64,000 bases of DNA from Bacillota bacterium (GTDB lineage Bacteria > Bacillota > UBA4882 > UBA10575). Below are positions 1 to 64,000 of the stretch, one piece after another. Every line of letters starts with the position of its first letter. The stretch's first letter is position 1. Both the position numbers and the translations under genes were made by a program. The DNA lies in the NCBI GenBank assembly GCA_012837715.1, contig DUQR01000039.1, positions 1-64,000 on the forward strand, read 5' to 3'. A model generated the notes under the pieces. It ran no database searches. It saw nothing but the letters and a program-made list of their open reading frames with translations, and was not told the origin of the DNA.

Positions 1-20
1 CTGCCGCGGCAGCCTCTTTT

Positions 21-1010
21 TTATCCGCCGAGAGGATGCTCCATGGCGGCCACCACCAGGCGGACCGCAGCTTCTACATCGTTTAGGTCCACCATTTCCG
101 AATGGGAATGAAGGTACCGGCAAGGGATGGAGATCACTCCCGACGGAACCCCTGCCTTCGTCAACTGGATGGCGCCGGCATCGGTCCCGCCAAAGGGTAA
201 TACTTCAAACTGATAAGGGATGCCGTTCTTTTCTGCCAGTTCCGTCAGGAGTTCTTTAACGCGGGGAGGGGTGATTAAATAGGCATCTTTGACTTTGATC
301 GCCGCCCCCGCTCCCAATTTCATAGCCAGCTTACGCGCTTCCGGAGTATCTCCCGTGTCGGTTACATCAATAGCAATCGCTAAATCCGGGTCCAGGTCGA
401 AAGCGGCGGTGCGGGCTCCCCGGAGGCCCACCTCTTCCTGGACGGTAAAGGTGCAATAGAGGTCGTTTTGGGGTTTACGGACCCGTTTTAAGGCTTCGAT
501 CAAAACGGCACAACCCACCCGGTCGTCCAGGGCTTTAGCAATAACCCGGTGGCCCAAATCAACAAAGCTATGGTCGAAAGCGGCCATTGCTCCCACTCCC
601 ACCTTAGCTTTGGCTTCGGCTTCAGAAGTGACTCCCAGGTCAATAAATAACTTTTCTAAAGTTAACTCTTTGATGTCGTCGATCTTTTCGGCGCCAATCA
701 CGCCCATCGTTCCATCCTTGAAGCGAACCCGTTGCCCATAAAGACGGTGGGGATTAATCCCGCCTACGTTAGCGAAACGGAGAAATCCTTGTTTATCGAT
801 GGCGGTTACGATGATGCCAATCTCGTCCATATGGGCAGCCAATTGTAATTTGGCCTTGCCGCCATGTTTAACGGCGATTAAGTTGCCCAGGGTATCCACT
901 TTCAGTTCGTCGCAGTAGTTTTCCAGCTCCTTTTGGATAAAGGCGCGGATCGGCTCTTCCCGGCCGGAAGGGGAAGAAATAGCCGTTAAGTTACGGATTA
1001 ATTCCTTCAC
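21..1010 (-). CDS. M42 family metallo-aminopeptidase (paralogue 1)
   Basis: Likely dinuclear-metal aminopeptidase of the M42 (TET/cellulase M/YsdC) family, trimming peptides in the cytoplasm. Visible metal and catalytic motifs in order: AAHMDEIG (His ligand), ALDDRVGC (bridging Asp), VQEEVGLRGA (catalytic Glu), AIDVTDTGD (Asp ligand), and a C-terminal RYLHSHSE (His ligand). The 329 residues are near the family norm. The start is a GTG that overlaps the stop of the upstream paralogue (GTGA), so it is the third and last gene of a translationally coupled three-gene operon. The exact peptide preference cannot be read from sequence. Confidence 0.9.
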   Translation of the reverse strand: MKELIRNLTAISSPSGREEPIRAFIQKELENYCDELKVDTLGNLIAVKHGGKAKLQLAAHMDEIGIIVTAIDKQGFLRFANVGGINPHRLYGQRVRFKDGTMGVIGAEKIDDIKELTLEKLFIDLGVTSEAEAKAKVGVGAMAAFDHSFVDLGHRVIAKALDDRVGCAVLIEALKRVRKPQNDLYCTFTVQEEVGLRGARTAAFDLDPDLAIAIDVTDTGDTPEARKLAMKLGAGAAIKVKDAYLITPPRVKELLTELAEKNGIPYQFEVLPFGGTDAGAIQLTKAGVPSGVISIPCRYLHSHSEMVDLNDVEAAVRLVVAAMEHPLGG

Positions 1011-2032
1011 ACAGGTAACCCCCTTTGTTCGATATTTTTCAGGACGGCGTCGATTAAGTTAATGGTTTGCTCAAAGTCATTCAGATTTAAAACGCCGACG
1101 GGCGAATGGATGTACCGGCAAGGGATGGAGATCACCGCTGCCGGGATCCCGGCCCGAGTCTGGTTGATCGCGCCCGCTTCGGTACCACCGCTGGTTCCTT
1201 GGCGGAACTGGTAAGGAATCTTCGCCGCTTCCGCCACTGCTACCAACTGGGCGACTAGTTTTGGATGGACGATCACGGATCGGTCCATAACACTAATGGC
1301 CGGACCAAGGCCGAGACGGGTGGAAGCTTGGTGTTTTTTCAGCGGAGGGACATCTCCGGCGGAAGTGGTCTCCACCACGATCGCCAGGTCCGGATTGAGG
1401 CCAAAGGCGGCAACGGTTGCGCCCCTTAAACCTACTTCTTCTTGGACGGTGAAAGCATAATAAAGCGGTAAATTATACTCTCTTTCGATCAGATTTAACA
1501 GGACGGCGCATCCGGCCCGGTCATCCAGGGCTTTCCCTTTAAAGAGGCCGTCCCCGAAGAGGTCGGGTTTGGTATCAAAGGCGATCAGATCGCCGATGTT
1601 AACCACTTTTTCCGCATCGCTGCGGTCGGTGGCGCCGATATCGACAAAAAGGGCGGATAGCTTCATTGGTCTTTGCCGTTCTTCTCTTTCTTGTAGATGA
1701 ATCGGTTTGGCGCCGATTACCCCCGGGATTTGTTGGGGGCCGACTAAGACCCGTTTGGAGAGCAAGACCCGTTCATCGATACTGCCGACCGTTTTGATCT
1801 TTAGCAAGCCGCTGGGATCGATCCCGACGACCATCAGGCCGACTTCATCCATATGGGCCGAGAGCATGATTTTGGGTCCTTTTTTTCCTTGTCCCTGGCC
1901 GGCAAGGAGGTTACCCAGACGGTCGGTGCGGATGGTTTCCACTTTCCCCTGAATCCGGTCACGGATAAAGTGGCGGACGGTTGTTTCATTACTGGAAACC
2001 CCATTTAAGGCGGATAATTCCTTTAGTAACAT
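1007..2032 (-). CDS. M42 family metallo-aminopeptidase (paralogue 2)
   Basis: Second of three tandem M42 aminopeptidases. Motifs SAHMDEVG, ALDDRAGC, VQEEVGLRGA and RYIHSPVG are present. Where paralogue 1 has the Asp metal ligand in AIDVTD, this copy has Glu (VVETTSAGD), a substitution also found within the family. The open frame extends upstream to 2158, but the ATG at 2032 is preceded by GGAGGG six bases upstream and aligns with family N-termini, so I place the start there (341 aa). It overlaps the end of the upstream paralogue by about 10 bases. The divergent ligand suggests a different substrate preference or metal from its neighbours (inference). Confidence 0.9.
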   Translation of the reverse strand: MLLKELSALNGVSSNETTVRHFIRDRIQGKVETIRTDRLGNLLAGQGQGKKGPKIMLSAHMDEVGLMVVGIDPSGLLKIKTVGSIDERVLLSKRVLVGPQQIPGVIGAKPIHLQEREERQRPMKLSALFVDIGATDRSDAEKVVNIGDLIAFDTKPDLFGDGLFKGKALDDRAGCAVLLNLIEREYNLPLYYAFTVQEEVGLRGATVAAFGLNPDLAIVVETTSAGDVPPLKKHQASTRLGLGPAISVMDRSVIVHPKLVAQLVAVAEAAKIPYQFRQGTSGGTEAGAINQTRAGIPAAVISIPCRYIHSPVGVLNLNDFEQTINLIDAVLKNIEQRGLPV

Positions 2033-3087
2033 GCTAATCCCTCCAGAAAGCCACTGTCGATTTGGATAATGAATTCGGCGAGCAGACGGCCGCATTCTTT
2101 TAGATCGTCCAGCGCTAGAGTTTCGACCGAAGTATGCATGTAACGGAGGGGAATACAAACCAGACCACTGGCGACGCCGGCTTGCGCCACTTGAATGGCG
2201 TAGGCATCAGTGCCGCGCGGGGTAACCTCCGCTTCTACCTGATACTTAATTTTCCCGGCTTCGGCTGCTGCTTTCAGCTTTGCAAAGACGTAAGGATGAA
2301 CCTGTGGTCCGGTAACGACGACCGGACCCTGTCCCAGTTTAAAACCTTCGTAATCGGCCAAGCCAGGCATTTCTCCGTGGGTGACATCGACAGCAATGCC
2401 CAGATCCGGGTTAAGCCCATAGGAACTGACGAAGGCGCCCCGTACCCCCAATTCCTCCTGGACCGTGACGACAGCCAAGACCTCCGCTTCGTGCCGAAAG
2501 TCTTTCAGGCGGCGGAGACACTCGACCAAAGCCACCACGCCGGCCCGGTCATCCATGGCTTTCCCGGCAAAGTACTTATTTCTTAGCGGAGAACAATCCC
2601 GCTTGATCGTAATGGTGTCGCCGACTTGGACCAGACTAGCCGCCCGGTCAGCGTCCAATCCTAAATCAATAACCAGCTCTTCGATTTTGAGGGCTTTTTT
2701 CCGTTCATCCGGTTGTTGTAAATGAGGTGGTTTGGCGCCAACGACCCCGGGGAGATCTTCCCGACCGTGGACGGTTACCTCCTGTCCGAGGAGGACCCGT
2801 TGATCGATCCCGCCGATGGTAGAAAAACGTAAAAAACCCTCTTCGAGGCTGGTGACGATCAGACCAATCTCGTCCAGATGGGCGGCCAGCATGATCCGGG
2901 GGGGATGAGCGCCAAAGCCCGCCTTGCGCAGGATAATATTGCCCAACCGGTCCCGTTGGAGTCCGGTAATCCAGCTTTGGCCTTCGCCGGTGGTAAAGTA
3001 ATCCACGATGATCTGGGCGGCCCGGTCTTCCCGCCCGGAGGGACCGACGGCGTTGGTCAGGGCCATCAGTAACTCTTCAGTTTGCAC
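2023..3087 (-). CDS. M42 family metallo-aminopeptidase (paralogue 3)
   Basis: First gene of the M42 operon, 354 aa. Motifs AAHLDEIG, AMDDRAG, VQEELGVRGA, DVTHGEMPG, GTDAYAI and RYMHTSVE cover the metal ligands and catalytic Glu. The start is a GTG preceded by a strong AAAGGAGG eight bases upstream; an ATG seven codons inside has no such site. A TATAAT box at 3117-3122 on this strand lies at a suitable distance. M42 enzymes can form dodecameric tetrahedral particles, so three different subunits could mix or give different specificities (inference). Confidence 0.9.
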   Translation of the reverse strand: MQTEELLMALTNAVGPSGREDRAAQIIVDYFTTGEGQSWITGLQRDRLGNIILRKAGFGAHPPRIMLAAHLDEIGLIVTSLEEGFLRFSTIGGIDQRVLLGQEVTVHGREDLPGVVGAKPPHLQQPDERKKALKIEELVIDLGLDADRAASLVQVGDTITIKRDCSPLRNKYFAGKAMDDRAGVVALVECLRRLKDFRHEAEVLAVVTVQEELGVRGAFVSSYGLNPDLGIAVDVTHGEMPGLADYEGFKLGQGPVVVTGPQVHPYVFAKLKAAAEAGKIKYQVEAEVTPRGTDAYAIQVAQAGVASGLVCIPLRYMHTSVETLALDDLKECGRLLAEFIIQIDSGFLEGLACY

Positions 3088-3116
3088 GCGATAGCCTCCT
3101 TTCTTCTAACCTCTTT

Positions 3117-3122
3117 ATTATA
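3117..3122 (-). promoter_or_regulatory. -10 box of the M42 aminopeptidase operon
   Basis: Perfect TATAAT on the minus strand 30 bases upstream of the GTG start of the first M42 gene. I do not see a convincing -35 hexamer at 16-18 bases, so only the -10 is called. Confidence 0.45.
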
Positions 3123-3369
3123 ACTTTTTTTTCCGGCAAAGAAAGCCTGTTTTGGGCAGGGATCAACTCTTTTTTGTCGAAATCTTTATTTCTTAGAAAA
3201 CAGCTCTAAAAGAATTCTAGTTGTTCACCCGGCTTTATTCTAAATTATTGGCGTATACTGGTGGTGGTCGGCGTGAACAACCAAATTAAGCGCCGCTAGG
3301 GCTTGTCACCCACCTGGCTTTGATTTTCATCACTTCATGTACACTGGCGTAGCCAGGGCGGGCGACTAC

Positions 3370-4323
3370 TTGGAAAGAAAAAGAAGGGGGGAGCTTAACA
3401 TCAAAACAATCAAATCTATTTTCCTTTCATTTATGCTCGTGTTTGTATTAGCTCAACTTTGCACCGCATCCAACTGGGGAATTGGCGCTCGCGCCCTAGG
3501 GATGGGAGGCGCCTATACCGCCATTGCCGATGACGGAACAGCAGCTTACTGGAACCCGGCCGGGATTACCCAGGTTAACATGGGCCTACTCTTAAACGGC
3601 GGTGTGCAGGGGGATTGGCAGATGGTAGATGCGGTTAAAGAACAAGACCCCGCTGCGCTGGACGGGAAGTTTGGCTTTAATGCTGCTGCCGGCCTAACCT
3701 TCGAGCGCCTGGCGCTCAACTTCTGGACCGGGCTTCAGGCGGAAGAGGTCGTCGGGAACAGCGAAAAAACAATGGGGATTAACCGGAGTAAACAAGGGGT
3801 CTTGACCCTGGCCACCGAATTTACGGAACTGGTGGCCCTAGGGGTAAATGCGAAATACCTCTATCTTGAGGAAGAAAATTTTACCTTGGATGGAAGCACG
3901 GGAAAAGATAATGGACAGGGATTTGCTCTTGATCTTGGTGGATTATTCAAAGTGGGTAAATTAGTCCGGGTCGGAGCTGTCCTGAAAGATTATCCCCTCA
4001 CAAAAATGGAGATAAATGGCGACGCTTATGAGTTCCCAACCAAAGTTGTTCTTGGGGGCGCCGTCAAAATACCCCTTTTAGGAATGGTCGTAGCGGCGGA
4101 TGTGGAATCCTCCCTGCGCAGCGAGGGCCAGACTGTTTTTCATGTCGGAATCGAACAGCCTATTCTGGGGATTCTTTTCGTCAGAGCCGGAGGTTACCAA
4201 AGCGCAGAGGGGTTTAGTTGGACGGCGGGCGGTGGGCTGAAATTAGGCCCGGTCTTAGTGGATGTTGCGGCCGATTTAGGCGACGAGTCCTCCTTCTACG
4301 CGACAGCCGGAATAAAATTTTAA
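3370..4323 (+). CDS. PorV/TraF-like (UPF0164-type) outer-membrane beta-barrel protein
   Basis: The mature region begins with a pattern typical of PorV/PorQ/TraF-type barrels: SNWGIGARALGMGGAYTAIADDG followed by AAYWNPAG, then alternating beta-strand-like segments to a C-terminal aromatic strand ending in KF. A signal peptide (KTIKSIFLSFMLVF..., cleavage near CTA-SN) precedes it. The start is uncertain. The best ribosome site, AAGAAGGGGGGAG at 3381-3393, points to an ATC codon at 3400, which is not a standard start. The coordinates use the in-frame TTG at 3370; an ATG at 3337 is also open. Such barrels imply an outer membrane. It is monocistronic with a terminator at 4352. Confidence 0.75.
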   Translation: MERKRRGELNIKTIKSIFLSFMLVFVLAQLCTASNWGIGARALGMGGAYTAIADDGTAAYWNPAGITQVNMGLLLNGGVQGDWQMVDAVKEQDPAALDGKFGFNAAAGLTFERLALNFWTGLQAEEVVGNSEKTMGINRSKQGVLTLATEFTELVALGVNAKYLYLEEENFTLDGSTGKDNGQGFALDLGGLFKVGKLVRVGAVLKDYPLTKMEINGDAYEFPTKVVLGGAVKIPLLGMVVAADVESSLRSEGQTVFHVGIEQPILGILFVRAGGYQSAEGFSWTAGGGLKLGPVLVDVAADLGDESSFYATAGIKF

Positions 4324-4351
4324 AACAAGCTACGCTCCACAATAAACTGGA

Positions 4352-4380
4352 GAAACCGCCGACCGGCGGTTTCTCTTTGT
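4352..4380 (+). terminator. Rho-independent terminator after the barrel protein
   Basis: Stem GAAACCGCC / GGCGGTTTC with loop GACC at 4352-4373, followed by TCTTTGT. Confidence 0.8.
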
Positions 4381-4382
4381 CA

Positions 4383-4417
4383 TATTGGATTATAATGTGC
4401 AACGCAAAAAGCTTTAC
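4383..4417 (+). repeat. Dispersed palindromic repeat, half copy (R1)
   Basis: TTGGATTATAATGTGC then AACGCAAAAAGCTTT: the right half of the repeat family best seen intact at 17251-17371. Only the right arm is recognisable here, in the gap between the barrel gene and the convergent LysE gene. Confidence 0.55.
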
Positions 4418-4439
4418 CAAGTACCCTTTGCTAAGAAAC

Positions 4440-5099
4440 TTAAGTCTGCCCAGAAATAGACAGCGGACCGATGAGCCGGAGGGCATGGACGAAAAAGCCG
4501 GCGCCAAATCCGATGAGGCAAAGACCCAAAAAAAGGAGGACGAACCGATATACTTTCCCACTGATAAAAGTACGGGTTTTACTAATTAGCCAGGAAACAA
4601 AGAGGTACCAAGAAAAATCGGCGAAGATATGTCCCAGGTAAAAGAGGGTCACGCCGACCAACCCAAAACGGTTAAAGGCCTGCATGACGAGGCCTAGACC
4701 AACTACAGCCCACCAAAGGGAAAAATAGGGATTGGCGACACTAATGAGCGCACCGCAAAGCAGCATGCTACCGGTCTTGGTTTTGGCTGCCGTCGAGGGG
4801 CGGAGGCCGACTTCTCCCCCCCGGCTCTCTTTGACCATACCACCACCTAAACAGAACAACACCATTCCACCCAACAACCCGATGCTGATCTGGGCCAGGT
4901 TGGTGCTAAGGTAGGGTCCGAAACCAAAGAAGATCAGCATAACCAGTAATAATTCGAGCAGGGTATGGCCGATTGAAACCAGGAAACCGGCTTTGACCCC
5001 CACTTGCATACTGCGCTCCAAAGTATAGGTAAGCAAGGAACCAGGCATAACGGCCCCGGAATAACCGATTAACAGCGATTGGATAAAGATTTTTACCAA
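4440..5099 (-). CDS. LysE/RhtB family amino-acid exporter
   Basis: Polytopic membrane protein of about 219 aa with a LysE-type start: FIQSLLIGYSGAVMPGSLLTYTLERSM, in which the conserved Pro-Gly in the first helix is present. Six hydrophobic segments can be seen. The frame is open up to 5189, but the TTG at 5099 has GGAAGGG eight bases upstream and gives the expected family N-terminus, so I use it. Known members export amino acids or small solutes; the substrate is not predictable here. It stands alone and converges on the barrel gene. Confidence 0.75.
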   Translation of the reverse strand: MVKIFIQSLLIGYSGAVMPGSLLTYTLERSMQVGVKAGFLVSIGHTLLELLLVMLIFFGFGPYLSTNLAQISIGLLGGMVLFCLGGGMVKESRGGEVGLRPSTAAKTKTGSMLLCGALISVANPYFSLWWAVVGLGLVMQAFNRFGLVGVTLFYLGHIFADFSWYLFVSWLISKTRTFISGKVYRFVLLFLGLCLIGFGAGFFVHALRLIGPLSISGQT

Positions 5100-5305
5100 T
5101 AGCGATCCCTTCCGATCCTTAAATTTTATGACCTTTCCTGAGGTAATAGTTAAGGGCAAACATTCTTTTCCCAATTGTAGCAAAAACAAACAGAAAAAAC
5201 CATAACAAATTACTCGTCTTTAAAAGACCAGGCCTTTATAGGCCGGTATAAAGCTTGTTTCCGGCAAAGTAGCTTTATTGATCGCATAAACCAGAACAGA
5301 TCCTG

Positions 5306-5311
5306 TATAAT
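5306..5311 (+). promoter_or_regulatory. -10 box for the FRG-domain gene
   Basis: Perfect TATAAT. Transcription would start near 5318, which rules out the ATG at 5316 as the start and supports the ATG at 5376. No convincing -35 is visible. Confidence 0.45.
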
Positions 5312-5375
5312 AAGGGTGATCGTAACCATCCGGAAGGGTCAACCCCTGACCGGTTTTGAAGTGGGGGGCGAAGGA

Positions 5376-6179
5376 ATGGAGCAAAACGAGATTGTGGTCC
5401 ATAGTTGGAGCGAGATTTGCGAACGTTTATATGATGATGCTTGGAAACCGGAGCTGGGCAGGTTCCGTAGCAACTATGCTTTCCGTGGTCTGACCGATTG
5501 CCGTAACCCCTTACAGAACAGGTTTTTCCGGGTCTGCGGGAATAAGGTCCATCTGGAATACCATTTATTACGGAACTTCAAGAAATACGGACAATTTGAT
5601 GATCCGCGAATGATCTCTTCCGACTGGCGGCTAATGACCTTAGCGCAGCACCACGGTTTACCCACCCGTTTGTTGGACTGGACTTACTCACCCTTTGTGG
5701 CCTTACATTTTGCGACCGAAGACACGACCAAATACGACCGGGACGGCGTGATCTGGCAAGTCGATTTTGTGCGGGTTAACCGTCTGCTGCCCCCACCCCT
5801 CAAGGGGGTGATGGAAAAGGTTGGGGCTAATGCTTTCACTGTGGAGATGCTGGAGGAGGCAGTGCCGACCCTTCAGGATTTTGACGCCCATCATGGACCC
5901 GATACCGACCTGGTTATTTTCTTTGAGCCGCCGTCCCTGGATTCCCGGATCATCAATCAGTTCGCCTTTTTTTCAGTGATCTCTTCGGCTACCCGTTCTT
6001 TCGATGACTGGCTCCGTAATTACCCGGATCTTTACCGGAGAATCATCATCCCCCGTGCTTTAAAATGGGAGATCCGGGATAAGCTGGACCAGGCCAATGT
6101 TACCGAACGCATTCTTTTTCCCGGGTTGGACGGGTTGGCGAAATGGCTGTTACGGCATTATACGCCCCGTTGCTTGTAG
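5376..6179 (+). CDS. FRG-domain protein of unknown function
   Basis: Contains the FRG domain signature: YAFRGL near residue 30 and AQHHGLPTRLLDWTYSPFVA near residue 90, followed by HFATED. The domain is named for its conserved Phe-Arg-Gly; its biochemical role is unknown, and it is scattered among phages, mobile elements and bacterial genomes. At about 267 aa it is a stand-alone version with no recognisable fused effector. The gene has its own -10 box and a terminator at 6210 and sits between copies of the dispersed repeat. This single-gene cassette would suit an acquired accessory or defence gene, but nothing here proves that. Confidence 0.8.
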   Translation: MEQNEIVVHSWSEICERLYDDAWKPELGRFRSNYAFRGLTDCRNPLQNRFFRVCGNKVHLEYHLLRNFKKYGQFDDPRMISSDWRLMTLAQHHGLPTRLLDWTYSPFVALHFATEDTTKYDRDGVIWQVDFVRVNRLLPPPLKGVMEKVGANAFTVEMLEEAVPTLQDFDAHHGPDTDLVIFFEPPSLDSRIINQFAFFSVISSATRSFDDWLRNYPDLYRRIIIPRALKWEIRDKLDQANVTERILFPGLDGLAKWLLRHYTPRCL

Positions 6180-6209
6180 GCTATAGGGATTGATTTTTTG
6201 GGATCAATA

Positions 6210-6245
6210 AAACCTGCCGGCAACTTTGGCGGCAGGTTTCTTTTC
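6210..6245 (+). terminator. Rho-independent terminator after the FRG gene
   Basis: Stem AAACCTGCCG / CGGCAGGTTT (6210-6239) followed by CTTTTC. Confidence 0.8.
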
Positions 6246-6257
6246 GGGTGTGTCCGG

Positions 6258-6346
6258 GCTTTCTGCGTTGTCCTTGGCCTTAATAATTCCAATCCTCTAT
6301 CTTCTGCGGGTCTCTTTTTGTTGTGTCAACGCAAAGAGCAAAAACC
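6258..6346. repeat. Dispersed palindromic repeat (R2), both arms
   Basis: Left arm GGCTTTCTGCGTTGTCCTT plus ATTCCAAT; right arm TGTCAACGCAAAGAGCAAA. The arms are inverted relative to each other, as in the copy at 17251-17371. Its open frame falsely lengthens the SulP reading frame upstream. Confidence 0.65.
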
Positions 6347-6387
6347 GGGCTTGTATGGCGTCACGATTACTTGATGAGGTGATTTTT

Positions 6388-7929
6388 TTGCAGAAAATGT
6401 GGCAGCAGATCCGTGGTGACGTGACTGGTGGTGCGACCGCCGCCTTGGTTGCTTTACCCCTGAGTCTCGCCTTTGGGATTGCCAGTGGCGCGGGGGCGGT
6501 GGCCGGTCTGTACGGGGTGGTCTTCGGTGGACTGGTGGCATCGGTCTTTGGCGGTTGTGGCGTGCAAATTACCGGACCAACCGGCTCGATGATCGGAATT
6601 TTAGTGGGCATTGTCAGCCAGCATGGGGTTGGCGGTATGTTTTTGGCCGGGGTTTTGGCCGGTTTGATGCAGATTCTCTTTGGTTTGCTGCGGTTGGGCG
6701 GATTCGTTAAGTACCTGCCCCAGCCGGTAATTGCGGGTTTCACCAATGGAGTTGCGATTATCTTTTTCATGACGGCACTCAATGATGCCCGCGCCGCGCT
6801 CTCGATCACGGTGATTACCGCGGGGATGATCCTTCTTGCCTTGCGCTATTTTAAACAAGTACCCCACTCCCTATTTGGTCTGGCGGCTGGTTTGATCGCT
6901 AACGAACTGTTCGTCCATAGTCGGCACGTGGTGGGAGATCTTCTCTTTCACTTACCCAAACTAGCCCTCTCGCTCATGCCCTTTCGTGAGGTTGGCGCTT
7001 TGCTGAAGCCGGCCTTCAGCATTTGCCTGTTGGGTAGTATCTCCGCGTTGTTAGCAGCAGAGGTGGCCGACGGAATGCTTGGTGTCCAGCATAACAGCAA
7101 TCGGGAATTGATCGGTCAAGGGCTGGGGAATTTGGTTTCTTCTTTGCTTGGAGGTCTGCCCGTAACAGGGGCGGTCGCCCGTTCTGGAGTCAATGTCCAA
7201 AGCGGAGGGCGCACACGGCTCTCCGGTATCTTGCATTCTGTCTTTATCCTGTTGATGGTCTTGGTTTTTGCCCCCGTGGTCAAGCGTATTCCCTTAGCTT
7301 CGTTGGCGGCGGTCCTGATGATTGCCTCGGTTCGTACCGTTACTTGGCAAAGTTTGAAGCTGATTCCCCGGGCGCGATGGCACTATGGCGCAATTATGAC
7401 GGTGACGACCATTCTGACGGTGGTAAAGGATTTAACGATTGCGGTAACCGTCGGGGTGGTTTTGGCGGGGTTAGGAGCCCTGGTTGAACAGGCCTTTTCG
7501 CTCCGGAAGAGAGGGTTTAGCCCGTCTATAGCGGAAGCGACCGGCTTTTCTTGCCCTGCAGAGATTCAAGTGCTTGCCTTGGAAGGACCCCTGTTCTTTG
7601 TTGGGGTTGAGCAGATGCGGCGTCGCATCAGGACGTTGGCGCAAAAAAACAACTTAGTCCTGGATTTTTCGGCAGTATCCGCCATCGACGAGACAGCCGC
7701 CCTTGCCCTGCGGGATTTTGTCCACCGTTTGCAAGGGGAAGGCAAGAGAGTCTATATCGGTGGACTACAACAGGAGCCCTTGCGGATGTTGATCCGGATG
7801 GGGGTGGTTGATAGTCTAGGCCGGTGGCGCGTGTGTAAGCACCTAAGCAGTGCGGTACGGCGGGCGGCTGAGCATAAAGCACAGGAGCCCACCCTCGTAC
7901 CGCTGGGGCAACCAAGGGATGAAAATTAG
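6388..7929 (+). CDS. SulP family anion transporter with C-terminal STAS domain
   Basis: Inner-membrane transporter of the SulP/SLC26 family (sulfate, bicarbonate or dicarboxylate). The N-terminal core has GVQITGPTGSMIG, typical of SulP, and about 10-12 hydrophobic segments. The last about 100 residues form a STAS domain (LVLDFSAVSAIDETAALAL). The frame is open from 6226, but that part runs through a repeat element. A TTG at 6388 with GAGGTGA just upstream gives MQKMWQQIRGDVTGG, matching the family N-terminus (513 aa). No neighbouring sulfate or carbon genes hint at the substrate. Confidence 0.85.
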   Translation: MQKMWQQIRGDVTGGATAALVALPLSLAFGIASGAGAVAGLYGVVFGGLVASVFGGCGVQITGPTGSMIGILVGIVSQHGVGGMFLAGVLAGLMQILFGLLRLGGFVKYLPQPVIAGFTNGVAIIFFMTALNDARAALSITVITAGMILLALRYFKQVPHSLFGLAAGLIANELFVHSRHVVGDLLFHLPKLALSLMPFREVGALLKPAFSICLLGSISALLAAEVADGMLGVQHNSNRELIGQGLGNLVSSLLGGLPVTGAVARSGVNVQSGGRTRLSGILHSVFILLMVLVFAPVVKRIPLASLAAVLMIASVRTVTWQSLKLIPRARWHYGAIMTVTTILTVVKDLTIAVTVGVVLAGLGALVEQAFSLRKRGFSPSIAEATGFSCPAEIQVLALEGPLFFVGVEQMRRRIRTLAQKNNLVLDFSAVSAIDETAALALRDFVHRLQGEGKRVYIGGLQQEPLRMLIRMGVVDSLGRWRVCKHLSSAVRRAAEHKAQEPTLVPLGQPRDEN

Positions 7930-7936
7930 AGCCAGG

Positions 7937-7995
7937 GTTGGGACAAGCCCCAACGGCCATAGAGGCGGGTCGTTCGCAGCGGCGTCATTAGCCAG
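7937..7995 (+). repeat. Second dispersed repeat family, copy B
   Basis: Begins with a hairpin GTTGGG-ACAAGC-CCCAAC (7937-7954) and runs into GGTCGTTCGCAGCGGCGTCA (7968-7987). The latter part matches the copy at 19481-19515 with few mismatches. It lies between the SulP gene and the convergent nadC end. Confidence 0.55.
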
Positions 7996-8032
7996 AAGCT
8001 TTGAAGTTAAAGCCATGAGACAGCTGTTATTT

Positions 8033-8872
8033 TCAAAGCAGGCGTAAACTGATGTCGAGGGCTTTTACCGAGTGGGTTAAACTTCCGACCGAAATCAGAT
8101 CAACTCCAGTGGCCGCCACCGCCCGGATCGTCTCCGCGGAGACATTGCCCGAGGCTTCGACCAAGGCCCTTCCATCGATCAGCCGCACCATCTCCGCCAT
8201 TAAGGCCGGAGTCATATTATCAAGCATAATAATATCAACCTGGGCGGCGAGGGCTTCCCGGACCTGTTCTTCGGTTTCGACTTCCACCTCAATCTTCATC
8301 GTGTGGGGGAGCATCGAACGTACTTTGGCGACGGTGGCGGAAATTCCCCCACAGGCGGCCAGGTGATTGTCTTTGATCATAACCGCATCGGCCAGGTTAA
8401 AACGGTGATTATAACCGCCGCCGACCCGGACGGCGTATTTTTGCAAAGCGCGGAGACCGGGAATGGTTTTTCTGGTATCAACTAAACGAACACCAGGATA
8501 ATCCCGGATTAAGTCGGTTAATTTTTTCGTGGCCGTCGCGACGCCGGAAAGATGTTGGAGAAAATTGAGGGCGACTCTTTCTCCGCTGAGGAGATCCCGG
8601 ACCGGTCCGGAAATAACGGCCAACCCATCGCCGGGCTTGACCGTTGAACCGTCAGGCCGGTCAATATCCAGAAAAATCGAGGGGTTTAATTGCCTGAAGA
8701 CTTCCTGGACGACCGGCCAGCCGCAGATGACCCCGGCGGCTTTGGCGATAAAACGGCCGGAACCGGAGGCACTGGCCGCGATCGTCAGCGCGGAAGTGAT
8801 ATCGCCGGGCCCAAGGTCTTCCGCGAGGGCCTGACGGACCAGATTGGCATAGACATGTTTGGGTAGATCCAT
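8033..8872 (-). CDS. nadC: Nicotinate-nucleotide diphosphorylase (carboxylating), quinolinate phosphoribosyltransferase
   Basis: Converts quinolinate and PRPP to nicotinate mononucleotide, CO2 and PPi. Family landmarks are EDLGPGDIT near the N-terminus, LNFLQHLSGVAT, VDTRKTIPGLR, KYAVRVGGGYNHR and IMLDNMTP, plus VEASGNVS near the C-terminus. ATG at 8872 with GAGGTG upstream is preferred over the longer frame to 8896 (279 aa). It is the last gene of nadA-nadB-nadC, following nadB by 17 bases. Confidence 0.95.
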   Translation of the reverse strand: MDLPKHVYANLVRQALAEDLGPGDITSALTIAASASGSGRFIAKAAGVICGWPVVQEVFRQLNPSIFLDIDRPDGSTVKPGDGLAVISGPVRDLLSGERVALNFLQHLSGVATATKKLTDLIRDYPGVRLVDTRKTIPGLRALQKYAVRVGGGYNHRFNLADAVMIKDNHLAACGGISATVAKVRSMLPHTMKIEVEVETEEQVREALAAQVDIIMLDNMTPALMAEMVRLIDGRALVEASGNVSAETIRAVAATGVDLISVGSLTHSVKALDISLRLL

Positions 8873-8889
8873 AAATACACACCTCTTTT

Positions 8890-10494
8890 TTACCAAGCCC
8901 AGGCAAAGGGTTGGTCACCGGGAATAAACTCCATCCCGTGGGGATAATGGATAATCCGTTTGGCCCAGGCTGGATTGGTTTCCGGAAAATCTGCCCGGTA
9001 ATGACTGCCCCGGCTTTCTTGGCGTTCAAGGGCAGCGGCCAGCATTAACCGGGCCAGGAGGCGCATGTTTTGTAGTTCGAGATAACTGGTGGTTAAAGCC
9101 GGATTTTGGTTGGGAGTCGCTGCGCTTAAAAAGGCTTGGGCTTGGCGTAGACCTTCTTCCTGGCGGATAATCCCCAGATTTGCCCAGGCCATTCGTTTCA
9201 GAGCCAACCAATCGGTAGTTAACTGCTGCGGATCGGTCTCCACATGATAGGAGGCGGCCAAGTGTGCCGGAATTTGGGCAAAAGACACCTGGTGAGCTTG
9301 AAGGTAGGCAACGATCCGATGGCCAAAGACCAAACCGTCCAGCAGGGAGTTGCTGGCCAAGCGGTTTGCCCCATGTACCCCCGGATTAGCTACTTCGCCG
9401 CAGGCAAAGAGATGGGGCAGACCGGTCCGCCCGTTTAGATCGATGGCCACGCCCCCCATCAGATAATGGGCCGCCGGGGCCACCGGAATTGATTGTTTAG
9501 TAATATCCAAGCCATAGCTTAAACAGGTTTCATAGATGTTGGGGAAACGATGTTGAATTAGTTCGGGGCTAAGTAAGGATAGATCAAGATCGACATGGTC
9601 GGTCCCGGTCTTCTCCATCTCCAACAACACACTACGGGCGACCACATCACGGGGGGCCAACTCCGCTTGCTGGTGGTAAGCAGGCATAAACCGGTGACCT
9701 TTAGCGTTCCGCAGGATCCCTCCTTCGCCCCGGACAGCCTCAGTAATCAAGAAACGCGGCGTATCTGCCAGGTGCAACGCGGTGGGGTGAAACTGGATGA
9801 ACTCCAGATCGGCCAGCGGGGCACCGGCCTGAAAGGCTAAAGCGAGGCCATCACCGGTCGCTACTTTCGGATTGGTAGTGTGAAGATAGAGTTGTCCACA
9901 GCCGCCAGTCGCTAAGACAGTGGCTTGGGCAAGGAGGGGGTAGATTGTTCCCTGCTCATCTAAGGTTAGGACGCCGTAACATCCTTCTTCCCCGGTTAAG
10001 AGGGCAATGGCATAATGGTTCTCTTTAATCTTTATTTTTGGGTGGGCTTTGGCCAGTCTGGTCAGGACCTCACTAATTTCTCGACCGGTGGCGTCTCCGT
10101 CGGCGTGTAAGACCCGGGAGAAGCTATGGGCTGCTTCCCGGGTCACGAGCAAGGCGCCGGCTTCGGCATCAAAGGGGACACCTAGGTCGATCAACTCCCG
10201 GACCCGTTCCGGTCCCTCATTGACTAAGACATCGACGGCGACGGGCAGGCAAAGGCCGGCCCCAGCTTTGATGGTGTCATTGTAGTGTACCTCCGGAGAG
10301 TCGGGAGGATTAAGGGCAACGGCGATTCCGCCTTGGGCATAGGTAGTATTACTTTCTTCCAGTGTTTCCTTGGTGATTAAAATAACCTCGGCAAGCTCTG
10401 CCAATTTAAGCGCGGTATAAAGTCCGGCAATCCCACTGCCGATCACTAAAAAAGGGGCAACCTCAAGACCGGTAGTGGAGACACTAATCTTCAT
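8890..10494 (-). CDS. nadB: L-aspartate oxidase
   Basis: FAD enzyme that oxidises L-aspartate to iminoaspartate, which NadA uses. Visible are the dinucleotide-binding VIGSGIAGLYTALKLAE, NTTYAQGGIAVAL, LEFIQFHPTALH, PRFLITEAVRGEGG and GEVANPGVHGANRLASNSLLDGLVFG. It has the helical C-terminal domain of the fumarate-reductase/succinate-dehydrogenase flavoprotein family. ATG at 10494 follows AAGGAGG by 8 bases; the frame upstream to 10533 lacks such a site. Length 534 aa is typical. Second gene of the NAD operon. Confidence 0.95.
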   Translation of the reverse strand: MKISVSTTGLEVAPFLVIGSGIAGLYTALKLAELAEVILITKETLEESNTTYAQGGIAVALNPPDSPEVHYNDTIKAGAGLCLPVAVDVLVNEGPERVRELIDLGVPFDAEAGALLVTREAAHSFSRVLHADGDATGREISEVLTRLAKAHPKIKIKENHYAIALLTGEEGCYGVLTLDEQGTIYPLLAQATVLATGGCGQLYLHTTNPKVATGDGLALAFQAGAPLADLEFIQFHPTALHLADTPRFLITEAVRGEGGILRNAKGHRFMPAYHQQAELAPRDVVARSVLLEMEKTGTDHVDLDLSLLSPELIQHRFPNIYETCLSYGLDITKQSIPVAPAAHYLMGGVAIDLNGRTGLPHLFACGEVANPGVHGANRLASNSLLDGLVFGHRIVAYLQAHQVSFAQIPAHLAASYHVETDPQQLTTDWLALKRMAWANLGIIRQEEGLRQAQAFLSAATPNQNPALTTSYLELQNMRLLARLMLAAALERQESRGSHYRADFPETNPAWAKRIIHYPHGMEFIPGDQPFAWAW

Positions 10495-10584
10495 GCCAAT
10501 GGCCTCCTTAGTATCGCGTAATTGCTTAAACATCTCCCCAGACGGGTAGGGAGAGGGGAAGGAAGAGAGACCGGGAAGGAGAAC

Positions 10585-11496
10585 CTATTTAATGGCTAAC
10601 ATCCGTTCAAGGCTGAGCCGGGCTTGGGAACGGATGGGTTCGTCTACAGTGATGACCGGTTGCAGCGTACGGAGGGCTGCGGCCACATCCTTCAAGGTGG
10701 TTTTCTTCATGTTTGGACAGACGAGTCTAGGGGTTAACAGATAAAAACGTTTATCCGGATAGCGTTTTTTTAGGCCATGGATAATTCCCATTTCTGTTCC
10801 GATGATATAAGTAGAAGCATCCATCTTTCCTACTTGCTCCACTATCTGCTTTGTGCTGCCGACGTAATCGGCCAGAGCGGAAACCTGGGGTTGGCATTCG
10901 GGATGGATTAAAAGCTTCGCTTCGGGATGGGCTTTTTGCACCCGATGCACCTCATCAACGGTGACTTGGTGATGGGTGCGGCAAAAACCAGGCCAGAGAT
11001 GAAACTTTTTCTCCCGAATTTGGGCAGCGATGTAACCGCCCAAGTTACAATCGGGAAGGAAAATCACCTCTTCTTCCGAAAGGGAGCGCACTACTTTCAA
11101 GGCGTTGGAAGAGGTGCAACAGATATCGCTCACGGCTTTCACCGCGGCACTAGTATTAACGTAGGCCACGACGGCCGCCTGTGGATATTTTGCCCGCCAT
11201 TCTTTGACCGTCTCCGCATCGGCCATTTCCGCCATGGGGCAACCGGCATCGGCGACCGGTAGTAAGACCGTCTTTTCCGGGGAAAGAAGAGCGGCGCTTT
11301 CCGCCATGAAGTGGACACCGCAAAACACGAGCACCGGATGGGATGTTTCTGCCGCCAAACGGCTAAGTTCCAACGAGTCACCGACAAAATCGGCGATCTC
11401 TTGGACCTCATCGTTTTGGTAAGTGTGGGCCAGGATCAAAGCGTTTCTTTCTTTCTTCAGTCTCTGGATCTCCGTGCTGAACTGTTCTTGCTTCAT
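10585..11496 (-). CDS. nadA: Quinolinate synthase (4Fe-4S)
   Basis: Condenses iminoaspartate with dihydroxyacetone phosphate to quinolinate. Three cysteines in the usual cluster positions are visible: VFCGVHFMAE, DICCTSSNA and RLVCPNMKKT. Other motifs are LAHTYQNDEVQEIADFVGDS, FLPDCNLG and IHPECQP. Start ATG at 11496 follows AAAGGAGGG. First gene of nadA-nadB-nadC, transcribed from the promoter at 11524-11551 and divergent from folB. With nadE and nadK elsewhere in the window, it gives most of the aspartate route to NAD(P). Confidence 0.95.
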   Translation of the reverse strand: MKQEQFSTEIQRLKKERNALILAHTYQNDEVQEIADFVGDSLELSRLAAETSHPVLVFCGVHFMAESAALLSPEKTVLLPVADAGCPMAEMADAETVKEWRAKYPQAAVVAYVNTSAAVKAVSDICCTSSNALKVVRSLSEEEVIFLPDCNLGGYIAAQIREKKFHLWPGFCRTHHQVTVDEVHRVQKAHPEAKLLIHPECQPQVSALADYVGSTKQIVEQVGKMDASTYIIGTEMGIIHGLKKRYPDKRFYLLTPRLVCPNMKKTTLKDVAAALRTLQPVITVDEPIRSQARLSLERMLAIK

Positions 11497-11523
11497 GGTC
11501 CACCCTCCTTTTATGTTAGTTTA

Positions 11524-11551
11524 ATTTTACCTTTATTTCGTGGTTTGTCAA
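11524..11551 (-). promoter_or_regulatory. SigmaA-type promoter of nadABC
   Basis: On the minus strand, TTGACA (11546-11551), a 16-base spacer and TAAAAT (11524-11529), about 30 bases upstream of nadA. No NiaR or NrtR operator could be recognised. Confidence 0.7.
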
Positions 11552-11675
11552 TTCGATCAAAAAGGATCGAGAAACTGCTTAACATTAAATTTACCTTTTC
11601 CTCCATTCTATACTGGGAAGCTCTTCTCATCCTTTGCGATCTGCGGTAAAATAATTCTGGAAAGAGGGGAGATCA

Positions 11676-12056
11676 ATGATGGCGGATCGGATAATTTTGC
11701 AAAACATGGTTTTCTATGGCTATCATGGGGTTTTTACGGCGGAAAAGGAATTAGGGCAACGCTTCGAGGTTGATGCCGAACTTTACCTTGACCTCCGGCA
11801 AGCGGGGGTTAATGATGATCTGGAAGCCACCGTGAATTATGTGGAAGTCTACACCATAATTAAGGAGCTTGTGGAAGAGCGGGAATATAACCTGGTGGAA
11901 GCGTTAGCCGAAGGGATTGCCGACACCCTTTTGGGCGTCTTTGCCCTGTCCGAAGTGGTCGTGCGAGTGCGGAAGCCCCAGCCGCCGGTTGGTGGGGTCA
12001 TGGATTATTTTGCGGTTGAGATCCACCGTCAGGCTTCAAAACTAAATCAACTATAA
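11676..12056 (+). CDS. folB: Dihydroneopterin aldolase
   Basis: Folate-pathway enzyme that cleaves 7,8-dihydroneopterin to 6-hydroxymethyl-dihydropterin and glycolaldehyde. It shows the FolB pattern: ILQNMVFYGYHGVFTAEKELGQRFEVD, TVNYVEVYTII, LVEALAEGIAD and VRVRKPQPP. The 126 aa length is usual. Start ATG at 11676 after GAGGGGAG; a second ATG follows directly. No other folate genes are adjacent, and a strong terminator follows. Confidence 0.93.
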   Translation: MMADRIILQNMVFYGYHGVFTAEKELGQRFEVDAELYLDLRQAGVNDDLEATVNYVEVYTIIKELVEEREYNLVEALAEGIADTLLGVFALSEVVVRVRKPQPPVGGVMDYFAVEIHRQASKLNQL

Positions 12057-12098
12057 ATGTTTTTCCCCCTGTCACCGTGAAAAAGAAAAAAGAGACCA

Positions 12099-12139
12099 AA
12101 GCCTTCTATCATTTAAGTGATAGAAGGCTTTTTTTTTTG
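12099..12139 (+). terminator. Rho-independent terminator after folB
   Basis: Stem GCCTTCTATCA / TGATAGAAGGC, 6-base loop, then a run of ten T. Confidence 0.92.
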
Positions 12140-12172
12140 CAGTATTTGCTCTAGGTTGGACGATCAATATAC

Positions 12173-12214
12173 TGTGTTGGCATGGTTAAACCCAAGGGCG
12201 ACGCAGAAAAACCC
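12173..12214 (+). repeat. Dispersed palindromic repeat, right arm (R3)
   Basis: GTGTTGGCATGGTTAA then GGGCGACGCAGAAAAACCC, matching the right arm at 17331-17367. The rest of the 12140-12340 gap holds a weak TAGAAT box at 12274-12279 that may serve the downstream glycosyltransferase gene. Confidence 0.5.
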
Positions 12215-12340
12215 ACGGGGGACCGGTCGGGAAAAGATATGTCCAGACGGGGATTAACTTTTTTAAAGCGGGGTAGAATAAGTTTACAACTTTACCAAAG
12301 CGATCATATCCGGTGCGTGGTGTGGTGAGGAGGGACCATA

Positions 12341-13678
12341 ATGAAGGTTTTGATGTTGAGTTGGGAATTCCCCCCCCATATTGTTGGGGGTATTGCCCCC
12401 CATGTTCACGATCTGGCGCTGGCTTTAGCGAAAAAAGGACAGGAAATTACCGTTTTAACCCGGGGCGACACCCAGGATAAAACACCGGAGCGGATCGGGG
12501 GGATTAAGGTCCATCCGGTGACCTCGAGCGCTCCGCAACCGCCCTCTTTTGTCTCCAGGGTTATGCAGCTTAATTTGGACCTGATGGAAAAAGCCGCTTC
12601 CTTGGTGGCAAAGGGTGAAGAATTTGATTTGATCCATGCCCATGATTGGTTAGTCGCCTATGCCGGAAAGGGATTAAAGCATGCGTACCGTAAACCACTG
12701 GTGGCCACGGTCCATGCCACCGAATGGGGAAGAAACAACGGCCTTCATAACGAGTTGCAACGCTACATCAGTAATGTGGAATGGTGGTTGACCTTTGAAG
12801 CTTGGCGGGTCATCTGTTGCAGCCGTTTTATGTTTAATGAACTCCAACGGATATTTCAGCTTCCTGCCGACAAGTTATGTATCGTTCCCAACGGGGTTTA
12901 TCCGGAAGCCTTTCGCCACCAATCTGGAGAAACCCAGGCGATCCGGAGAAAATATGCCGCCGATGATGAGCAGATCATCTTTTATGTAGGACGTCTGGTT
13001 TTTGAAAAAGGTTTGGATCTGCTCTTGGAGGCAGCCCCCCGGATTCTGGCCCAGAGGGAAAAGGTGAAATTCATTATCGCAGGAAAGGGTCCCTACGCTG
13101 AGCATTTACATGACCGGGCCCGACGGATGGGGCTTTACCATAAATTCTATTTTACCGGTTATGTTGATGATCTAACCAGGAACGCTCTGTTTAGCGCAGC
13201 GGATGTTGCGGTCTTTCCCAGTTTCTATGAGCCTTTTGGTATCGTTGCCTTGGAGGCCATGGCGGCCGGGACTCCGGTAGTAGTGACCGACACCGGGGGA
13301 CTGGGGGAAGTGGTGCACCATGGAAAAAATGGATTAAAGGCCTTTCCGAACAGTCCGGAATCGCTGGCGGACAATATTTTATGGGTCTTGACCTATCCGG
13401 AGCAAGCTAAAGCCCTGCGGGAGCAGGCTTACCACGACCTGGAAACCGAATACAACTGGGATATAATTGCCGATCGGACCATCCGCGTTTACGAGGAGGT
13501 TTACACCGAATATGAGCGCTCCGTATGGGGCCGAAAAACAACGCCGGAGGAAGATGGGATTAAGCATCGGCTCAAACCACCGCCGGTCGTCGAGTTACTG
13601 GAGGGCAGGTATCAGCCAACCGGACCGGCGTTTAACCGGAAAACCATCGAGCTTAGCGGGCAAAGGGAGGAACACTAA
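12341..13678 (+). CDS. GT4 family glycosyltransferase (glycogen-synthase-like)
   Basis: Retaining GT-B glycosyltransferase of 445 aa. N-terminal MKVLMLSWEFPPHIVGGIAPHV and IHAHDWLV are typical of the acceptor domain. The C-terminal nucleotide-sugar domain has YVGRLVFEKGLDLLLEA and FPSFYEPFGIVALEAMAAGTP, including the E-x7-E motif. It is probably a glucan or glucosyl transferase using NDP-glucose, since the next gene is a sugar-1-phosphate nucleotidyltransferase overlapping it by one base (TAATG). The pair may make an alpha-glucan or a surface glycan; the acceptor cannot be told from sequence. Confidence 0.85.
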   Translation: MKVLMLSWEFPPHIVGGIAPHVHDLALALAKKGQEITVLTRGDTQDKTPERIGGIKVHPVTSSAPQPPSFVSRVMQLNLDLMEKAASLVAKGEEFDLIHAHDWLVAYAGKGLKHAYRKPLVATVHATEWGRNNGLHNELQRYISNVEWWLTFEAWRVICCSRFMFNELQRIFQLPADKLCIVPNGVYPEAFRHQSGETQAIRRKYAADDEQIIFYVGRLVFEKGLDLLLEAAPRILAQREKVKFIIAGKGPYAEHLHDRARRMGLYHKFYFTGYVDDLTRNALFSAADVAVFPSFYEPFGIVALEAMAAGTPVVVTDTGGLGEVVHHGKNGLKAFPNSPESLADNILWVLTYPEQAKALREQAYHDLETEYNWDIIADRTIRVYEEVYTEYERSVWGRKTTPEEDGIKHRLKPPPVVELLEGRYQPTGPAFNRKTIELSGQREEH

Positions 13679-16161
13679 TGAAAGCAATCGTGATGGCCGG
13701 AGGAAAAGGGACCAGGCTGCGTCCGTTAACCTGCAAACAACCAAAACCAATGGTGCCGATCGCCGGCAAACCGATGATCGGTTATATCTTGGAACTACTA
13801 AAGAAATACCACTTTACCGATATCGGGATGACCCTTTTTTACCTGCCCGAGCTAATTACCAACTACTTCGGGGATGGTCACGAGTTTGGGGTCTCCGTCC
13901 GTTACTTTCTTGAAGAGAGTCCGCTCGGCACGGCGGGTAGTGTCAAGAACGCCGAATCTTTTTTGGACGAGACTTTCTTAGTGATCAGCGGAGATGCCTT
14001 AACCGATATTAATCTGGCGGAGGCGGTAGCCTTTCACCGGGCGCGTCGCGCCTTGGTGACCATCGTCCTCACCAAAGTGGCTAATCCCTTAGACTATGGG
14101 GTGGTAATTACGGCGGAGGATGGCCGGATCAAGCGGTTTTTAGAGAAACCGGGCTGGGGAGAAGTCTTCAGCGATACGGTGAATACCGGTATCTACCTCA
14201 TTGAACCGGAAGTCTTCCGTTATTATGAGAAGAACAAAGCAGTGGATTTCAGTAAGGATCTTTTCCCCCTCCTTTTACAGGCCGGGAAGCCGTTATACGG
14301 CTTTGTAGCCGAAGGATACTGGTCGGATGTGGGGAACCTAGCCCAGTACCGGCAGGCGAACTATGATTTACTCGATGGAAAACTGGAATTTACCCCTCCC
14401 GGACAGGAGATTGCTCCCGGATTGTGGGTGGGTGAAGGGACCGAGCTGGCTCCCGACTGTGTGGTGGAAGGTCCGGTGGTTTTGGGGCGCTACGTCCGGG
14501 TTGGGAAAAGGGCTCTGCTGGGGAAAAACAGTATTATTGGGGACTATAGTTTAGTCGAGGAAGAAGCCTCGCTCAAAAAAGCGATCCTCTGGAACCATAC
14601 CTATGTTGGGTATCGGACGGAGATTCGGGGGGCAATCCTGGCCCATCATACCCACCTCAAATCGGGTGTTTCCGTTTATGAAGGGGCTGTTTTAGGGGAG
14701 GGTTGCACCGTGGGGGCGAAAACAGTCATCAAACCGGAGATCCGCACTTGGCCGGAGAAATATGTGGAAAGTGGGTCGGTTTTAAACTCCAGTCTGGTTT
14801 GGGGCAACCGTTGGGGTACTAATCTCTTCGGGCGCCAAGGGATTAGCAAAACGGCCAACTTGGAGTTTACTCCGGAGTTTGCCGCCAAATTAGGCGTGGC
14901 TTATGGAACGGTGCTGCCGGAGAAGAGCCGGGTGGTGATGGGTGCCGATCATTGCCCTGCGGCCCAAAAGTTAAAAACTGCTTTGGTTAGCGGTCTATTA
15001 GGAACCGGCATTGATCTTTACGATCTGGGGCAGACCGCCACGCCGGTTACGCGCCGGGCGGTAGTGGCCTTGGCGGCAGCGGGCGGAATCCAACTACGGG
15101 TCTCTCCGCTGGCCCCAGAGGATCTTCTTGTTGAATTCATTGACGACCAGGGATTAAATATTAACCGGGCTTTGGAGCGCAAGATCGAACAGACCTTTTT
15201 TGCCGAGGAGTTCCGGCGGACACCTTTAACCCGGTTAGGACAGGTGATTGAGGTTGCCGATTTTTTCCCCCGTTATCTGGAAGAGATCCTTCAGGTGACG
15301 CTTCCGGAACAGATTCAAGGGATTGGGTTTAAAGTGGTCGCCGGGGTGGAGACCCCGGAAGGGCCTTTGGGTGCTTTCCTCACTAGATTACTGGCGGCTT
15401 TAGGTTGTAGCACCCGGTCTTTATCCCAGCGGGCCATCGGATCCCACCGGACCCTCAAAGAACTCAAAACGCAAGCGGCATCAGCCTTAGCGGTTCAGGT
15501 CCGCCAAGACGGGGCAGACCTTGGTGTGATGCTGATCGGCAACGGCGAAGGCCTGATCCTGGTCGATGAAGAAGGCACACTTGTGCAGGAGGAACAGTTT
15601 ACCGCTTTGCTTTCCCTAGCGGCGCTGAAGGATCCGGGAGCGGGAACCGTTCCGCTGCCGGTTACTGCTCCCTTCTTCATCGAGGAAATGGTGAAGGCCA
15701 ACCGGGGAACAGTGGTCAGAACGAAAGCCAGCCCCCGTGGGCTGATGGAGAAAGTAGTCGAAGCCCGTCTCTTTCCGGCCGGAGACGGCCGTGGCTGTTT
15801 TCAGGCTGCGTATGATGGTTTTTATGCGCTCACCAAGATCCTGGAGCTTATGGCCAGAGAAAAGCGGAGCCTTGGCCGGCTAGTGACCCTCCTCCCTCCC
15901 TATTACATCGACCAAAAACAAGTGGATTGTTCTTGGGAAGATAAAGGTCGGATTATGCGCCATCTTTTTGAGGAGAATAAAGAGCGGGAGATCGAAGTGA
16001 TTGACGGACTAAAGGTCTTTCATGATCGGGGTTGGGCTTTGGTCTTGCCGGATCCGGAGGAACCGGCCTTCCAAATCTTCAGTGAAGCCGTTTCTCCGGA
16101 GATGGCGACGGAGTTAACCGCCTTTTACACTGACCGAATCACCGATTTACAGTTAAAATAA
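13678..16161 (+). CDS. Sugar-1-phosphate nucleotidyltransferase fused to a phosphohexomutase-like domain
   Basis: Three parts can be seen in 827 aa. Residues 1-235 form a nucleotidyltransferase (MAGGKGTRLRPLTCKQPKPM, GDALTD), 250-360 a left-handed beta-helix hexapeptide region, and 375-827 a phosphohexomutase-like region. The nucleotidyltransferase should make an NDP-sugar. The mutase part looks inactive: the usual TASHNP serine loop is replaced by LRVSPLAPED (about 472-481), and the DGDxDR metal loop by LIGNGEG (about 619-625). Similar degenerate fusions are often annotated as mannose-1-phosphate guanylyltransferase/phosphomannomutase; that bifunctional name would be wrong here. Coupled to the upstream glycosyltransferase. 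Confidence 0.85.
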   Translation: MKAIVMAGGKGTRLRPLTCKQPKPMVPIAGKPMIGYILELLKKYHFTDIGMTLFYLPELITNYFGDGHEFGVSVRYFLEESPLGTAGSVKNAESFLDETFLVISGDALTDINLAEAVAFHRARRALVTIVLTKVANPLDYGVVITAEDGRIKRFLEKPGWGEVFSDTVNTGIYLIEPEVFRYYEKNKAVDFSKDLFPLLLQAGKPLYGFVAEGYWSDVGNLAQYRQANYDLLDGKLEFTPPGQEIAPGLWVGEGTELAPDCVVEGPVVLGRYVRVGKRALLGKNSIIGDYSLVEEEASLKKAILWNHTYVGYRTEIRGAILAHHTHLKSGVSVYEGAVLGEGCTVGAKTVIKPEIRTWPEKYVESGSVLNSSLVWGNRWGTNLFGRQGISKTANLEFTPEFAAKLGVAYGTVLPEKSRVVMGADHCPAAQKLKTALVSGLLGTGIDLYDLGQTATPVTRRAVVALAAAGGIQLRVSPLAPEDLLVEFIDDQGLNINRALERKIEQTFFAEEFRRTPLTRLGQVIEVADFFPRYLEEILQVTLPEQIQGIGFKVVAGVETPEGPLGAFLTRLLAALGCSTRSLSQRAIGSHRTLKELKTQAASALAVQVRQDGADLGVMLIGNGEGLILVDEEGTLVQEEQFTALLSLAALKDPGAGTVPLPVTAPFFIEEMVKANRGTVVRTKASPRGLMEKVVEARLFPAGDGRGCFQAAYDGFYALTKILELMAREKRSLGRLVTLLPPYYIDQKQVDCSWEDKGRIMRHLFEENKEREIEVIDGLKVFHDRGWALVLPDPEEPAFQIFSEAVSPEMATELTAFYTDRITDLQLK

Positions 16162-16172
16162 GACCAAAGAGC

Positions 16173-16200
16173 AAAAAGCGCCACGGCGCTTTTTCTCTTT
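16173..16200 (+). terminator. Rho-independent terminator after the nucleotidyltransferase
   Basis: Stem AAAAAGCGCC / GGCGCTTTTT (16173-16194), then CTCTTT. Confidence 0.85.
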
Positions 16201-16208
16201 ATCCCTTA

Positions 16209-16277
16209 ATTGGCTTACGTTACGCGTTTCTTCCATTGTACTGGAATGACGAAAGGAAAGGAGAACGCAAAAACCCC
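16209..16277 (+). repeat. Dispersed palindromic repeat (R4)
   Basis: Left part GGCTTACGTTACGCGTTTC; right part ACTGGAATGACGAAAGG then GGAGAACGCAAAAACCCC. Arm order matches the other copies. It lies in the rapZ leader. Confidence 0.5.
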
Positions 16278-16385
16278 TTTAACATTGGGAGGAGAAAGAT
16301 TTTCCGGCAGGAAACAAATTCTCCATCGCGAACTTAATATTTTGGTAATAAGTTTCCGGTTTGGGCCTTGAATTGAGGGGAGGGT

Positions 16386-17252
16386 TTGGCGATTTCAACG
16401 ATTAGTTTTGTCATTATCACCGGGATCTCCGGCGCCGGTAAATCGGAAGCAATGAAAGCCTTTGAGGATCTGGGCTATTTCTGTGTGGATAATCTGCCCC
16501 CTGTTTTGCTCCCCAAATTCGCGGAGCTTTGTGCACAATCGGAAGGGCGGATCAATAGAATAGCACTGGTGGTTGATATTAGAGGTGGAGGCTTTTTTGA
16601 TAGTCTCTTTTCTTCCCTATCCCTGCTGGAAGAGGCCGGATATACCTATGAGATCCTCTACCTTGAAGCGGAGGATGAGGTGATTATCCGGCGTTTTAAA
16701 GAGTCCCGTCGCCGCCATCCCTTAGCTGGCGAAGGCCGTATTGCCGATGGGATCCAGGCTGAGAAATCGCGCCTGGAGAATTTGAAAGGGAAAGCTTCCA
16801 TGATCATCGATACCAGTAATTTAACCGTCCGGCAATTACGGGAGAAGATTACCGACCGTTTCAGTCAAACCAACGAAGCGCAGAAGATGCTCATTACCAT
16901 ACTCTCTTTTGGCTTTAGCCACGGGATTCCTCTGGATGCCGATCTGATTTTTGACGTCCGTTTTTTACCCAACCCCTATTATGTCGATTCTTTACGGGAA
17001 CTGGACGGCAATTACCAGGAGGTAACCGATTATGTCCTTAAATGGCCGGTAACCGCCAAATTCCTATCCAAACTCTACGAATTTGTCGCCTTTCTGATTC
17101 CCCATTACATTAACGAAGGCAAACTTCAACTGGTTATCGGGATTGGTTGTACCGGTGGGCGCCATCGTTCGGTGACCGTTGCCAATCAACTACAGGAATT
17201 TCTCAAAGCCAAGGGATATAAAGCCTTGGTTGAGCATAGAGATGTTAGTTAA
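16386..17252 (+). CDS. rapZ: RapZ/YvcJ nucleotide-binding protein (RNase adapter family)
   Basis: P-loop protein of 288 aa. Walker A is ITGISGAGKSEAM; other family motifs are YFCVDNLPP, VVDIRGGGFF, RRFKESRRRHPL and the C-terminal GCTGGRHRSV. In Gram-negatives it steers sRNA decay for glucosamine-6-phosphate synthesis; in Firmicutes (YvcJ) it affects competence. The TTG at 16386 follows AGGGGAGGG very closely; an ATT two codons later is better spaced but a rare start, so the start is uncertain by two residues. Neighbour yvcK matches the widespread rapZ-yvcK pair, though whiA, the usual third gene, is absent. Confidence 0.92.
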   Translation: MAISTISFVIITGISGAGKSEAMKAFEDLGYFCVDNLPPVLLPKFAELCAQSEGRINRIALVVDIRGGGFFDSLFSSLSLLEEAGYTYEILYLEAEDEVIIRRFKESRRRHPLAGEGRIADGIQAEKSRLENLKGKASMIIDTSNLTVRQLREKITDRFSQTNEAQKMLITILSFGFSHGIPLDADLIFDVRFLPNPYYVDSLRELDGNYQEVTDYVLKWPVTAKFLSKLYEFVAFLIPHYINEGKLQLVIGIGCTGGRHRSVTVANQLQEFLKAKGYKALVEHRDVS

Positions 17253-17371
17253 GCTTTTTGCGTTAAAACCAATAAAAAAAGGATTCCAATACAAGATCGT
17301 GTTTAACTTAAATCAGGCGATCAACCTTTTGTGTTGGAATGGTTAACGGAAAGGACAACGCAAAATGTCCT
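17251..17371. repeat. Dispersed palindromic repeat, most complete copy (R5)
   Basis: Left arm AAGCTTTTTGCGTT followed by GATTCCAATAC (17251-17292); right arm GTGTTGGAATGG then GGACAACGCAAAATG (17331-17367). The arms are inverted repeats with a 38-base middle containing ATCAGGCGATC. Nearly the whole rapZ-yvcK gap is this element, and it abuts the yvcK ribosome site. Confidence 0.75.
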
Positions 17372-17388
17372 AGTTAGGGGGAGAAAAC

Positions 17389-19092
17389 GTGCTCCGACCG
17401 TACCGCAATGATTACCGGCCCACTAAGCTGATCTTCGGCTTGGGTTTGGTCTTTGGGGGAATGCTGGTTCTTTTCTCCAGGATCAACCTGAACCTCTGGT
17501 TTGGCGGTTGCTTGATCTTTGGCGGCTTATTGGCGCTGATCCGGTACGGCCATTCGTGGACCGGTAAACATGTTCACTCCGCTTTTGTTAAGGAACGCAG
17601 GTATTTTCGATTATTAGAACGGGAAGCCCGGATTGTCGTGATTGGTGGCGGAACCGGGTTAGGGACGATCTTGCGGGGTTTAAAGAAAATTACCCATAAC
17701 TTAACGGCCATTGTTACGGTGGCTGATGATGGGGGAAGCTCGGGGCGGTTACGGAAAGAATTTGGGATTCTCCCTCCCGGTGACATCAGAAATTGTCTTA
17801 TTGCCATGGCCGATCTGGAACCGTTGATGGAACAGTTGATGCAGTATAGGTTTAATGGTGGAAGTGGTTTGGCCGGCCATAATTTCGGCAATCTGTTTTT
17901 GACGGCGATGACTGGAATTACGGGCGATTTCCAAAAGGCGATCGAGGCGTCGGTTAAAGTCCTTGCGGTTAAAGGTCGGATTTTTGCCGCCACTTTAGAT
18001 AATGTCAGCCTCCGGGCGGAGTTACAAGACGGTGAGATCGTCAAAGGCGAATCGACGATCGGGCAAAGTAAGGCGCCGATTAAACGGGTTTACTTGGAAC
18101 CGGCGGCGGCCAAGGCTGTTCCCGAAAGTTTGCAAGCGATTGCCGAGGCCGATCTGATTATTCTCGGTCCGGGGAGTCTGTTTACCAGTGTGATTCCGCC
18201 CTTACTCGTGAATGAGATCTTAGCGGCGGTGAAGAATTCTGCGGCCACGAAGATTTATATCTGCAATGTAATGACACAGCGCGGGGAGACGGACGGGTTT
18301 ACCGCCGCCGATCACCTCCGTGCCCTTCTTGAGCACACGGATGGTAAATTAGTCGATTACATGATCATCAACAATCAAGAAGTTCCGCCGGAGGCCCGGG
18401 CGGCTTATGCCGAGGAAGGAGCCGAACCGGTTTTGGCCGACCGGGAGAAGGTCAGCGGTTTAGGGGTCCGGCCGATTGCTGCCCCCCTTTTGAACACCAA
18501 CGGTCTAGTCCGACATGATGCCGACCTACTGGCCAAACTATTGATGGAGTTAATGCCGGCCTTCTTGCGTCGGGGAAAATACTGGTCCCGCTACTGGCAG
18601 CGGTTCCTTCGCCTCCTGGGCGGAGGGGTGATTGTCAGCTTAGGCATTACCGAGGAGCGCGGGCTCCGCCACCGGTGGCCCTGGCCCCCGCTGGAGCGGG
18701 AAAAAGAACTAAAGTTTGATTTTATTACGAAGAATCTCAACCGTTTTCAAGCAACGGCTTGTGAAGTATATACCAATCAGGAGGAAGCTCCGCCGGAACT
18801 TCAACCCTATAAACTTGATTACCAAAAAAACCTGGTGGTTGGGGTTTACTTGGGAGAACGCCCCTCCGGCGGATTTGCCTTGACCCCCGTTGCGGTCCGT
18901 CTAAAAAACAACCGGATTGTGATCACCTACCGGGAAGAAGAACCATGGCAAGCGGGGGCAGTCCAAAGATTAACCTATCCGGCGGCCTTTTTTATCCTCG
19001 ACCGGACCCAACTCCCAACCGGCCAATTGTCCCTCCACTTAAGAAGAGAGGAAGAAAAAAGACCGGTTTGGGTAGAACAAATTTTTCTGTAG
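17389..19092 (+). CDS. yvcK: YvcK/CofD-like gluconeogenesis factor with C-terminal PrcB_C-like domain
   Basis: Residues about 10-55 form two membrane segments. The YvcK/CofD-like core (about 80-390) has VVIGGGTGLGTILRGLK, VADDGGSSGRLR, PPGDIRNCL, GHNFGNLF and ILGPGSLFTSVIPPLL. YvcK binds UDP-sugars and affects carbon use and cell-wall growth. After the core come about 170 further residues; about 475-545 contain GERPSGGFAL and VQRLTYPAAFF, the pattern of the PrcB C-terminal domain seen in secreted or surface proteins. I know of no standard YvcK carrying this. Start is GTG at 17389 after AGGGGGAG. Confidence 0.9.
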   Translation: MLRPYRNDYRPTKLIFGLGLVFGGMLVLFSRINLNLWFGGCLIFGGLLALIRYGHSWTGKHVHSAFVKERRYFRLLEREARIVVIGGGTGLGTILRGLKKITHNLTAIVTVADDGGSSGRLRKEFGILPPGDIRNCLIAMADLEPLMEQLMQYRFNGGSGLAGHNFGNLFLTAMTGITGDFQKAIEASVKVLAVKGRIFAATLDNVSLRAELQDGEIVKGESTIGQSKAPIKRVYLEPAAAKAVPESLQAIAEADLIILGPGSLFTSVIPPLLVNEILAAVKNSAATKIYICNVMTQRGETDGFTAADHLRALLEHTDGKLVDYMIINNQEVPPEARAAYAEEGAEPVLADREKVSGLGVRPIAAPLLNTNGLVRHDADLLAKLLMELMPAFLRRGKYWSRYWQRFLRLLGGGVIVSLGITEERGLRHRWPWPPLEREKELKFDFITKNLNRFQATACEVYTNQEEAPPELQPYKLDYQKNLVVGVYLGERPSGGFALTPVAVRLKNNRIVITYREEEPWQAGAVQRLTYPAAFFILDRTQLPTGQLSLHLRREEEKRPVWVEQIFL

Positions 19093-19098
19093 AAGCCC

Positions 19099-19127
19099 TT
19101 TACAAAGGGAGAAGAAAAAGGTAAAAT
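19099..19127 (+). promoter_or_regulatory. SigmaA-type promoter of the FMN-riboswitch ABC operon
   Basis: TTTACA (19099-19104), 17-base spacer, TAAAAT (19122-19127). Transcription would begin just before the riboswitch. Confidence 0.7.
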
Positions 19128-19148
19128 ACAGACACAATCTAATAAAAG

Positions 19149-19288
19149 AATCCTTCAGGGCAGGGTGCGGCCGCGGGGCCAATTCCCGACCGGTGGTAAG
19201 GGGTAACCCAAGTCCACGAGCTTAGGCCATCTAAGCTGATCTGGTGAAAGTCCAGAACCGACGGTATAGTCCGGATGAAAGAAGGAAT
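19149..19288 (+). ncRNA. FMN riboswitch (RFN element)
   Basis: The conserved core is easily read: CAGGGCAGGGTG, then AATTCCCGACCGG, GTAACCCAAGTCC, GTGAAAGTCCAGAACCGACGG and TATAGTCCGGATGAAAGAAGG, in RFN order. P1 pairs CCTTC (19151-19155) with GAAGG (19280-19286 region). FMN binding is known to lower expression of riboflavin synthesis or uptake genes. The nine bases CCTTCAGGG at the 5' side are exactly complementary to CCCTGAAGG, the first arm of the terminator downstream. This gives a simple switch between antiterminator and terminator. Confidence 0.95.
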
Positions 19289-19305
19289 GGCATTTTATGC
19301 TTTTT

Positions 19306-19339
19306 AACCCTGAAGGTAACCTTCGGGGTTTTCTTTTTG
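19306..19339 (+). terminator. Riboswitch-controlled terminator
   Basis: AACCCTGAAGG-TAA-CCTTCGGGGTT followed by TTCTTTTT. Its left arm can pair instead with the 5' strand of riboswitch P1 (19151-19159). Confidence 0.88.
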
Positions 19340-19344
19340 TCCGA

Positions 19345-19579
19345 AGTCGCGCATGTGGCTACCATCCGCCTGAGGGCAGTGCTGAAAATTCAAAGCTGAT
19401 CTAATCTCCGCCTTGGCCGGATGGTATTTCCTTCTTCGGCGAGTTACTTGGCGTCAAGTGAGTCGACAAGCAGCGAAGAGTACAGAAGCTGGTCGTTCGC
19501 AGCGCCGTCACTAACTGGTACGCTAAATTTTGAGCCGGGAGAATCGACAGCTAGTTTTTTCTAAGGATAAAGAGGTGAA
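19345..19579 (+). repeat. Second dispersed repeat family, copy A, within a long leader
   Basis: No gene is seen between the riboswitch terminator and the ATPase. The stretch holds an inverted repeat TACCATCCG / CGGATGGTA (about 19360 and 19418), a 25-base segment at 19403-19427 matching the reverse complement of 52393-52417, and TACAGAAGCTGGTCGTTCGC (19481-19500), which continues AGCGCCGTCA and matches copies at 7957-7993 and 58197-58236. Confidence 0.55.
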
Positions 19580-19584
19580 TGGGC

Positions 19585-20361
19585 ATGCAAAAAGCAATTG
19601 AAGTCAAGAATGTTACTTTGGCTTATTCCCAGGATTGTCCTCCGGAACTGGAGGGGGTTAACCTGAGCGTGGCTAAAGGGGAGTTTCTTTGCTTGGTGGG
19701 ACCTAGCGGTTGTGGGAAATCCACCCTGCTCCGACTGATTGCCGGGGTTTTAACCCCGGACCAGGGGGAGATTAAAGTCTTTGGGGATCCGAAGACCGCA
19801 GGCTGGTCCCGGTTGAGTTTTGTCCCGCAAGACTCCCTCCTTCTTCCCTGGCGGACGGTCCTTGATAATCTCTTGCTTCCTTTGGAGCTGAATGACCCTG
19901 CTTCCGGCCGAAGCGTCTGGGAAGAACAGGCCCGGGCGGCTTTGCATCTGGTTAATCTGGACGGAGTGGAAGATAAATATCCGCACCAACTGTCCGGCGG
20001 GATGCGTCAAAGGGTGGCCTTGGCCCGGGCTTTGGTGGGCAGAGCCGAACTCTTACTTTTGGATGAACCCTTTGCCGCCCTTGATGCCATGACTAGAAGC
20101 CAGTTACATCTGGAAATCATGGGGATTCGTCAAAAAGCGCCTTTTACCGGTTTAATGGTGACCCATAATATTTTTGAAGCTGTTTTTCTCGCCGATCGGG
20201 TGCTGGTGATGGGAGAGAAACCAGGACGGATTCTAGGTGAAGTAAAGATTGATCTGGCGTACCCCCGGGCGCTAAAAATCATGAGCACGCCGGAATTTGC
20301 CGCTTTGGTCGGCGCCGTCCAGGAACTTTTAGAGAAAGGATGGGGAAAAAACCATGTTTAA
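19585..20361 (+). CDS. ABC transporter ATP-binding protein, putative riboflavin importer
   Basis: Nitrate/sulfonate/thiamin-precursor type ABC ATPase of about 258 aa. Walker A VGPSGCGKSTLLRL, Q-loop SFVPQDSLLLPWRT, signature LSGGMRQRVALARAL and Walker B LLLLDEPFAALD are all present. The second ATG (19585) is better spaced from GAGGTG than the one at 19579. First gene of an operon with permease and binding protein under an FMN riboswitch, so riboflavin or a flavin precursor is the likely substrate; homologous RibXY-type systems are known in other phyla. By family alone it could be called SsuB or ThiZ. Confidence 0.9.
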   Translation: MQKAIEVKNVTLAYSQDCPPELEGVNLSVAKGEFLCLVGPSGCGKSTLLRLIAGVLTPDQGEIKVFGDPKTAGWSRLSFVPQDSLLLPWRTVLDNLLLPLELNDPASGRSVWEEQARAALHLVNLDGVEDKYPHQLSGGMRQRVALARALVGRAELLLLDEPFAALDAMTRSQLHLEIMGIRQKAPFTGLMVTHNIFEAVFLADRVLVMGEKPGRILGEVKIDLAYPRALKIMSTPEFAALVGAVQELLEKGWGKNHV

Positions 20362-21133
20362 AGACGGCTTTAGACCGGGTTCCGCTGGCGAAAGGCTGAT
20401 CACCCTTTTTGGGATTGCTCTGGTGGTCTTCCTGATTTGGGCCGGTTTATCCACTCTTTATCCGGTATACATCCTTCCTTCTCCGGGGGAAGTAGTTCGC
20501 CGGGCACGGGAACTGTTTGGCCAAAGCGGACTCTTTGCCCTCCATTTTCGGACTACTTTGGTCGAAGCATTGCTTGGTTTCGGGTTAGGCGCCGGAGTTG
20601 CCTTACCCCTGAGTTACCTGTTGGCGCGCCACCCCCGTTTAGACCGGCTGCTTACGCCTATGGTGGTGGCGATCCAGGCTATTCCCATTGTGGCCTTGGC
20701 GCCCCTCTTGGTGATCTGGTTTGGTTTCGGTCTTACTTCCAAGATTCTGATCGCGGCGTTGACCGCTTTCTTTCCGGTTTTAACCAACGGCGTGGTCGGC
20801 TTAAGGGAAACCGATCCCCGTCTGAAAGAGTTATTGGGGATCATGGGGGCGGGAAAAAGACAAATCTTTTTTAAAGTAGAAATCCCTTCGGCGTTACCGG
20901 TTATCTTTGGCGGCCTCCGTATGGGGTTAACCCTGTCGGTCATCGGCGCGGTGGTCGGGGAGTTTTCTGGCGCCGGCCAGGGCTTGGGCTATCTGGTCTA
21001 TTTCGCCCGTGGTACCTTTGACACACCCTTAATCTTTATCGCCTTATTGGCCCTGGCGGTTTTGGGCGTCGGCTTTTACCTCATCATCTCTTGGTTGGAA
21101 GCGGTGGTGATGCCCTGGCAAAGGAAAGATTGA
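20354..21133 (+). CDS. ABC transporter permease, putative riboflavin importer
   Basis: Inner-membrane permease of the SsuC/ThiX type, 259 aa, with about six hydrophobic segments and the EAA-like loop LKELLGIMGAGKRQIFFKVEIPSALPVIFGGLR. It overlaps the end of the ATPase gene by 8 bases, so translation is coupled. The FMN-riboswitch context assigns it to flavin uptake rather than sulfonate or pyrimidine uptake (inference). Confidence 0.88.
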   Translation: MFKDGFRPGSAGERLITLFGIALVVFLIWAGLSTLYPVYILPSPGEVVRRARELFGQSGLFALHFRTTLVEALLGFGLGAGVALPLSYLLARHPRLDRLLTPMVVAIQAIPIVALAPLLVIWFGFGLTSKILIAALTAFFPVLTNGVVGLRETDPRLKELLGIMGAGKRQIFFKVEIPSALPVIFGGLRMGLTLSVIGAVVGEFSGAGQGLGYLVYFARGTFDTPLIFIALLALAVLGVGFYLIISWLEAVVMPWQRKD

Positions 21134-21137
21134 AGTT

Positions 21138-21156
21138 GGACAACGCAAGAAGCTTC
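21138..21156 (+). repeat. Dispersed palindromic repeat, right tip (R6)
   Basis: GGACAACGCAAGAAGCTTC, matching the right end of the repeat family, between the permease and the binding-protein gene. Short, so possibly a remnant. Confidence 0.4.
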
Positions 21157-21181
21157 AAAAAGCAGAATGGAGGAAGGAAAG

Positions 21182-22168
21182 ATGAAGAAGAAGATCCTTT
21201 TCAGTCTAGTGGTCTTCCTGGTTCTCTTGGGAGGAATAAGCTATTGGCTCCGTCCCGAACCGCGACGGAAGATTACCTTAGCGATGACTTATATTCCTAA
21301 TGTCCAGTTTGCCCCCTGGTACGTTGCAGAAGAAAAAGGGTTCTTCCGCGACGAAGGATTGGAGGTTGTCTTTGACTACCGGATGGATATTGATGCGCTA
21401 CAGCTGGTGACGACGGGCAAGTTGGATTATGCGATCGCCGGTGGTGATCAAGTGTTGGTAGCGCGGGGGAAGGGGATTCCAGTGGTTTACTTAATGAGTC
21501 TTTATGCCCAATTTCCTCCGGCGATCATCGCGAAAGCCGAATCAGGGATCGAAACGGCCGCTGATTTAAAAGGAAAAACTCTCGGTTTGCCTTTATACGG
21601 GACTAATCTTTTAGCGGCGCAAGCCATTATCAAACGGGCCGGCCTTGATGAAGATGACGTTCAATTGGTAGATATTGGTTACACCCAGATTCCTTCATTA
21701 TTGGAAGATAAAGTTGATGCGGTTGTTGGGTTTGCTAACAACGAACCGCTTAAACTTGAGGCCATGGGGGTAGCGGTCAATCAAATTAATTCCTGGGATT
21801 ACTTTTCCTTGGTCGGCCACGGTTTAATCACGGGGGAGATTAAGATCAAAAACAACCCGGATGAGGTTGGTCGGATCGTCAGGGCCAGTTATAGAGGGAT
21901 CGAATATGCCCTTGCCCATCCGGAAGAGACTTTTACCATTTGCCTGAAACACCTGTCTGAGCTGGGGGAAGAACAAAAAGCGCAGGAATGGGAGGTCTTA
22001 AAAGCCTCGATGGCTTTATGGGAAAATGCTTATACGCGCCAGCATGGTCTGGGCCGTTCTCCTTCTGAAGATTGGGCTGATGCCCAACAACTAATGGTTG
22101 AACTGGGGTTAATTTCTCAACCGACACCGGTGGACGAGATCATCGACTTCTCGTATCTACCGGAATAG
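21182..22168 (+). CDS. NMT1/THI5-like substrate-binding protein, putative riboflavin-binding (RibY-like)
   Basis: Substrate-binding protein of 328 aa. The N-terminal MKKKILFSLVVFLVLLGGIS is a signal or anchor segment with no lipobox cysteine. The mature part has AMTYIPNVQFAPWYVAEEKGFFRDEGLEV, GDQVLVARGKGIPVV and LKGKTLGLPLYGT, typical of the THI5/SsuA fold. The ATG at 21182 follows GGAGGAAG. Third gene of the FMN-riboswitch operon. Lack of a lipid anchor is unusual for a monoderm Firmicute and fits a periplasm. Alternative substrates are thiamin-pyrimidine or sulfonates. Confidence 0.85.
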   Translation: MKKKILFSLVVFLVLLGGISYWLRPEPRRKITLAMTYIPNVQFAPWYVAEEKGFFRDEGLEVVFDYRMDIDALQLVTTGKLDYAIAGGDQVLVARGKGIPVVYLMSLYAQFPPAIIAKAESGIETAADLKGKTLGLPLYGTNLLAAQAIIKRAGLDEDDVQLVDIGYTQIPSLLEDKVDAVVGFANNEPLKLEAMGVAVNQINSWDYFSLVGHGLITGEIKIKNNPDEVGRIVRASYRGIEYALAHPEETFTICLKHLSELGEEQKAQEWEVLKASMALWENAYTRQHGLGRSPSEDWADAQQLMVELGLISQPTPVDEIIDFSYLPE

Positions 22169-22176
22169 AAAGAAAA

Positions 22177-22203
22177 AACAACCGCCACCGGGCGGTTGTT
22201 TTT
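22177..22203. terminator. Bidirectional terminator between ABC operon and sleB-like gene
   Basis: AAACAACCGCC / GGGCGGTTGTTT with A and T runs on the two flanks. Confidence 0.85.
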
Positions 22204-22220
22204 GATTCCTTCTTTTTTGG

Positions 22221-23216
22221 TCAGTTTTTGTAGAAAACATGGCTCCCAATTTGCGTGGTGACCGGATGGGATTTGACCCACCGGTTACTCGTTTTGGCCG
22301 GGTTGTAGAAGCCAATGGCGCCATAGGATGGATCCCACCCATTTAGCGCATCCTGGACAGCTTTTCGGGTGGAGGCGGTGGCCGAAAGGTTGATCCGGCC
22401 GTCCAGCACTGGACTGTATTGGTAGTACTTTCCTTGATCGACCTGGTAAACAATTTCCCGGATCGTATTGGGATAACGGGGGTCGTTTAACCGGTTGAGC
22501 ACAGAGGCGGCGACAGCGACTTGCCCTTCATAGGATTCGCCTTCGGCTTCCGCCCGGACTAAACGGGCTAATAATTCAATGTCAGCGGCGGAAAGATTAT
22601 ATTTTTGGTTATAATTACCACCCTGATTTCCGGAATTGCCTCCATTGCCACCGGGCGCTGGTGTAGAACCTGTTCCCACTGGGATTAGTAATTGTTGACC
22701 CGGGTAAATAAAATCGGAAGAAAGCCGGTTTGTTGTTTTTAACGCCTGGATCGTGACGCCGTGGCGTTTAGCAATTAAATAAAGGGAATCGTTGGTGCGG
22801 ACCGTATAAACCTGGTTGTCACCGCCGGAACCACCTTGTCCTGGTTGCTGAGGCTGAGCCGAAGGGAGATAAAGGGTCTCCCCGACCATTAAGGAGTCGT
22901 GCCAACGGTTATTGGTCGCCCGGATACTGGAAAGGGAGACCCCATTCCGGGTGGCGATGAGATACAAAGAATCGCCGGGACGGACCGTGTAAGCGGTGGG
23001 GATCATTAAGACTTGTCCGGGATAGATTAGATTGGAACCTAAATTATTACTATTTTTAAGGGTAGAAGTCGGGATGTTGAACCGGCGGGAGATGAGATAC
23101 AAAGAATCGCCTGATCTTACTTGGTAGGTTTGGGCACTGACCATGACCGGCAATAGCAGAACAAGCAAGGCGAAGAATAATGAAACATGTCGGATGAAAG
23201 GTTTCTTGGCTTTCAT
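22221..23216 (-). CDS. SleB-like cell-wall hydrolase with three LysM domains
   Basis: 331 aa. A signal peptide (ending VMVSAQ) is followed by three LysM repeats at about 30-75, 76-120 and 138-182, each with the GDSLYLI or NDSLYLI pattern. A Gly/Asn-rich linker leads to a C-terminal Hydrolase_2 (SleB) domain from about residue 210: LARLVRAEAEGESYEGQVAVA, ASVLNRL and YGAIGFYNPAKT. SleB enzymes are lytic transglycosylases that act on spore-cortex peptidoglycan during germination. It may instead act in vegetative wall turnover, since it has LysM rather than a SleB-type PG-binding domain. Start ATG follows GAGGAG. Confidence 0.88.
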   Translation of the reverse strand: MKAKKPFIRHVSLFFALLVLLLPVMVSAQTYQVRSGDSLYLISRRFNIPTSTLKNSNNLGSNLIYPGQVLMIPTAYTVRPGDSLYLIATRNGVSLSSIRATNNRWHDSLMVGETLYLPSAQPQQPGQGGSGGDNQVYTVRTNDSLYLIAKRHGVTIQALKTTNRLSSDFIYPGQQLLIPVGTGSTPAPGGNGGNSGNQGGNYNQKYNLSAADIELLARLVRAEAEGESYEGQVAVAASVLNRLNDPRYPNTIREIVYQVDQGKYYQYSPVLDGRINLSATASTRKAVQDALNGWDPSYGAIGFYNPAKTSNRWVKSHPVTTQIGSHVFYKN

Positions 23217-23428
23217 AGGTATACACTCCTCTTTCGTGTTGTCGTTTTGGTCGCCGACAGGAAATACGAGTGTGAATAAGGCAGGATCTATAAAACATAG
23301 GACGACCTGGTTAAATCCATAATTCTTGCTAGATATGGATTATCCTAGTGGGAATTAGAGGTAAAGCCAATTATGGGAGAAAGCAAAAAAAGAGGGATAA
23401 GTAGTAAAAATGGTTAGAAAGAGGAAAC

Positions 23429-23563
23429 TTGGTTAAAATATTAATATCGATCACAACCGGATGGGTTTTAGCGCATTATTATATTGAGCGGCTGATTCAA
23501 GCCAAACACGGCATGTTGCGTTGGCATCCTTTTAATTGTCAAACGCAAAAAGCTTTGGGATAA
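23429..23563 (+). CDS. Possible 44-aa membrane peptide, unrecognised
   Basis: A TTG start at 23429 directly after AAAGAGGAAAC opens a 44-codon frame whose first half is hydrophobic (ILISITTGWVLAHYYI) and whose second half is basic. Its TAA falls inside the ribosome site of the next gene. Against it: the 3' third runs through a copy of the dispersed repeat. The remaining 23217-23428 holds no gene that I can see. Confidence 0.25.
   Translation: MVKILISITTGWVLAHYYIERLIQAKHGMLRWHPFNCQTQKALG
23515..23557 (+). repeat. Dispersed palindromic repeat (R7)
   Basis: GTTGCGTTGGCATCC and then TTGTCAAACGCAAAAAGCTTT, ending nine bases before the AAGGAG of the following gene. Confidence 0.5.
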
Positions 23564-23574
23564 GGAGAGTTGCA

Positions 23575-24972
23575 ATGAAACTTTTCAGCCTGGGTGTCTT
23601 GGCGACCGTCACCGGGTTAGCGGTCGGGTTCTGCCTGCTGGTTTTAGGCGGACGAAACCTTATCCAACTAATCTTTGGTTTAGTGTATAAGCGCATAATG
23701 ACCGAGCATTACTGGACTAATTTATTCGAAACCTATAATCTGGCCAAGATGATAGGCCTGGGCCGCCTGGTTGAAACCGAACTGCGTTCCGCCCATGGAC
23801 AACCACCGGCCCGTCCTTTTGGCCTTCGGGATGTGGTTTCGCCCTGGAAGGAACTTTATTTTAACCCGGTGTATTTACACCGCCTTCCTCTTTTGGACTA
23901 TACAAAAGTAGGGACGGAAGTGGTCATTGGCCCGCAGGCGCGCTACCCTTTAAAACTCAAGATTCCGATTTTAAACGGGGGAATGGCTTACGGGACGGCG
24001 TTAAGCGCCAAAACAAAACAAGCTCTGGCCTTGGGGGCAACGATGGCCGGCACAGCGGCGAATACCGGGAACGGACCTTTTTTGCCCGCGGAGCGGACCG
24101 CTGCGGAAAAATTGATTGTCCAGTATTCCCGCGGCAGCTGGGCCAAGGATCTGGAAACCCTGCAAGCGGCGAATGCCATAGAAATTCAGCTGGGTCAAGG
24201 ATTATGGGGGCCGGCGCCGGTGGAGATACCAGCCACCCGGTTGGCCCGTAACCCGAAACTGCGACGTTTATTAGGCGTCCAACCGGGGGAGACGGCAAAG
24301 ATTCCTCCCCGCTTCTTAGAAGTGGAAACGGATCAAGAATTAAGGGAGCTGGTGGCGGAGTTGCGGGAAAAGACGGGGGGAATTCCGATCGGAATTAAAT
24401 TGGGCGCCACCCAATGGTTAGAACGGGAGCTGGAGATTATTCTCCGCGCCAACCCCGATTTCGTGGCCATCGACGGGATCGAAGGAGGAACCCACGGTAA
24501 TTTAGGATCTACCCTCGATGCTTTAGGATTGCCGACACTCTATGCTCTGGTCCGCGCCCGGCAATTTTTGGAGAAAAAAAGGTTATCCGGAAAGGTTTCG
24601 CTTCTCGTGGGGGGCGGATTATACTCTTCTATGGACTTTTTGAAAGCATTAGCCTTAGGCGCCGATGCGGTTTTTATTGGGATCATTGCCTTGCTGGCAC
24701 TGGTTCACACCCAAGCGATCAAGGTTTTGCCCTGGGAACCACCGACTACCCTCATTTATAACCGGGGCCGCGTAAAGCAGAAATTCAATATCGATCAGGG
24801 CGCGCAAGCGCTGGCTAATTTTTTCAAGGCTTCGGTCCAGGAGATGCAGATTGCCACTTTAACCTTAGGAAAAAACCACTTGAACACCGTGGACAAAAAA
24901 GATCTTTCCTCAGTCAACCGGGAACTGGCTAATTATTTAGGGGTTAAGTGGTGCGGCGATCCGGCTGTTTAA
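23575..24972 (+). CDS. Membrane-anchored FMN-binding glutamate-synthase-family protein lacking cluster cysteines
   Basis: 465 aa: an N-terminal membrane segment (about 1-35), then a GltB-like FMN barrel with LNGGMAYGTALSAKTKQAL, NTGNGPFLPAER, GIKLGATQW, DFVAIDGIEGGTHG and LLVGGGLYSSMDFLKALALGADAVFIG. Classical family members then carry a Cys cluster (CxxxxxC..CPxG) for an iron-sulfur centre. Here that place reads ALVHTQAIKVLPWEPP with no Cys; only two cysteines occur, in the membrane segment and near the C-terminus. It may therefore be a flavin oxidoreductase of unknown substrate rather than a glutamate synthase. ATG at 23575 follows AAGGAG. Confidence 0.8.
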   Translation: MKLFSLGVLATVTGLAVGFCLLVLGGRNLIQLIFGLVYKRIMTEHYWTNLFETYNLAKMIGLGRLVETELRSAHGQPPARPFGLRDVVSPWKELYFNPVYLHRLPLLDYTKVGTEVVIGPQARYPLKLKIPILNGGMAYGTALSAKTKQALALGATMAGTAANTGNGPFLPAERTAAEKLIVQYSRGSWAKDLETLQAANAIEIQLGQGLWGPAPVEIPATRLARNPKLRRLLGVQPGETAKIPPRFLEVETDQELRELVAELREKTGGIPIGIKLGATQWLERELEIILRANPDFVAIDGIEGGTHGNLGSTLDALGLPTLYALVRARQFLEKKRLSGKVSLLVGGGLYSSMDFLKALALGADAVFIGIIALLALVHTQAIKVLPWEPPTTLIYNRGRVKQKFNIDQGAQALANFFKASVQEMQIATLTLGKNHLNTVDKKDLSSVNRELANYLGVKWCGDPAV

Positions 24973-25079
24973 GAAAGAGGGGGGCGGGTGGATCCAGGAA
25001 GATCGCGGCCCGCGGCAGGAAAACCTGGGAAAAGGGAGAAACAAAGATCCTGATTAGTTCTTTAAATTGAGGGAGAAGA

Positions 25080-26255
25080 ATGAAAGGGATTAAGCAGGGA
25101 CGAGAAAAAAAGGTCTGTCGCGGGCTGCTGATGATCCTGGGTTTCCTCTTGTTTGTCATGCCCCTTCCCGCCCAGGAGGAACAGGAGCTTAAGCGGATCA
25201 ACAGTTTAATTGAACAGACCAAAAAACAGCTCTCCACAGCGAAAAAGCGGGAAACCACTGTTCTCGGGGCTTTACTCACTGCCCAGCAAGAACTGGACCA
25301 AATTGAGTTGGAGCTGGAAAAGTTAGATCTTAAGTTACGCGCTGTCCAACGGGAGATTGCCACGCTCCAGAAGGAACTGACCGCGGTCAATGGAGAACTG
25401 GCGCGGTTGGAGGGACTCCGTCAGGAACGCCAGGACCAGTATAACCAGCGTTTAATTGCGGTTTATAAATACGGGCCCTTTAGTTATCTCCAGCTTTTAG
25501 TCTCGGCCGAGAGTTTTTCCGATTTAGTCAGTAAATTTGTGATGGTCTCTTATTTTCTCCGGGCGGATACGAAAATCATCGGGGAAGTGACGGCCCTTAC
25601 GGAAGAGATCGCCGTGCAACAAAGGGTGCTTCAAGCGAAAAAGCAAGGTTTGGAAAAACAGCGGGCGACCGTTGTTGCCCTGGAAAAAGCCGCCGATGAA
25701 CAACAGAAGATTAAGGTTGCCCTTGTCCAAAGGGCCAAAGCAGAACTGGACAAGGTGCAAAAGGACCGGAAACAATTGGAGGCGGCCCTTGATGAACTAG
25801 AGACAACCTCCCGGGCGATTGAGGCGGAGATTAAGCGTCGACAGCAAAAAGCTGCCCTCGGGACGGGGAAATTCGTCTGGCCTTTAGCAACCAAAGGCAG
25901 AATTAGTTCGCTCTTTGGCGAGCGGGTGCACCCAATCCTTAAGGAAAAACGGTTTCACAACGGTCTGGATATCGCGGTGCCCAGTGGCACCGATGTGTTT
26001 GCGGTTGACCGGGGGAAAGTATTGATTAGTGGTTGGAACGGGGGATACGGGTATTATATCGCCCTTGACCATGGAAACGGTATTTCCACGGCCTATGCCC
26101 ATAATTCCCGACTATTGGTTAAAGAGGGGGAGATGGTCGCTCAAGGGCAAGTTATTGCCAAATCCGGTAGCACCGGACTGAGTACCGGTCCCCATCTCCA
26201 TTTTGAAGTGCGCATTGACGGAGCCCCCGTAGATCCGGTTACCTATTTGCCGTAA
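25080..26255 (+). CDS. EnvC-like M23 peptidase / murein hydrolase activator
   Basis: 391 aa. Signal peptide (ending LPAQ), a long coiled coil from about 33 to 255 (QELKRINSLIEQTKKQL...), then an M23/LytM domain with RFHNGLDIAVPSGT, GNGISTAYAHNS and STGPHLHFEVR. The HxxxD and HxH zinc motifs are therefore complete, so it may be an active endopeptidase rather than only an amidase activator. Such proteins usually work with FtsEX at the division site, but ftsEX is not adjacent. Start ATG after GGGAGAAG. Confidence 0.88.
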   Translation: MKGIKQGREKKVCRGLLMILGFLLFVMPLPAQEEQELKRINSLIEQTKKQLSTAKKRETTVLGALLTAQQELDQIELELEKLDLKLRAVQREIATLQKELTAVNGELARLEGLRQERQDQYNQRLIAVYKYGPFSYLQLLVSAESFSDLVSKFVMVSYFLRADTKIIGEVTALTEEIAVQQRVLQAKKQGLEKQRATVVALEKAADEQQKIKVALVQRAKAELDKVQKDRKQLEAALDELETTSRAIEAEIKRRQQKAALGTGKFVWPLATKGRISSLFGERVHPILKEKRFHNGLDIAVPSGTDVFAVDRGKVLISGWNGGYGYYIALDHGNGISTAYAHNSRLLVKEGEMVAQGQVIAKSGSTGLSTGPHLHFEVRIDGAPVDPVTYLP

Positions 26256-26340
26256 AAAGTCAGGATGGAGTCTCCGCAGGCTGTGAACTGTATATGATAT
26301 AGTAAGATAAAACAACGGGAAGAATGGTGGTGGAGCAGAG

Positions 26341-27408
26341 ATGGGGCTGAAAATGGCGCTTCTCTACGGCGGACAATCAGGTGAGCATGAAGTCTCGGTC
26401 ATGTCGGCCGCCTCGGTGGTTCGGGCAGTGAGCGGGAAAATCCAAGTGGTGCCTATTGGGATTACCAAAGAAGGTCGGTGGGTTCCAGGCCTCTCTCCAG
26501 AGACCTTGGCGCAACAGGGTTGCTGGACGGTGACGGGTGGAGAGTCCCCGGAAGATGACCGGACCGTACAGAATCCCGCCGGTTTCTTATTGGGCGCCCT
26601 CCGGCAACAGGTGGATTTGATCTTCCCTCTTTTACACGGACCCATGGGCGAAGACGGTACGATTCAGGGCCTTTTGGAATTGGCCCACATCCCTTATATC
26701 GGCGCCGGGGTTGCCGCTTCAGCTGTCGGGATGGATAAAGAAATGATGAAAGCCCTTTTTAAACAGCAGGGCATACCCATTGGGGATTATTTGGTTTACC
26801 GGCGTTTTGAATGGGAAAGCGCTCCGGGCGCGATCAGCCAGGAGATCGAAGACCGGTTGGGTTACCCGTGTTTTGTCAAACCGGCTAATCTAGGATCAAG
26901 CGTCGGAATTAGCAAAGCCCATAACCGGACCGAATTGGCCGCAGCGATTAAACTCGCCTTAACTTACGACCGGAAAATAGTAATTGAGGCTTTTTTGGAC
27001 GGTCGGGAAATTGAGTGTGGGGTTTTAGGTAATGATCAACCGGTAGCCTCTGTCCCAGGGGAAATTATTCCCGGTGCTGAATTTTATAGCTATGAAGATA
27101 AATACCTTAACGACAACTCGCAGTTGATTATTCCCGCGCGCCTCACCGCCGAGCAAAGGGCAACGGTCCAGGAGTTGGCGGTGAAAGCTTTTAAAGCCAT
27201 TGACTGTGCGGGAATGGGGCGGGTGGACTTTTTTGTCCTGAACCGTGATGGACGAATCATTGTTAATGAAATCAATACAATTCCCGGTTTTACCAAAATC
27301 AGTATGTACCCGAAACTGTGGGCGGCGAGCGGGATCGCCTATCCCGATTTAATTCAGCGCTTAGCCGATTTAGCCTTGGAACGTTTCCGGGAGCGCCACG
27401 GCGTTTAA
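26341..27408 (+). CDS. ddl: D-alanine--D-alanine ligase
   Basis: ATP-grasp ligase making the D-Ala-D-Ala dipeptide for peptidoglycan. Motifs: YGGQSGEHEVSVMSA at the N-terminus, HGPMGEDGTIQG, KPANLGSSVGISKA, and MGRVDFF followed by VNEINTIPGFTKISMYPKLW. The 355 aa length is normal. A single gene between a wall-hydrolase gene and a terminator. Confidence 0.95.
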   Translation: MGLKMALLYGGQSGEHEVSVMSAASVVRAVSGKIQVVPIGITKEGRWVPGLSPETLAQQGCWTVTGGESPEDDRTVQNPAGFLLGALRQQVDLIFPLLHGPMGEDGTIQGLLELAHIPYIGAGVAASAVGMDKEMMKALFKQQGIPIGDYLVYRRFEWESAPGAISQEIEDRLGYPCFVKPANLGSSVGISKAHNRTELAAAIKLALTYDRKIVIEAFLDGREIECGVLGNDQPVASVPGEIIPGAEFYSYEDKYLNDNSQLIIPARLTAEQRATVQELAVKAFKAIDCAGMGRVDFFVLNRDGRIIVNEINTIPGFTKISMYPKLWAASGIAYPDLIQRLADLALERFRERHGV

Positions 27409-27426
27409 GGTCAGGAAATTAGGTGA

Positions 27427-27456
27427 CAGGTAGACAACTTTGTCTACCTGTTTTTT
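27427..27456 (+). terminator. Rho-independent terminator after ddl
   Basis: CAGGTAGACAA-CT-TTGTCTACCTG followed by TTTTTT. Confidence 0.92.
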
Positions 27457-27618
27457 GTCGGCGCTTCCTTAGAAGGTTTTTTGCTTGTCCGGAAAGCCCT
27501 TTTCGCGGATACACCACAAAAAGCTTTAAAGCTGGTTAAAAATTCCCCGAGAAAAAGGGTTTTCTCCGAGAAGGAGGAATAAAAGGAGTACATATTAAGA
27601 AAGCAGGAGGTGCTGGCG

Positions 27619-28029
27619 GTGCTTGTTAAGTGGTCACCCGAATATGCAGTAGGTGTTCCCGCGATCGACCGGCAACACCAAGAACTTTTCAGCAAGATCA
27701 ACGATTTACTGGAAGCCTGTAACCGGGGGGAAGGAAAGCAAGTCTTAGGCGAAGTTCTTTCATTTTTAGAAAGTTATGTGCAAATCCATTTTGGCACCGA
27801 GGAAAAGGCCATGATCGCCCAAGCCTATCCCGAATATGCGGCGCATCGCAATGAACACAAAGAATTTATCGATAATTTTACCCATTTAAAGGCCAAGTTT
27901 GAAGCTGATGGGCCTGGGATTTGGCTGGTAGCGCTTACCAACCGGATTGTCGTCGATTGGCTGAAAAATCATATCATTAAGACCGATACTAAACTCGGCG
28001 CCTTTCTGAGCGCGAAACAAAACAGCTAA
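27619..28029 (+). CDS. Bacteriohemerythrin
   Basis: Small di-iron oxygen-binding protein, about 136 aa. All seven expected ligands are visible: His in DRQHQE, HFGTEE (His and Glu), HRNEH (two His) and HIIKTD (His and Asp). Known roles are oxygen sensing, storage or delivery, useful to anaerobes meeting oxygen. GTG at 27619 is eight bases after AGGAGG; a GTG at 27610 overlaps the ribosome site and is unlikely. Confidence 0.92.
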   Translation: MLVKWSPEYAVGVPAIDRQHQELFSKINDLLEACNRGEGKQVLGEVLSFLESYVQIHFGTEEKAMIAQAYPEYAAHRNEHKEFIDNFTHLKAKFEADGPGIWLVALTNRIVVDWLKNHIIKTDTKLGAFLSAKQNS

Positions 28030-28051
28030 ACAAAGGTAAGGGGGAAAGGTG

Positions 28052-29707
28052 ATGAAGATCACCATTGGTCAACTGAATCCACTGATCGGGGATTTAGCCG
28101 GAAACATAACCCGCATTGAACAGCTCTTAGCCACGGAAGCCGCGTCCGCCGATCTATTAGTCCTGCCCGAACTTTATCTGACCGGTTACCCGCCCCACGG
28201 ATTGCTGGGGAAAAGATGGTTTCAACGAGAAGTGGATACCGGGCTCACCCGCTTACAAGCGTTATCCGCCCGTTACCCGGAAACCGGAATTCTACTAGGA
28301 GCCCCGACCCCTATTGCCCTAGGGGTGGACCGCCCGTGCCCGTGGTATAATTCGGCCCTTTTCTTTGCGGGCGGAAAGCTCTTGGGGACGCACAACAAAA
28401 GTTACCTCCCCCCCTACCCTTCTTTTAACGAGGCCGCCTATTTTCAACCGGGCAGCTCTTCTTCAATTGTTAACTTTAAAGGGAAACGCCTGGGGATCAT
28501 GATCGGTGAAGACCTCTGGTTGTCCTCTTCCGCCTCGGAAGCAGAGCTGCTCCCGTCACCGCTCTTGACCGCGCTTGCGGCGGAGTGTGATCTGATCATT
28601 ACTCTTGCCGCCTTACCTTTTTTTGCCGCTGGCAACGATCAACTCTACCGTTTCGGGGCGGCTTGCGCCCGGCGCTTTCGAAAACCGTTTTTGCTCGTCA
28701 ACCAAGTCGGCGCCAATGAAGAACTGGTTTTTAAGGGAGAGAGTCTCTTTTTTAACGCGGAAGGAACCCCCCTTTTGGTGGCGCCCTCTTTTCGGGAAGC
28801 GGTTATCCTGGTCGATTCGGAAGCAACTCCTCCCCCCCAGTTACCCTCTCGTCCCTCGGTCTCGCGAGCGGTGTATGAGGCTTTGGTCCTTGGAATCCGC
28901 GATTACGCTCGAAAAACCGGGTTTACCAAGGCCGCCCTTGGGCTGTCCGGAGGGATCGATTCGGCGGTTGTTTGTTGTTTGGCTGCCGCCGCCTTGGGAC
29001 CCGAAAAGGTCCTGGCGGTTTCGATGCCGTCGCCTTATACTTCACCCGCGAGTATCATGGAAGCCCGGATCTTAGCAGAAAACTTAGGGGTTGGATTTCA
29101 GGAGATCCCCATTACTCCTCTTCTCCAAGCCTACCTCCATGCTTTAACTCCTTATCTTGGGTCGAAAAAAGAAGCGGGCGATACCACCGAAGAAAACCTG
29201 CAAGCCCGGATCCGGGCCAACATTTTGATGGCGCTCTCCAATAAATACGGCTATCTGGTGCTAGGGGCCGGGAACAAAAGCGAATTGATGGTGGGTTATT
29301 GTACGTTAAACGGGGTGGATATGATCGGAGGTTTAGGCGTGCTTTCCGACGTGCCCAAGACTATGGTTTACGAATTAGCGGCGGAAATCAACCAAGAGCA
29401 TGAGGTTATTCCGGTGGCAACGATCAAAAAACCACCTTCCGCTGAACTACGTCCGGACCAAACCGATACGGATACGCTTCCCCCCTACCCCGTCTTAGAT
29501 CCGATATTAGCCCAATATTTGGATCAGAACCGGACCCGGGAGGAAATTATCGCCCAGGGCTTTGCCAGTGAAACGGTGACTTGGGTGCTCCAGACGGTTC
29601 ACCGCACCGCGTACAAACGAAGACAGGCGGCGCCCGGTCTGCGGGTGACGACGAACCCGCTTGGGGCTGCTCCCCGGTTGCCGGTGGTGGGAAAGACCAA
29701 ATTTTAA
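28052..29707 (+). CDS. nadE: Glutamine-dependent NAD+ synthetase
   Basis: Final step of NAD synthesis. The N-terminal nitrilase-type glutaminase domain (about 1-265) has LVLPELYLTGYPP, NKSYLPPYPSFNE and GIMIGEDLW. At the usual Cys nucleophile position the sequence reads LGIMIGEDLWL, with no Cys, so glutaminase activity may be lost and ammonia used directly. The C-terminal synthetase domain has LGLSGGIDSAVVCCLA, ENLQARIRANILM, GNKSELMVGYCTLNG and DVPKTMVYELA. ATG at 28052 follows GGGGGAAAGG. Confidence 0.92.
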   Translation: MKITIGQLNPLIGDLAGNITRIEQLLATEAASADLLVLPELYLTGYPPHGLLGKRWFQREVDTGLTRLQALSARYPETGILLGAPTPIALGVDRPCPWYNSALFFAGGKLLGTHNKSYLPPYPSFNEAAYFQPGSSSSIVNFKGKRLGIMIGEDLWLSSSASEAELLPSPLLTALAAECDLIITLAALPFFAAGNDQLYRFGAACARRFRKPFLLVNQVGANEELVFKGESLFFNAEGTPLLVAPSFREAVILVDSEATPPPQLPSRPSVSRAVYEALVLGIRDYARKTGFTKAALGLSGGIDSAVVCCLAAAALGPEKVLAVSMPSPYTSPASIMEARILAENLGVGFQEIPITPLLQAYLHALTPYLGSKKEAGDTTEENLQARIRANILMALSNKYGYLVLGAGNKSELMVGYCTLNGVDMIGGLGVLSDVPKTMVYELAAEINQEHEVIPVATIKKPPSAELRPDQTDTDTLPPYPVLDPILAQYLDQNRTREEIIAQGFASETVTWVLQTVHRTAYKRRQAAPGLRVTTNPLGAAPRLPVVGKTKF

Positions 29708-29738
29708 GTCCGGCGGGAAAAATTTAGCTGGAAAACCC

Positions 29739-29767
29739 TTGACAAAAGAGGGGTTCTGTTTTATTAT
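29739..29767 (+). promoter_or_regulatory. SigmaA-type promoter of the CstR-like/trx operon
   Basis: TTGACA (29739-29744), a 17-base spacer and TATTAT (29762-29767). The operator palindrome follows within a few bases, over the transcription start. Confidence 0.8.
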
Positions 29768-29772
29768 ATAAA

Positions 29773-29791
29773 TACCATAGGGGGTATGGTA
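29773..29791. promoter_or_regulatory. CsoR/CstR-type operator
   Basis: Perfect inverted repeat TACCATA-GGGGG-TATGGTA just downstream of the -10 box. A central G tract flanked by TACC/GGTA-like arms is typical of CsoR-family operators, so autoregulation by the gene that follows is very likely. Confidence 0.8.
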
Positions 29792-29804
29792 AGGAGGTGG
29801 GAGG

Positions 29805-30104
29805 ATGAACCAGCACCAGGAGGATCATATTGATAAAGTTTCCGGAGATATTAAAGAAGACCTTTTAAAAAGGTTACGGCGGATTGAAGGCCAAGTACGG
29901 GGTTTGCAGCGCATGATCGAAGAAGACCGTTCCTGTCAGGAAGTGGTCTATCAGGTGGCGGCGGTGAAGGCGGCCGTAGTCCAGGTAGCCATGACGATCC
30001 TCAGTAATCAGTTGGCCTCTTGCTTAACGCAAGAGCTAGCGAAAGGCGGTCATCCGGAAGCAGCCGTGCAACACTTTACCGAGGTTTTCAAGAAATTTTA
30101 CTAA
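29805..30104 (+). CDS. CsoR-family repressor, CstR-like (probable persulfide sensor)
   Basis: DUF156 helical repressor, 99 aa (KRLRRIEGQVRGLQRMIEEDRSC). Cys44 and Cys73 are 29 residues apart, as for Cys36 and Cys65 of CsoR. The copper-ligand His of CsoR, four residues before the second Cys, is Gln69 here. Two cysteines without that His is the pattern of CstR, which senses persulfides and polysulfides. It is followed by thioredoxin 18 bases later and preceded by its operator. A metal sensor remains possible if another residue serves as ligand. Confidence 0.85.
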   Translation: MNQHQEDHIDKVSGDIKEDLLKRLRRIEGQVRGLQRMIEEDRSCQEVVYQVAAVKAAVVQVAMTILSNQLASCLTQELAKGGHPEAAVQHFTEVFKKFY

Positions 30105-30122
30105 AAAAAGGAGGCAAAAGTG

Positions 30123-30440
30123 ATGGCTTTGACTTTAACCCAGGAAAACTTTAAAACGGAGATTCTTGACCATAAAGGAGTGGCAATGGTTGACTTTTGG
30201 GCGCCGTGGTGCGGGCCTTGCCGGATGGTGGCTCCGATCATTGAAGAGCTAGCTCAGGAGTATGCGGAGAAAGCGAAAATCGGAAAAGTAAATACCGATG
30301 AAAACCTGGAACTTTCCGCCCAGTACAAAATAATGACCATTCCGACCATGCTGATTTTTAAAGACGGAAAGGTGGTCGATTCGATCAGCGGCGCCTTACC
30401 CAAAAAAGGGATCGCGGCGGTGCTTGATAAATGGATCTAA
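30123..30440 (+). CDS. trxA: Thioredoxin
   Basis: Classic 105-residue thioredoxin with the active site FWAPWCGPCRMVAP and the cis-proline loop MTIPTMLIFKDG. ATG at 30123 follows GGAGG by eight bases. Co-transcribed with a CstR-like repressor, so this copy is probably induced by reactive sulfur or thiol stress, reducing protein persulfides or disulfides (inference). Confidence 0.95.
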   Translation: MALTLTQENFKTEILDHKGVAMVDFWAPWCGPCRMVAPIIEELAQEYAEKAKIGKVNTDENLELSAQYKIMTIPTMLIFKDGKVVDSISGALPKKGIAAVLDKWI

Positions 30441-30468
30441 ATCCGCTTTTGTATTCTCCATTACGGCA

Positions 30469-30520
30469 AGCATTCCAATACTGAACTTAAGCTAAACACC
30501 TTATATTGTCTTGGAATCTA
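30469..30520. repeat. Dispersed palindromic repeat, inner arms (R8)
   Basis: GCATTCCAATACTG (30470-30483) and TTGTCTTGGAATC (30506-30518) are the inner inverted arms of the family; the outer ACGCAAAAAG tips are not clear here. Confidence 0.4.
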
Positions 30521-30550
30521 TTTAATCGATTGGATGCCAAAACTTAAATG

Positions 30551-30574
30551 AAATGGCCTTTCGGCCATTTTTCC
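30551..30574. terminator. Terminator between trxA and the convergent carboxypeptidase gene
   Basis: AAATGGCC-TTTC-GGCCATTT with T-rich flank on the plus strand. Confidence 0.75.
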
Positions 30575-30576
30575 AT

Positions 30577-31878
30577 TTAAAATAGGTTTTGGATCTGGCG
30601 GGCCAACCACGAAAAAAAAGCGGCAATTTGTTGAAAGATCAGCCGGAAAAACCCGGCTTTTTTTACTTCTTCGGTGGTGACCAGAGGAACGCTTTCCAAC
30701 GTCGATCCTTCCGGGGTTAAATATTCCCTTTTTTCACCGGTATAGTTAGCGTATAATCTGCCCACCACGTGACCTTTGGGGATGGGCGCGGTGAGTTCAG
30801 CGCTTTCCAGTTCAAGCTCAGGCTCATAACGTTCGGTCTCTCCCCGTTTGATGAGGATGGTTAAGGGTTTGCTGGCGGCAATCGTCACCGTCTTTGCTTT
30901 CCCCTTTCGCACCGGGATGGTGGCTTGGGCTGGCTTTTGGTAACCAGCCGGGAAAAGCTCTTTTCGTTCAAAGTTGTTAAATCCGTAATCCAGAAGTTTT
31001 TTTGTTTCCTGAAAACGTCCGGCATAAGACCGGCCCTTCATGACCACGGAAATAAGGCGGACCCCGTTACGTTGGGCGGTAGCGGTGAAACAGTAACCGG
31101 CAAGGGAAGTTGAACCGGTTTTTAAACCATCGACGCCTTCGTAACCGTAGACTAGTTCCGGAAGCATCCAGTTCCAGTTATCCATCTTAATGGCATCGGC
31201 CGAGTCAGGACGGAAGGTTTTTCGGGGGATGGAAGCAATGGTGAGCACTTCCGGATAATCCCGTAAGATGCGGAAGGCCATTAAAGCCACATCTTTAGCC
31301 GAAGCGAAGTTTTCTTCATTCCTGGCGCCCGCCGGGTGCATGCCCAGGAGATCACTATTGTTGAGCCCGGTTGCATTTACAAAGCTATAATTGGTCATCC
31401 CGATTTCCTTGGCTTTGTTATTCATCAAGCGGACAAATTCGCCCTCACTACCGGCGACCATTTCCGCCAAGGCAATGGTGGCGCCGTTTGCCGAGTAGAT
31501 GGCCATGCTTTCGTAAAGTTCACGGACAGAATATTTTTCGTCCGGGCGGAGCGGCACATTGGAGAGGGATAGATTTTGTGAAATGCGGTAGGCATAATCG
31601 CTAATCGCGGTCGTGTCTTCCCAGGAAAGTTTTTGTTGGTTGATCGCTTCTAGAATTATATATTCCGTCAGGATTTTGGTCATACTGGCTAAAGCTAAAG
31701 GTTGATCCGCATTCTTTTGATAGAGGATCTTTCCTGAGTGCGCATCAGCCAGCACCGCCCCATCAACCTGTAAACGCAGCGGGTCGGAAGATTGGGCGCA
31801 GACCGATGGGGGCAGGCAGAACAGAAGGAAAAAGAGGATCAAGGATGAAGCTGGCCACTTTATTCCGTTTTTACCCAT
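30577..31878 (-). CDS. D-alanyl-D-alanine carboxypeptidase (penicillin-binding protein 5 family)
   Basis: Secreted serine D,D-carboxypeptidase trimming peptidoglycan pentapeptides, 433 aa. Signal peptide MGKNGIKWPASSLILFFLLF..., then the catalytic motifs SMTKILTEYI (SxxK), SANGATIALAE (SxN) and GLKTGSTSLAGYC (KTG). A PBP5_C-type beta domain and an amphipathic C-terminal anchor follow (FRLIFQQIAAFFSWLARQIQNLF in outline). The frame is open to 32202 but only the ATG at 31878 has GGAGG upstream and a signal peptide. By context it could be vegetative (DacA) or sporulation-linked (DacF); sequence does not decide. Confidence 0.9.
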   Translation of the reverse strand: MGKNGIKWPASSLILFFLLFCLPPSVCAQSSDPLRLQVDGAVLADAHSGKILYQKNADQPLALASMTKILTEYIILEAINQQKLSWEDTTAISDYAYRISQNLSLSNVPLRPDEKYSVRELYESMAIYSANGATIALAEMVAGSEGEFVRLMNNKAKEIGMTNYSFVNATGLNNSDLLGMHPAGARNEENFASAKDVALMAFRILRDYPEVLTIASIPRKTFRPDSADAIKMDNWNWMLPELVYGYEGVDGLKTGSTSLAGYCFTATAQRNGVRLISVVMKGRSYAGRFQETKKLLDYGFNNFERKELFPAGYQKPAQATIPVRKGKAKTVTIAASKPLTILIKRGETERYEPELELESAELTAPIPKGHVVGRLYANYTGEKREYLTPEGSTLESVPLVTTEEVKKAGFFRLIFQQIAAFFSWLARQIQNLF

Positions 31879-31982
31879 CAATACACCTCCGTAAACTGAA
31901 AAGCAAAATCCCCGCGGGCCCGTAATGGTTTTCCCTGTTCCGGGCTTAAAACCAGCAAAACGGCTTCTTCCATAAAAGGAGG

Positions 31983-32013
31983 AAAATCCGAAAGCAGTGC
32001 GCTTTCGGATTTT
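31983..32013 (-). terminator. Terminator after the DUF378 gene
   Basis: Perfect AAAATCCGAAAGC / GCTTTCGGATTTT with loop AGTGC, downstream of DUF378 on the minus strand. Confidence 0.8.
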
Positions 32014-32029
32014 GCCGACGGGAACGGCT

Positions 32030-32233
32030 CTATTCGTTTTTTGTCGCTTCCCGTTCGCGAAAGAGAAAGGTAAGGCAATAGAGCCCGGCGAACCCAACCA
32101 ACGAGTAGATGATCCGGCTGACCATGGAGCTGGAACCTCCGAACACACTGGCGACCAGATCGACTTGGAACAAGCCCACAAGGAGCCAGTTGATGGCGCC
32201 AATAATCACAAGGATTAACGCCAAACGATCCAT
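32030..32233 (-). CDS. DUF378 small membrane protein (YuzA-like)
   Basis: 67 aa with two membrane segments and the DUF378 pattern MDRLALILVIIGAINWLLVGLF, followed by SRIIYSLVGFAGLYCL. Function of the family is unknown. Preceded by a clear ribosome site and followed by its own terminator. Confidence 0.85.
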   Translation of the reverse strand: MDRLALILVIIGAINWLLVGLFQVDLVASVFGGSSSMVSRIIYSLVGFAGLYCLTFLFREREATKNE

Positions 32234-32298
32234 AATTTACCCTCCTTTTAGTTAATTTATTTATGAACATCCGGTAAAAGGGTTACGGCTGCTTAATT

Positions 32299-33525
32299 TT
32301 ACTGGCCACCTCCTTTCAGTGCTGCGGGTAAAATCTTTAGAGGATGAATGAAGAAAAAGGCCAAGGCGGCAATGGCGGCCACCAGACCGGCGTCACTCCA
32401 GAAGATTAGCTTTTCTCCGTATTTAGTAGCAAAGCTGAAGAGCGGCGGGCCGATCGCCACCCCGAAGAAACGAACGGTCCCGTATAAACAAGTGACCAGT
32501 CCCCGCTCAGTGGTGGGGGCGGAGGAAGTAATCAAGGTATTGAGGGCGGGCAGCGCCATGCCCGTTCCGGTTCCAATTAAAGTGGCAAAAAGCGCTTTGG
32601 TGAAGATGCGCTGGCCGAAGGGGAAAAGGAACAGACCGCTGATGACGATGGCCAAACCACCAATGATCGTCCATTTCATCAATTTTACCATGTGCTTTTT
32701 TAAAACAATACCAAAGAGGTAGGAAGTGACGGCCATGGCCAGGACCGGAATGGCGATCACTAACCCCCGTTCAAAGATGGCCAAGTGAAAAGATTTTTCC
32801 AGAAGATCGGAGAAAAAGCTTAACAACCCAAATAGGGAGAAGAGCACGCTTAGACCGCACAGAAAGGCGATTCCCAAGTTGACGCCTTTTTCCTTCATGA
32901 TCTGGAGCAGATTTTTTAAGTAGTCGGCAAGGGCTGGCCCTTTCTGCTTGGTTTTCGCTTCTTGAACAAAAAACAAGATGGCGAAAGCGATGGGCAAGGC
33001 CAGAGCCCCATAGACAAAAAAGGGCATATACCAGGAGATCAAGCCGATCGCCGCACCCGCCAGTGGACTGACTACTTTGCCCAAGCCATTGGCGGCTTCC
33101 AGTAAACCTAGAACCTGGGCCCGTTCTTGGTCCTGGATCAGATCCCCCGCTAGGGCCATTGCCAATTGGTAGGTGCCGCCGGCGCCGATTCCCTGAATGA
33201 TCCGGGCGCCGATCAGATAAGGGTAGGCCTGATCTTTAAAGAAAAGCGCGGCCAAGCCGGCCAGCAGACCACCGGTTCCGTAGATAATGAGGGCCGGTCC
33301 CATCACAATTTTTCGGCCGACGCGGTCGGAGAGCATTCCGGCGAAAGGAATAGTAGTTCCAGCTGGAACCGAAAAAGCAGTAATTAAAAGACCAGCTTGG
33401 AGCAAGGAAAGATCGAGGGCTTTTTGAATGGCCGGAAGAACGGGAATGAGCATGGAATTGCCCAAAACCATAATAAAGGGGACTGTTACCAAAATAGCAA
33501 TCGTTGGTTTAATCTTTGCCTCCAC
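32299..33525 (-). CDS. Major facilitator superfamily transporter (drug efflux type)
   Basis: Twelve-helix MFS protein of about 408 aa. Motif A-like GMLSDRVGRKIVMG lies between helices 2 and 3, and GARIIQGIGAGGTYQLAMAL is an efflux-type helix. A GTG at 33525 is seven bases from GGAGG, whereas the ATG at 33531 almost touches it. Sequence resembles multidrug or metabolite exporters; the substrate is unknown. No adjacent regulator. Confidence 0.85.
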   Translation of the reverse strand: MEAKIKPTIAILVTVPFIMVLGNSMLIPVLPAIQKALDLSLLQAGLLITAFSVPAGTTIPFAGMLSDRVGRKIVMGPALIIYGTGGLLAGLAALFFKDQAYPYLIGARIIQGIGAGGTYQLAMALAGDLIQDQERAQVLGLLEAANGLGKVVSPLAGAAIGLISWYMPFFVYGALALPIAFAILFFVQEAKTKQKGPALADYLKNLLQIMKEKGVNLGIAFLCGLSVLFSLFGLLSFFSDLLEKSFHLAIFERGLVIAIPVLAMAVTSYLFGIVLKKHMVKLMKWTIIGGLAIVISGLFLFPFGQRIFTKALFATLIGTGTGMALPALNTLITSSAPTTERGLVTCLYGTVRFFGVAIGPPLFSFATKYGEKLIFWSDAGLVAAIAALAFFFIHPLKILPAALKGGGQ

Positions 33526-33679
33526 AACCATACCTCCGTAAGAACGTGAAACGAAGAACAACCATAGTGTGCCAAGGGGAAGAAATTATTAAACCCCCAA
33601 TTTAGCAAAGCGTTCAAGAGCGGACCAGCCGGAAAAGATGGCATAGTTTACCTGAACCAAGCATATTTTGGGGATGAGG

Positions 33680-34618
33680 ATGGTGAGGTCAGTGAGGAAG
33701 TATTGCCTTATTTTCTTTGTTGTTTGTTTGGTCTGCTCTCCGGTGTACGCTGGAGCTGGACCGGGTGGGGAACGGGAAAACGTAGTGTATTTTGAAGCCA
33801 CCGATCCGGAAGGGGATGATTACGGACCGGGTAGTTATATTTACCCGCGTAATCTTGCTTTCCGCCCCTATGAGGGGCTTTATGATCTTTTGCGGTTTTC
33901 CGTCTCCGGCAGTGAGGAAGAGTTGTTCTTTGATTTACAGATTAAACAGATCACCAACCCCTGGAATGCGCCGGAAGGCTTTATTCATCCGGTGATCCAT
34001 GTTTACATTGATCTGGCGCCCGGCGGGAGAACCCAGCCGCTAACGGAAGAAATGGGGGTCCGCTTGGCGTCCCAGTATGGTTGGGAAGTTTGTTTGGAAG
34101 GTGTTGGTTGGGAAAGCAGCCGGCTGGTTTATCTCACTGACGGACAGCATCTGGAGGCGACGGAGCTGGCGGCCGCTTACCTCCCGGACCAGCAGGTGAT
34201 CCGTTTATCGGTTCCTACTGCGCGTTTGGGTCGGCCGCAGAAAAGCTGGCGGTATTATGTCCTAATCGGCGCTTATGATGGCTTTGGCCCCGGTTTCCTC
34301 CGGGAAGTTCGTCCCGAAACCGGGGACTGGCATTTTGGGGGTGCGCCCGAAGGGCAGACGGCCCCCCGCGTGCTTGATCTGCTGGCTCCGGAGAGGGGGA
34401 AGTATAGCCAAGAGAAACAGCTCCGCGCCGGAAAAGAGGGGCTACCGGTGATTTACCCGATTAATATGAAAAAAGGATTGCCCTGGGGGTATCTTCTTCT
34501 GGGCGCTTTCCTGTTCGGGCTAGGCTATTTGGTAAGCAAGCGCTTGGTGATCACCGGTTTCTGGCTTAAAGGCGCCGAGCTTGGCAAGGAAGGTCTTCCG
34601 GTCAAAAATGACAAGTAA
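33680..34618 (+). CDS. Secreted glucodextranase-C-like (DOMON-type) domain protein with C-terminal membrane anchor
   Basis: About 312 aa. Signal peptide MVRSVRKYCLIFFVVCLV..., then a Glucodextran_C/DOMON-like domain: EATDPEGDDYGPGSYIYPRN, then TNPWNAPEGF and VYIDLAPGGRTQ. A membrane helix (WGYLLLGAFLFGLGYLVS) near the end would anchor it outside. In other proteins this domain binds carbohydrate at the cell surface; here no catalytic domain is attached. The ATG at 33680 is chosen by its GGGG site; earlier TTG and ATG codons are possible. It precedes the sporulation cluster but may be independent. Confidence 0.8.
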   Translation: MVRSVRKYCLIFFVVCLVCSPVYAGAGPGGERENVVYFEATDPEGDDYGPGSYIYPRNLAFRPYEGLYDLLRFSVSGSEEELFFDLQIKQITNPWNAPEGFIHPVIHVYIDLAPGGRTQPLTEEMGVRLASQYGWEVCLEGVGWESSRLVYLTDGQHLEATELAAAYLPDQQVIRLSVPTARLGRPQKSWRYYVLIGAYDGFGPGFLREVRPETGDWHFGGAPEGQTAPRVLDLLAPERGKYSQEKQLRAGKEGLPVIYPINMKKGLPWGYLLLGAFLFGLGYLVSKRLVITGFWLKGAELGKEGLPVKNDK

Positions 34619-34649
34619 TCTCAGGATAACCTAAACTTGGTATAGTTTC

Positions 34650-34685
34650 CTTCCCCCGGAACAATACTAGACGGGGGAGGGAGAC
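34650..34685 (+). promoter_or_regulatory. Stem-loop overlapping the yaaL ribosome-binding site
   Basis: CCCCCG, a 13-base loop and CGGGGG; the right arm runs straight into GGGGGAGGGAG before the yaaL ATG and there is no T run. It may mask the ribosome site. Confidence 0.35.
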
Positions 34686-34687
34686 TA

Positions 34688-34963
34688 ATGTTTGCGGAGA
34701 AGAAGGAATTACTCACCAATCTAATGAATTTAATTATTAAAGACGATCTTTACCGTCAGAAACAAAGGGAAGAAAGATACTGGCGGTTAATTGAAGAAGC
34801 CAAAAAAGATTGGCAGGAAGCAAGGGCTTATTTTAATACGGTGACGGAACCGGAATTGGTTGACCATGCGATTTATACCTTGGGCGCGGCCGAAAAGCGT
34901 TATGTTTATTTATTAAAAAAAGCCCGTGAGGAACGGTTTTTTCAGGAGAAGTATCTAATGTGA
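34688..34963 (+). CDS. yaaL: YaaL family protein (DUF2508)
   Basis: 91 aa, charged and helical, with the DUF2508 pattern WRLIEEAKKDWQEARAYFNTV, then TEPELVDHAIYTLGAAEKRYVYLL. Function unknown. In Bacillus it lies between recR and bofA; here it also precedes bofA, which supports the assignment. Confidence 0.85.
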   Translation: MFAEKKELLTNLMNLIIKDDLYRQKQREERYWRLIEEAKKDWQEARAYFNTVTEPELVDHAIYTLGAAEKRYVYLLKKAREERFFQEKYLM

Positions 34964-34993
34964 GGGGTGTTCACCTAAGGGGAGGAGGTTGGC

Positions 34994-35254
34994 GTGTCGC
35001 TAGAAGTCTTATTGGTTTATTTTGCCCTTCTGCTGCTTGTGGCCTTTGGGGGGAGATACCTCTTTTCTCCTTTCCAGTTCGTGCTGGAACTGCTGCTCAA
35101 AGGGGGAGGCGGGTTTCTCCTGCTGATCATTTTTAACCTCTTAACCAGTTTTACTGGCTATTATTTGCCACTGAATTTATATACGGTATTATACTGCGGT
35201 TTTTTGGGCCTTCCCGGCTTGATCTCCTTATGTTTCTTGCAGACCTGGTTATAA
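34994..35254 (+). CDS. bofA: Pro-sigmaK processing inhibitor BofA
   Basis: 86-aa membrane protein with the BofA pattern: two hydrophobic segments, then NLLTSFTGYYLPLNLYTVL and GFLGLPGLISLCFL. In Bacillus BofA holds the SpoIVFB protease inactive in the mother cell until a forespore signal, timing sigmaK activation. GTG start after GGAGGAGG. Flanked by yaaL and csfB as expected. Confidence 0.88.
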   Translation: MSLEVLLVYFALLLLVAFGGRYLFSPFQFVLELLLKGGGGFLLLIIFNLLTSFTGYYLPLNLYTVLYCGFLGLPGLISLCFLQTWL

Positions 35255-35282
35255 TCGACCAAAAGCACACATTAAGGATACC

Positions 35283-35292
35283 GGGAATATTA
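35283..35292 (+). promoter_or_regulatory. Possible sigmaF/sigmaG -10 element for csfB
   Basis: GGGAATATTA fits the forespore consensus GGnnAnAnTR. The expected -35 GYATA is poor (GCACA at a 13-base spacing). It also lies in a stem-loop ACCGGGAAT / ATTATCCCGGT next to the GAGGTG ribosome site. Confidence 0.3.
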
Positions 35293-35316
35293 TTATCCCG
35301 GTGAGGTGTTGCGACG

Positions 35317-35502
35317 ATGACCGATCGAGTTGCTTGCTCCTTTTGTAATCAAATAACCTGCGGCGGACTGCGGATCCATGGGGAGGTGATCTGTCCGACC
35401 TGTGAGGAACGACTGGCCCGCTTAGGAGTGGATGACGAAGATTACAACCAATGGATCGCCGCCCTGCGCACCCTTTGGGCTAAATGGTTGAAAGAAACGT
35501 AA
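35317..35502 (+). CDS. csfB: Sigma factor inhibitor Gin (CsfB)
   Basis: 61 aa with two zinc-ribbon CxxC pairs: CSFCNQITCGGLRIHG and VICPTCEERLA. Gin binds and inhibits sigmaG (and sigmaE) to stop premature activity during sporulation. Position after bofA and before tmk matches the Bacillus chromosome. Followed by its own terminator. Confidence 0.88.
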   Translation: MTDRVACSFCNQITCGGLRIHGEVICPTCEERLARLGVDDEDYNQWIAALRTLWAKWLKET

Positions 35503-35534
35503 GTGCCTGGTTTCTAAGGAACCAGGACTTTTTT
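35502..35534 (+). terminator. Rho-independent terminator after csfB
   Basis: CCTGGTT-TCTAAGG-AACCAGG followed by ACTTTTTT. Confidence 0.85.
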
Positions 35535-35663
35535 ATTGGCTTTTAATTGAAAAAAGGAAGCAAGGCTCTTGATGTCGAAACTTCATTACGATCGGCTTAT
35601 ATGATCATGGTGGCTTTGGGCGAGAAAAGAATGGGTTATCTTAAAGCAAATGAAGGAGTAAAG

Positions 35664-36341
35664 ATGGAACAAGGGATATTTATTACTTTTGAAGGGGTGG
35701 ATGGAGCGGGTAAATCCACCCATGCGCATTTACTTGCCGCCCGCCTCCAGGCTAAAGGCGTGCCAACCTGCTTAACCCGGGAACCGGGTGGGACAGCTTT
35801 GGCGGAAAAGATCCGGCACCTTCTGCTCTATACGGGCGAGGTTAAACTGGCGCCGGCGACGGAGGTTCTCCTTTACGCCGCTTCCCGGGCGCAACATGTT
35901 AATGAGGTGATCCGCCCGGCGCTTGCCCGCGGAGAAGTAGTGATTTGTGAACGGTTTATCGATTCCTCCCTCGCCTACCAGGGATTTGCCTCTGGCAATA
36001 AGGTGGAAATGGTTCGGCAGGTTAATTACTATGCCACTGATGGCCTGGTGCCAGCGCTCACCTTTTTATTGGATTTGGACACCACGGAAGGATGGCGACG
36101 GATCCAGGAACGCAGCGAAAGCGTAGCCGCCGATCGGATTGAAGCCAAAGGCTTATCCTTTCAGGAGAAGGTGCGCCAAGGCTATTTACAGCTGGCGGCC
36201 AGCGAACGGGAAAGGATCCAACTGCTTAATTGTTCCGGCTGCACCAAAGACGAACTTCACCAGCGCATCTGGACGTTGTTTCTCGAAAAATTCCCGACGG
36301 TTCTTCCTAGGAACGAACAGGTGAAAGGAGGATGTTCATGA
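35664..36341 (+). CDS. tmk: Thymidylate kinase
   Basis: Phosphorylates dTMP to dTDP. P-loop FEGVDGAGKSTHAHLLA, then REPGGT, ICERFIDSSLAYQG and the lid DRIEAKGLSFQEKVRQGY. ATG at 35664 follows AAGGAG; the frame open to 35547 would add 39 unlikely residues. 225 aa. First gene of tmk-darA-yaaR-holB-ricT, with a 4-base overlap to darA. Confidence 0.95.
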   Translation: MEQGIFITFEGVDGAGKSTHAHLLAARLQAKGVPTCLTREPGGTALAEKIRHLLLYTGEVKLAPATEVLLYAASRAQHVNEVIRPALARGEVVICERFIDSSLAYQGFASGNKVEMVRQVNYYATDGLVPALTFLLDLDTTEGWRRIQERSESVAADRIEAKGLSFQEKVRQGYLQLAASERERIQLLNCSGCTKDELHQRIWTLFLEKFPTVLPRNEQVKGGCS

Positions 36342-36667
36342 ATCTTTTAATCGCGGTTGTGCAGGATCAAGATGTTAATCGTCTGTTAACGGCTTTGTTG
36401 GAAAAGGGATATCGGGCGACTAAACTGGCGAGTACCGGCGGCTTCCTACGTCAAGGGAATACTACTTTATTGATCGGAGTCAAGGAAGAAGAGGTCAAAG
36501 AGGTTAATGCCATTATCAAAGAGATTTGCCGGACCAGGAAAGGACTGGTCAGTCCAATGCCGGCCCTGGACCAAACTTTGAACACGTACATCCCTACTCC
36601 CATCGAGGTCGAGGTCGGGGGCGCGACCGTCTTTACTTTAAAGGTAGAATCCTTCGAAAAAATGTAG
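36338..36667 (+). CDS. darA: Cyclic-di-AMP receptor DarA (PII-like, YaaQ)
   Basis: 109 aa, PII-like fold with KLASTGGFLRQGNTTLLIGV, the conserved ligand loop of DarA/PstA. It binds c-di-AMP as a trimer; its downstream targets are not well defined. ATG at 36338 follows AAAGGAGG and overlaps the tmk stop (ATGA). Neighbours match Bacillus. Confidence 0.92.
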   Translation: MNLLIAVVQDQDVNRLLTALLEKGYRATKLASTGGFLRQGNTTLLIGVKEEEVKEVNAIIKEICRTRKGLVSPMPALDQTLNTYIPTPIEVEVGGATVFTLKVESFEKM

Positions 36668-36684
36668 GGAAAGAGTGAAGGAGA

Positions 36685-37128
36685 ATGCGGATTAAAGGAG
36701 TGGGACAGGAATCACCTCCATCCCGGGGAGAACGGAGTGATTTAGCTCCGGAAAACTTGAAGAAAGGGAGTTTCAACCAGATTCTCGAGACCGCGAAAGA
36801 ACAGCCGACCGCGAGTTGGGATCGGCTTTTAGGCCAGGTGGATGAAGCAGCCCAAAAACTGCTCAACCAACCCAGTATAGAGACGCTCCGGTCTTACCGG
36901 TTGGCGGTACGGAGTTTTCTGAAAGAAGCAGTTTCCGGTAGTTACCAGATGAAAGGAGAGAGCCGTTGGGATCGGCGGGGCAACCGCCGGATGTTCTGTG
37001 TAGTGCAAAAGGTTAATCAAGCGTTGGAAGAGTTAACTTCGGCGGTGCTTGAAAAAAACGCCAAACCCATGGAGCTGATGGCCAAGATGGATGAGATTCG
37101 CGGCTTACTGGTGGATCTGTATTATTGA
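36685..37128 (+). CDS. yaaR: YaaR family protein (DUF327)
   Basis: 147 aa, mostly helical. Conserved part: SYRLAVRSFLKEAVSGSY and RRMFCVVQKVNQALEELTS. Function unknown; always near holB and tmk in Firmicutes. Start ATG after GAAGGAG. Confidence 0.88.
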   Translation: MRIKGVGQESPPSRGERSDLAPENLKKGSFNQILETAKEQPTASWDRLLGQVDEAAQKLLNQPSIETLRSYRLAVRSFLKEAVSGSYQMKGESRWDRRGNRRMFCVVQKVNQALEELTSAVLEKNAKPMELMAKMDEIRGLLVDLYY

Positions 37129-37151
37129 TGGCCAGAGAAGGAGTAAAAATC

Positions 37152-37955
37152 GTGTCTGAAACAGTCGTCAACAAGCGTTTTGCCGAGTTGGAACGGGTTT
37201 TTGCCGCCGGGAAGGCCAGTCATGCCTACCTGTTTCTCGGAGAAATAAACCAAGAGCATAGCGCAGGAATTCAAAGGTTGGTTCAAATCCTGCTTTGTCT
37301 GGCGGAAAAAGAGAAGCCTTGTGGGCATTGTCGCGCTTGCCGGTATTTGTTGCGGGGTAGTCACCCTGACTTCCGTGTAATTGAACCGGAGGGGGGAAAA
37401 ATAAAGCTGGAGGAGATCCGGCAACTTTGTTATGATGCAGTCCTCAACCCCTACCTTTCTTCCTGCAAAGTTTATTATTTTAAACGCTTTGAAAGCCTGA
37501 CCGAAGTGGCGGCCAACGCTTTCCTGAAGACTTTGGAAGAACCACCTCCCGCCGTTTATTTTCTTGCCCTGGCCGAACATGAACTGGGCATTCTTCCGAC
37601 GGTCCGCTCGCGGATGCAACGGATTCAGCTGGGCAGCGGGGGGCGGGAGGAAGCTCCGTTCCTTGCTGCAGACTTGCCGCTTACCGATCTCAATGCCCTC
37701 TTTCGGCAGGCGGAAAAGATAAGTGGAGATGACCGCGAGCAGGTAGAGCTTTTTTTACAACGTTTACAGACTCAGTTGCGCCACGAACTACTGATGGGGA
37801 TCGAGGCCGGGACGGTGAGAAAAGGTCTGGTCAAGGCGAATACAGCCGTGCAGCAAGCCCGGGCTTACACGGCGGCTAATCTTAACCTCCGTCTCTTACT
37901 GGAGGATCTCTTCCTTACCCTTTATGAAGAGTTGGGGAGAGAAACCTCGCTTTAG
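37152..37955 (+). CDS. holB: DNA polymerase III delta-prime subunit
   Basis: Clamp-loader subunit, 267 aa, shorter than the usual 320-340. The zinc module C-x8-C-x2-C-x2-C (LCLAEKEKPCGHCRACR) and LEEIRQLCYDAVLNPYLSSCK, ANAFLKTLEEPP and TVRSRMQRI are present. The Walker A loop is degenerate (YLFLGEINQEHSAG), acceptable for delta-prime, which need not bind ATP. GTG at 37152 follows GAAGGAG; an ATG at 37128 overlapping yaaR is the alternative. Confidence 0.9.
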   Translation: MSETVVNKRFAELERVFAAGKASHAYLFLGEINQEHSAGIQRLVQILLCLAEKEKPCGHCRACRYLLRGSHPDFRVIEPEGGKIKLEEIRQLCYDAVLNPYLSSCKVYYFKRFESLTEVAANAFLKTLEEPPPAVYFLALAEHELGILPTVRSRMQRIQLGSGGREEAPFLAADLPLTDLNALFRQAEKISGDDREQVELFLQRLQTQLRHELLMGIEAGTVRKGLVKANTAVQQARAYTAANLNLRLLLEDLFLTLYEELGRETSL

Positions 37956-38036
37956 TCTTACACCAATAAACCTTGATCGATTGGGCGAAGGACAAGGTAA
38001 AAAGCCCTTAGCGTATGCAGGAAAGGAGGAAGAAAG

Positions 38037-38873
38037 ATGGAAGAAGCAGAACACACGGCGCATGATTCTCCTTCCGAATTATATAGAGTAGTCGGGGTCC
38101 GGTTTAAACGGGCCGGCAAGATCTACTACTTTGATCCTAATGGGTTGGATTTAAAGGTTGACCAGGAAGTAATTGTGGAAACAGCGCGGGGATTAGAGTA
38201 TGGAAAGGTTAAGGTCGGACCGAAACAGGTCCCGGCGGCGGAGATTACACCACCGTTAAAAAAGGTGATCCGAGCCGCCGACGAAAAAGATAAGGCCCAA
38301 TACCTGGAAAACCAGGACAAAGAAACCAACGCCTTTCGTATCTGTTTGGAGAAGATTAAACAACATGGTTTAGAGATGAAATTGATTGATGTGGAATATA
38401 CCTTTGACCGTAATAAGGTGATCTTCTATTTCACGGCTGATGGACGCGTTGATTTCCGCGAATTGGTTAAGGATTTAGCTTCCGTATTCCGGACCCGGAT
38501 TGAGTTACGCCAGATTGGAGTCAGGGATGAAGCAAAAATGTTGGGCGGATTGGGACCTTGTGGCCGCTCGCTCTGTTGCGCCACCTTTTTAGGGGAATTT
38601 GATCCGGTCTCGATCAAAATGGCCAAGGAACAAAACCTTTCGTTAAACCCGACCAAAATTTCGGGGATTTGCGGCCGTTTAATGTGCTGTTTGAAATATG
38701 AATCCGATAGTTACCGGGAAACCAATAATTTACTGCCCGGGATCGGTAGTAAGGTGGAATACCAGGGTAAAGAAGCAACGGTGATCGCCCAGAATTTGTT
38801 GAAAGAAACGTTGGTGATTCAACTTCCCGAGGGGGAACCCTTTGAGGTGGCTTTAGGCGAGGTTTGTTACTAA
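38037..38873 (+). CDS. ricT: RicT (YaaT), PSP1-domain regulator of RNA processing and sporulation
   Basis: 278 aa. PSP1 domain in the centre with cysteine groups GPCGRSLCCATFLGEFDPVS and ISGICGRLMCCLKYE. In Bacillus RicT forms a complex with RicA and RicF, carries iron-sulfur clusters and promotes RNase Y cleavage, biofilm, competence and sporulation. Start ATG after GGAGG. End of the tmk-holB cluster. Confidence 0.93.
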   Translation: MEEAEHTAHDSPSELYRVVGVRFKRAGKIYYFDPNGLDLKVDQEVIVETARGLEYGKVKVGPKQVPAAEITPPLKKVIRAADEKDKAQYLENQDKETNAFRICLEKIKQHGLEMKLIDVEYTFDRNKVIFYFTADGRVDFRELVKDLASVFRTRIELRQIGVRDEAKMLGGLGPCGRSLCCATFLGEFDPVSIKMAKEQNLSLNPTKISGICGRLMCCLKYESDSYRETNNLLPGIGSKVEYQGKEATVIAQNLLKETLVIQLPEGEPFEVALGEVCY

Positions 38874-38941
38874 TGCTTTTGTCGACAGGCGCCCTGCGGC
38901 TAAATCCAAAAAGTCCGTATAAAGCCTGTATAATGAGGTCG

Positions 38942-38982
38942 TGATATTAATTATAAAATGATCTTGCATAATTATAAATCAT
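38942..38982. promoter_or_regulatory. Two tandem ARG-box-like operators
   Basis: TGATATTAATTATAAAAT and CTTGCATAATTATAAATC resemble ArgR boxes. The shared AATTATAAA recurs exactly 21 bases apart (38949 and 38970), as for paired 18-bp ARG boxes separated by 3 bp. The second covers the -35 box of the promoter. The argR gene is in this window at 43887. Confidence 0.6.
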
Positions 38983-38992
38983 CGGCTATAAT
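38964..38992 (+). promoter_or_regulatory. SigmaA-type promoter of the amino-acid ABC operon
   Basis: TTGCAT (38964-38969), 17-base spacer, TATAAT (38987-38992). A second TATAAT at 38929-38934 lacks a -35. Confidence 0.75.
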
Positions 38993-39027
38993 TAGATCGA
39001 CCTTGAAAAGAGAGTGGAGGGTTAAGG

Positions 39028-39798
39028 ATGAAAAGAAAAGGATTAGTCTTTGGTTTAGTTATTAGTCTTATTGCCCTGCTGGGATTGAACATCTTTGCGG
39101 CCAAAAAAGAAACCGGGCGGATTATTGTCGGCTGTGATGCCGCTTTTCCTCCCTTTGAGTATCTGGATGAGGAAACTGGCGAGTTAGTCGGTTTCGATCT
39201 TGATCTAATGCGGGCGATCGGCGCCGAACTGGGGATGGAGGTCGAAATTAAGAATGTCTCCTGGGATGGAATTATCCCCGGACTGCTCAGCGGAAACTAT
39301 AATGTGATTGCTTCCGGGATGACGATTACGGATGAACGGAAAGAAGTAGTCAATTTCTCCGACCCCTATATTAACGCGGGTCTGGTCATTGTCACCCGCG
39401 CAGGCGATGACGGGATCAAAGGGGAGCAGGATTTAGCGGGGAAACGGGTCGCCGTGCAGATTAATTCCACCGGAGATTTGGCGGCCACCGAAATGCAACA
39501 AGAAAAAGGCATCAAGATTGCGGAGATTAAGCGGTTCAACCATGCGACCGACCCTTTCCTGGAACTGAAGAACGGTGCCGCCGATGCCGTGGTGATGGAT
39601 TTCCCGGTCGCTGGCGCCCAGATGCAAGCAAGCCCGGGTCTATATAAAATTGTGGGTGAACCCTTTACCACCGAAGAATATGGATTTGCCCTCCGGAAAA
39701 GCGATACGGAATTGTTAGCCAAGATTAATCAAGCCTTAGTCACCTTAAAAGCCAACGGGACATACGATCAAATTTACCGTAAATACTTTGGTGAATAA
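39028..39798 (+). CDS. Polar amino-acid ABC transporter substrate-binding protein
   Basis: Periplasmic-type binding protein of family 3 (HisJ/ArtJ/GlnH), 256 aa. Signal segment ending GLNIFAA has no lipobox Cys. Mature motifs: VGCDAAFPPFEYLDEETGELVGF in outline, then NYNVIASGMTITDERKE and FSDPYINAGLVI. Tandem ARG-box-like sites upstream favour arginine or another basic amino acid as ligand (inference). A terminator-like stem after the gene probably lowers expression of the two downstream membrane components. Confidence 0.9.
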   Translation: MKRKGLVFGLVISLIALLGLNIFAAKKETGRIIVGCDAAFPPFEYLDEETGELVGFDLDLMRAIGAELGMEVEIKNVSWDGIIPGLLSGNYNVIASGMTITDERKEVVNFSDPYINAGLVIVTRAGDDGIKGEQDLAGKRVAVQINSTGDLAATEMQQEKGIKIAEIKRFNHATDPFLELKNGAADAVVMDFPVAGAQMQASPGLYKIVGEPFTTEEYGFALRKSDTELLAKINQALVTLKANGTYDQIYRKYFGE

Positions 39799-39812
39799 TT
39801 ATGTAAAGGGCG

Positions 39813-39838
39813 AAAAGGCAGCCATCGGCTGCTTTTTC
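39813..39838 (+). terminator. Terminator/attenuator within the ABC operon
   Basis: AAAAGGCAGCC-ATC-GGCTGCTTTTT between binding-protein and permease genes. Confidence 0.8.
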
Positions 39839-39951
39839 CGTTTTATGGGTGACCCGCTTCATTTTATTGGCAATCCATTTTTGCTGTTGTCGATTGGGAA
39901 AGCTTCCTGGTTAAAGGGGGCGGAGGAAAGCGAAACGAAGGAGAGGACGTA

Positions 39952-40611
39952 ATGGACTATATCTGGGACTTTAATGTAGTAGTCCGTTTCTTCCCCGTGC
40001 TGTTGGAAGGGGCGGTCTTAACTTTAGAATTAACCTGTATCGCGGTGGGGATGGGGATTCTGATTGGCACTTTTGTCGGGATTGGCCGCGTTTCCAAGAA
40101 TAAACTGATCTTCAGCCTGAGCTCAATCTATGTTAACTTTATCCGGGGAACGCCCATGTTGGTCCAGTTGTATCTGGTTTATTTTGGCCTCCCCGCCTAT
40201 TTTGGCCCCATTCCGCCTTTAATGGCGGCGATTATCACCTTATCAGTTAATAGTGGCGCCTATGTGGCGGAGATCGTCCGCGCCGGGATCCAATCCATCG
40301 ACCGGGGGCAGTTGGAAGCCGCCCGCTCCCTAGGGATGACTTATTCCCAAGCGATGCGCCATGTGTTAATTCCCCAAACCTTTAAACGGATTATTCCTCC
40401 CTTGGGGAATGAATTCATCGCTTTGTTGAAGGATTCTTCCATCGTTTCGGTTATTGCCCTGGAAGAGTTGGTGCGGAAGGGCTCGATGATCGCTGGACGG
40501 ACCTTTCGCTCCTTTGAAATCTGGACCGCCGTTGCGCTCCTTTTCCTCTTTATGACTCTTCCCATTACGCAATTGGTGAATTACGCCGAGAGGAGACTGA
40601 AACAGGAATGA
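39952..40611 (+). CDS. Polar amino-acid ABC transporter permease
   Basis: 219 aa permease of the HisM/GlnP family with [21 protein letters not shown] and the EAA loop [21 protein letters not shown], then [20 protein letters not shown]. Overlaps the ATPase gene by four bases. Part of the putative arginine importer. Confidence 0.92.
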
Positions 40612-41333
40612 TTAAAGTAGTAGATTTGCAGAAAAGATTCGGCCCTCTTCATGTTTTAAAGGGGATTACCAATGAGATTCGGGAGGGTGAAGTTGTCTGT
40701 GTGATTGGGCCTAGCGGCTCGGGGAAGAGTACTTTTTTGCGTTGCCTTAATCTGCTGGAAGTTCCCAACGGCGGACGGATTTATTTTGCGGGGAAGGAGA
40801 TTACCGATTTTAAAAACGTCGACATCAATCAGGTCCGGGCAGAAATGGGCATGGTTTTTCAACGGTTTAATTTGTTCCCCCATAAAAATGTGTTGGAAAA
40901 TATTTGTCTGGCGCCGTTGAAGGTCAGGAAGTATTCGCGGGAGGAGGCGGAGGCAAAAGCTTATGATCTCCTCCAAAAGGTAGGCTTAAAAGAGAAAGCC
41001 CTTGCTTTTCCCGATAATCTCTCCGGGGGGCAACAGCAAAGGGTGGCGATTGCGCGGGCATTGGCCATGCAACCGAAGGTCATGCTCTTCGATGAACCAA
41101 CTTCCGCGTTGGATCCGGAGATGATCAAGGAAGTCCTGGATGTGATCAAAGAGTTAGCGCAAGAAGGGATGACCATGGTCGTCGTCACCCATGAGATGGG
41201 CTTTGCCCGAGAGGTAGCCGACCGGGTGCTCTTTATGGACGATGGTTTGATTGTGGAAGAAGACACCCCGGACAATTTGTTCAATGCTCCTCAAAACGAA
41301 CGGACCCAGTCATTTTTAAGTAAGGTTTTATAA
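40608..41333 (+). CDS. Polar amino-acid ABC transporter ATP-binding protein
   Basis: 241 aa, GlnQ/HisP/ArtP family. Walker [20 protein letters not shown]-loop [14 protein letters not shown], signature [15 protein letters not shown] and Walker [16 protein letters not shown]. Start ATG overlaps the permease stop (ATGA). Followed by a terminator. Confidence 0.95.
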
Positions 41334-41363
41334 ACCCGGAACCGGGACGGAAAAGAAAAGAAG

Positions 41364-41392
41364 GACCGTTGCCAGCGGCAACGGTCTTTTTA
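41364..41392 (+). terminator. Rho-independent terminator after the ABC operon
   Basis: GACCGTTGCC-AGC-GGCAACGGTC followed by TTTTT. Confidence 0.9.
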
Positions 41393-41396
41393 TATG

Positions 41397-41465
41397 AAGC
41401 TTTTTCCGTGGAACAAAGAACAATACATTGCCTTTATCTTGAAGCAGGCGATCGCCAGATAAAGC
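41397..41465. repeat. Dispersed palindromic repeat, left half (R10)
   Basis: GAAGCTTTTTCCGTGG, ACAATAC and AGCAGGCGATCGCC; the last matches ATCAGGCGATCAAC in the middle of the copy at 17251. The right arm is poorly preserved. Confidence 0.45.
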
Positions 41466-41486
41466 AAAAGCCAAAGGGGAAAGGGC

Positions 41487-42872
41487 TTATGGTTTATGGA
41501 GGGAAAAAAACTTAGCTTGGCGTAGAAACCATTTCCCGTTGGAAAGGTTGGTAAAGAGGGTTTCTTTCATTAATAAACAGAAGAGCAAGGCTTGACTAAT
41601 GGTTACACCCCAGGCAGCACCGGTGAGACCGAAAGCGGCAAGGGGAACAAAGGCGGTCGTGATCCCGGTTTTGATGAAGATCATAATTAAGGTAACCCGC
41701 AACAAAAATTTTTGTTTGCCTAACCCTTCCACAACCGGCGTCAAAATGTTGTTCATGACCAGAAAGGGGAGAGCGGGCAGGAGGAAGGGAAGATAACCGG
41801 TGGCCGCGGTTGATTTATAGAGCAACAGGGAGAGCGGTTTCGCCCATTTAAGCAGGAGTAAGCATACGCCCAAGGAGTAAAGGAACGCCCAACCCAACAA
41901 CCAACGGAGTTTGCGGAAATAAGGATTGAGGTTTTTTTGCACCGACGCGCGGGCTGTCGCCGGAAGGATTAAGGTTGAAATTGGGGAAAATAGGATCAAT
42001 GGAAAGAAAAGGAGCGGGGTGGCCATCTCCCAATATTCTCCCAACTGTTGTGCGATTTGGGTCGCGGTGAGTCCGGCTGTGGTCAATAGTTTCGGGAGGA
42101 GGATACTTTCGCCAATCCGGGCACAGGAGAGAATTAACTGTTGCGCCATTAAAGGAAAGGAAGAACGTAGCAAAGAGGAAAGATCCCGTCTGGAGGGAGG
42201 TGCGGTGGAGGTAATCTTGAGTTGGGGGCGGACACGTAGACGGTCATACAGAAAGAGCGCCATTAGGCAGGTAGCTTCACCCAAGAGGTAACCGCGGGCT
42301 AAGATTTGAGCGCCCGTTTCCACACGGAAGGTGGAGAGTGGAGAGGAGAACAAAAAAAGAAGGATAAAAACAGTTTCACCCATTGTTTCGCAGAGATCGG
42401 CCAAGACCAAGGGGACAATCCGGTCAAGGCCATGAAAAAAGCCCCGGTACACCAAACAGAGGCTATTCAGGTTGAGGGCCACGGCAAAAGTTCTCAGGAG
42501 TGGTCCGGTCCGGGGATCGTTGTAGAATAAAGCGCCAAGCGGAGCAGAGAACAGAAAGACGATTAAAGAGAGAAAGGATGCGGTAACAGCCACCAAGGAG
42601 CAGACTTTTCTTTTCATCTGCAAGATCCCGGCTGTATTCTGCCGGTTCTTTTCAATCGCGATTAAACGGACTAAAGCGGTGGGGATCCCCATCGTGCTCA
42701 ACAGGCTTAACAGGCGGTAAAAGGGGAAGATCATCCCCAGCAGGCCAAAGGGTTCGGCGCCGAAACGGCGGAGAAGATAAAGCCGGTAGATCCAGCCATA
42801 AACTCTTAACAAAAGACCGGTGAGGCTTAATAGGGCAAACTTTTTAAGGTGAGGTTGAATTTTTGCCTTCAT
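41487..42872 (-). CDS. Oligosaccharide/lipid flippase family protein (SpoVB-like)
   Basis: 461 aa with about 12-14 membrane segments. The first helix region KFALLSLTGLLLRVYGWIYR and FGLLGMIFPFYRLLSLLSTMGIP resemble SpoVB and other MOP-superfamily exporters. SpoVB-like proteins flip lipid-linked wall precursors or polysaccharide units. With murJ also in the window this may be the sporulation or polysaccharide paralogue. ATG follows AAGGAAGG. Single gene. Confidence 0.8.
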   Translation of the reverse strand: MKAKIQPHLKKFALLSLTGLLLRVYGWIYRLYLLRRFGAEPFGLLGMIFPFYRLLSLLSTMGIPTALVRLIAIEKNRQNTAGILQMKRKVCSLVAVTASFLSLIVFLFSAPLGALFYNDPRTGPLLRTFAVALNLNSLCLVYRGFFHGLDRIVPLVLADLCETMGETVFILLFLFSSPLSTFRVETGAQILARGYLLGEATCLMALFLYDRLRVRPQLKITSTAPPSRRDLSSLLRSSFPLMAQQLILSCARIGESILLPKLLTTAGLTATQIAQQLGEYWEMATPLLFFPLILFSPISTLILPATARASVQKNLNPYFRKLRWLLGWAFLYSLGVCLLLLKWAKPLSLLLYKSTAATGYLPFLLPALPFLVMNNILTPVVEGLGKQKFLLRVTLIMIFIKTGITTAFVPLAAFGLTGAAWGVTISQALLFCLLMKETLFTNLSNGKWFLRQAKFFSLHKP

Positions 42873-43015
42873 GATTTACCTTCCTTTGCGGAAAACTCCA
42901 TCTTGCCCAGGTAACCAGTAGTATAAAACTATGTCTCTTTGGGTGACGCCATGCAGGATTTCGTTGAAATCTAATGAATAAATATAAAGGGATTGGATTG
43001 GACAGAGGTGTAAGG

Positions 43016-43873
43016 ATGAAAAGAATTGGCGTATTTCCGTTTTTGGAGAAACCGGAAGCGGTTAAGGTTGCGGTTCAACTGATTGGGCTCTTACAAGCGG
43101 CCGAGTTTGAAGTGATGATGGAAAAGGCCAGCGCCGAGCGGCTCGGGCGACCTGAACTAGGTGTGCTCGATCGCGAAGCAATCTCCTTCCTTGATTACGG
43201 GGTGGTGCTAGGCGGGGATGGAGCCCTCCTCTCCCTGGCCCGTCGTCTTTATCGGCGGGAGATTCCGATCTTTGGCATCAACCTGGGCCATTTGGGATTT
43301 TTAACCGAAGTGGAAGCTAAGGAGTTGGAATTGGCCGTTAAAAAGCTCCAGGCTGGCGAGTTTACACTGGAAGATCGGATCATGGTGAGCGCGGAAGTAA
43401 CCCGCGGACAGGAGCGCCGGGCTTGTTTGGTCGGGCTCAATGATATCGTTTTGACGAAAGGTTCGTTCGCCCGGATGGTCCGGTTCGAGTTGTTGATCGA
43501 TCATTTTTTCACCGGTCAGCTGGCTGCGGACGGTTTGATTATTTCTACTCCTACCGGCTCGACGGCTTATTCGCTTTCGGCGGGAGGGCCGATTGTTGCG
43601 CCCCAATTATCAGCTTTAGTGCTGACGCCCATTTGTGCCCATTCCCTCTTTAACCGTCCGTTAGTGGTTGGGAGTAATTCGGAGATTGAGATTAAGTTTG
43701 CGGCGCCACCCCTTGAGGTTTTCTTGACTGCCGATGGGCAGGAGTGTTTACCTTTGGAGGCCGAAGATGAAATAAAAATCTTTACGGCGCCCTACAAGAC
43801 CAGATTTATCCGGTTTAAAGAGAAGAGTTTTTATCATATTCTTAGGGAGAAAGTACAGCAAGGCAGATTATAA
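43016..43873 (+). CDS. nadK: NAD kinase
   Basis: ATP-dependent NAD phosphorylation to NADP. The GGDGALLSLAR motif, GINLGHLGFLTE, GLNDIVLTKG, DGLIISTPTGSTAYSLSAGGPIV and PICAHSLFNRP are all present. ATG at 43016 follows GAGGTG; the frame open to 42974 adds 14 residues without homology. 285 aa. First gene of nadK-argR-recN, a conserved Firmicute cluster. Confidence 0.95.
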   Translation: MKRIGVFPFLEKPEAVKVAVQLIGLLQAAEFEVMMEKASAERLGRPELGVLDREAISFLDYGVVLGGDGALLSLARRLYRREIPIFGINLGHLGFLTEVEAKELELAVKKLQAGEFTLEDRIMVSAEVTRGQERRACLVGLNDIVLTKGSFARMVRFELLIDHFFTGQLAADGLIISTPTGSTAYSLSAGGPIVAPQLSALVLTPICAHSLFNRPLVVGSNSEIEIKFAAPPLEVFLTADGQECLPLEAEDEIKIFTAPYKTRFIRFKEKSFYHILREKVQQGRL

Positions 43874-43886
43874 GGGAGGGTGATCA

Positions 43887-44339
43887 ATGAAAGCCCGTCG
43901 CCACGGTCTGATTTTATCGATCATTAAGGAGAAACCCATCGAAACCCAAGAGGAACTTGGCGAAGCGCTAAAAACCCAAGGTGTTGAGGTGACTCAGGCG
44001 ACCCTTTCTCGGGATATTAAAGAACTAGGCTTAATCAAGTTACCTACCCCCAACGGCGATTATCGTTATTCATTACCGTTGGATCGGAACTTTTCCGACC
44101 TTTTAAAACGGGCGGAACGCATTTTTGAGCATGCGGTGCTCAGTATTGATTTCACGGAAAACATGATTATCATCAAAACCGCAAGCGGGACCGCCCATGC
44201 CGTAGCCGCCGCTTTGGATGATTTAGACTGGAAAGAAGTGGTGGGCACGATAGCCGGGGATGATTCTATTCTGGTCATTGTGCGGAAAAAACAACAAGTC
44301 GAACCGGTACTGGAAAGGTTGTATAAACTGAGGAGGTAA
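43887..44339 (+). CDS. argR: Arginine repressor
   Basis: 150 aa. N-terminal winged helix (IETQEELGEALKTQGVEVTQATLSRDIKELGL) and C-terminal hexamer/arginine domain (TASGTAHAVAAALD, GTIAGDDSILVIVR). It represses arginine synthesis and activates catabolism when arginine is bound. Likely target in this window: the ABC operon at 39028, with ARG-box-like tandem sites. Confidence 0.95.
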   Translation: MKARRHGLILSIIKEKPIETQEELGEALKTQGVEVTQATLSRDIKELGLIKLPTPNGDYRYSLPLDRNFSDLLKRAERIFEHAVLSIDFTENMIIIKTASGTAHAVAAALDDLDWKEVVGTIAGDDSILVIVRKKQQVEPVLERLYKLRR

Positions 44340-44344
44340 AAAAG

Positions 44345-46090
44345 ATGCTGCGCGAGCTGGTGATCGAAAACTTTGCCCTGATCGAGCGGTTAAACTTGGA
44401 ATTCGGACCGGGGTTTAATATTATGACCGGGGAAACGGGAGCGGGGAAATCGATCATCATTGATACGGTCAGTTTGCTGCTGGGCGGACGTTCTTCGACA
44501 GAGCAAGTCCGGGTCGGCGCCGATGCCGCGCAGATCGAAGGGGTTTTTGAGCTCGAAAGCCGTCCCGAACTCCTCGATTTGCTTACCGACTGGGGGATTC
44601 CGATCGGGGATGACCAGTTGCTCGTGGTTAACCGGGAGATCAATAAATCTGGCCGCAGCCGTTGCCGGATGAACGGACAGATCGTGACTGTACTCACCTT
44701 GAATAAGGTTGGTCAGTTTTTAATGGATATCCATGGTCAACATGAACACCAGTCGCTTTTTTCGGCTGTTTCCCAACGGGAACTTTTGGACCGCTTCGGG
44801 GGGGAGCCCTTAAAAAAACAGGCGGATCAGGTAGGGGAATTATACCGCCGGTGGCAAGGGGTGAAAAGGGAATTGGCCGCCTTGGAGATGGACGAGGCCG
44901 AAGAGAAACGCCGTCTTGAGTTAATTGATTTCCAGCTGCAAGAGATCGAGGCCGCCCAATTGCAACCGGGCGAAGAGGAGGAGCTCTCCCGGGAACGGGA
45001 ATTGTTGGCCGGAGCGGAACGGCTCTATGCTAGTATCTCGGAAGCCTACCAACTTTTCTATGGGGCGGAAGAATCCAGCTCTGTCTTGGACCAGTTAGAC
45101 GCCGGGGCTGAGGCCTTGGCGAGAGCGGTCGAGATTGATCCTGGTTTGCAACAGTGGGTCGAAGCTACGACCCAGGTCGCCTGTCAGCTCGAAGAAGTTA
45201 CCCGCGAGATCCGTAGCTACCGGGAGCGGATTCTGTTTGACCCGGAACGCTTGAACCAAGTGGAAGAAAGGTTAGACGAGATCGCAAAGCTGAAACGGAA
45301 ATATGGCCATAGTATTCCGGAGATTATTGCCTACGCGGCGAAGTTAAAAGCCGAGTTGAATTCCTTGACCGACCGGTCGGAACGGCAACAGGCTTTGGCG
45401 CAAGAATTACGGCGGGTTGAAGAAGAGTTGGCCGGCGCCGTGTTGGCTCTTTCTACTTTGCGCCGGGAAACGGCGGAGCGTTTAGATCGGGCGGTGACGG
45501 AACAACTACATGAGGTGAACATGGGGAAAACCGTGTTTAAAATCGCTTTGCACCGCGTTGTTGACGAAGAAAAAGGGCTGCTGATTGAGGATGAGCCCTT
45601 GGCGGTCGGGAAAGACGGGATTGATCAGGTCGAATTCTTGGTCGCCCCTAATCCGGGGGAAGGATTACGGCCTTTGGCGAAGATTGCCTCCGGTGGTGAA
45701 CTGTCCCGTTTGATGTTGGTCTTAAAGGTTATTCTGGCGGAGGAAGACCAGATTCCGACGATGGTTTTTGACGAGATTGACACCGGGATCGGTGGACGGA
45801 CGGCACAGGCGGTCGCGGAAAAACTTTTCCTGCTTGGCCGTACCCACCAGGTGATCTGTGTGACCCATCTGCCGCAGATTGCTAGTATGGCCCACCGCCA
45901 TTTTTATATTGAAAAGAAAACCTTTAACGAACGGACAATGATTCAGGTCCGGGCACTGGGTAAAAATGAACGGGTGGAGGAATTAGCCCGCATGCTTGGT
46001 GGCGCCGAAGTGACCACTACCACGCGGGAGCATGCCCGGGAAATGCTACAGTTAGCGGAGACCCTCCGTTTAGAAAAAAGCGGATCATAA
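44345..46090 (+). CDS. recN: DNA repair protein RecN
   Basis: SMC-like ATPase for double-strand-break repair, 581 aa. N-terminal Walker A TGETGAGKSIIIDTVSLLLGG, central coiled coils (about 150-370), then ASGGELSRLMLVLKVIL and Walker B TMVFDEIDTGIGG, ending CVTHLPQIASMA. GGAGG precedes the ATG. Third of the nadK-argR-recN group. Confidence 0.95.
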   Translation: MLRELVIENFALIERLNLEFGPGFNIMTGETGAGKSIIIDTVSLLLGGRSSTEQVRVGADAAQIEGVFELESRPELLDLLTDWGIPIGDDQLLVVNREINKSGRSRCRMNGQIVTVLTLNKVGQFLMDIHGQHEHQSLFSAVSQRELLDRFGGEPLKKQADQVGELYRRWQGVKRELAALEMDEAEEKRRLELIDFQLQEIEAAQLQPGEEEELSRERELLAGAERLYASISEAYQLFYGAEESSSVLDQLDAGAEALARAVEIDPGLQQWVEATTQVACQLEEVTREIRSYRERILFDPERLNQVEERLDEIAKLKRKYGHSIPEIIAYAAKLKAELNSLTDRSERQQALAQELRRVEEELAGAVLALSTLRRETAERLDRAVTEQLHEVNMGKTVFKIALHRVVDEEKGLLIEDEPLAVGKDGIDQVEFLVAPNPGEGLRPLAKIASGGELSRLMLVLKVILAEEDQIPTMVFDEIDTGIGGRTAQAVAEKLFLLGRTHQVICVTHLPQIASMAHRHFYIEKKTFNERTMIQVRALGKNERVEELARMLGGAEVTTTTREHAREMLQLAETLRLEKSGS

Positions 46091-46156
46091 AAATAACCTC
46101 TTGCCATCATTACGATCACTCAGAACCGAAAACGAGTGGAACGTGAGGTGAACAGG

Positions 46157-46690
46157 ATGGTTAAGGAACTCTCCAAACAGCAGCGGAAAGTCCTTCTTTT
46201 GCTGGCCGTGGCGATTTTGCTTGGCGCCGGTCGCTTAGGCTTTCGGGCTTTCTCCCGCGGAACACTGGAAGTGCATTTGGTGGCGCCGGTAACCGCCCCG
46301 TGGCCGGCGCCAACGATAGACGGACGGGGGCAGGGGCCTACCCCACCGGTGTTGGCGCTAGCAGCGGGAGGAACCACAACGGAGACAAATCCGGCGGCAA
46401 TGTCGTCAACGGAACCGGAGGCAGCGGTTGATGCGGAGGAAAAGCAGGGAGCGCCTTCTACCGGCGGGGCGGTCGGGGAAGAGCCCGTTGGGCAGTTGCT
46501 CGATCCGAATACAGCCACCAATGAGGAATTACAGACGATACCTGGGATTGGGCCGGTACTGGCCGCCCGGATCATTGAGTACCGGGAAACGGTGGGGAAG
46601 TTTCGATCCATTGAAGATCTCTTAGCGGTTAAAGGGATTGGTGAAAAAACATTAGCCAAGATCCGGCCTTATCTTGAAATTAAGGAATGA
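46157..46690 (+). CDS. comEA: Competence protein ComEA (DNA-binding, HhH)
   Basis: 177 aa. One N-terminal membrane helix (KVLLLLAVAILLGAGRLGF), a long Ala/Pro/Gly/Thr-rich linker, and a C-terminal pair of helix-hairpin-helix motifs: PNTATNEELQTIPGIGPVLAARI and DLLAVKGIGEKTLAKI. ComEA binds incoming DNA at the membrane. ATG at 46157 is spaced from GAGGTG; the frame begins at 46136. Overlaps comEC by four bases. Confidence 0.9.
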   Translation: MVKELSKQQRKVLLLLAVAILLGAGRLGFRAFSRGTLEVHLVAPVTAPWPAPTIDGRGQGPTPPVLALAAGGTTTETNPAAMSSTEPEAAVDAEEKQGAPSTGGAVGEEPVGQLLDPNTATNEELQTIPGIGPVLAARIIEYRETVGKFRSIEDLLAVKGIGEKTLAKIRPYLEIKE

Positions 46691-49026
46691 CCCTCGGTCA
46701 CCTGCTCCTTAGCCTCCCGTTTTTTCTCGGGGGCGGGATTATTGCCGGTTGGTATCTTTGCCGTCGCCTTGATCTGGCTCTTTTCGCCGGGGTATTGACC
46801 CTCTTTTTGGTGTTTCGATTCGCCAAGGAACGGCGGAAGGCGCTGGGGTTACTTGGCTTCTTGTTCCTCGGCTTTCTCTTGGGAGCAAGCGAGGGACGGG
46901 TGCAGACCCACCACCGACAGATTTTCCACGCTTATCGCGGGCAACCCGTTAGCCTGCTCGGAACGGTCCTGGAGACCCCTGCGCCCTGGCGGAACGGGGT
47001 CCGTTTTCTATTGCGGGTTGAAGAGTTGGCGGGGGAGAAACTAACCGTCCAACCGCGCCTGGAGGTTTTCCTCTCCCAAGTTGCGGATTACGATTACGGT
47101 CAACGTTTGGCCCTACGGGGGCGGTTCTTTGGTGACGAAGTTAAACCGGGCTCCGCCTGGGCCCGGGAACGGGTGGTTGGCGGTCTGAGTGTTGCGGGGG
47201 AAGTTAAAGAACAGGGGAGGGGCCAGGTTTCGCCCCTTGGCCGTTGGGTTAATATTTGCCAACGGAAACTGTTGGCCGTGGGGAAAGCCACCTTGCCCCC
47301 ACCGGAGGCGACCATTCTCCATGGGATGTTGCTTGGCCGCCGGGAGCCGGCCTTATCCACCTACACTTTTGAACGGGTGGGCGTCGCCCATTTGCTCTCC
47401 GTTAGCGGGCTCCACCTTACCTTTTGGTTGGGTTTATTTTGGGGGTTAGGGAAAATCTTTCACCTCCCCGACCGGGTGTTGGGACTGTTGGCCATCCCCG
47501 TTGTTACCCTTTTTGTGCTGGTTGCCGGCGGCGGGGCTCCGGCATTAAGGGCGGGGACAATGACGTTGTTGGCTTTATTTGGTGAACTGACCCAACGTCG
47601 ATCGCGGGGACCGCTGCTTTTAGCGGTAGCGGCGGCCGTAATCCTAGTGCTCCGGCCCTTAGACGGGTTTGCCCTGGGTTTTTGGCTTTCTTTTATGGCT
47701 TGCGCCGGACTAATTATTGTCTATCCCCGCTGGGAAGAGGCTTTGGCCGTCTACCCCTGGTTTACGAAAACGCGCCCCTTCTTCCTTTCTTTAGCGGCGC
47801 AATTGATGGTCGCCCCGCTTTTGGCCAAATTTTACGGCGGAGTATCGCTGATCGCGCCCCTGGCTAATTTGCTTTTGGTGCCCTTAGGGGGACTCGCGGT
47901 CCAAATCGGTTTGGTTGCCGCTGTCTGTGGCTTGATTTGTCTGCCCCTCGCCCGTCTTTTAAATGCCGGGAACACGGTGATCCTTCGTGTTTTCCGGCAA
48001 GCCATTACTTTTCTGGCGAAGATGCCAGGGTATCTTTCTTTTCCCCCTTGGCCTTGGCTGGCGGTGGGAGTTTGTTATGGGGTGATCGCTGTGCTCACCT
48101 GGGGATTGACGGTAAATCCGGTGACGAAAAAAAGAAGACTGCCCTTGTTCTATATTCTCCTGGTTTTGGCCCTGATCGGACTGCTGATCATCGGTTATTA
48201 TCTAAGCCGGGACCTGGCCCCCCATTTACAGATCGTCTTTTTCGATGTGGGGCAGGGCGACGCGGCTTTAATTACTGCCCCGGGGGGCTTTCATATTTTG
48301 ATTGACGGAGGGGAGGCTGCTGCTTATAACCGGGAAATTGCCCCCTATTTACAAGCGCAGGGGATCCGCGAATTGGATCTAGTGGTCCTCACCCACGCCC
48401 ATGAAGATCATTTAGGCGGGATTGTCCGGCTTTTAGAAGACGGACGTTTTAAAGTGAACCGGATCTTAGAAAGTGGTTTTCCCCATACCACCCAACTCTA
48501 CCAAAGATTTCTCCAGTTGGTTTTGGACAAGGAGATCCTTCTCCAGCAGGGAGTCCGCGGCACCCGGTTACAAGTGGGGGATCTACAAGGCTTGGTCCTT
48601 AACCCGCCTGCTTCATATCTGACTGGGGTGGCCGGGGAACTGAACAATAACTCCCTTGCCTTATTATTGGACTACCGCTCGGTACGGATTCTTCTGACCG
48701 GAGATGTGGAGGCCCTCGGGGAAGCCGCTATCCTTTCGGCTTATGCCGACAGTTTACGGGCAAATCTGCTCAAAGTGGCCCACCATGGCAGTGCGACGGG
48801 GACCGGAACGAAATGGCTGGAAAAAGTCCGGCCCGAGCTGGCGGTGATTAGTGTGGGTGCCGGTAATCCCTTCGGACATCCGGGCGGAGTTGTTCTTTCC
48901 CGGTTGCGACAAGCGGGCGTAAAAATCTACCGGACGGATCAAGCAGGACGCTTAACATTCACCATCCGACCGGGCCGTGCCGGCAAACCGGCGCAGATTT
49001 GGGTGGAAAAGGAGGCGAAAAGATGA
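46687..49026 (+). CDS. comEC: ComEC/Rec2 DNA-uptake channel
   Basis: 779 aa. N-terminal DUF4131 region, central competence membrane domain (SVSGLHLTFWLGLFWGLGK, GGGAPALRAGTMTLLALF), and C-terminal metallo-beta-lactamase domain (FDVGQGDAALITAPGG, LTHAHEDHLGGI, KVAHHGSATG). The full domain set implies functional natural transformation. Start overlaps comEA (ATGA); its end overlaps holA. Confidence 0.95.
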   Translation: MTLGHLLLSLPFFLGGGIIAGWYLCRRLDLALFAGVLTLFLVFRFAKERRKALGLLGFLFLGFLLGASEGRVQTHHRQIFHAYRGQPVSLLGTVLETPAPWRNGVRFLLRVEELAGEKLTVQPRLEVFLSQVADYDYGQRLALRGRFFGDEVKPGSAWARERVVGGLSVAGEVKEQGRGQVSPLGRWVNICQRKLLAVGKATLPPPEATILHGMLLGRREPALSTYTFERVGVAHLLSVSGLHLTFWLGLFWGLGKIFHLPDRVLGLLAIPVVTLFVLVAGGGAPALRAGTMTLLALFGELTQRRSRGPLLLAVAAAVILVLRPLDGFALGFWLSFMACAGLIIVYPRWEEALAVYPWFTKTRPFFLSLAAQLMVAPLLAKFYGGVSLIAPLANLLLVPLGGLAVQIGLVAAVCGLICLPLARLLNAGNTVILRVFRQAITFLAKMPGYLSFPPWPWLAVGVCYGVIAVLTWGLTVNPVTKKRRLPLFYILLVLALIGLLIIGYYLSRDLAPHLQIVFFDVGQGDAALITAPGGFHILIDGGEAAAYNREIAPYLQAQGIRELDLVVLTHAHEDHLGGIVRLLEDGRFKVNRILESGFPHTTQLYQRFLQLVLDKEILLQQGVRGTRLQVGDLQGLVLNPPASYLTGVAGELNNNSLALLLDYRSVRILLTGDVEALGEAAILSAYADSLRANLLKVAHHGSATGTGTKWLEKVRPELAVISVGAGNPFGHPGGVVLSRLRQAGVKIYRTDQAGRLTFTIRPGRAGKPAQIWVEKEAKR

Positions 49027-50039
49027 AAGCAGCCGATTTTATCCTTCAGTTAAAAGAAAAAGGGAGCGCCAGACTAACCCGGCCGGTTTTATTCCTGGGG
49101 GAGGAAGAATATTGGACGGCGACGGGGATTGATTGGCTAAAAAAGGTGCTCTTCCCCGATCGGGAAGACGACTTTAATCTGGTAAGTATGGACCTTAAGG
49201 AGACGGAGGCGTCACTCTTAAGTACTGAGCTGGCGGCCGCGCCTTTTTTCGAAAAAAACCGGCTTATAATCCTGAGCAGGCTGGAAGAGATAAAGACGGC
49301 TCAGGAAGAAGCGCTGCTGGCCGCCTTACCCCGGTTGGCGCCGGGGGTTTTTCTCTGCTTAACTGCCCGCCACCTTGACCAAAGAAAAAAGGCCATTAAA
49401 GAATTGAAGACTAAGGTGGAGACGGTGGAATGCGCTTCTTTAAAAATATATGAGGCAAAAAGATGGGTCGGTCAGGAAGCCAAGGCTTTCGGATTGCAGC
49501 TCACACCGGCCCAGATCGACCTGCTGCTCGAAATGAAAGGCACATCCCTTTTCGGTTTGGCAAACGAATTAAAAAAGGTCCGAATCTATTGCGCTGCGGA
49601 CCAAAAGACAATTCCAATGGAAGAATGGACTTTACTTTTGGGGGAAGCTTCGGAGACCAACATTTTCCACTTGATTGACCGGGCGATTGAAGGAAAAGCC
49701 GGGGGCGCCCTCCATCTTCTCCATCGTTTGCTAAGGGCCGGCGAACCGGAGATGAAGATCTTGGCCATGCTCGCAACGGAAGTGCGACGGCTCTTTATCG
49801 CCTGGAGTTTACGGCAGACGGGACGGAGCGCTGAGCTCCAGAAGCAACTGGCTTGCCATCCTTATGTGGCGGAGAAAATACGAAAAAAAGCAGACCGTTT
49901 GACCTACCAACAACTGCGCCAGGCCCATCAGCGTATCCTGGCCGCCGACTACCGGCTAAAAACAGGCCAAACCGAAGCGGATTTGGAGTTGGATGCGGTA
50001 ATCCTTGACATAGGTTCCTATCTTTCCGATGCGGTTTAA
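49023..50039 (+). CDS. holA: DNA polymerase III delta subunit
   Basis: 338 aa clamp-loader delta. N-terminal FLGEEEYWTATGIDWLKKVLFP, then LLSTELAAAPFFEKNRLIIL and EASETNIFHLIDRAIEGKAGGAL, ending with LELDAVILDI. ATG at 49023 follows AAGGAGG and overlaps the comEC stop. The comEA-comEC-holA order is common in Firmicutes. Confidence 0.92.
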   Translation: MKAADFILQLKEKGSARLTRPVLFLGEEEYWTATGIDWLKKVLFPDREDDFNLVSMDLKETEASLLSTELAAAPFFEKNRLIILSRLEEIKTAQEEALLAALPRLAPGVFLCLTARHLDQRKKAIKELKTKVETVECASLKIYEAKRWVGQEAKAFGLQLTPAQIDLLLEMKGTSLFGLANELKKVRIYCAADQKTIPMEEWTLLLGEASETNIFHLIDRAIEGKAGGALHLLHRLLRAGEPEMKILAMLATEVRRLFIAWSLRQTGRSAELQKQLACHPYVAEKIRKKADRLTYQQLRQAHQRILAADYRLKTGQTEADLELDAVILDIGSYLSDAV

Positions 50040-50042
50040 GAG

Positions 50043-50073
50043 AAAACCGCCCGTTTTCCCGACGGGCGGTTTC
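50043..50073. terminator. Bidirectional terminator between holA and rpsT
   Basis: AAACCGCCCG / CGGGCGGTTT with loop TTTTCCCGA. Confidence 0.85.
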
Positions 50074-50074
50074 A

Positions 50075-50344
50075 TTAAGCGTTAATCGTAAGCCGGTTTA
50101 ATCTCTGCATGAGCCGACTTTTTTTCCGTGCGGCGGCATTTTTATGGATTAAACCTTTACTAGCTGCTTGGTCCAATTTTTTTATGGCAAGGGTAAGTAA
50201 GCTTTTGGCTTGCTCTGGATCGGTCTCCATCGTAGCTTGGGTCTTTTTGACCAGGGTCCGCAATTCCGACCGTTGACTGCGGTTTTTTAAGCGACGGGCT
50301 TGCGCGAGAGCTACCCTCTTTTTTGCCGATTTAATATTGGGCAA
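50075..50344 (-). CDS. rpsT: 30S ribosomal protein S20
   Basis: 89 aa, basic and helical: PNIKSAKKRVALAQARRLKN, KLDQAASKGLIHKNAAARKKSRL. The start is a TTG at 50344, eight bases after GGAGG, giving the usual MPNIKSAKKR; the ATG at 50359 overlaps the ribosome site. A TTG start is known for rpsT in some bacteria and may help autoregulation. Confidence 0.95.
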   Translation of the reverse strand: MPNIKSAKKRVALAQARRLKNRSQRSELRTLVKKTQATMETDPEQAKSLLTLAIKKLDQAASKGLIHKNAAARKKSRLMQRLNRLTINA

Positions 50345-50379
50345 CAAGTTCACCTCCAACTATTCCATGCGCTTTTTAT

Positions 50380-50408
50380 ATTTTAACCCCTTTTGACAAG
50401 GATTGCAA
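50380..50408 (-). promoter_or_regulatory. SigmaA-type promoter of rpsT
   Basis: Minus strand TTGCAA (50403-50408), 17-base spacer, TAAAAT (50380-50385). Confidence 0.65.
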
Positions 50409-50451
50409 GGCTTTTCTTGATCAAGCCCGCTTATTTCTCCGGGATTAGAAA

Positions 50452-50481
50452 GCATAATTTGGCTAAGGGCGGGGGAGGATA
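50452..50481 (+). promoter_or_regulatory. Candidate sigmaG/sigmaF promoter upstream of gpr
   Basis: GCATA, 15-base spacer, GGGGAGGATA; the forespore consensus is GYATA N15 GGnnAnAnTR, with one mismatch. It would transcribe the small membrane gene and gpr. Confidence 0.4.
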
Positions 50482-50511
50482 AGGTTAAGAATTTGAAAGG
50501 GAGGTAGTTCT

Positions 50512-50838
50512 GTGATTGGGGCAGTAATTCGTTTTGTCGTTTCCGCCTTAGTCTTATTGTTTGTTGGCTTTCTTGTACCGGGGTTTAGAGTAGGGGGCTT
50601 TGTCGGCGCATTAATCGCGGCCGTGGTCATTGCGATCCTCGGCTATATTGTGGAAAGCCTTTTCGGTCGGGAAGTTTCGCCCCAGGGGCGGGGTTTGGTT
50701 GGATTTCTAACCTCTGCGGTTGTCATCTACCTGACCCAGTTTATCGTTCCTTCCATCGAAGTATCGATTATCGGCGCGTTGCTGGCGTCGGCAGTGATTG
50801 GGGTAATTGATGCGATTGTCCCCACTGAATTAAGATAA
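50512..50838 (+). CDS. YvlD-like four-helix membrane protein (phage holin 4_2 superfamily)
   Basis: 108 aa with four hydrophobic segments: GAVIRFVVSALVLLFVGFLVP, GALIAAVVIAILGYIV, GLVGFLTSAVVIYLTQFIV and SIIGALLASAVIGVIDAIV. The family is annotated as phage holin IV but is widespread in non-phage contexts; function unknown. GTG start after GGGAGG. Lies 26 bases before gpr and may share its sporulation promoter. Confidence 0.8.
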   Translation: MIGAVIRFVVSALVLLFVGFLVPGFRVGGFVGALIAAVVIAILGYIVESLFGREVSPQGRGLVGFLTSAVVIYLTQFIVPSIEVSIIGALLASAVIGVIDAIVPTELR

Positions 50839-50864
50839 ACCGTGCTTAAAGGAGGCCCGGTCTA

Positions 50865-51824
50865 ATGGATTCGCAAGCGACCTGGGGAGAGATCCGGACC
50901 GATCTGGCAATGGAGACCCACCAATTATTAGCGGAAAAAAGTGGGTATTCGGTGCCGGGGGTGGAATCTTACACTGAAGAAAAGGGAAGAACAAGGGTGA
51001 CCCGGGTGGTTATTCAAACGCCCGAAGCCGGTCAAGCTTTAGGGAAAAAACCCGGATATTACGTAACGGTTGAATCCACGGCACTACGGGGGCGGGATAA
51101 GGATGAATTAGAAGAGGTTGCACAGGTAATCGCCGAAGAGTTACGTTCCTTTATTCATGGGTTTAACTTGAGTGATGAGGCCGCGGCTTTAGTGGTCGGC
51201 TTAGGAAACTGGAACGCCACCCCGGATGCGCTCGGCCCAAAAGTTGTGGAAAAGATCCTCGTCACCCGCCACATGTTTGAGACTTCCCCCCCGGAGAAGC
51301 GGGGTGGATTGCGGCCGGTTTGTGCGGTTTCCCCGGGGGTTCTAGGGATTACCGGAATTGAAACCAAAGAAATTGTCGCCGGGATTGTCGATCGGGTGAA
51401 GCCCGCATTTCTCCTGGTGGTGGATGCGTTGGCTTCCCGTAGTACCGAACGGATGGGTAGTACCGTCCAGATCGCCAACACCGGAATCAATCCTGGGTCC
51501 GGAGTGGGTAACCACCGGTTAGGACTGACCACTGAATCGTTGGGTGTGCCGGTCATTGCCATTGGCGTGCCGACAGTTGTTGAAGCGCGCACCATTGTCC
51601 ACGATGCGTTGGAACAAATCGGAAGCCTGGGTGGTGCTCCTGTTCGAACCCGCCGGAAAGATGTGGTCGACCGGGTCCTTTCCCCATTCTTCCAGGACTT
51701 GATCGTCACGCCAAAGGAGATTGATGTGTTGATCGACGATATCTCCCGGGCCTTGGCCGGGGCAATTAATATTGCTTTACATCCGGGGGTTACCGCCGAT
51801 GAAGTCTTCCGCTATTTAGATTAA
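50865..51824 (+). CDS. gpr: Germination protease GPR
   Basis: Aspartic protease that degrades small acid-soluble spore proteins at germination. 319 aa with ALVVGLGNWNATPDALGPKVVE and LLVVDALASRSTERMGSTVQIAN holding the two catalytic Asp, plus TGINPGSGVGNHR. It is made as a zymogen in the forespore; a short N-terminal pro-region (TDLAMETHQLL) is visible. In most spore formers spoIIP follows; here only a short frame does. Confidence 0.95.
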   Translation: MDSQATWGEIRTDLAMETHQLLAEKSGYSVPGVESYTEEKGRTRVTRVVIQTPEAGQALGKKPGYYVTVESTALRGRDKDELEEVAQVIAEELRSFIHGFNLSDEAAALVVGLGNWNATPDALGPKVVEKILVTRHMFETSPPEKRGGLRPVCAVSPGVLGITGIETKEIVAGIVDRVKPAFLLVVDALASRSTERMGSTVQIANTGINPGSGVGNHRLGLTTESLGVPVIAIGVPTVVEARTIVHDALEQIGSLGGAPVRTRRKDVVDRVLSPFFQDLIVTPKEIDVLIDDISRALAGAINIALHPGVTADEVFRYLD

Positions 51825-51892
51825 AAGGCAAAGCTGTTGTTTACCGTAAGAACATATCTACCCTCCTTTTTTCATAGAATAAAGGGATAAGG

Positions 51893-51964
51893 AAAGCTTT
51901 TTGCGGGGTAAGCGCTTAGGATAGGATTGGAATGAGCAACGGAAGGGACAACGCAAAAAGCCCA
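51893..51964. repeat. Dispersed palindromic repeat, both arms (R11)
   Basis: Left tip AAAGCTTTTTGCGGGGTAAG; right GATTGGAATGAGCAACGG then GGACAACGCAAAAAGCCC. The right tip is followed at once by AAGGAGGG, the ribosome site of the next gene. Confidence 0.65.
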
Positions 51965-51977
51965 AGGAGGGATCACC

Positions 51978-52259
51978 TTGCGCCCGAAGAAAAAGCCAAC
52001 CGGTTTCCCGGTTCCTGCGGTGGTGGTGAAAAACTTTTTCTTCTTAAACCTGCTGCTCTTCCTCACCCTTGTCTTTTCCACCTTCGGTTTGCATTTTTTT
52101 CTCCGTCCGCGGGCTCTTCCTACCTTAGCCCGGACAACCGGGAGCGCAGAACGGCCGAAGCGCGGGGTTATGGCCCTTTGGGAGTTGGAGACCGCACGGG
52201 CAAAGAGGTTACTGTTTGAAGGATTACCAATTTTATTACGACGTAGTGACAACCCCTAG
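51978..52259 (+). CDS. Small single-helix membrane protein, possible SpoIIP remnant
   Basis: 93 aa from a TTG six bases after GGAGGG. Basic start (RPKKKP), one membrane helix (NFFFLNLLLFLTLVFSTFGLHFF), then a basic tail (LRPRALP...). I do not recognise the product. Its place directly after gpr and its layout (basic N-terminus, one helix, LRP) recall the N-terminus of SpoIIP, whose amidase domain would be missing. A terminator overlaps its stop codon. Confidence 0.5.
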   Translation: MRPKKKPTGFPVPAVVVKNFFFLNLLLFLTLVFSTFGLHFFLRPRALPTLARTTGSAERPKRGVMALWELETARAKRLLFEGLPILLRRSDNP

Positions 52260-52282
52260 CCTTAACAGGTACGGGGTTTTTT
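52251..52282 (+). terminator. Rho-independent terminator overlapping the stop codon of the small gene
   Basis: AACCCC-TAG-CCT-TAAC-AGG-TAC-GGGGTT followed by TTTT. Confidence 0.75.
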
Positions 52283-52283
52283 G

Positions 52284-52490
52284 CTAGGAAACACCATTTG
52301 TCTCCGGTAGCAACCAGTCTGAGCGACTATTCAGCGAACCCCTTTTCCGCTTCGCGCAGAATACTGAGGCAAGAAATTCAAGTCTGCGGAGCATACCATT
52401 CGGCTCCGGCGGAGATTCTAACGGGCGGCAAAAAGACATCTTGTTGTGCTACAGAAGCCAGCGTAAGCAATTATTAGGAGAAGGAGTTTT
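52284..52490 (+). repeat. Second dispersed repeat family, copy D, in the murJ leader
   Basis: No gene seen. Contains stems ATTCAGCGAA / TTCGCGCAGAAT (about 52329-52361) and CGGAGC / GCTCCG (52387-52407), a segment ATACCATTCGGCTCCGGCGG (52393-52412, continuing GAGATT) matching the reverse strand of 19403-19427, and GCTACAGAAGCCAGCGTAAG (52448-52467) matching the minus strand at 57588-57615. Confidence 0.5.
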
Positions 52491-52544
52491 TACAAGCGCA
52501 GGGAATGTTTGGAGAGATAAGTTTTTATAAGGAAGGTTTTTAGA

Positions 52545-54122
52545 TTGAAGACAACAACTGTTTCTTCGGGAAAGCTGGCCCGGACCGCCAGCATGATTTC
52601 GGGGATGATTCTACTAAGCCGGTTATTAGGTTTTGTCCGGGAAACCCTCACTGCCAATTTATTTACCCGGGCCGAGACCGATCCTTTTTTTGCCGCTTTT
52701 ATCATTCCTGACTTTATGTACTATCTTTTAGTCGGGGGAGCCCTGTCGGCCGCTTTCATCCCGCTCTTCTCCGAATACTTGGCTAAGGGGGAGGAAGAAG
52801 AAGGATGGAAGATGGCTAGTACCTTTTTGAATGTGACCATAATCCTGCTGGCTATTTTTTCTCTCTTTGGTATAGTTTTTGCCCGCCAAATTGCGCCCCT
52901 GCAGGCTTATCAGATGAAAGAAGGTAAATTGGAGCTTTTAATCGAACTGACCCGGATGATGTTTCCGGCGGTGTTCTTTACGGCTCTAGCCGGATTAATG
53001 GGGGGCGTGCTGAACTCTTACCAACGTTTCTTCATCCCGGTTTTTGGCCCGATCTTATACAACATCGGGATTATTCTGGGGGCGTGGTTTTTGGGGCCTC
53101 GTTTTGGGATTAAAGGGATGGCCTTTGGGGTTGTCTTCGGGGCTATTGCCAACTTTCTGACCCAAGCCTTTTTTGCGGTGAAAAGAATCAAGGGTTATAA
53201 CCCTTTTTATATCAACCTTAAGCATCCGGGCTTCACGAAGATGATCCGGCTGATGCTCCCGGCCGTCCTGGGTCTGTCCGCCACCCAACTTAATATTTGG
53301 GTGACGACCAACATGGCTTCGGCACTCCCGGAGGGGAGTATTACCTACCTCCGCTTAGCCCAACGGCTGGTCCTTCTCCCGCTGGGGATCTTCGCCACCG
53401 CCGTGTCAACCGCTTTCTTCCCCACCCTTTCTCAGCTGACAGCGGTCGGCAAGTGGGATGAATACAAAGAAAACCTTACCTTGGGGATTCGGGTGATCCT
53501 TTTTATTACCATCCCTTCCGCCTTTGGCTTTATTGCGATGCGAACCGAGATCATCCGTTTATTGTATGAACGGGGCGAATTCACGCCATTACAAACGGAA
53601 TTGACGGCTTATGCCTTATTCTTTTACAGTTTAGGTTTATTCGCCCACGGCGTGATTCAAATTTTACCGCGGGGGTTTTATGCCTTGAAAGACACCATCA
53701 CACCGGTGAAGGTTTCCATCGCCACCGTGATCCTCAGTATTGGCTTGAACTTTCTCTTCCTTAGATTCACCGGTCTGCACCACGGCGGTCTGGCCCTTTC
53801 CTTTTCGCTGATGGGGGTAGCCAATATGCTACTGGCTTTCTATCTTTTACGGCGCAAAGTGGGCGGATTGGGCAGCGGTAAACTGATCAAAACCGGATTG
53901 CAGTCGATCCTGGCTGCCTCCGGGATGGCTATTGCAATCTGGCTGTTTTTGCCCCCTTGGAACCAATTTCTGTCCGGATTAGGTTTGACCACCAATCTGT
54001 TCCGTCTTTTACAGGTGATGGGCGGGATCGGCCTAGGGGTTCTGGTCTATTTAGTTGGCGCAGCGGTGTTACGCATGGATGAAATCAAGCTCCTCCAACG
54101 GATGATCCGGAAGAAAGCCTAA
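52545..54122 (+). CDS. murJ: Lipid II flippase MurJ
   Basis: 525 aa, about 14 membrane helices. MurJ/MviN pattern: MISGMILLSRLLGFVRETLTANLF, FIIPDFMYYLLVGGALSAAFIP, and IRLLYERGEFTP. It moves lipid II to the outer face of the inner membrane for peptidoglycan synthesis. TTG start after AAGGAAGG. It has a long leader carrying the repeat at 52284-52490. Confidence 0.9.
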   Translation: MKTTTVSSGKLARTASMISGMILLSRLLGFVRETLTANLFTRAETDPFFAAFIIPDFMYYLLVGGALSAAFIPLFSEYLAKGEEEEGWKMASTFLNVTIILLAIFSLFGIVFARQIAPLQAYQMKEGKLELLIELTRMMFPAVFFTALAGLMGGVLNSYQRFFIPVFGPILYNIGIILGAWFLGPRFGIKGMAFGVVFGAIANFLTQAFFAVKRIKGYNPFYINLKHPGFTKMIRLMLPAVLGLSATQLNIWVTTNMASALPEGSITYLRLAQRLVLLPLGIFATAVSTAFFPTLSQLTAVGKWDEYKENLTLGIRVILFITIPSAFGFIAMRTEIIRLLYERGEFTPLQTELTAYALFFYSLGLFAHGVIQILPRGFYALKDTITPVKVSIATVILSIGLNFLFLRFTGLHHGGLALSFSLMGVANMLLAFYLLRRKVGGLGSGKLIKTGLQSILAASGMAIAIWLFLPPWNQFLSGLGLTTNLFRLLQVMGGIGLGVLVYLVGAAVLRMDEIKLLQRMIRKKA

Positions 54123-54203
54123 TTTTTGAAGAAACAACGGCCGTGAGAAGGATTTCCAGCCTGGAAAGAGAAAGATTCATAGGTGAGACGGGGGGCATGC
54201 TGA

Positions 54204-54884
54204 TTGCGAAAAAATCTTATTCTGACCAGATTATTAGGCGCTACACTGCGACGGATTTCTGCGGATCCACCCCTTGACGATCGTCAGCCGGTTAAACTGG
54301 CCAAGGATCGCGAGACCGCTCTGGTCCACCAGGCTAAAGCGGGAGATGAGGATGCCTTCCGGTTAATCGTGGAGCGTAACCAATCGAAAGTATATCATTT
54401 GTTGTTGGGTATGCTTCGTGATGAAGACCAAGCGCAAGAATTGACCCAGGAGACTTTTGTGAAAGCCTGGAAAGGTTTATCCGGTTTTCGGGGGGATTCA
54501 ACCCTTTGGACCTGGTTATACCGGATTGCCTATTATACCGCTTTGGATTTTTTACGGAAAACAAAACGCCAAACCCATCAGGTTTTTCTTGAAGAATCTG
54601 GTGGCGATTTAACTGAGCAGCAGGAGAAGGAACCTTTGGAGGTTGTAATTAAACGGGATCGGGAGGAAGACCTTCACAAAGCGCTGGCCCGCTTATCCTT
54701 CGCGCAGCGGGTAGTTTTGATTCTCTATTATTTTCAGGGCCTTTCCTACCGGGAGATTGCCGAAATTACCCGGCGCCCTTTGGGGACAATCCGGGCGGAA
54801 TTACACCGTGGGAAGGAAAGACTACGTAAAATAATTATTAAGAAGTGGGGTTTAAATGATGCCGACGAGCGACCGCGGGCTTGA
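54204..54884 (+). CDS. ECF-type sigma-70 family RNA polymerase sigma factor
   Basis: 226 aa. Region 2 (DEDAFRLIVERNQSKVYHLLLG, AQELTQETFVKAWKGLSGFRG, STLWTWLYRIAYYTALDFLRK) and region 4 (LARLSFAQRVVLILYYFQGLSYREIAEITRRPLGTIRAELHRG in outline) are complete. An N-terminal tail of about 40 residues precedes region 2. SigW-like. The start is a TTG after GGGGGG. Overlaps the next gene by 29 bases, as for sigma/anti-sigma pairs. Confidence 0.9.
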   Translation: MRKNLILTRLLGATLRRISADPPLDDRQPVKLAKDRETALVHQAKAGDEDAFRLIVERNQSKVYHLLLGMLRDEDQAQELTQETFVKAWKGLSGFRGDSTLWTWLYRIAYYTALDFLRKTKRQTHQVFLEESGGDLTEQQEKEPLEVVIKRDREEDLHKALARLSFAQRVVLILYYFQGLSYREIAEITRRPLGTIRAELHRGKERLRKIIIKKWGLNDADERPRA

Positions 54885-55329
54885 TTCGGGAGCTAAGGAC
54901 CAAATCGATCTATTGCTCGAGAAGCTTCATCGTCTGCAACGCCCTGGAGAATTTACTCCGTTAGCGGCTGCTTGCGGTTGGGTGGAAAAAGAAGTCCCCC
55001 CCGGTTTACTGGAGGAGATCATGGCCCGCATCCACCGGGAGGAGAAGCGCCGCCGCAGTAGAGCCCTTTGTTTAACCGGTGGTATCATCTGCTTGTTTCA
55101 CGTGTTTATCTTTGTCGCGGTCGGTCGCATCCTGAACCCGATGGGAGCTGTAGAGCAGATTCCATCGTTGGTTGGGTGTTTCTGGTTACTGGCCAGCTTA
55201 TGGTTTTGTGTTTTACTACTGACCGGATTTCTGCTTAGCTATGGTGGGCGAAAGGAAGTCGAAGCTAATGAAGTTACTTCCACTTCCGTCCGCTTAGATC
55301 CAGCTGTTCTCTCCAGGAAGGGTTGTTGA
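54856..55329 (+). CDS. Putative anti-sigma factor (two-helix membrane protein)
   Basis: 157 aa: a soluble N-terminal about 75 residues rich in Glu, Arg and Leu, then two membrane helices (ALCLTGGIICLFHVFIFVAV and CFWLLASLWFCVLLLTGFLL). No zinc anti-sigma HxxxCxxC motif is visible. Assignment rests on the 29-base overlap with the ECF sigma gene and the topology. Confidence 0.55.
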   Translation: MMPTSDRGLDSGAKDQIDLLLEKLHRLQRPGEFTPLAAACGWVEKEVPPGLLEEIMARIHREEKRRRSRALCLTGGIICLFHVFIFVAVGRILNPMGAVEQIPSLVGCFWLLASLWFCVLLLTGFLLSYGGRKEVEANEVTSTSVRLDPAVLSRKGC

Positions 55330-55405
55330 TTAATTCCCTTAACCCCGACGTATCCCCACTGAGGATTAGATGTTTAATTACCTTTTCCACCTGGTTATTC
55401 CGCAT
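55274..55405 (-). CDS. Small 43-aa protein, unrecognised, antisense to the anti-sigma 3' end
   Basis: ATG at 55405 on the minus strand is seven bases after AAAGGAGG, an ideal ribosome site in an otherwise empty gap. The peptide starts MRNNQVEKVIKHLILSGD and ends SGRKWK: soluble, helical, mildly basic. Its last 56 bases overlap the anti-sigma gene on the other strand. CATAGAATA lies upstream and resembles a sigmaK/E -10, so a sporulation peptide is possible. Confidence 0.45.
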   Translation of the reverse strand: MRNNQVEKVIKHLILSGDTSGLRELINNPSWREQLDLSGRKWK

Positions 55406-55532
55406 GTCAATACCTCCTTTAAGTTATACGAGGGCTATTCTATGTCGCTTTTAAGTAAAAATTGACGACCGGCAGGTAAAATAATCGTAAAGACCAAAGA
55501 AGGCGACCGGAAGAAAGTTGGGAGGTTAAGAA

Positions 55533-56084
55533 ATGAGGGGTGTTTTTGTGTTCAACGGATTGTTTTGGGGTGTATTCTTAATTTTTCTTGGGTTGTGCGC
55601 TATTCTGAAAACGGTTTTTCATATTAACATTTCGCTTTTCCGGATCGGATTCGCCCTTTTCATTATTTACATCGGATTTAGTATGTTGTTTAGTAACTAC
55701 CGCTTTCGGGTGGAAAAAAACACGGTTCTCTTTGACGACCGGGAAGTTATCGTGGATCAGAAGAGCGAATACAATGTAATCTTTGGCCGGGGAGTGATTG
55801 ATCTAACTTCCTATGCTGAGGAGCAGCCGACCAAAAGGATGGAGATCAACGTGATCTTTGGTGAAGGCGTGATTAAAATCAACCCGGAACGGCCAATGAA
55901 AATCAAAGTGAACTCCGCCTTTGCCGGGACCAAGCTCCCCGATGGCAACCGGGTGGCAATGGGTGAATACACTTATCAGACGCCGAATTATAAAGACGGT
56001 GACGGTGGGTTGGAGATCTTCGCGAATGTGGTCTTCGGGAGTTTAGCTTTTCTCGAACGGGCTGGTAGTACCACCCAACATTGA
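55533..56084 (+). CDS. LiaF-like membrane protein
   Basis: 183 aa: two N-terminal helices (FNGLFWGVFLIFLGLCAIL; LFRIGFALFIIYIGFSMLF) and a C-terminal beta domain with YNVIFGRGVIDLT, INVIFGEGVIKIN and NVVFGSLAF, the repeated pattern of LiaF/DUF2154-type cell-wall-stress proteins. Probably involved in sensing envelope stress; proximity to an ECF sigma pair fits. ATG follows GGGAGG by eight bases. Confidence 0.75.
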   Translation: MRGVFVFNGLFWGVFLIFLGLCAILKTVFHINISLFRIGFALFIIYIGFSMLFSNYRFRVEKNTVLFDDREVIVDQKSEYNVIFGRGVIDLTSYAEEQPTKRMEINVIFGEGVIKINPERPMKIKVNSAFAGTKLPDGNRVAMGEYTYQTPNYKDGDGGLEIFANVVFGSLAFLERAGSTTQH

Positions 56085-56109
56085 CAAGACGTGTAATTTA
56101 TGGTAACAT
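56081..56109 (+). promoter_or_regulatory. SigmaA-type promoter of the GreA-like gene
   Basis: TTGACA (56081-56086), 17-base spacer, TAACAT (56104-56109). The -35 overlaps the stop codon of the LiaF-like gene. Confidence 0.75.
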
Positions 56110-56114
56110 CTAAC

Positions 56115-56147
56115 TAAGACATTATGCCCAGTGGGCATAATGTCTTA
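56115..56147. promoter_or_regulatory. Perfect 15-bp inverted repeat at the transcription start
   Basis: TAAGACATTATGCCC, loop AGT, then the exact inverse. Starts where transcription from the promoter at 56081 should begin. Could be an operator, a 5' mRNA stabiliser, or a terminator of the upstream gene (weak T run). Confidence 0.6.
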
Positions 56148-56193
56148 TGCTGTTTTGAGGAAATACCATAATATGGAGGTTTAAGGAGGAAAA

Positions 56194-56643
56194 ATGATGA
56201 CCGAAAGTGTCCTGTTGGGTGAGCTCAAAGAAGCCCTCATCACCCACTTGGTAGAGGTAGAAGAGCAATGCGACGTCTTTATCGAAGAATTTTTCCCCCA
56301 TCCTTCCCCCGAACGGGAACAAGCTAAAAAAAAGGTAGAAGAATATATTAATACACTGGAAGGTCTCGTTCAAGAAGCACATCAAATTAAAGAGAAAGGA
56401 ACCTTTCCGCTGGTGATTATCGGCAGCCGGGTGGAACTGAAGGATTTGAAGACCAATGAACTCCTGGTTGTTCAGCTGATCTTGCCCCTTGGGGAATTAC
56501 CAGGGGAAAATGGGATCTCACCCCTTTCTCCGCTGGGGCAAGCCCTTTTCTTAAAGAAGATCGGGGATGAAATTGAAGTTGAAGCCCCTGGGGGTACTTT
56601 TCAGTATCGTATTATGGGCATTTATTATCCGGCGGACCGGTAG
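56194..56643 (+). CDS. GreA/GreB-like C-terminal domain protein
   Basis: 149 aa: an N-terminal helical half (about 1-65; EQAKKKVEEYINTLEGLVQEAHQ) and a C-terminal FKBP-like GreA domain (VIIGSRVELKDLKTNELLVVQLILP, SPLGQALFLKKIGDEIEVEAPGGTFQYRI in outline). It lacks the acidic tip usual for GreA cleavage factors in an obvious form and may be a Gre-like polymerase-channel regulator. AAGGAGG precedes the ATG. Confidence 0.75.
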   Translation: MMTESVLLGELKEALITHLVEVEEQCDVFIEEFFPHPSPEREQAKKKVEEYINTLEGLVQEAHQIKEKGTFPLVIIGSRVELKDLKTNELLVVQLILPLGELPGENGISPLSPLGQALFLKKIGDEIEVEAPGGTFQYRIMGIYYPADR

Positions 56644-56667
56644 AAGAGAAAAAGCAGGGAATTTACT

Positions 56668-56696
56668 CCGGAAACCTCTAAGGTTTCCGGTTTTTG
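56668..56696 (+). terminator. Rho-independent terminator after the GreA-like gene
   Basis: CCGGAAACCT-CTA-AGGTTTCCGG followed by TTTTTG. Confidence 0.9.
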
Positions 56697-56737
56697 ATCT
56701 AAGTTTCTCCGTTGCAGCCAGCTAGGCTGTTTCTATA

Positions 56738-56783
56738 TATTGAATTGGAATTGTAAAAGTAAAGGACAATTGCAATAAGCCCA
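56738..56783 (+). repeat. Dispersed palindromic repeat, right arm (R12)
   Basis: GAATTGGAATTGTAAAAG then AAAGGACAATTGCAATAAGCCC, a diverged right arm upstream of the DUF554 gene. Confidence 0.45.
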
Positions 56784-56867
56784 TCTCTTTCGGCTTTTCA
56801 TTACCACTAATTCCTGTTATAATGACAGGAAGACAAAGGGGTATTGATATTAGACGGAGGCGGGATG

Positions 56868-57587
56868 ATGGTGGGGAAAGGTACAATCATTAATGCGATT
56901 GCAATTATAGTGGGCGCCACCGTTGGTCTTTTGATCAAAAACGGTATTTCCGAACGGGTGAAACACACTATTATGCAAGGGATCGGTTTGGCCGTTGTTA
57001 TCCTTGGGTTATCTGGCGCCCTCCAGGAGATGTTTTTCGTGACAGCCCAGGGAGGGATCGAGCGGCGCTTTACAATGCTTGTGATCTTCTCCTTAGTTGG
57101 TGGTGGAGTTATTGGGGCTGGTCTGCGGTTGGAAGAGGGAATAGAAGCGTTTGGCCGACGGTTAGAAAAAAAGTTCACTGGTTTACAAGGGGGATTTGCC
57201 CGTGGTTTTATCACCGCCAGCCTAGTTTATTGCGTGGGCGCCATGGCGGTCGTCGGGGCTTTTGAAGACGGTTTAACCGGAAAGATTGATATTTTACTCT
57301 CCAAATCCCTCTTAGATGGCGTCAGCGCGGTTGTTTTCAGCGCCAGTTTGGGGCCGGGAGTGATTTTCTCTGCGGGCGCGGTCTTTCTGTACCAAGGGAT
57401 CTTAACTTTACTGGCCGGCTTATTGAAAACCGTAATGACGGCAGAGGTTTTAAGTCAAATGTCGCTGATCGGCGGAATATTAATCATGAGTATCGGCCTG
57501 AATATTTTGGAGGTCACCAAAATTAAAGTGGGAAACCTTTTACCTGCCATCTTCCTGCCTCTCCTCTTCGATCTCATCGTTAAGTAA
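56868..57587 (+). CDS. DUF554 family membrane protein (YdfK/YqgA-like)
   Basis: About 239 aa, seven hydrophobic segments. Family pattern: GTIINAIAIIVGATVGLLI, ITASLVYCVGAMAVVGAFEDGL and SKSLLDGVSAVVFSASLGPGV. Function unknown; possibly a transporter. The second ATG (56868) is best spaced from GGAGG. Confidence 0.85.
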   Translation: MVGKGTIINAIAIIVGATVGLLIKNGISERVKHTIMQGIGLAVVILGLSGALQEMFFVTAQGGIERRFTMLVIFSLVGGGVIGAGLRLEEGIEAFGRRLEKKFTGLQGGFARGFITASLVYCVGAMAVVGAFEDGLTGKIDILLSKSLLDGVSAVVFSASLGPGVIFSAGAVFLYQGILTLLAGLLKTVMTAEVLSQMSLIGGILIMSIGLNILEVTKIKVGNLLPAIFLPLLFDLIVK

Positions 57588-57626
57588 TGGCTTACGCTGG
57601 CCACGGTCTGCACCACGAAGGGGTGA
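57588..57626 (-). repeat. Second dispersed repeat family, copy E
   Basis: Minus strand GTGGCCAGCGTAAGCCATTA matches GAAGCCAGCGTAAGCAATTA at 52454-52473 (plus strand). Confidence 0.5.
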
Positions 57627-57700
57627 AAAATTGAGCGGAGAGCGCCTCTGCCCCCGGCTGGGTAAATGCAGGCAAAGGTAATCATTCATCCTGGAAGGAA

Positions 57701-57740
57701 GGCCGAAAGGCCCTGCCTTGAAGGTCAGGGCTTTTCGGCC
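57701..57740. terminator. Stem-loop between convergent DUF554 and Q/N-rich genes
   Basis: GGCCGAAAGGCCCTG / CAGGGCTTTTCGGCC with a 10-base loop. Confidence 0.65.
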
Positions 57741-57771
57741 AATGGCGGGTTTTCCGATGATGACGGCAAGG

Positions 57772-58137
57772 TTAACGTTGAGACTGTTGGGAGAGACTTG
57801 GGCTGATCGGACCGGCCGCTTGATCCACTTCTAACTGTGCATTACTAAGATTGTACTGGGACGCCTGGTTATTTTGGTTTTGGTTCTGGTATTGGTTCTG
57901 ATACTGATTTTCATATTGATTCTGGGGCTGGTTTTGATTTAATTGTTGTCCAATCCCACCGATCTCAAGACCAACCAGTTTTTGCGAGGCCAGGATCCGG
58001 CTGATCGCTCCCGTAGACTGGGTTAGTTCACTACCGGTTTCGAATTTAGTGTTATTTGCATAGTTTTGCGCTTGGGTAAAATTCGGTTTGGCCTGCGGGT
58101 TTTGGTTTTGGGGAACCTGTCCGGGTTGGTTGTGCAT
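57772..58137 (-). CDS. Gln/Asn-rich small protein, possibly spore-related
   Basis: 121 aa, very rich in Gln and Asn. A tract of QNQYENQYQNQYQNQ type (about 72-88) is near-repetitive. The N-terminal half has QNYANNTKFETGSEL, which faintly recalls the GPR-cleaved site of gamma-type small acid-soluble spore proteins (TEFASE). The ribosome site AAGGAGG is strong, so it is a real and probably well-translated gene. No known family recognised; alternatives are a coat or low-complexity surface protein. Confidence 0.7.
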   Translation of the reverse strand: MHNQPGQVPQNQNPQAKPNFTQAQNYANNTKFETGSELTQSTGAISRILASQKLVGLEIGGIGQQLNQNQPQNQYENQYQNQYQNQNQNNQASQYNLSNAQLEVDQAAGPISPSLSQQSQR

Positions 58138-58194
58138 CTTTTCACCTCCTTTTTAGAATCAGCGGTCATCCTCCGGCTTTAAACCGGTGTGTTT

Positions 58195-58240
58195 TAGCCT
58201 AAGGGCGCCGTTTCGAATGACCGGCATCTGTAGCTATTGT
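58195..58240 (-). repeat. Second dispersed repeat family, copy C
   Basis: Minus strand TAGCTACAGATGCCGGTCAT (58217-58236) continuing TCGAAACGGCGCCC; resembles copies at 19481 and 7957. The remaining 58138-58408 shows no gene. Confidence 0.45.
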
Positions 58241-58408
58241 GGCCGCTGGGAAGAGCGCCTGCTAGCGTGAACGACTACCTATATTATGGGGTTAAAGTTT
58301 AAAGAAAATAACCTGCAGTTAATGCTTAAAGAGGGAGAAGCTAGGGCGCCGCAAGGGAAGGAGTGGAAGGTGAGGATAAGATCAGATCAAGGTAAAGGAG
58401 GACCAGAA

Positions 58409-58969
58409 ATGGGAAAACGAACCCTGTGGATTATTTTGCTTGTTGTTCTAGGATTAGTCGGAGGATATGCATACTACCATAACAGTTTTATCACTAACGA
58501 GGAAGAGATTGCCGGCCGTTGGGCGGAGATTGAAAATAACTTGCAGCGCCGGGCGGATCTCATTCCCAATCTCGTGGCTACCGTTCAAGGTTATGCCGGT
58601 CACGAAGAAAAGGTTTTCACCGAGATTGCCGCTGCCCGGAGCCAGCTGTTAGGCGCCCAGGGAGTGACTGACCTAAGTGAAGCTTCCTCTGCGCTGGATA
58701 ACGCCTTGGGGCGGTTGCTGATGGTCGTGGAAGCCTATCCGGAATTGAAGGCGGACGCCAGATTCGCTGAACTCCAGGATGAATTAGCCGGGACGGAAAA
58801 CCGTCTTTCGATCGCCCGTTTACGCTACAATGAAGCGGTGCGCACCTATAATACCCGCATTCGGCGGCTGCCGGGGAATCTTGTGGCCGGAATCATGGGA
58901 CTCGAAACCAAGGATTATTTCCAAAGCACAGCGGCGGCGCGGGAAGTGCCAAAGGTGGAGTTTAAATGA
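58409..58969 (+). CDS. lemA: LemA family protein
   Basis: 186 aa: one N-terminal membrane helix (LWIILLVVLGLVGGYAYY), then the LemA helical domain with RADLIPNLVATVQGYAGHE, LMVVEAYPELKAD and LSIARLRYNEAVRTYN. Function is not established. ATG at 58409 follows AAAGGAGG; the frame open to 58286 is not used. Coupled by a 4-base overlap to a TPM-domain gene, a frequent pair. Confidence 0.92.
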   Translation: MGKRTLWIILLVVLGLVGGYAYYHNSFITNEEEIAGRWAEIENNLQRRADLIPNLVATVQGYAGHEEKVFTEIAAARSQLLGAQGVTDLSEASSALDNALGRLLMVVEAYPELKADARFAELQDELAGTENRLSIARLRYNEAVRTYNTRIRRLPGNLVAGIMGLETKDYFQSTAAAREVPKVEFK

Positions 58970-59763
58970 GCGGCGTTCAGCGACAACCCCGCTTCGGTTT
59001 AATTGTATGCTTGGTCGCCCTGGGAGTTTTCGTCGGTATTGGTACGGTGTGCGCGGAAAGTAATCCCGCGCTTCCTTTTCGTACCTACCTACAGGATGAA
59101 GCCGGTTTATTACCGCCTTCCGCGGCGGAGGAATTGGTTTCACTCTTGGCTCAGTTTGATGACGAAACGGGGAACCAGTTTTTAGTGGCCATTCTGCCAA
59201 CGCTTCCGCCCGGCGAGAGTTTGGAGCTGTACGCCCTACGGGTGGCGGAAAAAGCCGGCGCGGGCCAGAAAGGTAAAGATAATGGCCTGCTGCTCTTGAT
59301 CGGTTTGGAGGAACGGCTGATCCGGATTGAAGTTGGCACGGGTCTGGAAGGACAAATTACCGACGGCCGGGCCGGACGGGTGATCCGCCAGATTATCGCC
59401 CCCGCTTTCCAGCAAGAGAACTATGCCGGGGGAATCAGAGAAGCGCTCGTGAAGCTGATGGAATGGGTTGAGCCTTCCTTTACCCCCGCCCAAACGGCGC
59501 AAGAAACTGATAAAGCAGGGGAAATGGGAGGGTTAACCATCCTCCTTCTCTTTATCGCGTTTTTCCTCATTTCCAGCATGTATGCCCGGTGGGAACGGCG
59601 ACGGGGTATTCCCCGGCCTCCAAGACATGTATTTGTTCCGCCAACGAGCTCCGCGCGCCGTTCTTCCCGTTCGTTGTCGCGGTCGGGCAGTAGTTCTCGC
59701 CGTGGTGGTTTTCGGGGTGGAGGCGGCGGTTTCCGTGGCGGTGGAGCCAGCGGTGGATGGTAA
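58966..59763 (+). CDS. TPM-domain membrane protein (YgcG-like)
   Basis: 265 aa. Signal peptide (ending CAES), TPM domain (about 40-165; YLQDEAGLLPPSAAEELVSLL, DNGLLLLIGLEERLIRIEVGTGLEG), one membrane helix (LTILLLFIAFFLISSMY), then a Ser/Arg tail ending in Gly-rich FRGGGGGFRGGGASGGW. Typical partner of LemA; TPM proteins have been linked to phosphatase activity or membrane protein quality control. Confidence 0.9.
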   Translation: MSGVQRQPRFGLIVCLVALGVFVGIGTVCAESNPALPFRTYLQDEAGLLPPSAAEELVSLLAQFDDETGNQFLVAILPTLPPGESLELYALRVAEKAGAGQKGKDNGLLLLIGLEERLIRIEVGTGLEGQITDGRAGRVIRQIIAPAFQQENYAGGIREALVKLMEWVEPSFTPAQTAQETDKAGEMGGLTILLLFIAFFLISSMYARWERRRGIPRPPRHVFVPPTSSARRSSRSLSRSGSSSRRGGFRGGGGGFRGGGASGGW

Positions 59764-59782
59764 AAAGTCTTTTTCTATGCAT

Positions 59783-59808
59783 AACCCCCTCCGGGGGTTT
59801 TTCTTTTT
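59783..59808 (+). terminator. Rho-independent terminator after the lemA-TPM pair
   Basis: AACCCCC-TCC-GGGGGTT followed by TTTCTTTTT. Confidence 0.85.
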
Positions 59809-59925
59809 CCTTTTGGTCTTTGATGGTTAGTGCGCCAGGTTTAGGCTCATAATAAGTCTAAGGAAGCCCCGGCTAAGAACAGATTGAAGTTGATTAACCT
59901 TCCCTGCGCAAAAAAGGGGGAGAAG

Positions 59926-61521
59926 ATGTTTAAGTTTCTCTGGCGTAAACTCCGTCTCGCCCATTTACGAAAAAAAAATCCGCTTCCCCGGATGTACCGG
60001 GAGCTAAGTCCGGACCTGGAAGTAAACCTTACCGCAATCCGACGGGAATTGGGCGCCAGTCCCGACCTGATTATCCGCCGGATCACGGTGGGTTCCGCTC
60101 CTGCCACCACGGGGGCGTTGCTCTATATCGACGGGCTTATCGATCAACAGATTGTGCACCGGGATATAATTTCCCCTCTCCTGAACGGAGAAAAAGGGAG
60201 GAAAGGTCAGGACAGTAAGGGTTTACTAGAGTATCTTGTCCGGCAGGTGCTTTCGGTTGGCGCCGTAAAAAAAGAACCCAAGTTTGAGCCTGTTGTCCAG
60301 GCCTTGCTGGAAGGGAAGACCGTCCTTTTCCTTGACGGGCAAGCCGAGGCTCTCCTCCTGGCCACCGAAGGGTGGGAAAAAAGGGCGATCAATGAACCGG
60401 ATGCCGAGCGGATCATTTTAGGCCCCCATGAAGGCTTTACCGAGAACATTCGGATTAATACGGCGTTACTACGGAGAAAAATTACCAACCCCGGCCTTCA
60501 TTTTGAGGAAATGAAGCTAGGGCGGCGGACCCGCACCACGGTGGCGATCGCCTACCTAAAAGGGATAGTCAACGAAAAACTTGTGGCCGAGGTCAGGTCC
60601 AGGTTAAAACGGGTGAATATCGATCTGGTCCTGGACGCGAACTATCTTAACGAGTTTATCTCCGATGCGCCCTTTTCGATCTTTCCGACCGTCGGGTTTA
60701 CGGAACGGCCGGATGTAACGGCGGCGAAACTTTTGGAAGGACGGGTGGCAATTTTTGTGGACGGCACACCGGTAGTCAGCACGGTTCCCGTCTTGTTGGT
60801 GGAGAGTTTCCAAAGCCCCGATGACTACAATTTTCCCTATTACTATGCCACCTTCATCCGTTGGTTCCGTTACATCTCATTTGTCCTGGCTGTGCTAGCC
60901 CCCGCCCTTTTTGTGGCCTTGGGTTCCTACCACCAGGAATTAATCCCGACCCCGCTCTTGATTACGATCAAGTCGGCAACGGAAGGAACACCCTTCCCCC
61001 TTGTTGTCGAGATGGTAATGATGGGCGCGGTCTTCGAAATCATTCGGGAAGCGGGAGTCCGTTTAGCCCGTCCGGTCGGACAAACCATCAGTATTGTCGG
61101 GGCATTGGTTGTTGGCGAGGCGGCTGTCACCGCCGGACTGGTCGGGGCGCCGACGATCATCGTTATTGCCATCACCGCCATTGCTACCTTTGTCGTACCC
61201 GACCTGTTGGGACCGGGAATTATTCTCCGGTTGTTCTTTACAATCCTTGCGGGAGTGTTTGGGGCCTACGGTATTTTGATCGGCTTGTTATTCATCCTTT
61301 TACACCTGACTTCCCTCCGTTCCTTTGGCGTTCCTTATCTGTCACCCTTGGTGCCGCTTAGTCCCGGCGATCTAAAAGATGTTTTAATCCGGGCGCCAAT
61401 TTGGGCAATGCGAACCCGCCCCCGTTTAATCGGTTGGTCCCAGCCTGAACGACAACCCTTTGGCTTTGGCTCGTCCGGGACGGAGGAAGGAGAGGAAGGA
61501 GAAGCGGAAGATGGCGGATGA
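59926..61521 (+). CDS. Spore germination receptor subunit A (GerA/GerKA family)
   Basis: 531 aa: soluble N-terminal domain (about 1-300) then membrane segments from about 305. Family motifs: PATTGALLYIDGLID, LFLDGQAEALLLATEGWEKR, EPDAERIILGPHEGFTENIRIN in outline, GRVAIFVDGTPVVSTVPVL, and DDYNFPYYYATFIRW. It forms nutrient-sensing germinant receptors with subunits B and C in the spore inner membrane. ATG at 59926 follows GGGGGAGAAG. First of an A-C-B operon. Confidence 0.93.
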   Translation: MFKFLWRKLRLAHLRKKNPLPRMYRELSPDLEVNLTAIRRELGASPDLIIRRITVGSAPATTGALLYIDGLIDQQIVHRDIISPLLNGEKGRKGQDSKGLLEYLVRQVLSVGAVKKEPKFEPVVQALLEGKTVLFLDGQAEALLLATEGWEKRAINEPDAERIILGPHEGFTENIRINTALLRRKITNPGLHFEEMKLGRRTRTTVAIAYLKGIVNEKLVAEVRSRLKRVNIDLVLDANYLNEFISDAPFSIFPTVGFTERPDVTAAKLLEGRVAIFVDGTPVVSTVPVLLVESFQSPDDYNFPYYYATFIRWFRYISFVLAVLAPALFVALGSYHQELIPTPLLITIKSATEGTPFPLVVEMVMMGAVFEIIREAGVRLARPVGQTISIVGALVVGEAAVTAGLVGAPTIIVIAITAIATFVVPDLLGPGIILRLFFTILAGVFGAYGILIGLLFILLHLTSLRSFGVPYLSPLVPLSPGDLKDVLIRAPIWAMRTRPRLIGWSQPERQPFGFGSSGTEEGEEGEAEDGG

Positions 61522-62704
61522 CAGAAGGAAGAATAGGATCTTCCGCGGAAGCCTAGGCCTCCTCCTCCTTTCTCTGGTTCTGTCCGGCGGGTGCTGGGAC
61601 CGGCGGGAATTGGAGACTTTGGCGGTGGTGACTGGGATGGGCTTAAACTATGCCGCCCAGGGGGATGGTTACGAAGTCGCTTTCCAGATTGTCCGGGCGG
61701 CGCAGCTTCAAAGCGCCAGTGGTGGCGCGGGGGGCGGAGGGGAGCTCAAACCGGTTTGGATCTTACGTTCCACCGGCCCCACCGTTTTTGAGGCCGTCCG
61801 GAATGCCACCTTTCAAAGCAGTCGCCGCCTTTTTTTATCCCATAATCAGGTGCTCATTATCAGCGAAGCGGTGGCGAAGGGAGGACTCTTGCCGGCTTTG
61901 GAATTTTTCGTCCGGGACCATGAGCCCCGGAATACCCAATGGCTGTTATTGACCCCCGATGAACCGGTCGAAATCTTGGATGCCGCCGCCGGCCTCGAGC
62001 GCGTCTCGGCGCTGGCCATCGTCGACCTCATGAAGCAGTACCAATTAACTTCAAAAATAAAGCCGGTTTACCTTGCTGATTATATCAAGACGCGGATCGA
62101 AAAGACGACGGCCAACACCTTGCCGATCATCAGGATCTACGAGACCGCCGGAAAAAAGGAGTTACTCCTCGACGGGACCGCGATCTTGAAAGAGGATCGG
62201 TTGGTGGGTTTCTTAGACCATAAAGAAACCCGCGGGTTATTATGGGTCTTAGGTGAAGTGCGCGGGGGTGTTATTACGGTCGATCTTCCCGGGGGCGGAA
62301 AAGCCACCTTTGAAATCTTTGACGCTATCCCCAAAGTAAAAGTGGAGTTCAAGGAAGGAAGGGTACAGGTTAAAATTGAGATCAAAGAACGGGCCGGTCT
62401 CGGCGCGCAGACTACATATGCCGATCTCTCAACCCCCGAGCAATTTAAAAAGTTAGAAAATCTCCAGACGAAGGCGATCGAGGACGAAATCCGGGCGGCA
62501 TTGGCCAAAGCGAAAGCATATAAAGCGGATATTTTTGGTTTCGGCGAGTATCTGTATAAACACGACCACAGAACATGGCAGCGTTTGCAGAAGGAGTGGG
62601 AACGCTATTTTGTCGATGCCCAGGTGGAGATTAAAATCGAAGCGATGGTGGAAGAACTGGGCTTGGTGACCAGACCGGCCACCTATCGAGAACTGAGGAA
62701 GTGA
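61511..62704 (+). CDS. Germination receptor lipoprotein, Ger(x)C family (GerKC)
   Basis: 397 aa lipoprotein with lipobox LSGGCWDRRELETLAVVTGMG, the classic Ger(x)C start. SHNQVLIISE, FFVRDHEPRN and a C-terminal domain (VEFKEGRVQVKIEIKERAG) follow. ATG at 61511 comes after GGAGAAG and overlaps the A subunit by 11 bases. Confidence 0.92.
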   Translation: MADDRRKNRIFRGSLGLLLLSLVLSGGCWDRRELETLAVVTGMGLNYAAQGDGYEVAFQIVRAAQLQSASGGAGGGGELKPVWILRSTGPTVFEAVRNATFQSSRRLFLSHNQVLIISEAVAKGGLLPALEFFVRDHEPRNTQWLLLTPDEPVEILDAAAGLERVSALAIVDLMKQYQLTSKIKPVYLADYIKTRIEKTTANTLPIIRIYETAGKKELLLDGTAILKEDRLVGFLDHKETRGLLWVLGEVRGGVITVDLPGGGKATFEIFDAIPKVKVEFKEGRVQVKIEIKERAGLGAQTTYADLSTPEQFKKLENLQTKAIEDEIRAALAKAKAYKADIFGFGEYLYKHDHRTWQRLQKEWERYFVDAQVEIKIEAMVEELGLVTRPATYRELRK

Positions 62705-62710
62705 TTAAAG

Positions 62711-63802
62711 ATGGACCAAGGAAGGATCTCCGCAGGGCAGTTGACCTTATTGGTCATGAGTTTTACCATCGGTAGTTGGATCGTGCTCCCGACGGGTCTC
62801 CAAAGCGGACAGAATATATGGCTGATTATCCTTTTCGGTTTAGGTGGAGGAATGTTCTTTGCCTGCCTTGGTCTGCTGCTCTACCGTCGTTTTCCCGGAA
62901 AAAACCTCTTTGAAATCCATGAACTGGTCTTCGGACCGGTCATCGGGAAGTTCTTTTCGCTGTTGTATTTATGGTTCTTTCTGCAGACCGGGGGGGGAAC
63001 CTTGGGGGTCTTTGTCACCATGCTGAAGTCCACAGTATTCACGGCCACCCCCGATTTGGCTTTATTAGTGCCTTGGGTCATCATTGTCATCTATGGTTGC
63101 CGCCGGGGGATCGAAGTGATTGCCCGGAGCAATCAACCGTTGATCCTTGCCACGGTGGGGCTGATTCTAATCTCCATTCTCTTGGTCCTCAACATCTTTG
63201 AAGCCGATAATTTATTACCCTTTCTGGACAAGCCTTTTTCGCGAATAGCATGGGACGCTCTGGGGGTCGCCGTCTTTCCCTTTGGCCAAGGTGTAATCTT
63301 TATGATGATCCTGCCCCGGGTAAACCGGCAGCAAAAAGTGGCCGGGGCGGTTTTTGGGGGGCTGATTGGCGCCGGTTTGGTTTTAATGATCATTCAGTCT
63401 TTGGCGGTGGGGGTTTTGGGAAAAGTGGCGGAAGTTTTGGTCTTTCCGACCTATGAATTTTACCGGATCATCGATATCGCCCAGGTCCTTACCCGGTTGG
63501 AGTTGATTCCCCTTCTTAACTTTCTGACTATGGGTTTTATCAAAATTATGCTTTGTTTATACGCACTGGCCTTCGGAACCGCCCAATTATTCAACCTGCG
63601 CACCTACCGCCCGCTGGCCATTCCCATCGGTGTGCTCCTTTTGGTGGTGGCACGCCGTATTTTTCCGAGTGTGAGTGAACACATGCGTTATTTTGAAGAG
63701 GTCCAGCCCTATTACGGTCTTTTCTTCTGCTTGGTATTGCCTTTAATCACACTGGGAACAGCGCTGTTGCGGGGCCGGGCGCGGAGGGAGATGGCGCCTT
63801 GA
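62711..63802 (+). CDS. Germination receptor permease subunit (GerB/GerKB family)
   Basis: 363 aa, ten membrane segments, amino-acid-permease fold: ISAGQLTLLVMSFTIGSWIVLPTG, GLLLYRRFPGKNLFEIHELVFG in outline, and FPFGQGVIFMMILPRV. Likely binds the germinant. Third gene of the operon; its stop overlaps the next start (TTGA). Confidence 0.92.
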   Translation: MDQGRISAGQLTLLVMSFTIGSWIVLPTGLQSGQNIWLIILFGLGGGMFFACLGLLLYRRFPGKNLFEIHELVFGPVIGKFFSLLYLWFFLQTGGGTLGVFVTMLKSTVFTATPDLALLVPWVIIVIYGCRRGIEVIARSNQPLILATVGLILISILLVLNIFEADNLLPFLDKPFSRIAWDALGVAVFPFGQGVIFMMILPRVNRQQKVAGAVFGGLIGAGLVLMIIQSLAVGVLGKVAEVLVFPTYEFYRIIDIAQVLTRLELIPLLNFLTMGFIKIMLCLYALAFGTAQLFNLRTYRPLAIPIGVLLLVVARRIFPSVSEHMRYFEEVQPYYGLFFCLVLPLITLGTALLRGRARREMAP

Positions 63803-64000
63803 TTGTCCTGATGATCCTCATCTTTCTCCTCCTCTTTCTCTGGGAAGCCCCCGGGCTCATGGCTCAAGAGTACTGGCGGGAATTGGCCGTCTTTACCATA
63901 CTCCTCATCGTGGGGTTAGTCTTGAGTCTCCTTTTACTAACTGGTGTCAAGTTGCCTTATATTGAAAGCTTTTGGCTAAACCTCTTTGAAAAGATCGTCT
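63799..64000 (+). CDS. Small membrane protein downstream of the ger operon (partial at window edge)
   Basis: TTG at 63799 follows GGAGGGAG and overlaps the GerKB stop. The 67 visible codons show two hydrophobic segments: IVLMILIFLLLFLW and FTILLIVGLVLSLLLLTGVKL. The frame runs off the window. Possibly a small ger-associated fourth subunit; not recognised. Confidence 0.55.
   Translation, partial: MIVLMILIFLLLFLWEAPGLMAQEYWRELAVFTILLIVGLVLSLLLLTGVKLPYIESFWLNLFEKIV

Follow-up and report, generated by a model that had tools for sequence, protein, structure and literature searches.

Does the long palindromic sequence between a rapZ-like gene (16386-17252) and a yvcK-like gene (start 17389) represent mobile DNA, or does it serve the downstream gene as an RNA leader? 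The locus lies in a 64,000-nucleotide stretch of DNA (the window) from a 2.44-Mb draft MAG of a Hydrogenispora-like Bacillota (G000). An earlier note on the window had listed about eleven whole or partial copies of this repeat between genes, suggesting either non-autonomous mobile elements or hairpin leaders. We built a sequence-only model, R1, from 25 copies in G000, the consensus of which is 120 bp long (AAGCTTTTTGCGTTGTAACCAATAAAAAGGATTCCAATACAATATATAGTGTTTAACTTAAATNAGGCNATCAATATATTGTATTGGAATTGTTAAAGCAAAGNACAACGCAAAAAGCCC), and searched genomes with it, scoring about 150 candidates per genome, so that copy counts are lower bounds. All of the genomes compared are draft MAGs, the relatives gathered via the rapZ-like gene being Bacillota MAGs, one of them a Hydrogenispora sp., and the gene calls came from a simple script. 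R1 recovered nine of the eleven listed places as whole or partial copies, together with one weak extra match, and the repeat observation was confirmed. The remaining two places, 4396-4415 and 21137-21156, were unmatched by R1 and resemble only the last ~16-20 tip bases; these may be tip remnants. The only full-length copy in the window is that between the rapZ-like and yvcK-like genes, while the other sites are partial, deleted or decayed (Table 1).

Table 1. Copies of the repeat in the window and parts of the full-length copy.
Feature	Position	Strand	Remarks
Full-length element, 120-bp class	17251..17370	+	R1 match 17251-17369, E 4e-28
Left 5-bp target duplication, TAGTT	17246..17250	.	Single copy in empty sites of relatives
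Right 5-bp target duplication, TAGTT	17371..17375	.	Single copy in empty sites of relatives
Left tip, a terminal inverted repeat with the consensus AAGCTTTTTGCGTTGT	17251..17266	+	Conservation is highest in the tips
Right tip, a terminal inverted repeat with the consensus ACAACGCAAAAAGCCC	17355..17370	+	
Hairpin region of the inner core, here degenerate	17283..17341	+	Core common to several tip families
Partial copy, left tip toward the 23575 gene	23478..23555	-	R1 E 3e-11
Partial copy (right half)	12139..12216	+	R1 match 12139-12210, E 1e-10
Decayed copy, internal deletion	30447..30534	-	R1 E 9e-9
Partial copy (right half)	16207..16280	+	R1 match 16207-16276, E 7e-7
Partial copy (right half)	56723..56784	+	R1 match 56723-56781, E 1e-6
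Internally deleted copy, both tips kept	6256..6339	-	R1 matches 6257-6300 and 6307-6339; E 1e-6 and 0.12 at its ends
Internally deleted copy, right tip adjoins GGAGG of the 51978 gene	51893..51966	+	R1 match 51922-51962
Decayed partial copy (left half)	41397..41457	+	R1 match 41398-41457, E 0.0016
Possible remnant, additional to the earlier list	27480..27526	-	Weak R1 match, E 0.004
Possible tip-sized remnant, TGTGCAACGCAAAAAGCTTT	4396..4415	.	Direct-repeat family D10
Possible tip-sized remnant, TGGACAACGCAAGAAGCTTC	21137..21156	.	Direct-repeat family D10

The window also holds a second, unrelated intergenic repeat of ~110 bp (19455-19566 and 7942-7990; GACAAGC..GGTCGTTCGCAGCG..GAGAATCGACAG), with 7 matches in G000, 18 in G001 and none in G003, and a relative of it occupies the rapZ-yvcK gap of L034. 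A sulfate-permease-type gene (6226-7929; Sulfate_transp and STAS) follows the internally deleted copy at 6256-6339. In relatives, this gene is missing at that place and the flanking alignments lie ~200 bp apart. In addition, positions 21-3087 on the minus strand hold three paralogous genes in tandem, each 329-383 codons long (direct repeats D2, D3 and D5).

We then investigated the abundance and spread of the repeat. The scan of G000, as the earlier note had proposed, gave at least 153 R1 matches with E<=0.1, almost all of them with values much lower than 1e-4, which excludes chance; this figure, like our other early counts for G000, includes a few opposite-strand echoes of the palindrome, and the genome carries at least about 145 copies. 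A blast search of G000 with window positions 17246-17400 returned 41 matches, mostly full length and 71-81% identical, and the 25 copies behind the 120-bp consensus came from among them. Many R1 copies, again as lower bounds, were detected in G001 of the same genus and in G011 and G012 of other genera of the family, and none in G003 and G004, both of the same genus as G000. Two related genomes contain the 14-base tip, with at most one mismatch allowed, 111 and 210 times, and the reversed pattern once and not at all, respectively. The mean identity to each genome's own consensus was 80% in G000, 89% in G001, 94% in G011 and 92% in G012. The copies in G011 and G012 are near-identical and therefore recent, and their frequent location at contig ends, or around assembly gaps, is as expected for near-identical repeats. 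The GC content of the copies is about 35% (33-37%), as compared with 51% for the window, and 4 of 113 full copies lie inside an ORF, as called by the simple script. Searches of phage, plasmid and viral collections yielded no copy; tip or core matches in viral contigs lacked the second half and were attributed to chance. Apparent longer variants of 180-300 bp turned out to be ordinary copies in which assembly gaps (N) separate the tips, and core-like matches in G007 represented a single locus beside parB on two contig ends, not an element.

Comparison of orthologous gaps, also suggested in the earlier note, provided direct evidence for insertion. In five relatives (L031, L032, L033, L035 and L039), the rapZ-yvcK gap is empty at the exact 17251 site and reads ...AGTTAGG(G/A)GGAGAG..., with a single TAGTT, whereas in the window the same gap sequence is split by the element, with TAGTT at each side. 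With AA as its first bases, the element turned the TAG stop codon of the rapZ-like gene into TAA. Furthermore, ~100 bp at the site of the 23478 copy are absent in relatives, and the 12139 copy was not seen in their orthologous gaps. Among 86 full copies from four genomes, deduplicated by removal of the echoes, 39 carried exact flanking duplications of 4-7 bp, as compared with ~3.4 in shuffles. The duplications are AT-rich and mainly 5 bp long (21 of the 39, with 1.3 expected), and young copies with exact duplications include those flanked by ATTATC, GTTACC, AGTATCT, AACACTA and GGACCT; the apparent target is YYT-TANNA-ARR. The precise insertion into an empty site with target duplication, the excess of 4-7-bp duplications, the copy number, the patchy distribution, the young copies in relatives and the nearly independent decay of the arms, in a sequence with no coding capacity, indicated that the repeat is very probably a MITE, that is, gene-free mobile DNA inserted into gaps between genes, in agreement with the first suggestion of the earlier note.

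Other explanations were weighed against this reading. REPINs, associated with the REP-associated tyrosine transposase RAYT, are not known to leave a target duplication on moving, and would be disfavoured by the 4-7-bp duplications. A Tn3-derived miniature element (TIME) would account for the mainly 5-bp, AT-rich duplications, as TIMEs are characterized by these together with ~40-bp Tn3 repeats and the Tn3 transposase (PMC4133298); however, the window family lacks long Tn3-like repeats at its tips, some of its duplications measure 4, 6 or 7 bp, and the Tn3 transposase (PF01526) was found in none of 10 genomes, copy-rich ones included, which makes this origin extremely unlikely. The possibility of structured RNA leaders, selected ahead of genes as cis-regulatory hairpins that affect translation or mRNA stability, was also considered. 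The element has outer terminal inverted repeats of 14-16 bp and further inner ones of 15-18 bp. The consensus strand folds as a very stable long hairpin (outer stem 14 pairs, inner stem 18 pairs; -43 kcal/mol, z -8.3), and the polar placement described below would also suit a leader. However, RNAalifold detected no common structure in the copies, and arm pairing in the G000 copies amounted to 85.1% of cells versus 83.5% with shuffled partners, a difference of ~1.5 percentage points. Compensatory changes in the arms were slightly more numerous than in shuffles, but the arms of the G000 copies decay nearly independently and their pairing is largely lost. Across the tip families described below, covariation is seen in the outer seven pairs of the inner stem (39 cells changed on both sides versus 11 after shuffling), as if each family had been restarted as a good palindrome. 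Moreover, identity to the consensus was 83.7% near starts and 84.3% elsewhere, the rapZ-yvcK gap exists without the element in five relatives, young copies occur at widely varying distances from genes, and no Rfam family matches the element, the sole match in the whole window at the gathering score being an FMN riboswitch (19147-19290, 104.9 bits). A hairpin leader as a maintained function, the second suggestion of the earlier note, was accordingly left without support, and we consider it very improbable.

The placement of the copies is nevertheless polar. In the same deduplicated sample, and by simple motif rules, a Shine-Dalgarno-like motif lies 3-22 nt beyond the right tip in 25 copies and beyond the left tip in 6 (p = 0.0009), and the motif plus a start codon occurs at 19 right versus 3 left ends; the right tips previously noticed to adjoin ribosome sites thus reflect a genuine bias. 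The right-end motif is commoner in the old copies of G000 (16/36) than in the young ones of G011 and G012 (5/33, p = 0.01), which could be expected of a leader and is compatible with retention by selection. The latter reading is weakened because near-start copies are no better conserved, predicted Shine-Dalgarno accessibility is independent of orientation, and promoter-like sites are bidirectional. The same accessibility result counts against the leader and leaves masking of the Shine-Dalgarno motif unsupported as the cause of the polarity, and an orientation-specific target was rejected, since the flank preference is symmetric in outline and the purine excess over background is equal on both sides. 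An outward promoter, by which insertions in one orientation are kept for driving the downstream gene in a Correia-like manner, would add to the MITE reading and is compatible with it. The G001 and G012 consensus sequences contain TTGACT-16-TATATT toward the right tip, scoring better than 98.7-99.3% of shuffles, and the polar placement itself is in line with such a promoter. However, a similar site, TTGATT-17-TATATT, faces the opposite direction, and the promoter fails to explain the polarity because the sites read both ways. In addition, G000 has only a degenerate -35 part, and neither G011 nor the sister families conserve it, so that conservation is confined to the TATATT inside the palindrome; start-proximal copies are again no better conserved. 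As a conserved function the promoter was only partly supported, and retention of insertions for this purpose appears unlikely.

Returning to the MITE, we analyzed the conservation of its parts. Within the copies, identity to the consensus is highest in the tips, at ~92%. R1 also matched, by the middle only, elements in G020, G021 and G022, which belong to another family of the same class. Their ends differ from those in the window: (G/A)AGCG..TTTCATAATTACC in F3 (G020 and G022), and GAATTGCAAATTACC or GAATTTCAAATTACC in F4 (G021), while F2, a single element in G012, ends in GGAAATTGCATAATTACC. Judged by eye, the four families may have distantly related tips (TTGC-T--T-ACC), and the window tip and that of F2 have ~9 of 17 positions in common. 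The core, with the consensus CAATATATAGTG-N16-CTATCAATATATTG within a longer inverted repeat, keeps these two motifs around a 16-nt spacer of variable sequence in all tip families. It is 42 nt long in 80 of 87 elements, lies 35-37 nt from the tip in most, and has two palindromic sites ~31 bp apart. Of 29 genomes of the class, 9 contain it according to a core model, R2, which also detected it in 5 of 399 genomes drawn from the phylum, four of them in the same class. Because the core keeps its length and its spacing from the tips although the tips vary, it probably serves the element itself as a module for protein binding or DNA structure, and the ~31 bp between the palindromic sites would correspond to nearly three helical turns. 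The wider proposal, that the 42-nt core stayed constant in length and spacing through exchanges of the tips, functions independently of them by binding a host protein or by giving the MITE an advantage over its parent IS, and makes the placement by ribosome-binding sites polar, is offered tentatively, as a doubtful but conceivable one.

Several unusual elements bear other arrangements of core and tips. A 54-bp mini-version in G012 (C118, L228:6094-6147) has both tips and an apparent flanking duplication, CTATT, and lacks the core; if it inserted in that form, the core would be dispensable for movement. Other G012 copies (C69, L230:1250-1508 and 2075-2250; C23, L234:5060-5230) have ~100 bp extra in the core loop, which partly resembles the second repeat (GAATCGACAAGCATCGAA) and represents nested insertions or longer-loop variants. 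In G021 (C54, L176:1350-1600), two F4-type elements lie in tandem, with AGATAA-like targets between and beside them.

Finally, we searched for the enzyme that moves the element. DDE_Tnp_1 had no match in G000, G001 or G011; the IS1380, ISKra4 and IS1634 searches yielded nothing with window-type tips, and in all none of the five transposase families searched (PF01609, PF01526, NF033572, PF13701 and NF033559) gave an element with the window tip. A solo tip in G012 was rejected as the end of an autonomous element, as the adjacent gene reads as IMP dehydrogenase (guaB), and other solo tips looked like remnants. A weak hit of the IS1634 search led to a 1.43-kb IS in G020 (L267), with an open frame of 426 codons; the encoded protein matches DUF772 and DDE_Tnp_1, and IS1182 below the cut-off. 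Its tips, GAGCGAATTTCATAATT, i.e. GAGCGAATTTCATA(A/T)TT, equal the F3 MITE tips of G020, GAGCGTGTTTCATAATT, at 15 of 17 positions counted by eye, and tips of this type, such as TGAACCAATTTCATAATT, also occur in related IS carried by Bacillota plasmids. The L267 IS lacks the core, and its target duplication is indistinct, 4 bp at best. Because a related genome thus has an IS with tips like those of the sister families F3 and F4, which resemble the tips of IS1182-like IS, the MITE may be moved in trans by a DDE transposase, perhaps of the IS1182-like group (DUF772 plus DDE_Tnp_1). This is the best lead on the mover, a lead for F3 and F4 and an analogy only for the window's family. The variation of the duplication length, 4-7 bp, is larger than usual for a single transposase and counts against this explanation.

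As far as the searched literature and collections show, this class of uncultured Bacillota contains a MITE superfamily that has not been described before and would be new, with a mechanism drawn partly by analogy. We found no publication on transposable elements in Hydrogenispora, in a search that covered few subscription journals, and no description of a fixed-length core common to families with different tips in the MITE literature examined. A constant core with changing tips raises the question of what a gene-free transposon needs beyond its ends, and the young and old copies in related genomes form a natural series on the retention or loss of insertions beside ribosome-binding sites. Long hairpins ahead of genes in such genomes also need not be regulatory RNAs.

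Bacterial MITEs are shorter than 500 bp, gene-free, AT-rich and intergenic, with terminal inverted repeats and target duplications (PMC10969869, PMC2229807, PMC4133298). The window element shares these properties, being small (120 bp), without a transposase gene, multicopy, AT-rich and intergenic, with terminal inverted repeats, target duplication and an empty site, so that all of the defining features (PMC10969869, PMC4133298) except a proven parent IS were found; its high copy number and foldable transcript are further likenesses. TA ends or a TA duplication characterize most of the bacterial MITEs described (PMC2229807, PMC4133298), unlike the window family, which duplicates 4-7 bp, mostly 5, and ends in AAGC and GCCC. 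ERIC of enterobacteria, a 127-bp element with 7-bp terminal repeats and TA ends, whose orientation matters for its effect on mRNA (PMC2229807), is of nearly equal length and also palindromic, intergenic and present in the order of 100 copies, but an informal look revealed no sequence relation, and the window family lacks its TA ends. Correia/NEMIS of Neisseria is likewise a mobile palindrome, often near gene starts and with promoter-like sequences (PMC10969869), although its size, tips and TA target are different, and promoter activity and RNase III processing have been shown for Correia only. RUP of pneumococcus, at 107 bp with a TA target and IS630-Spn1 as its proposed mover (PMC2229807), differs in that the window family has 4-7-bp duplications, with an IS1182-like partner suspected for the sister families only, and resembles it in size, copy number and Bacillota host and, through the sister families, in tips like those of an IS.
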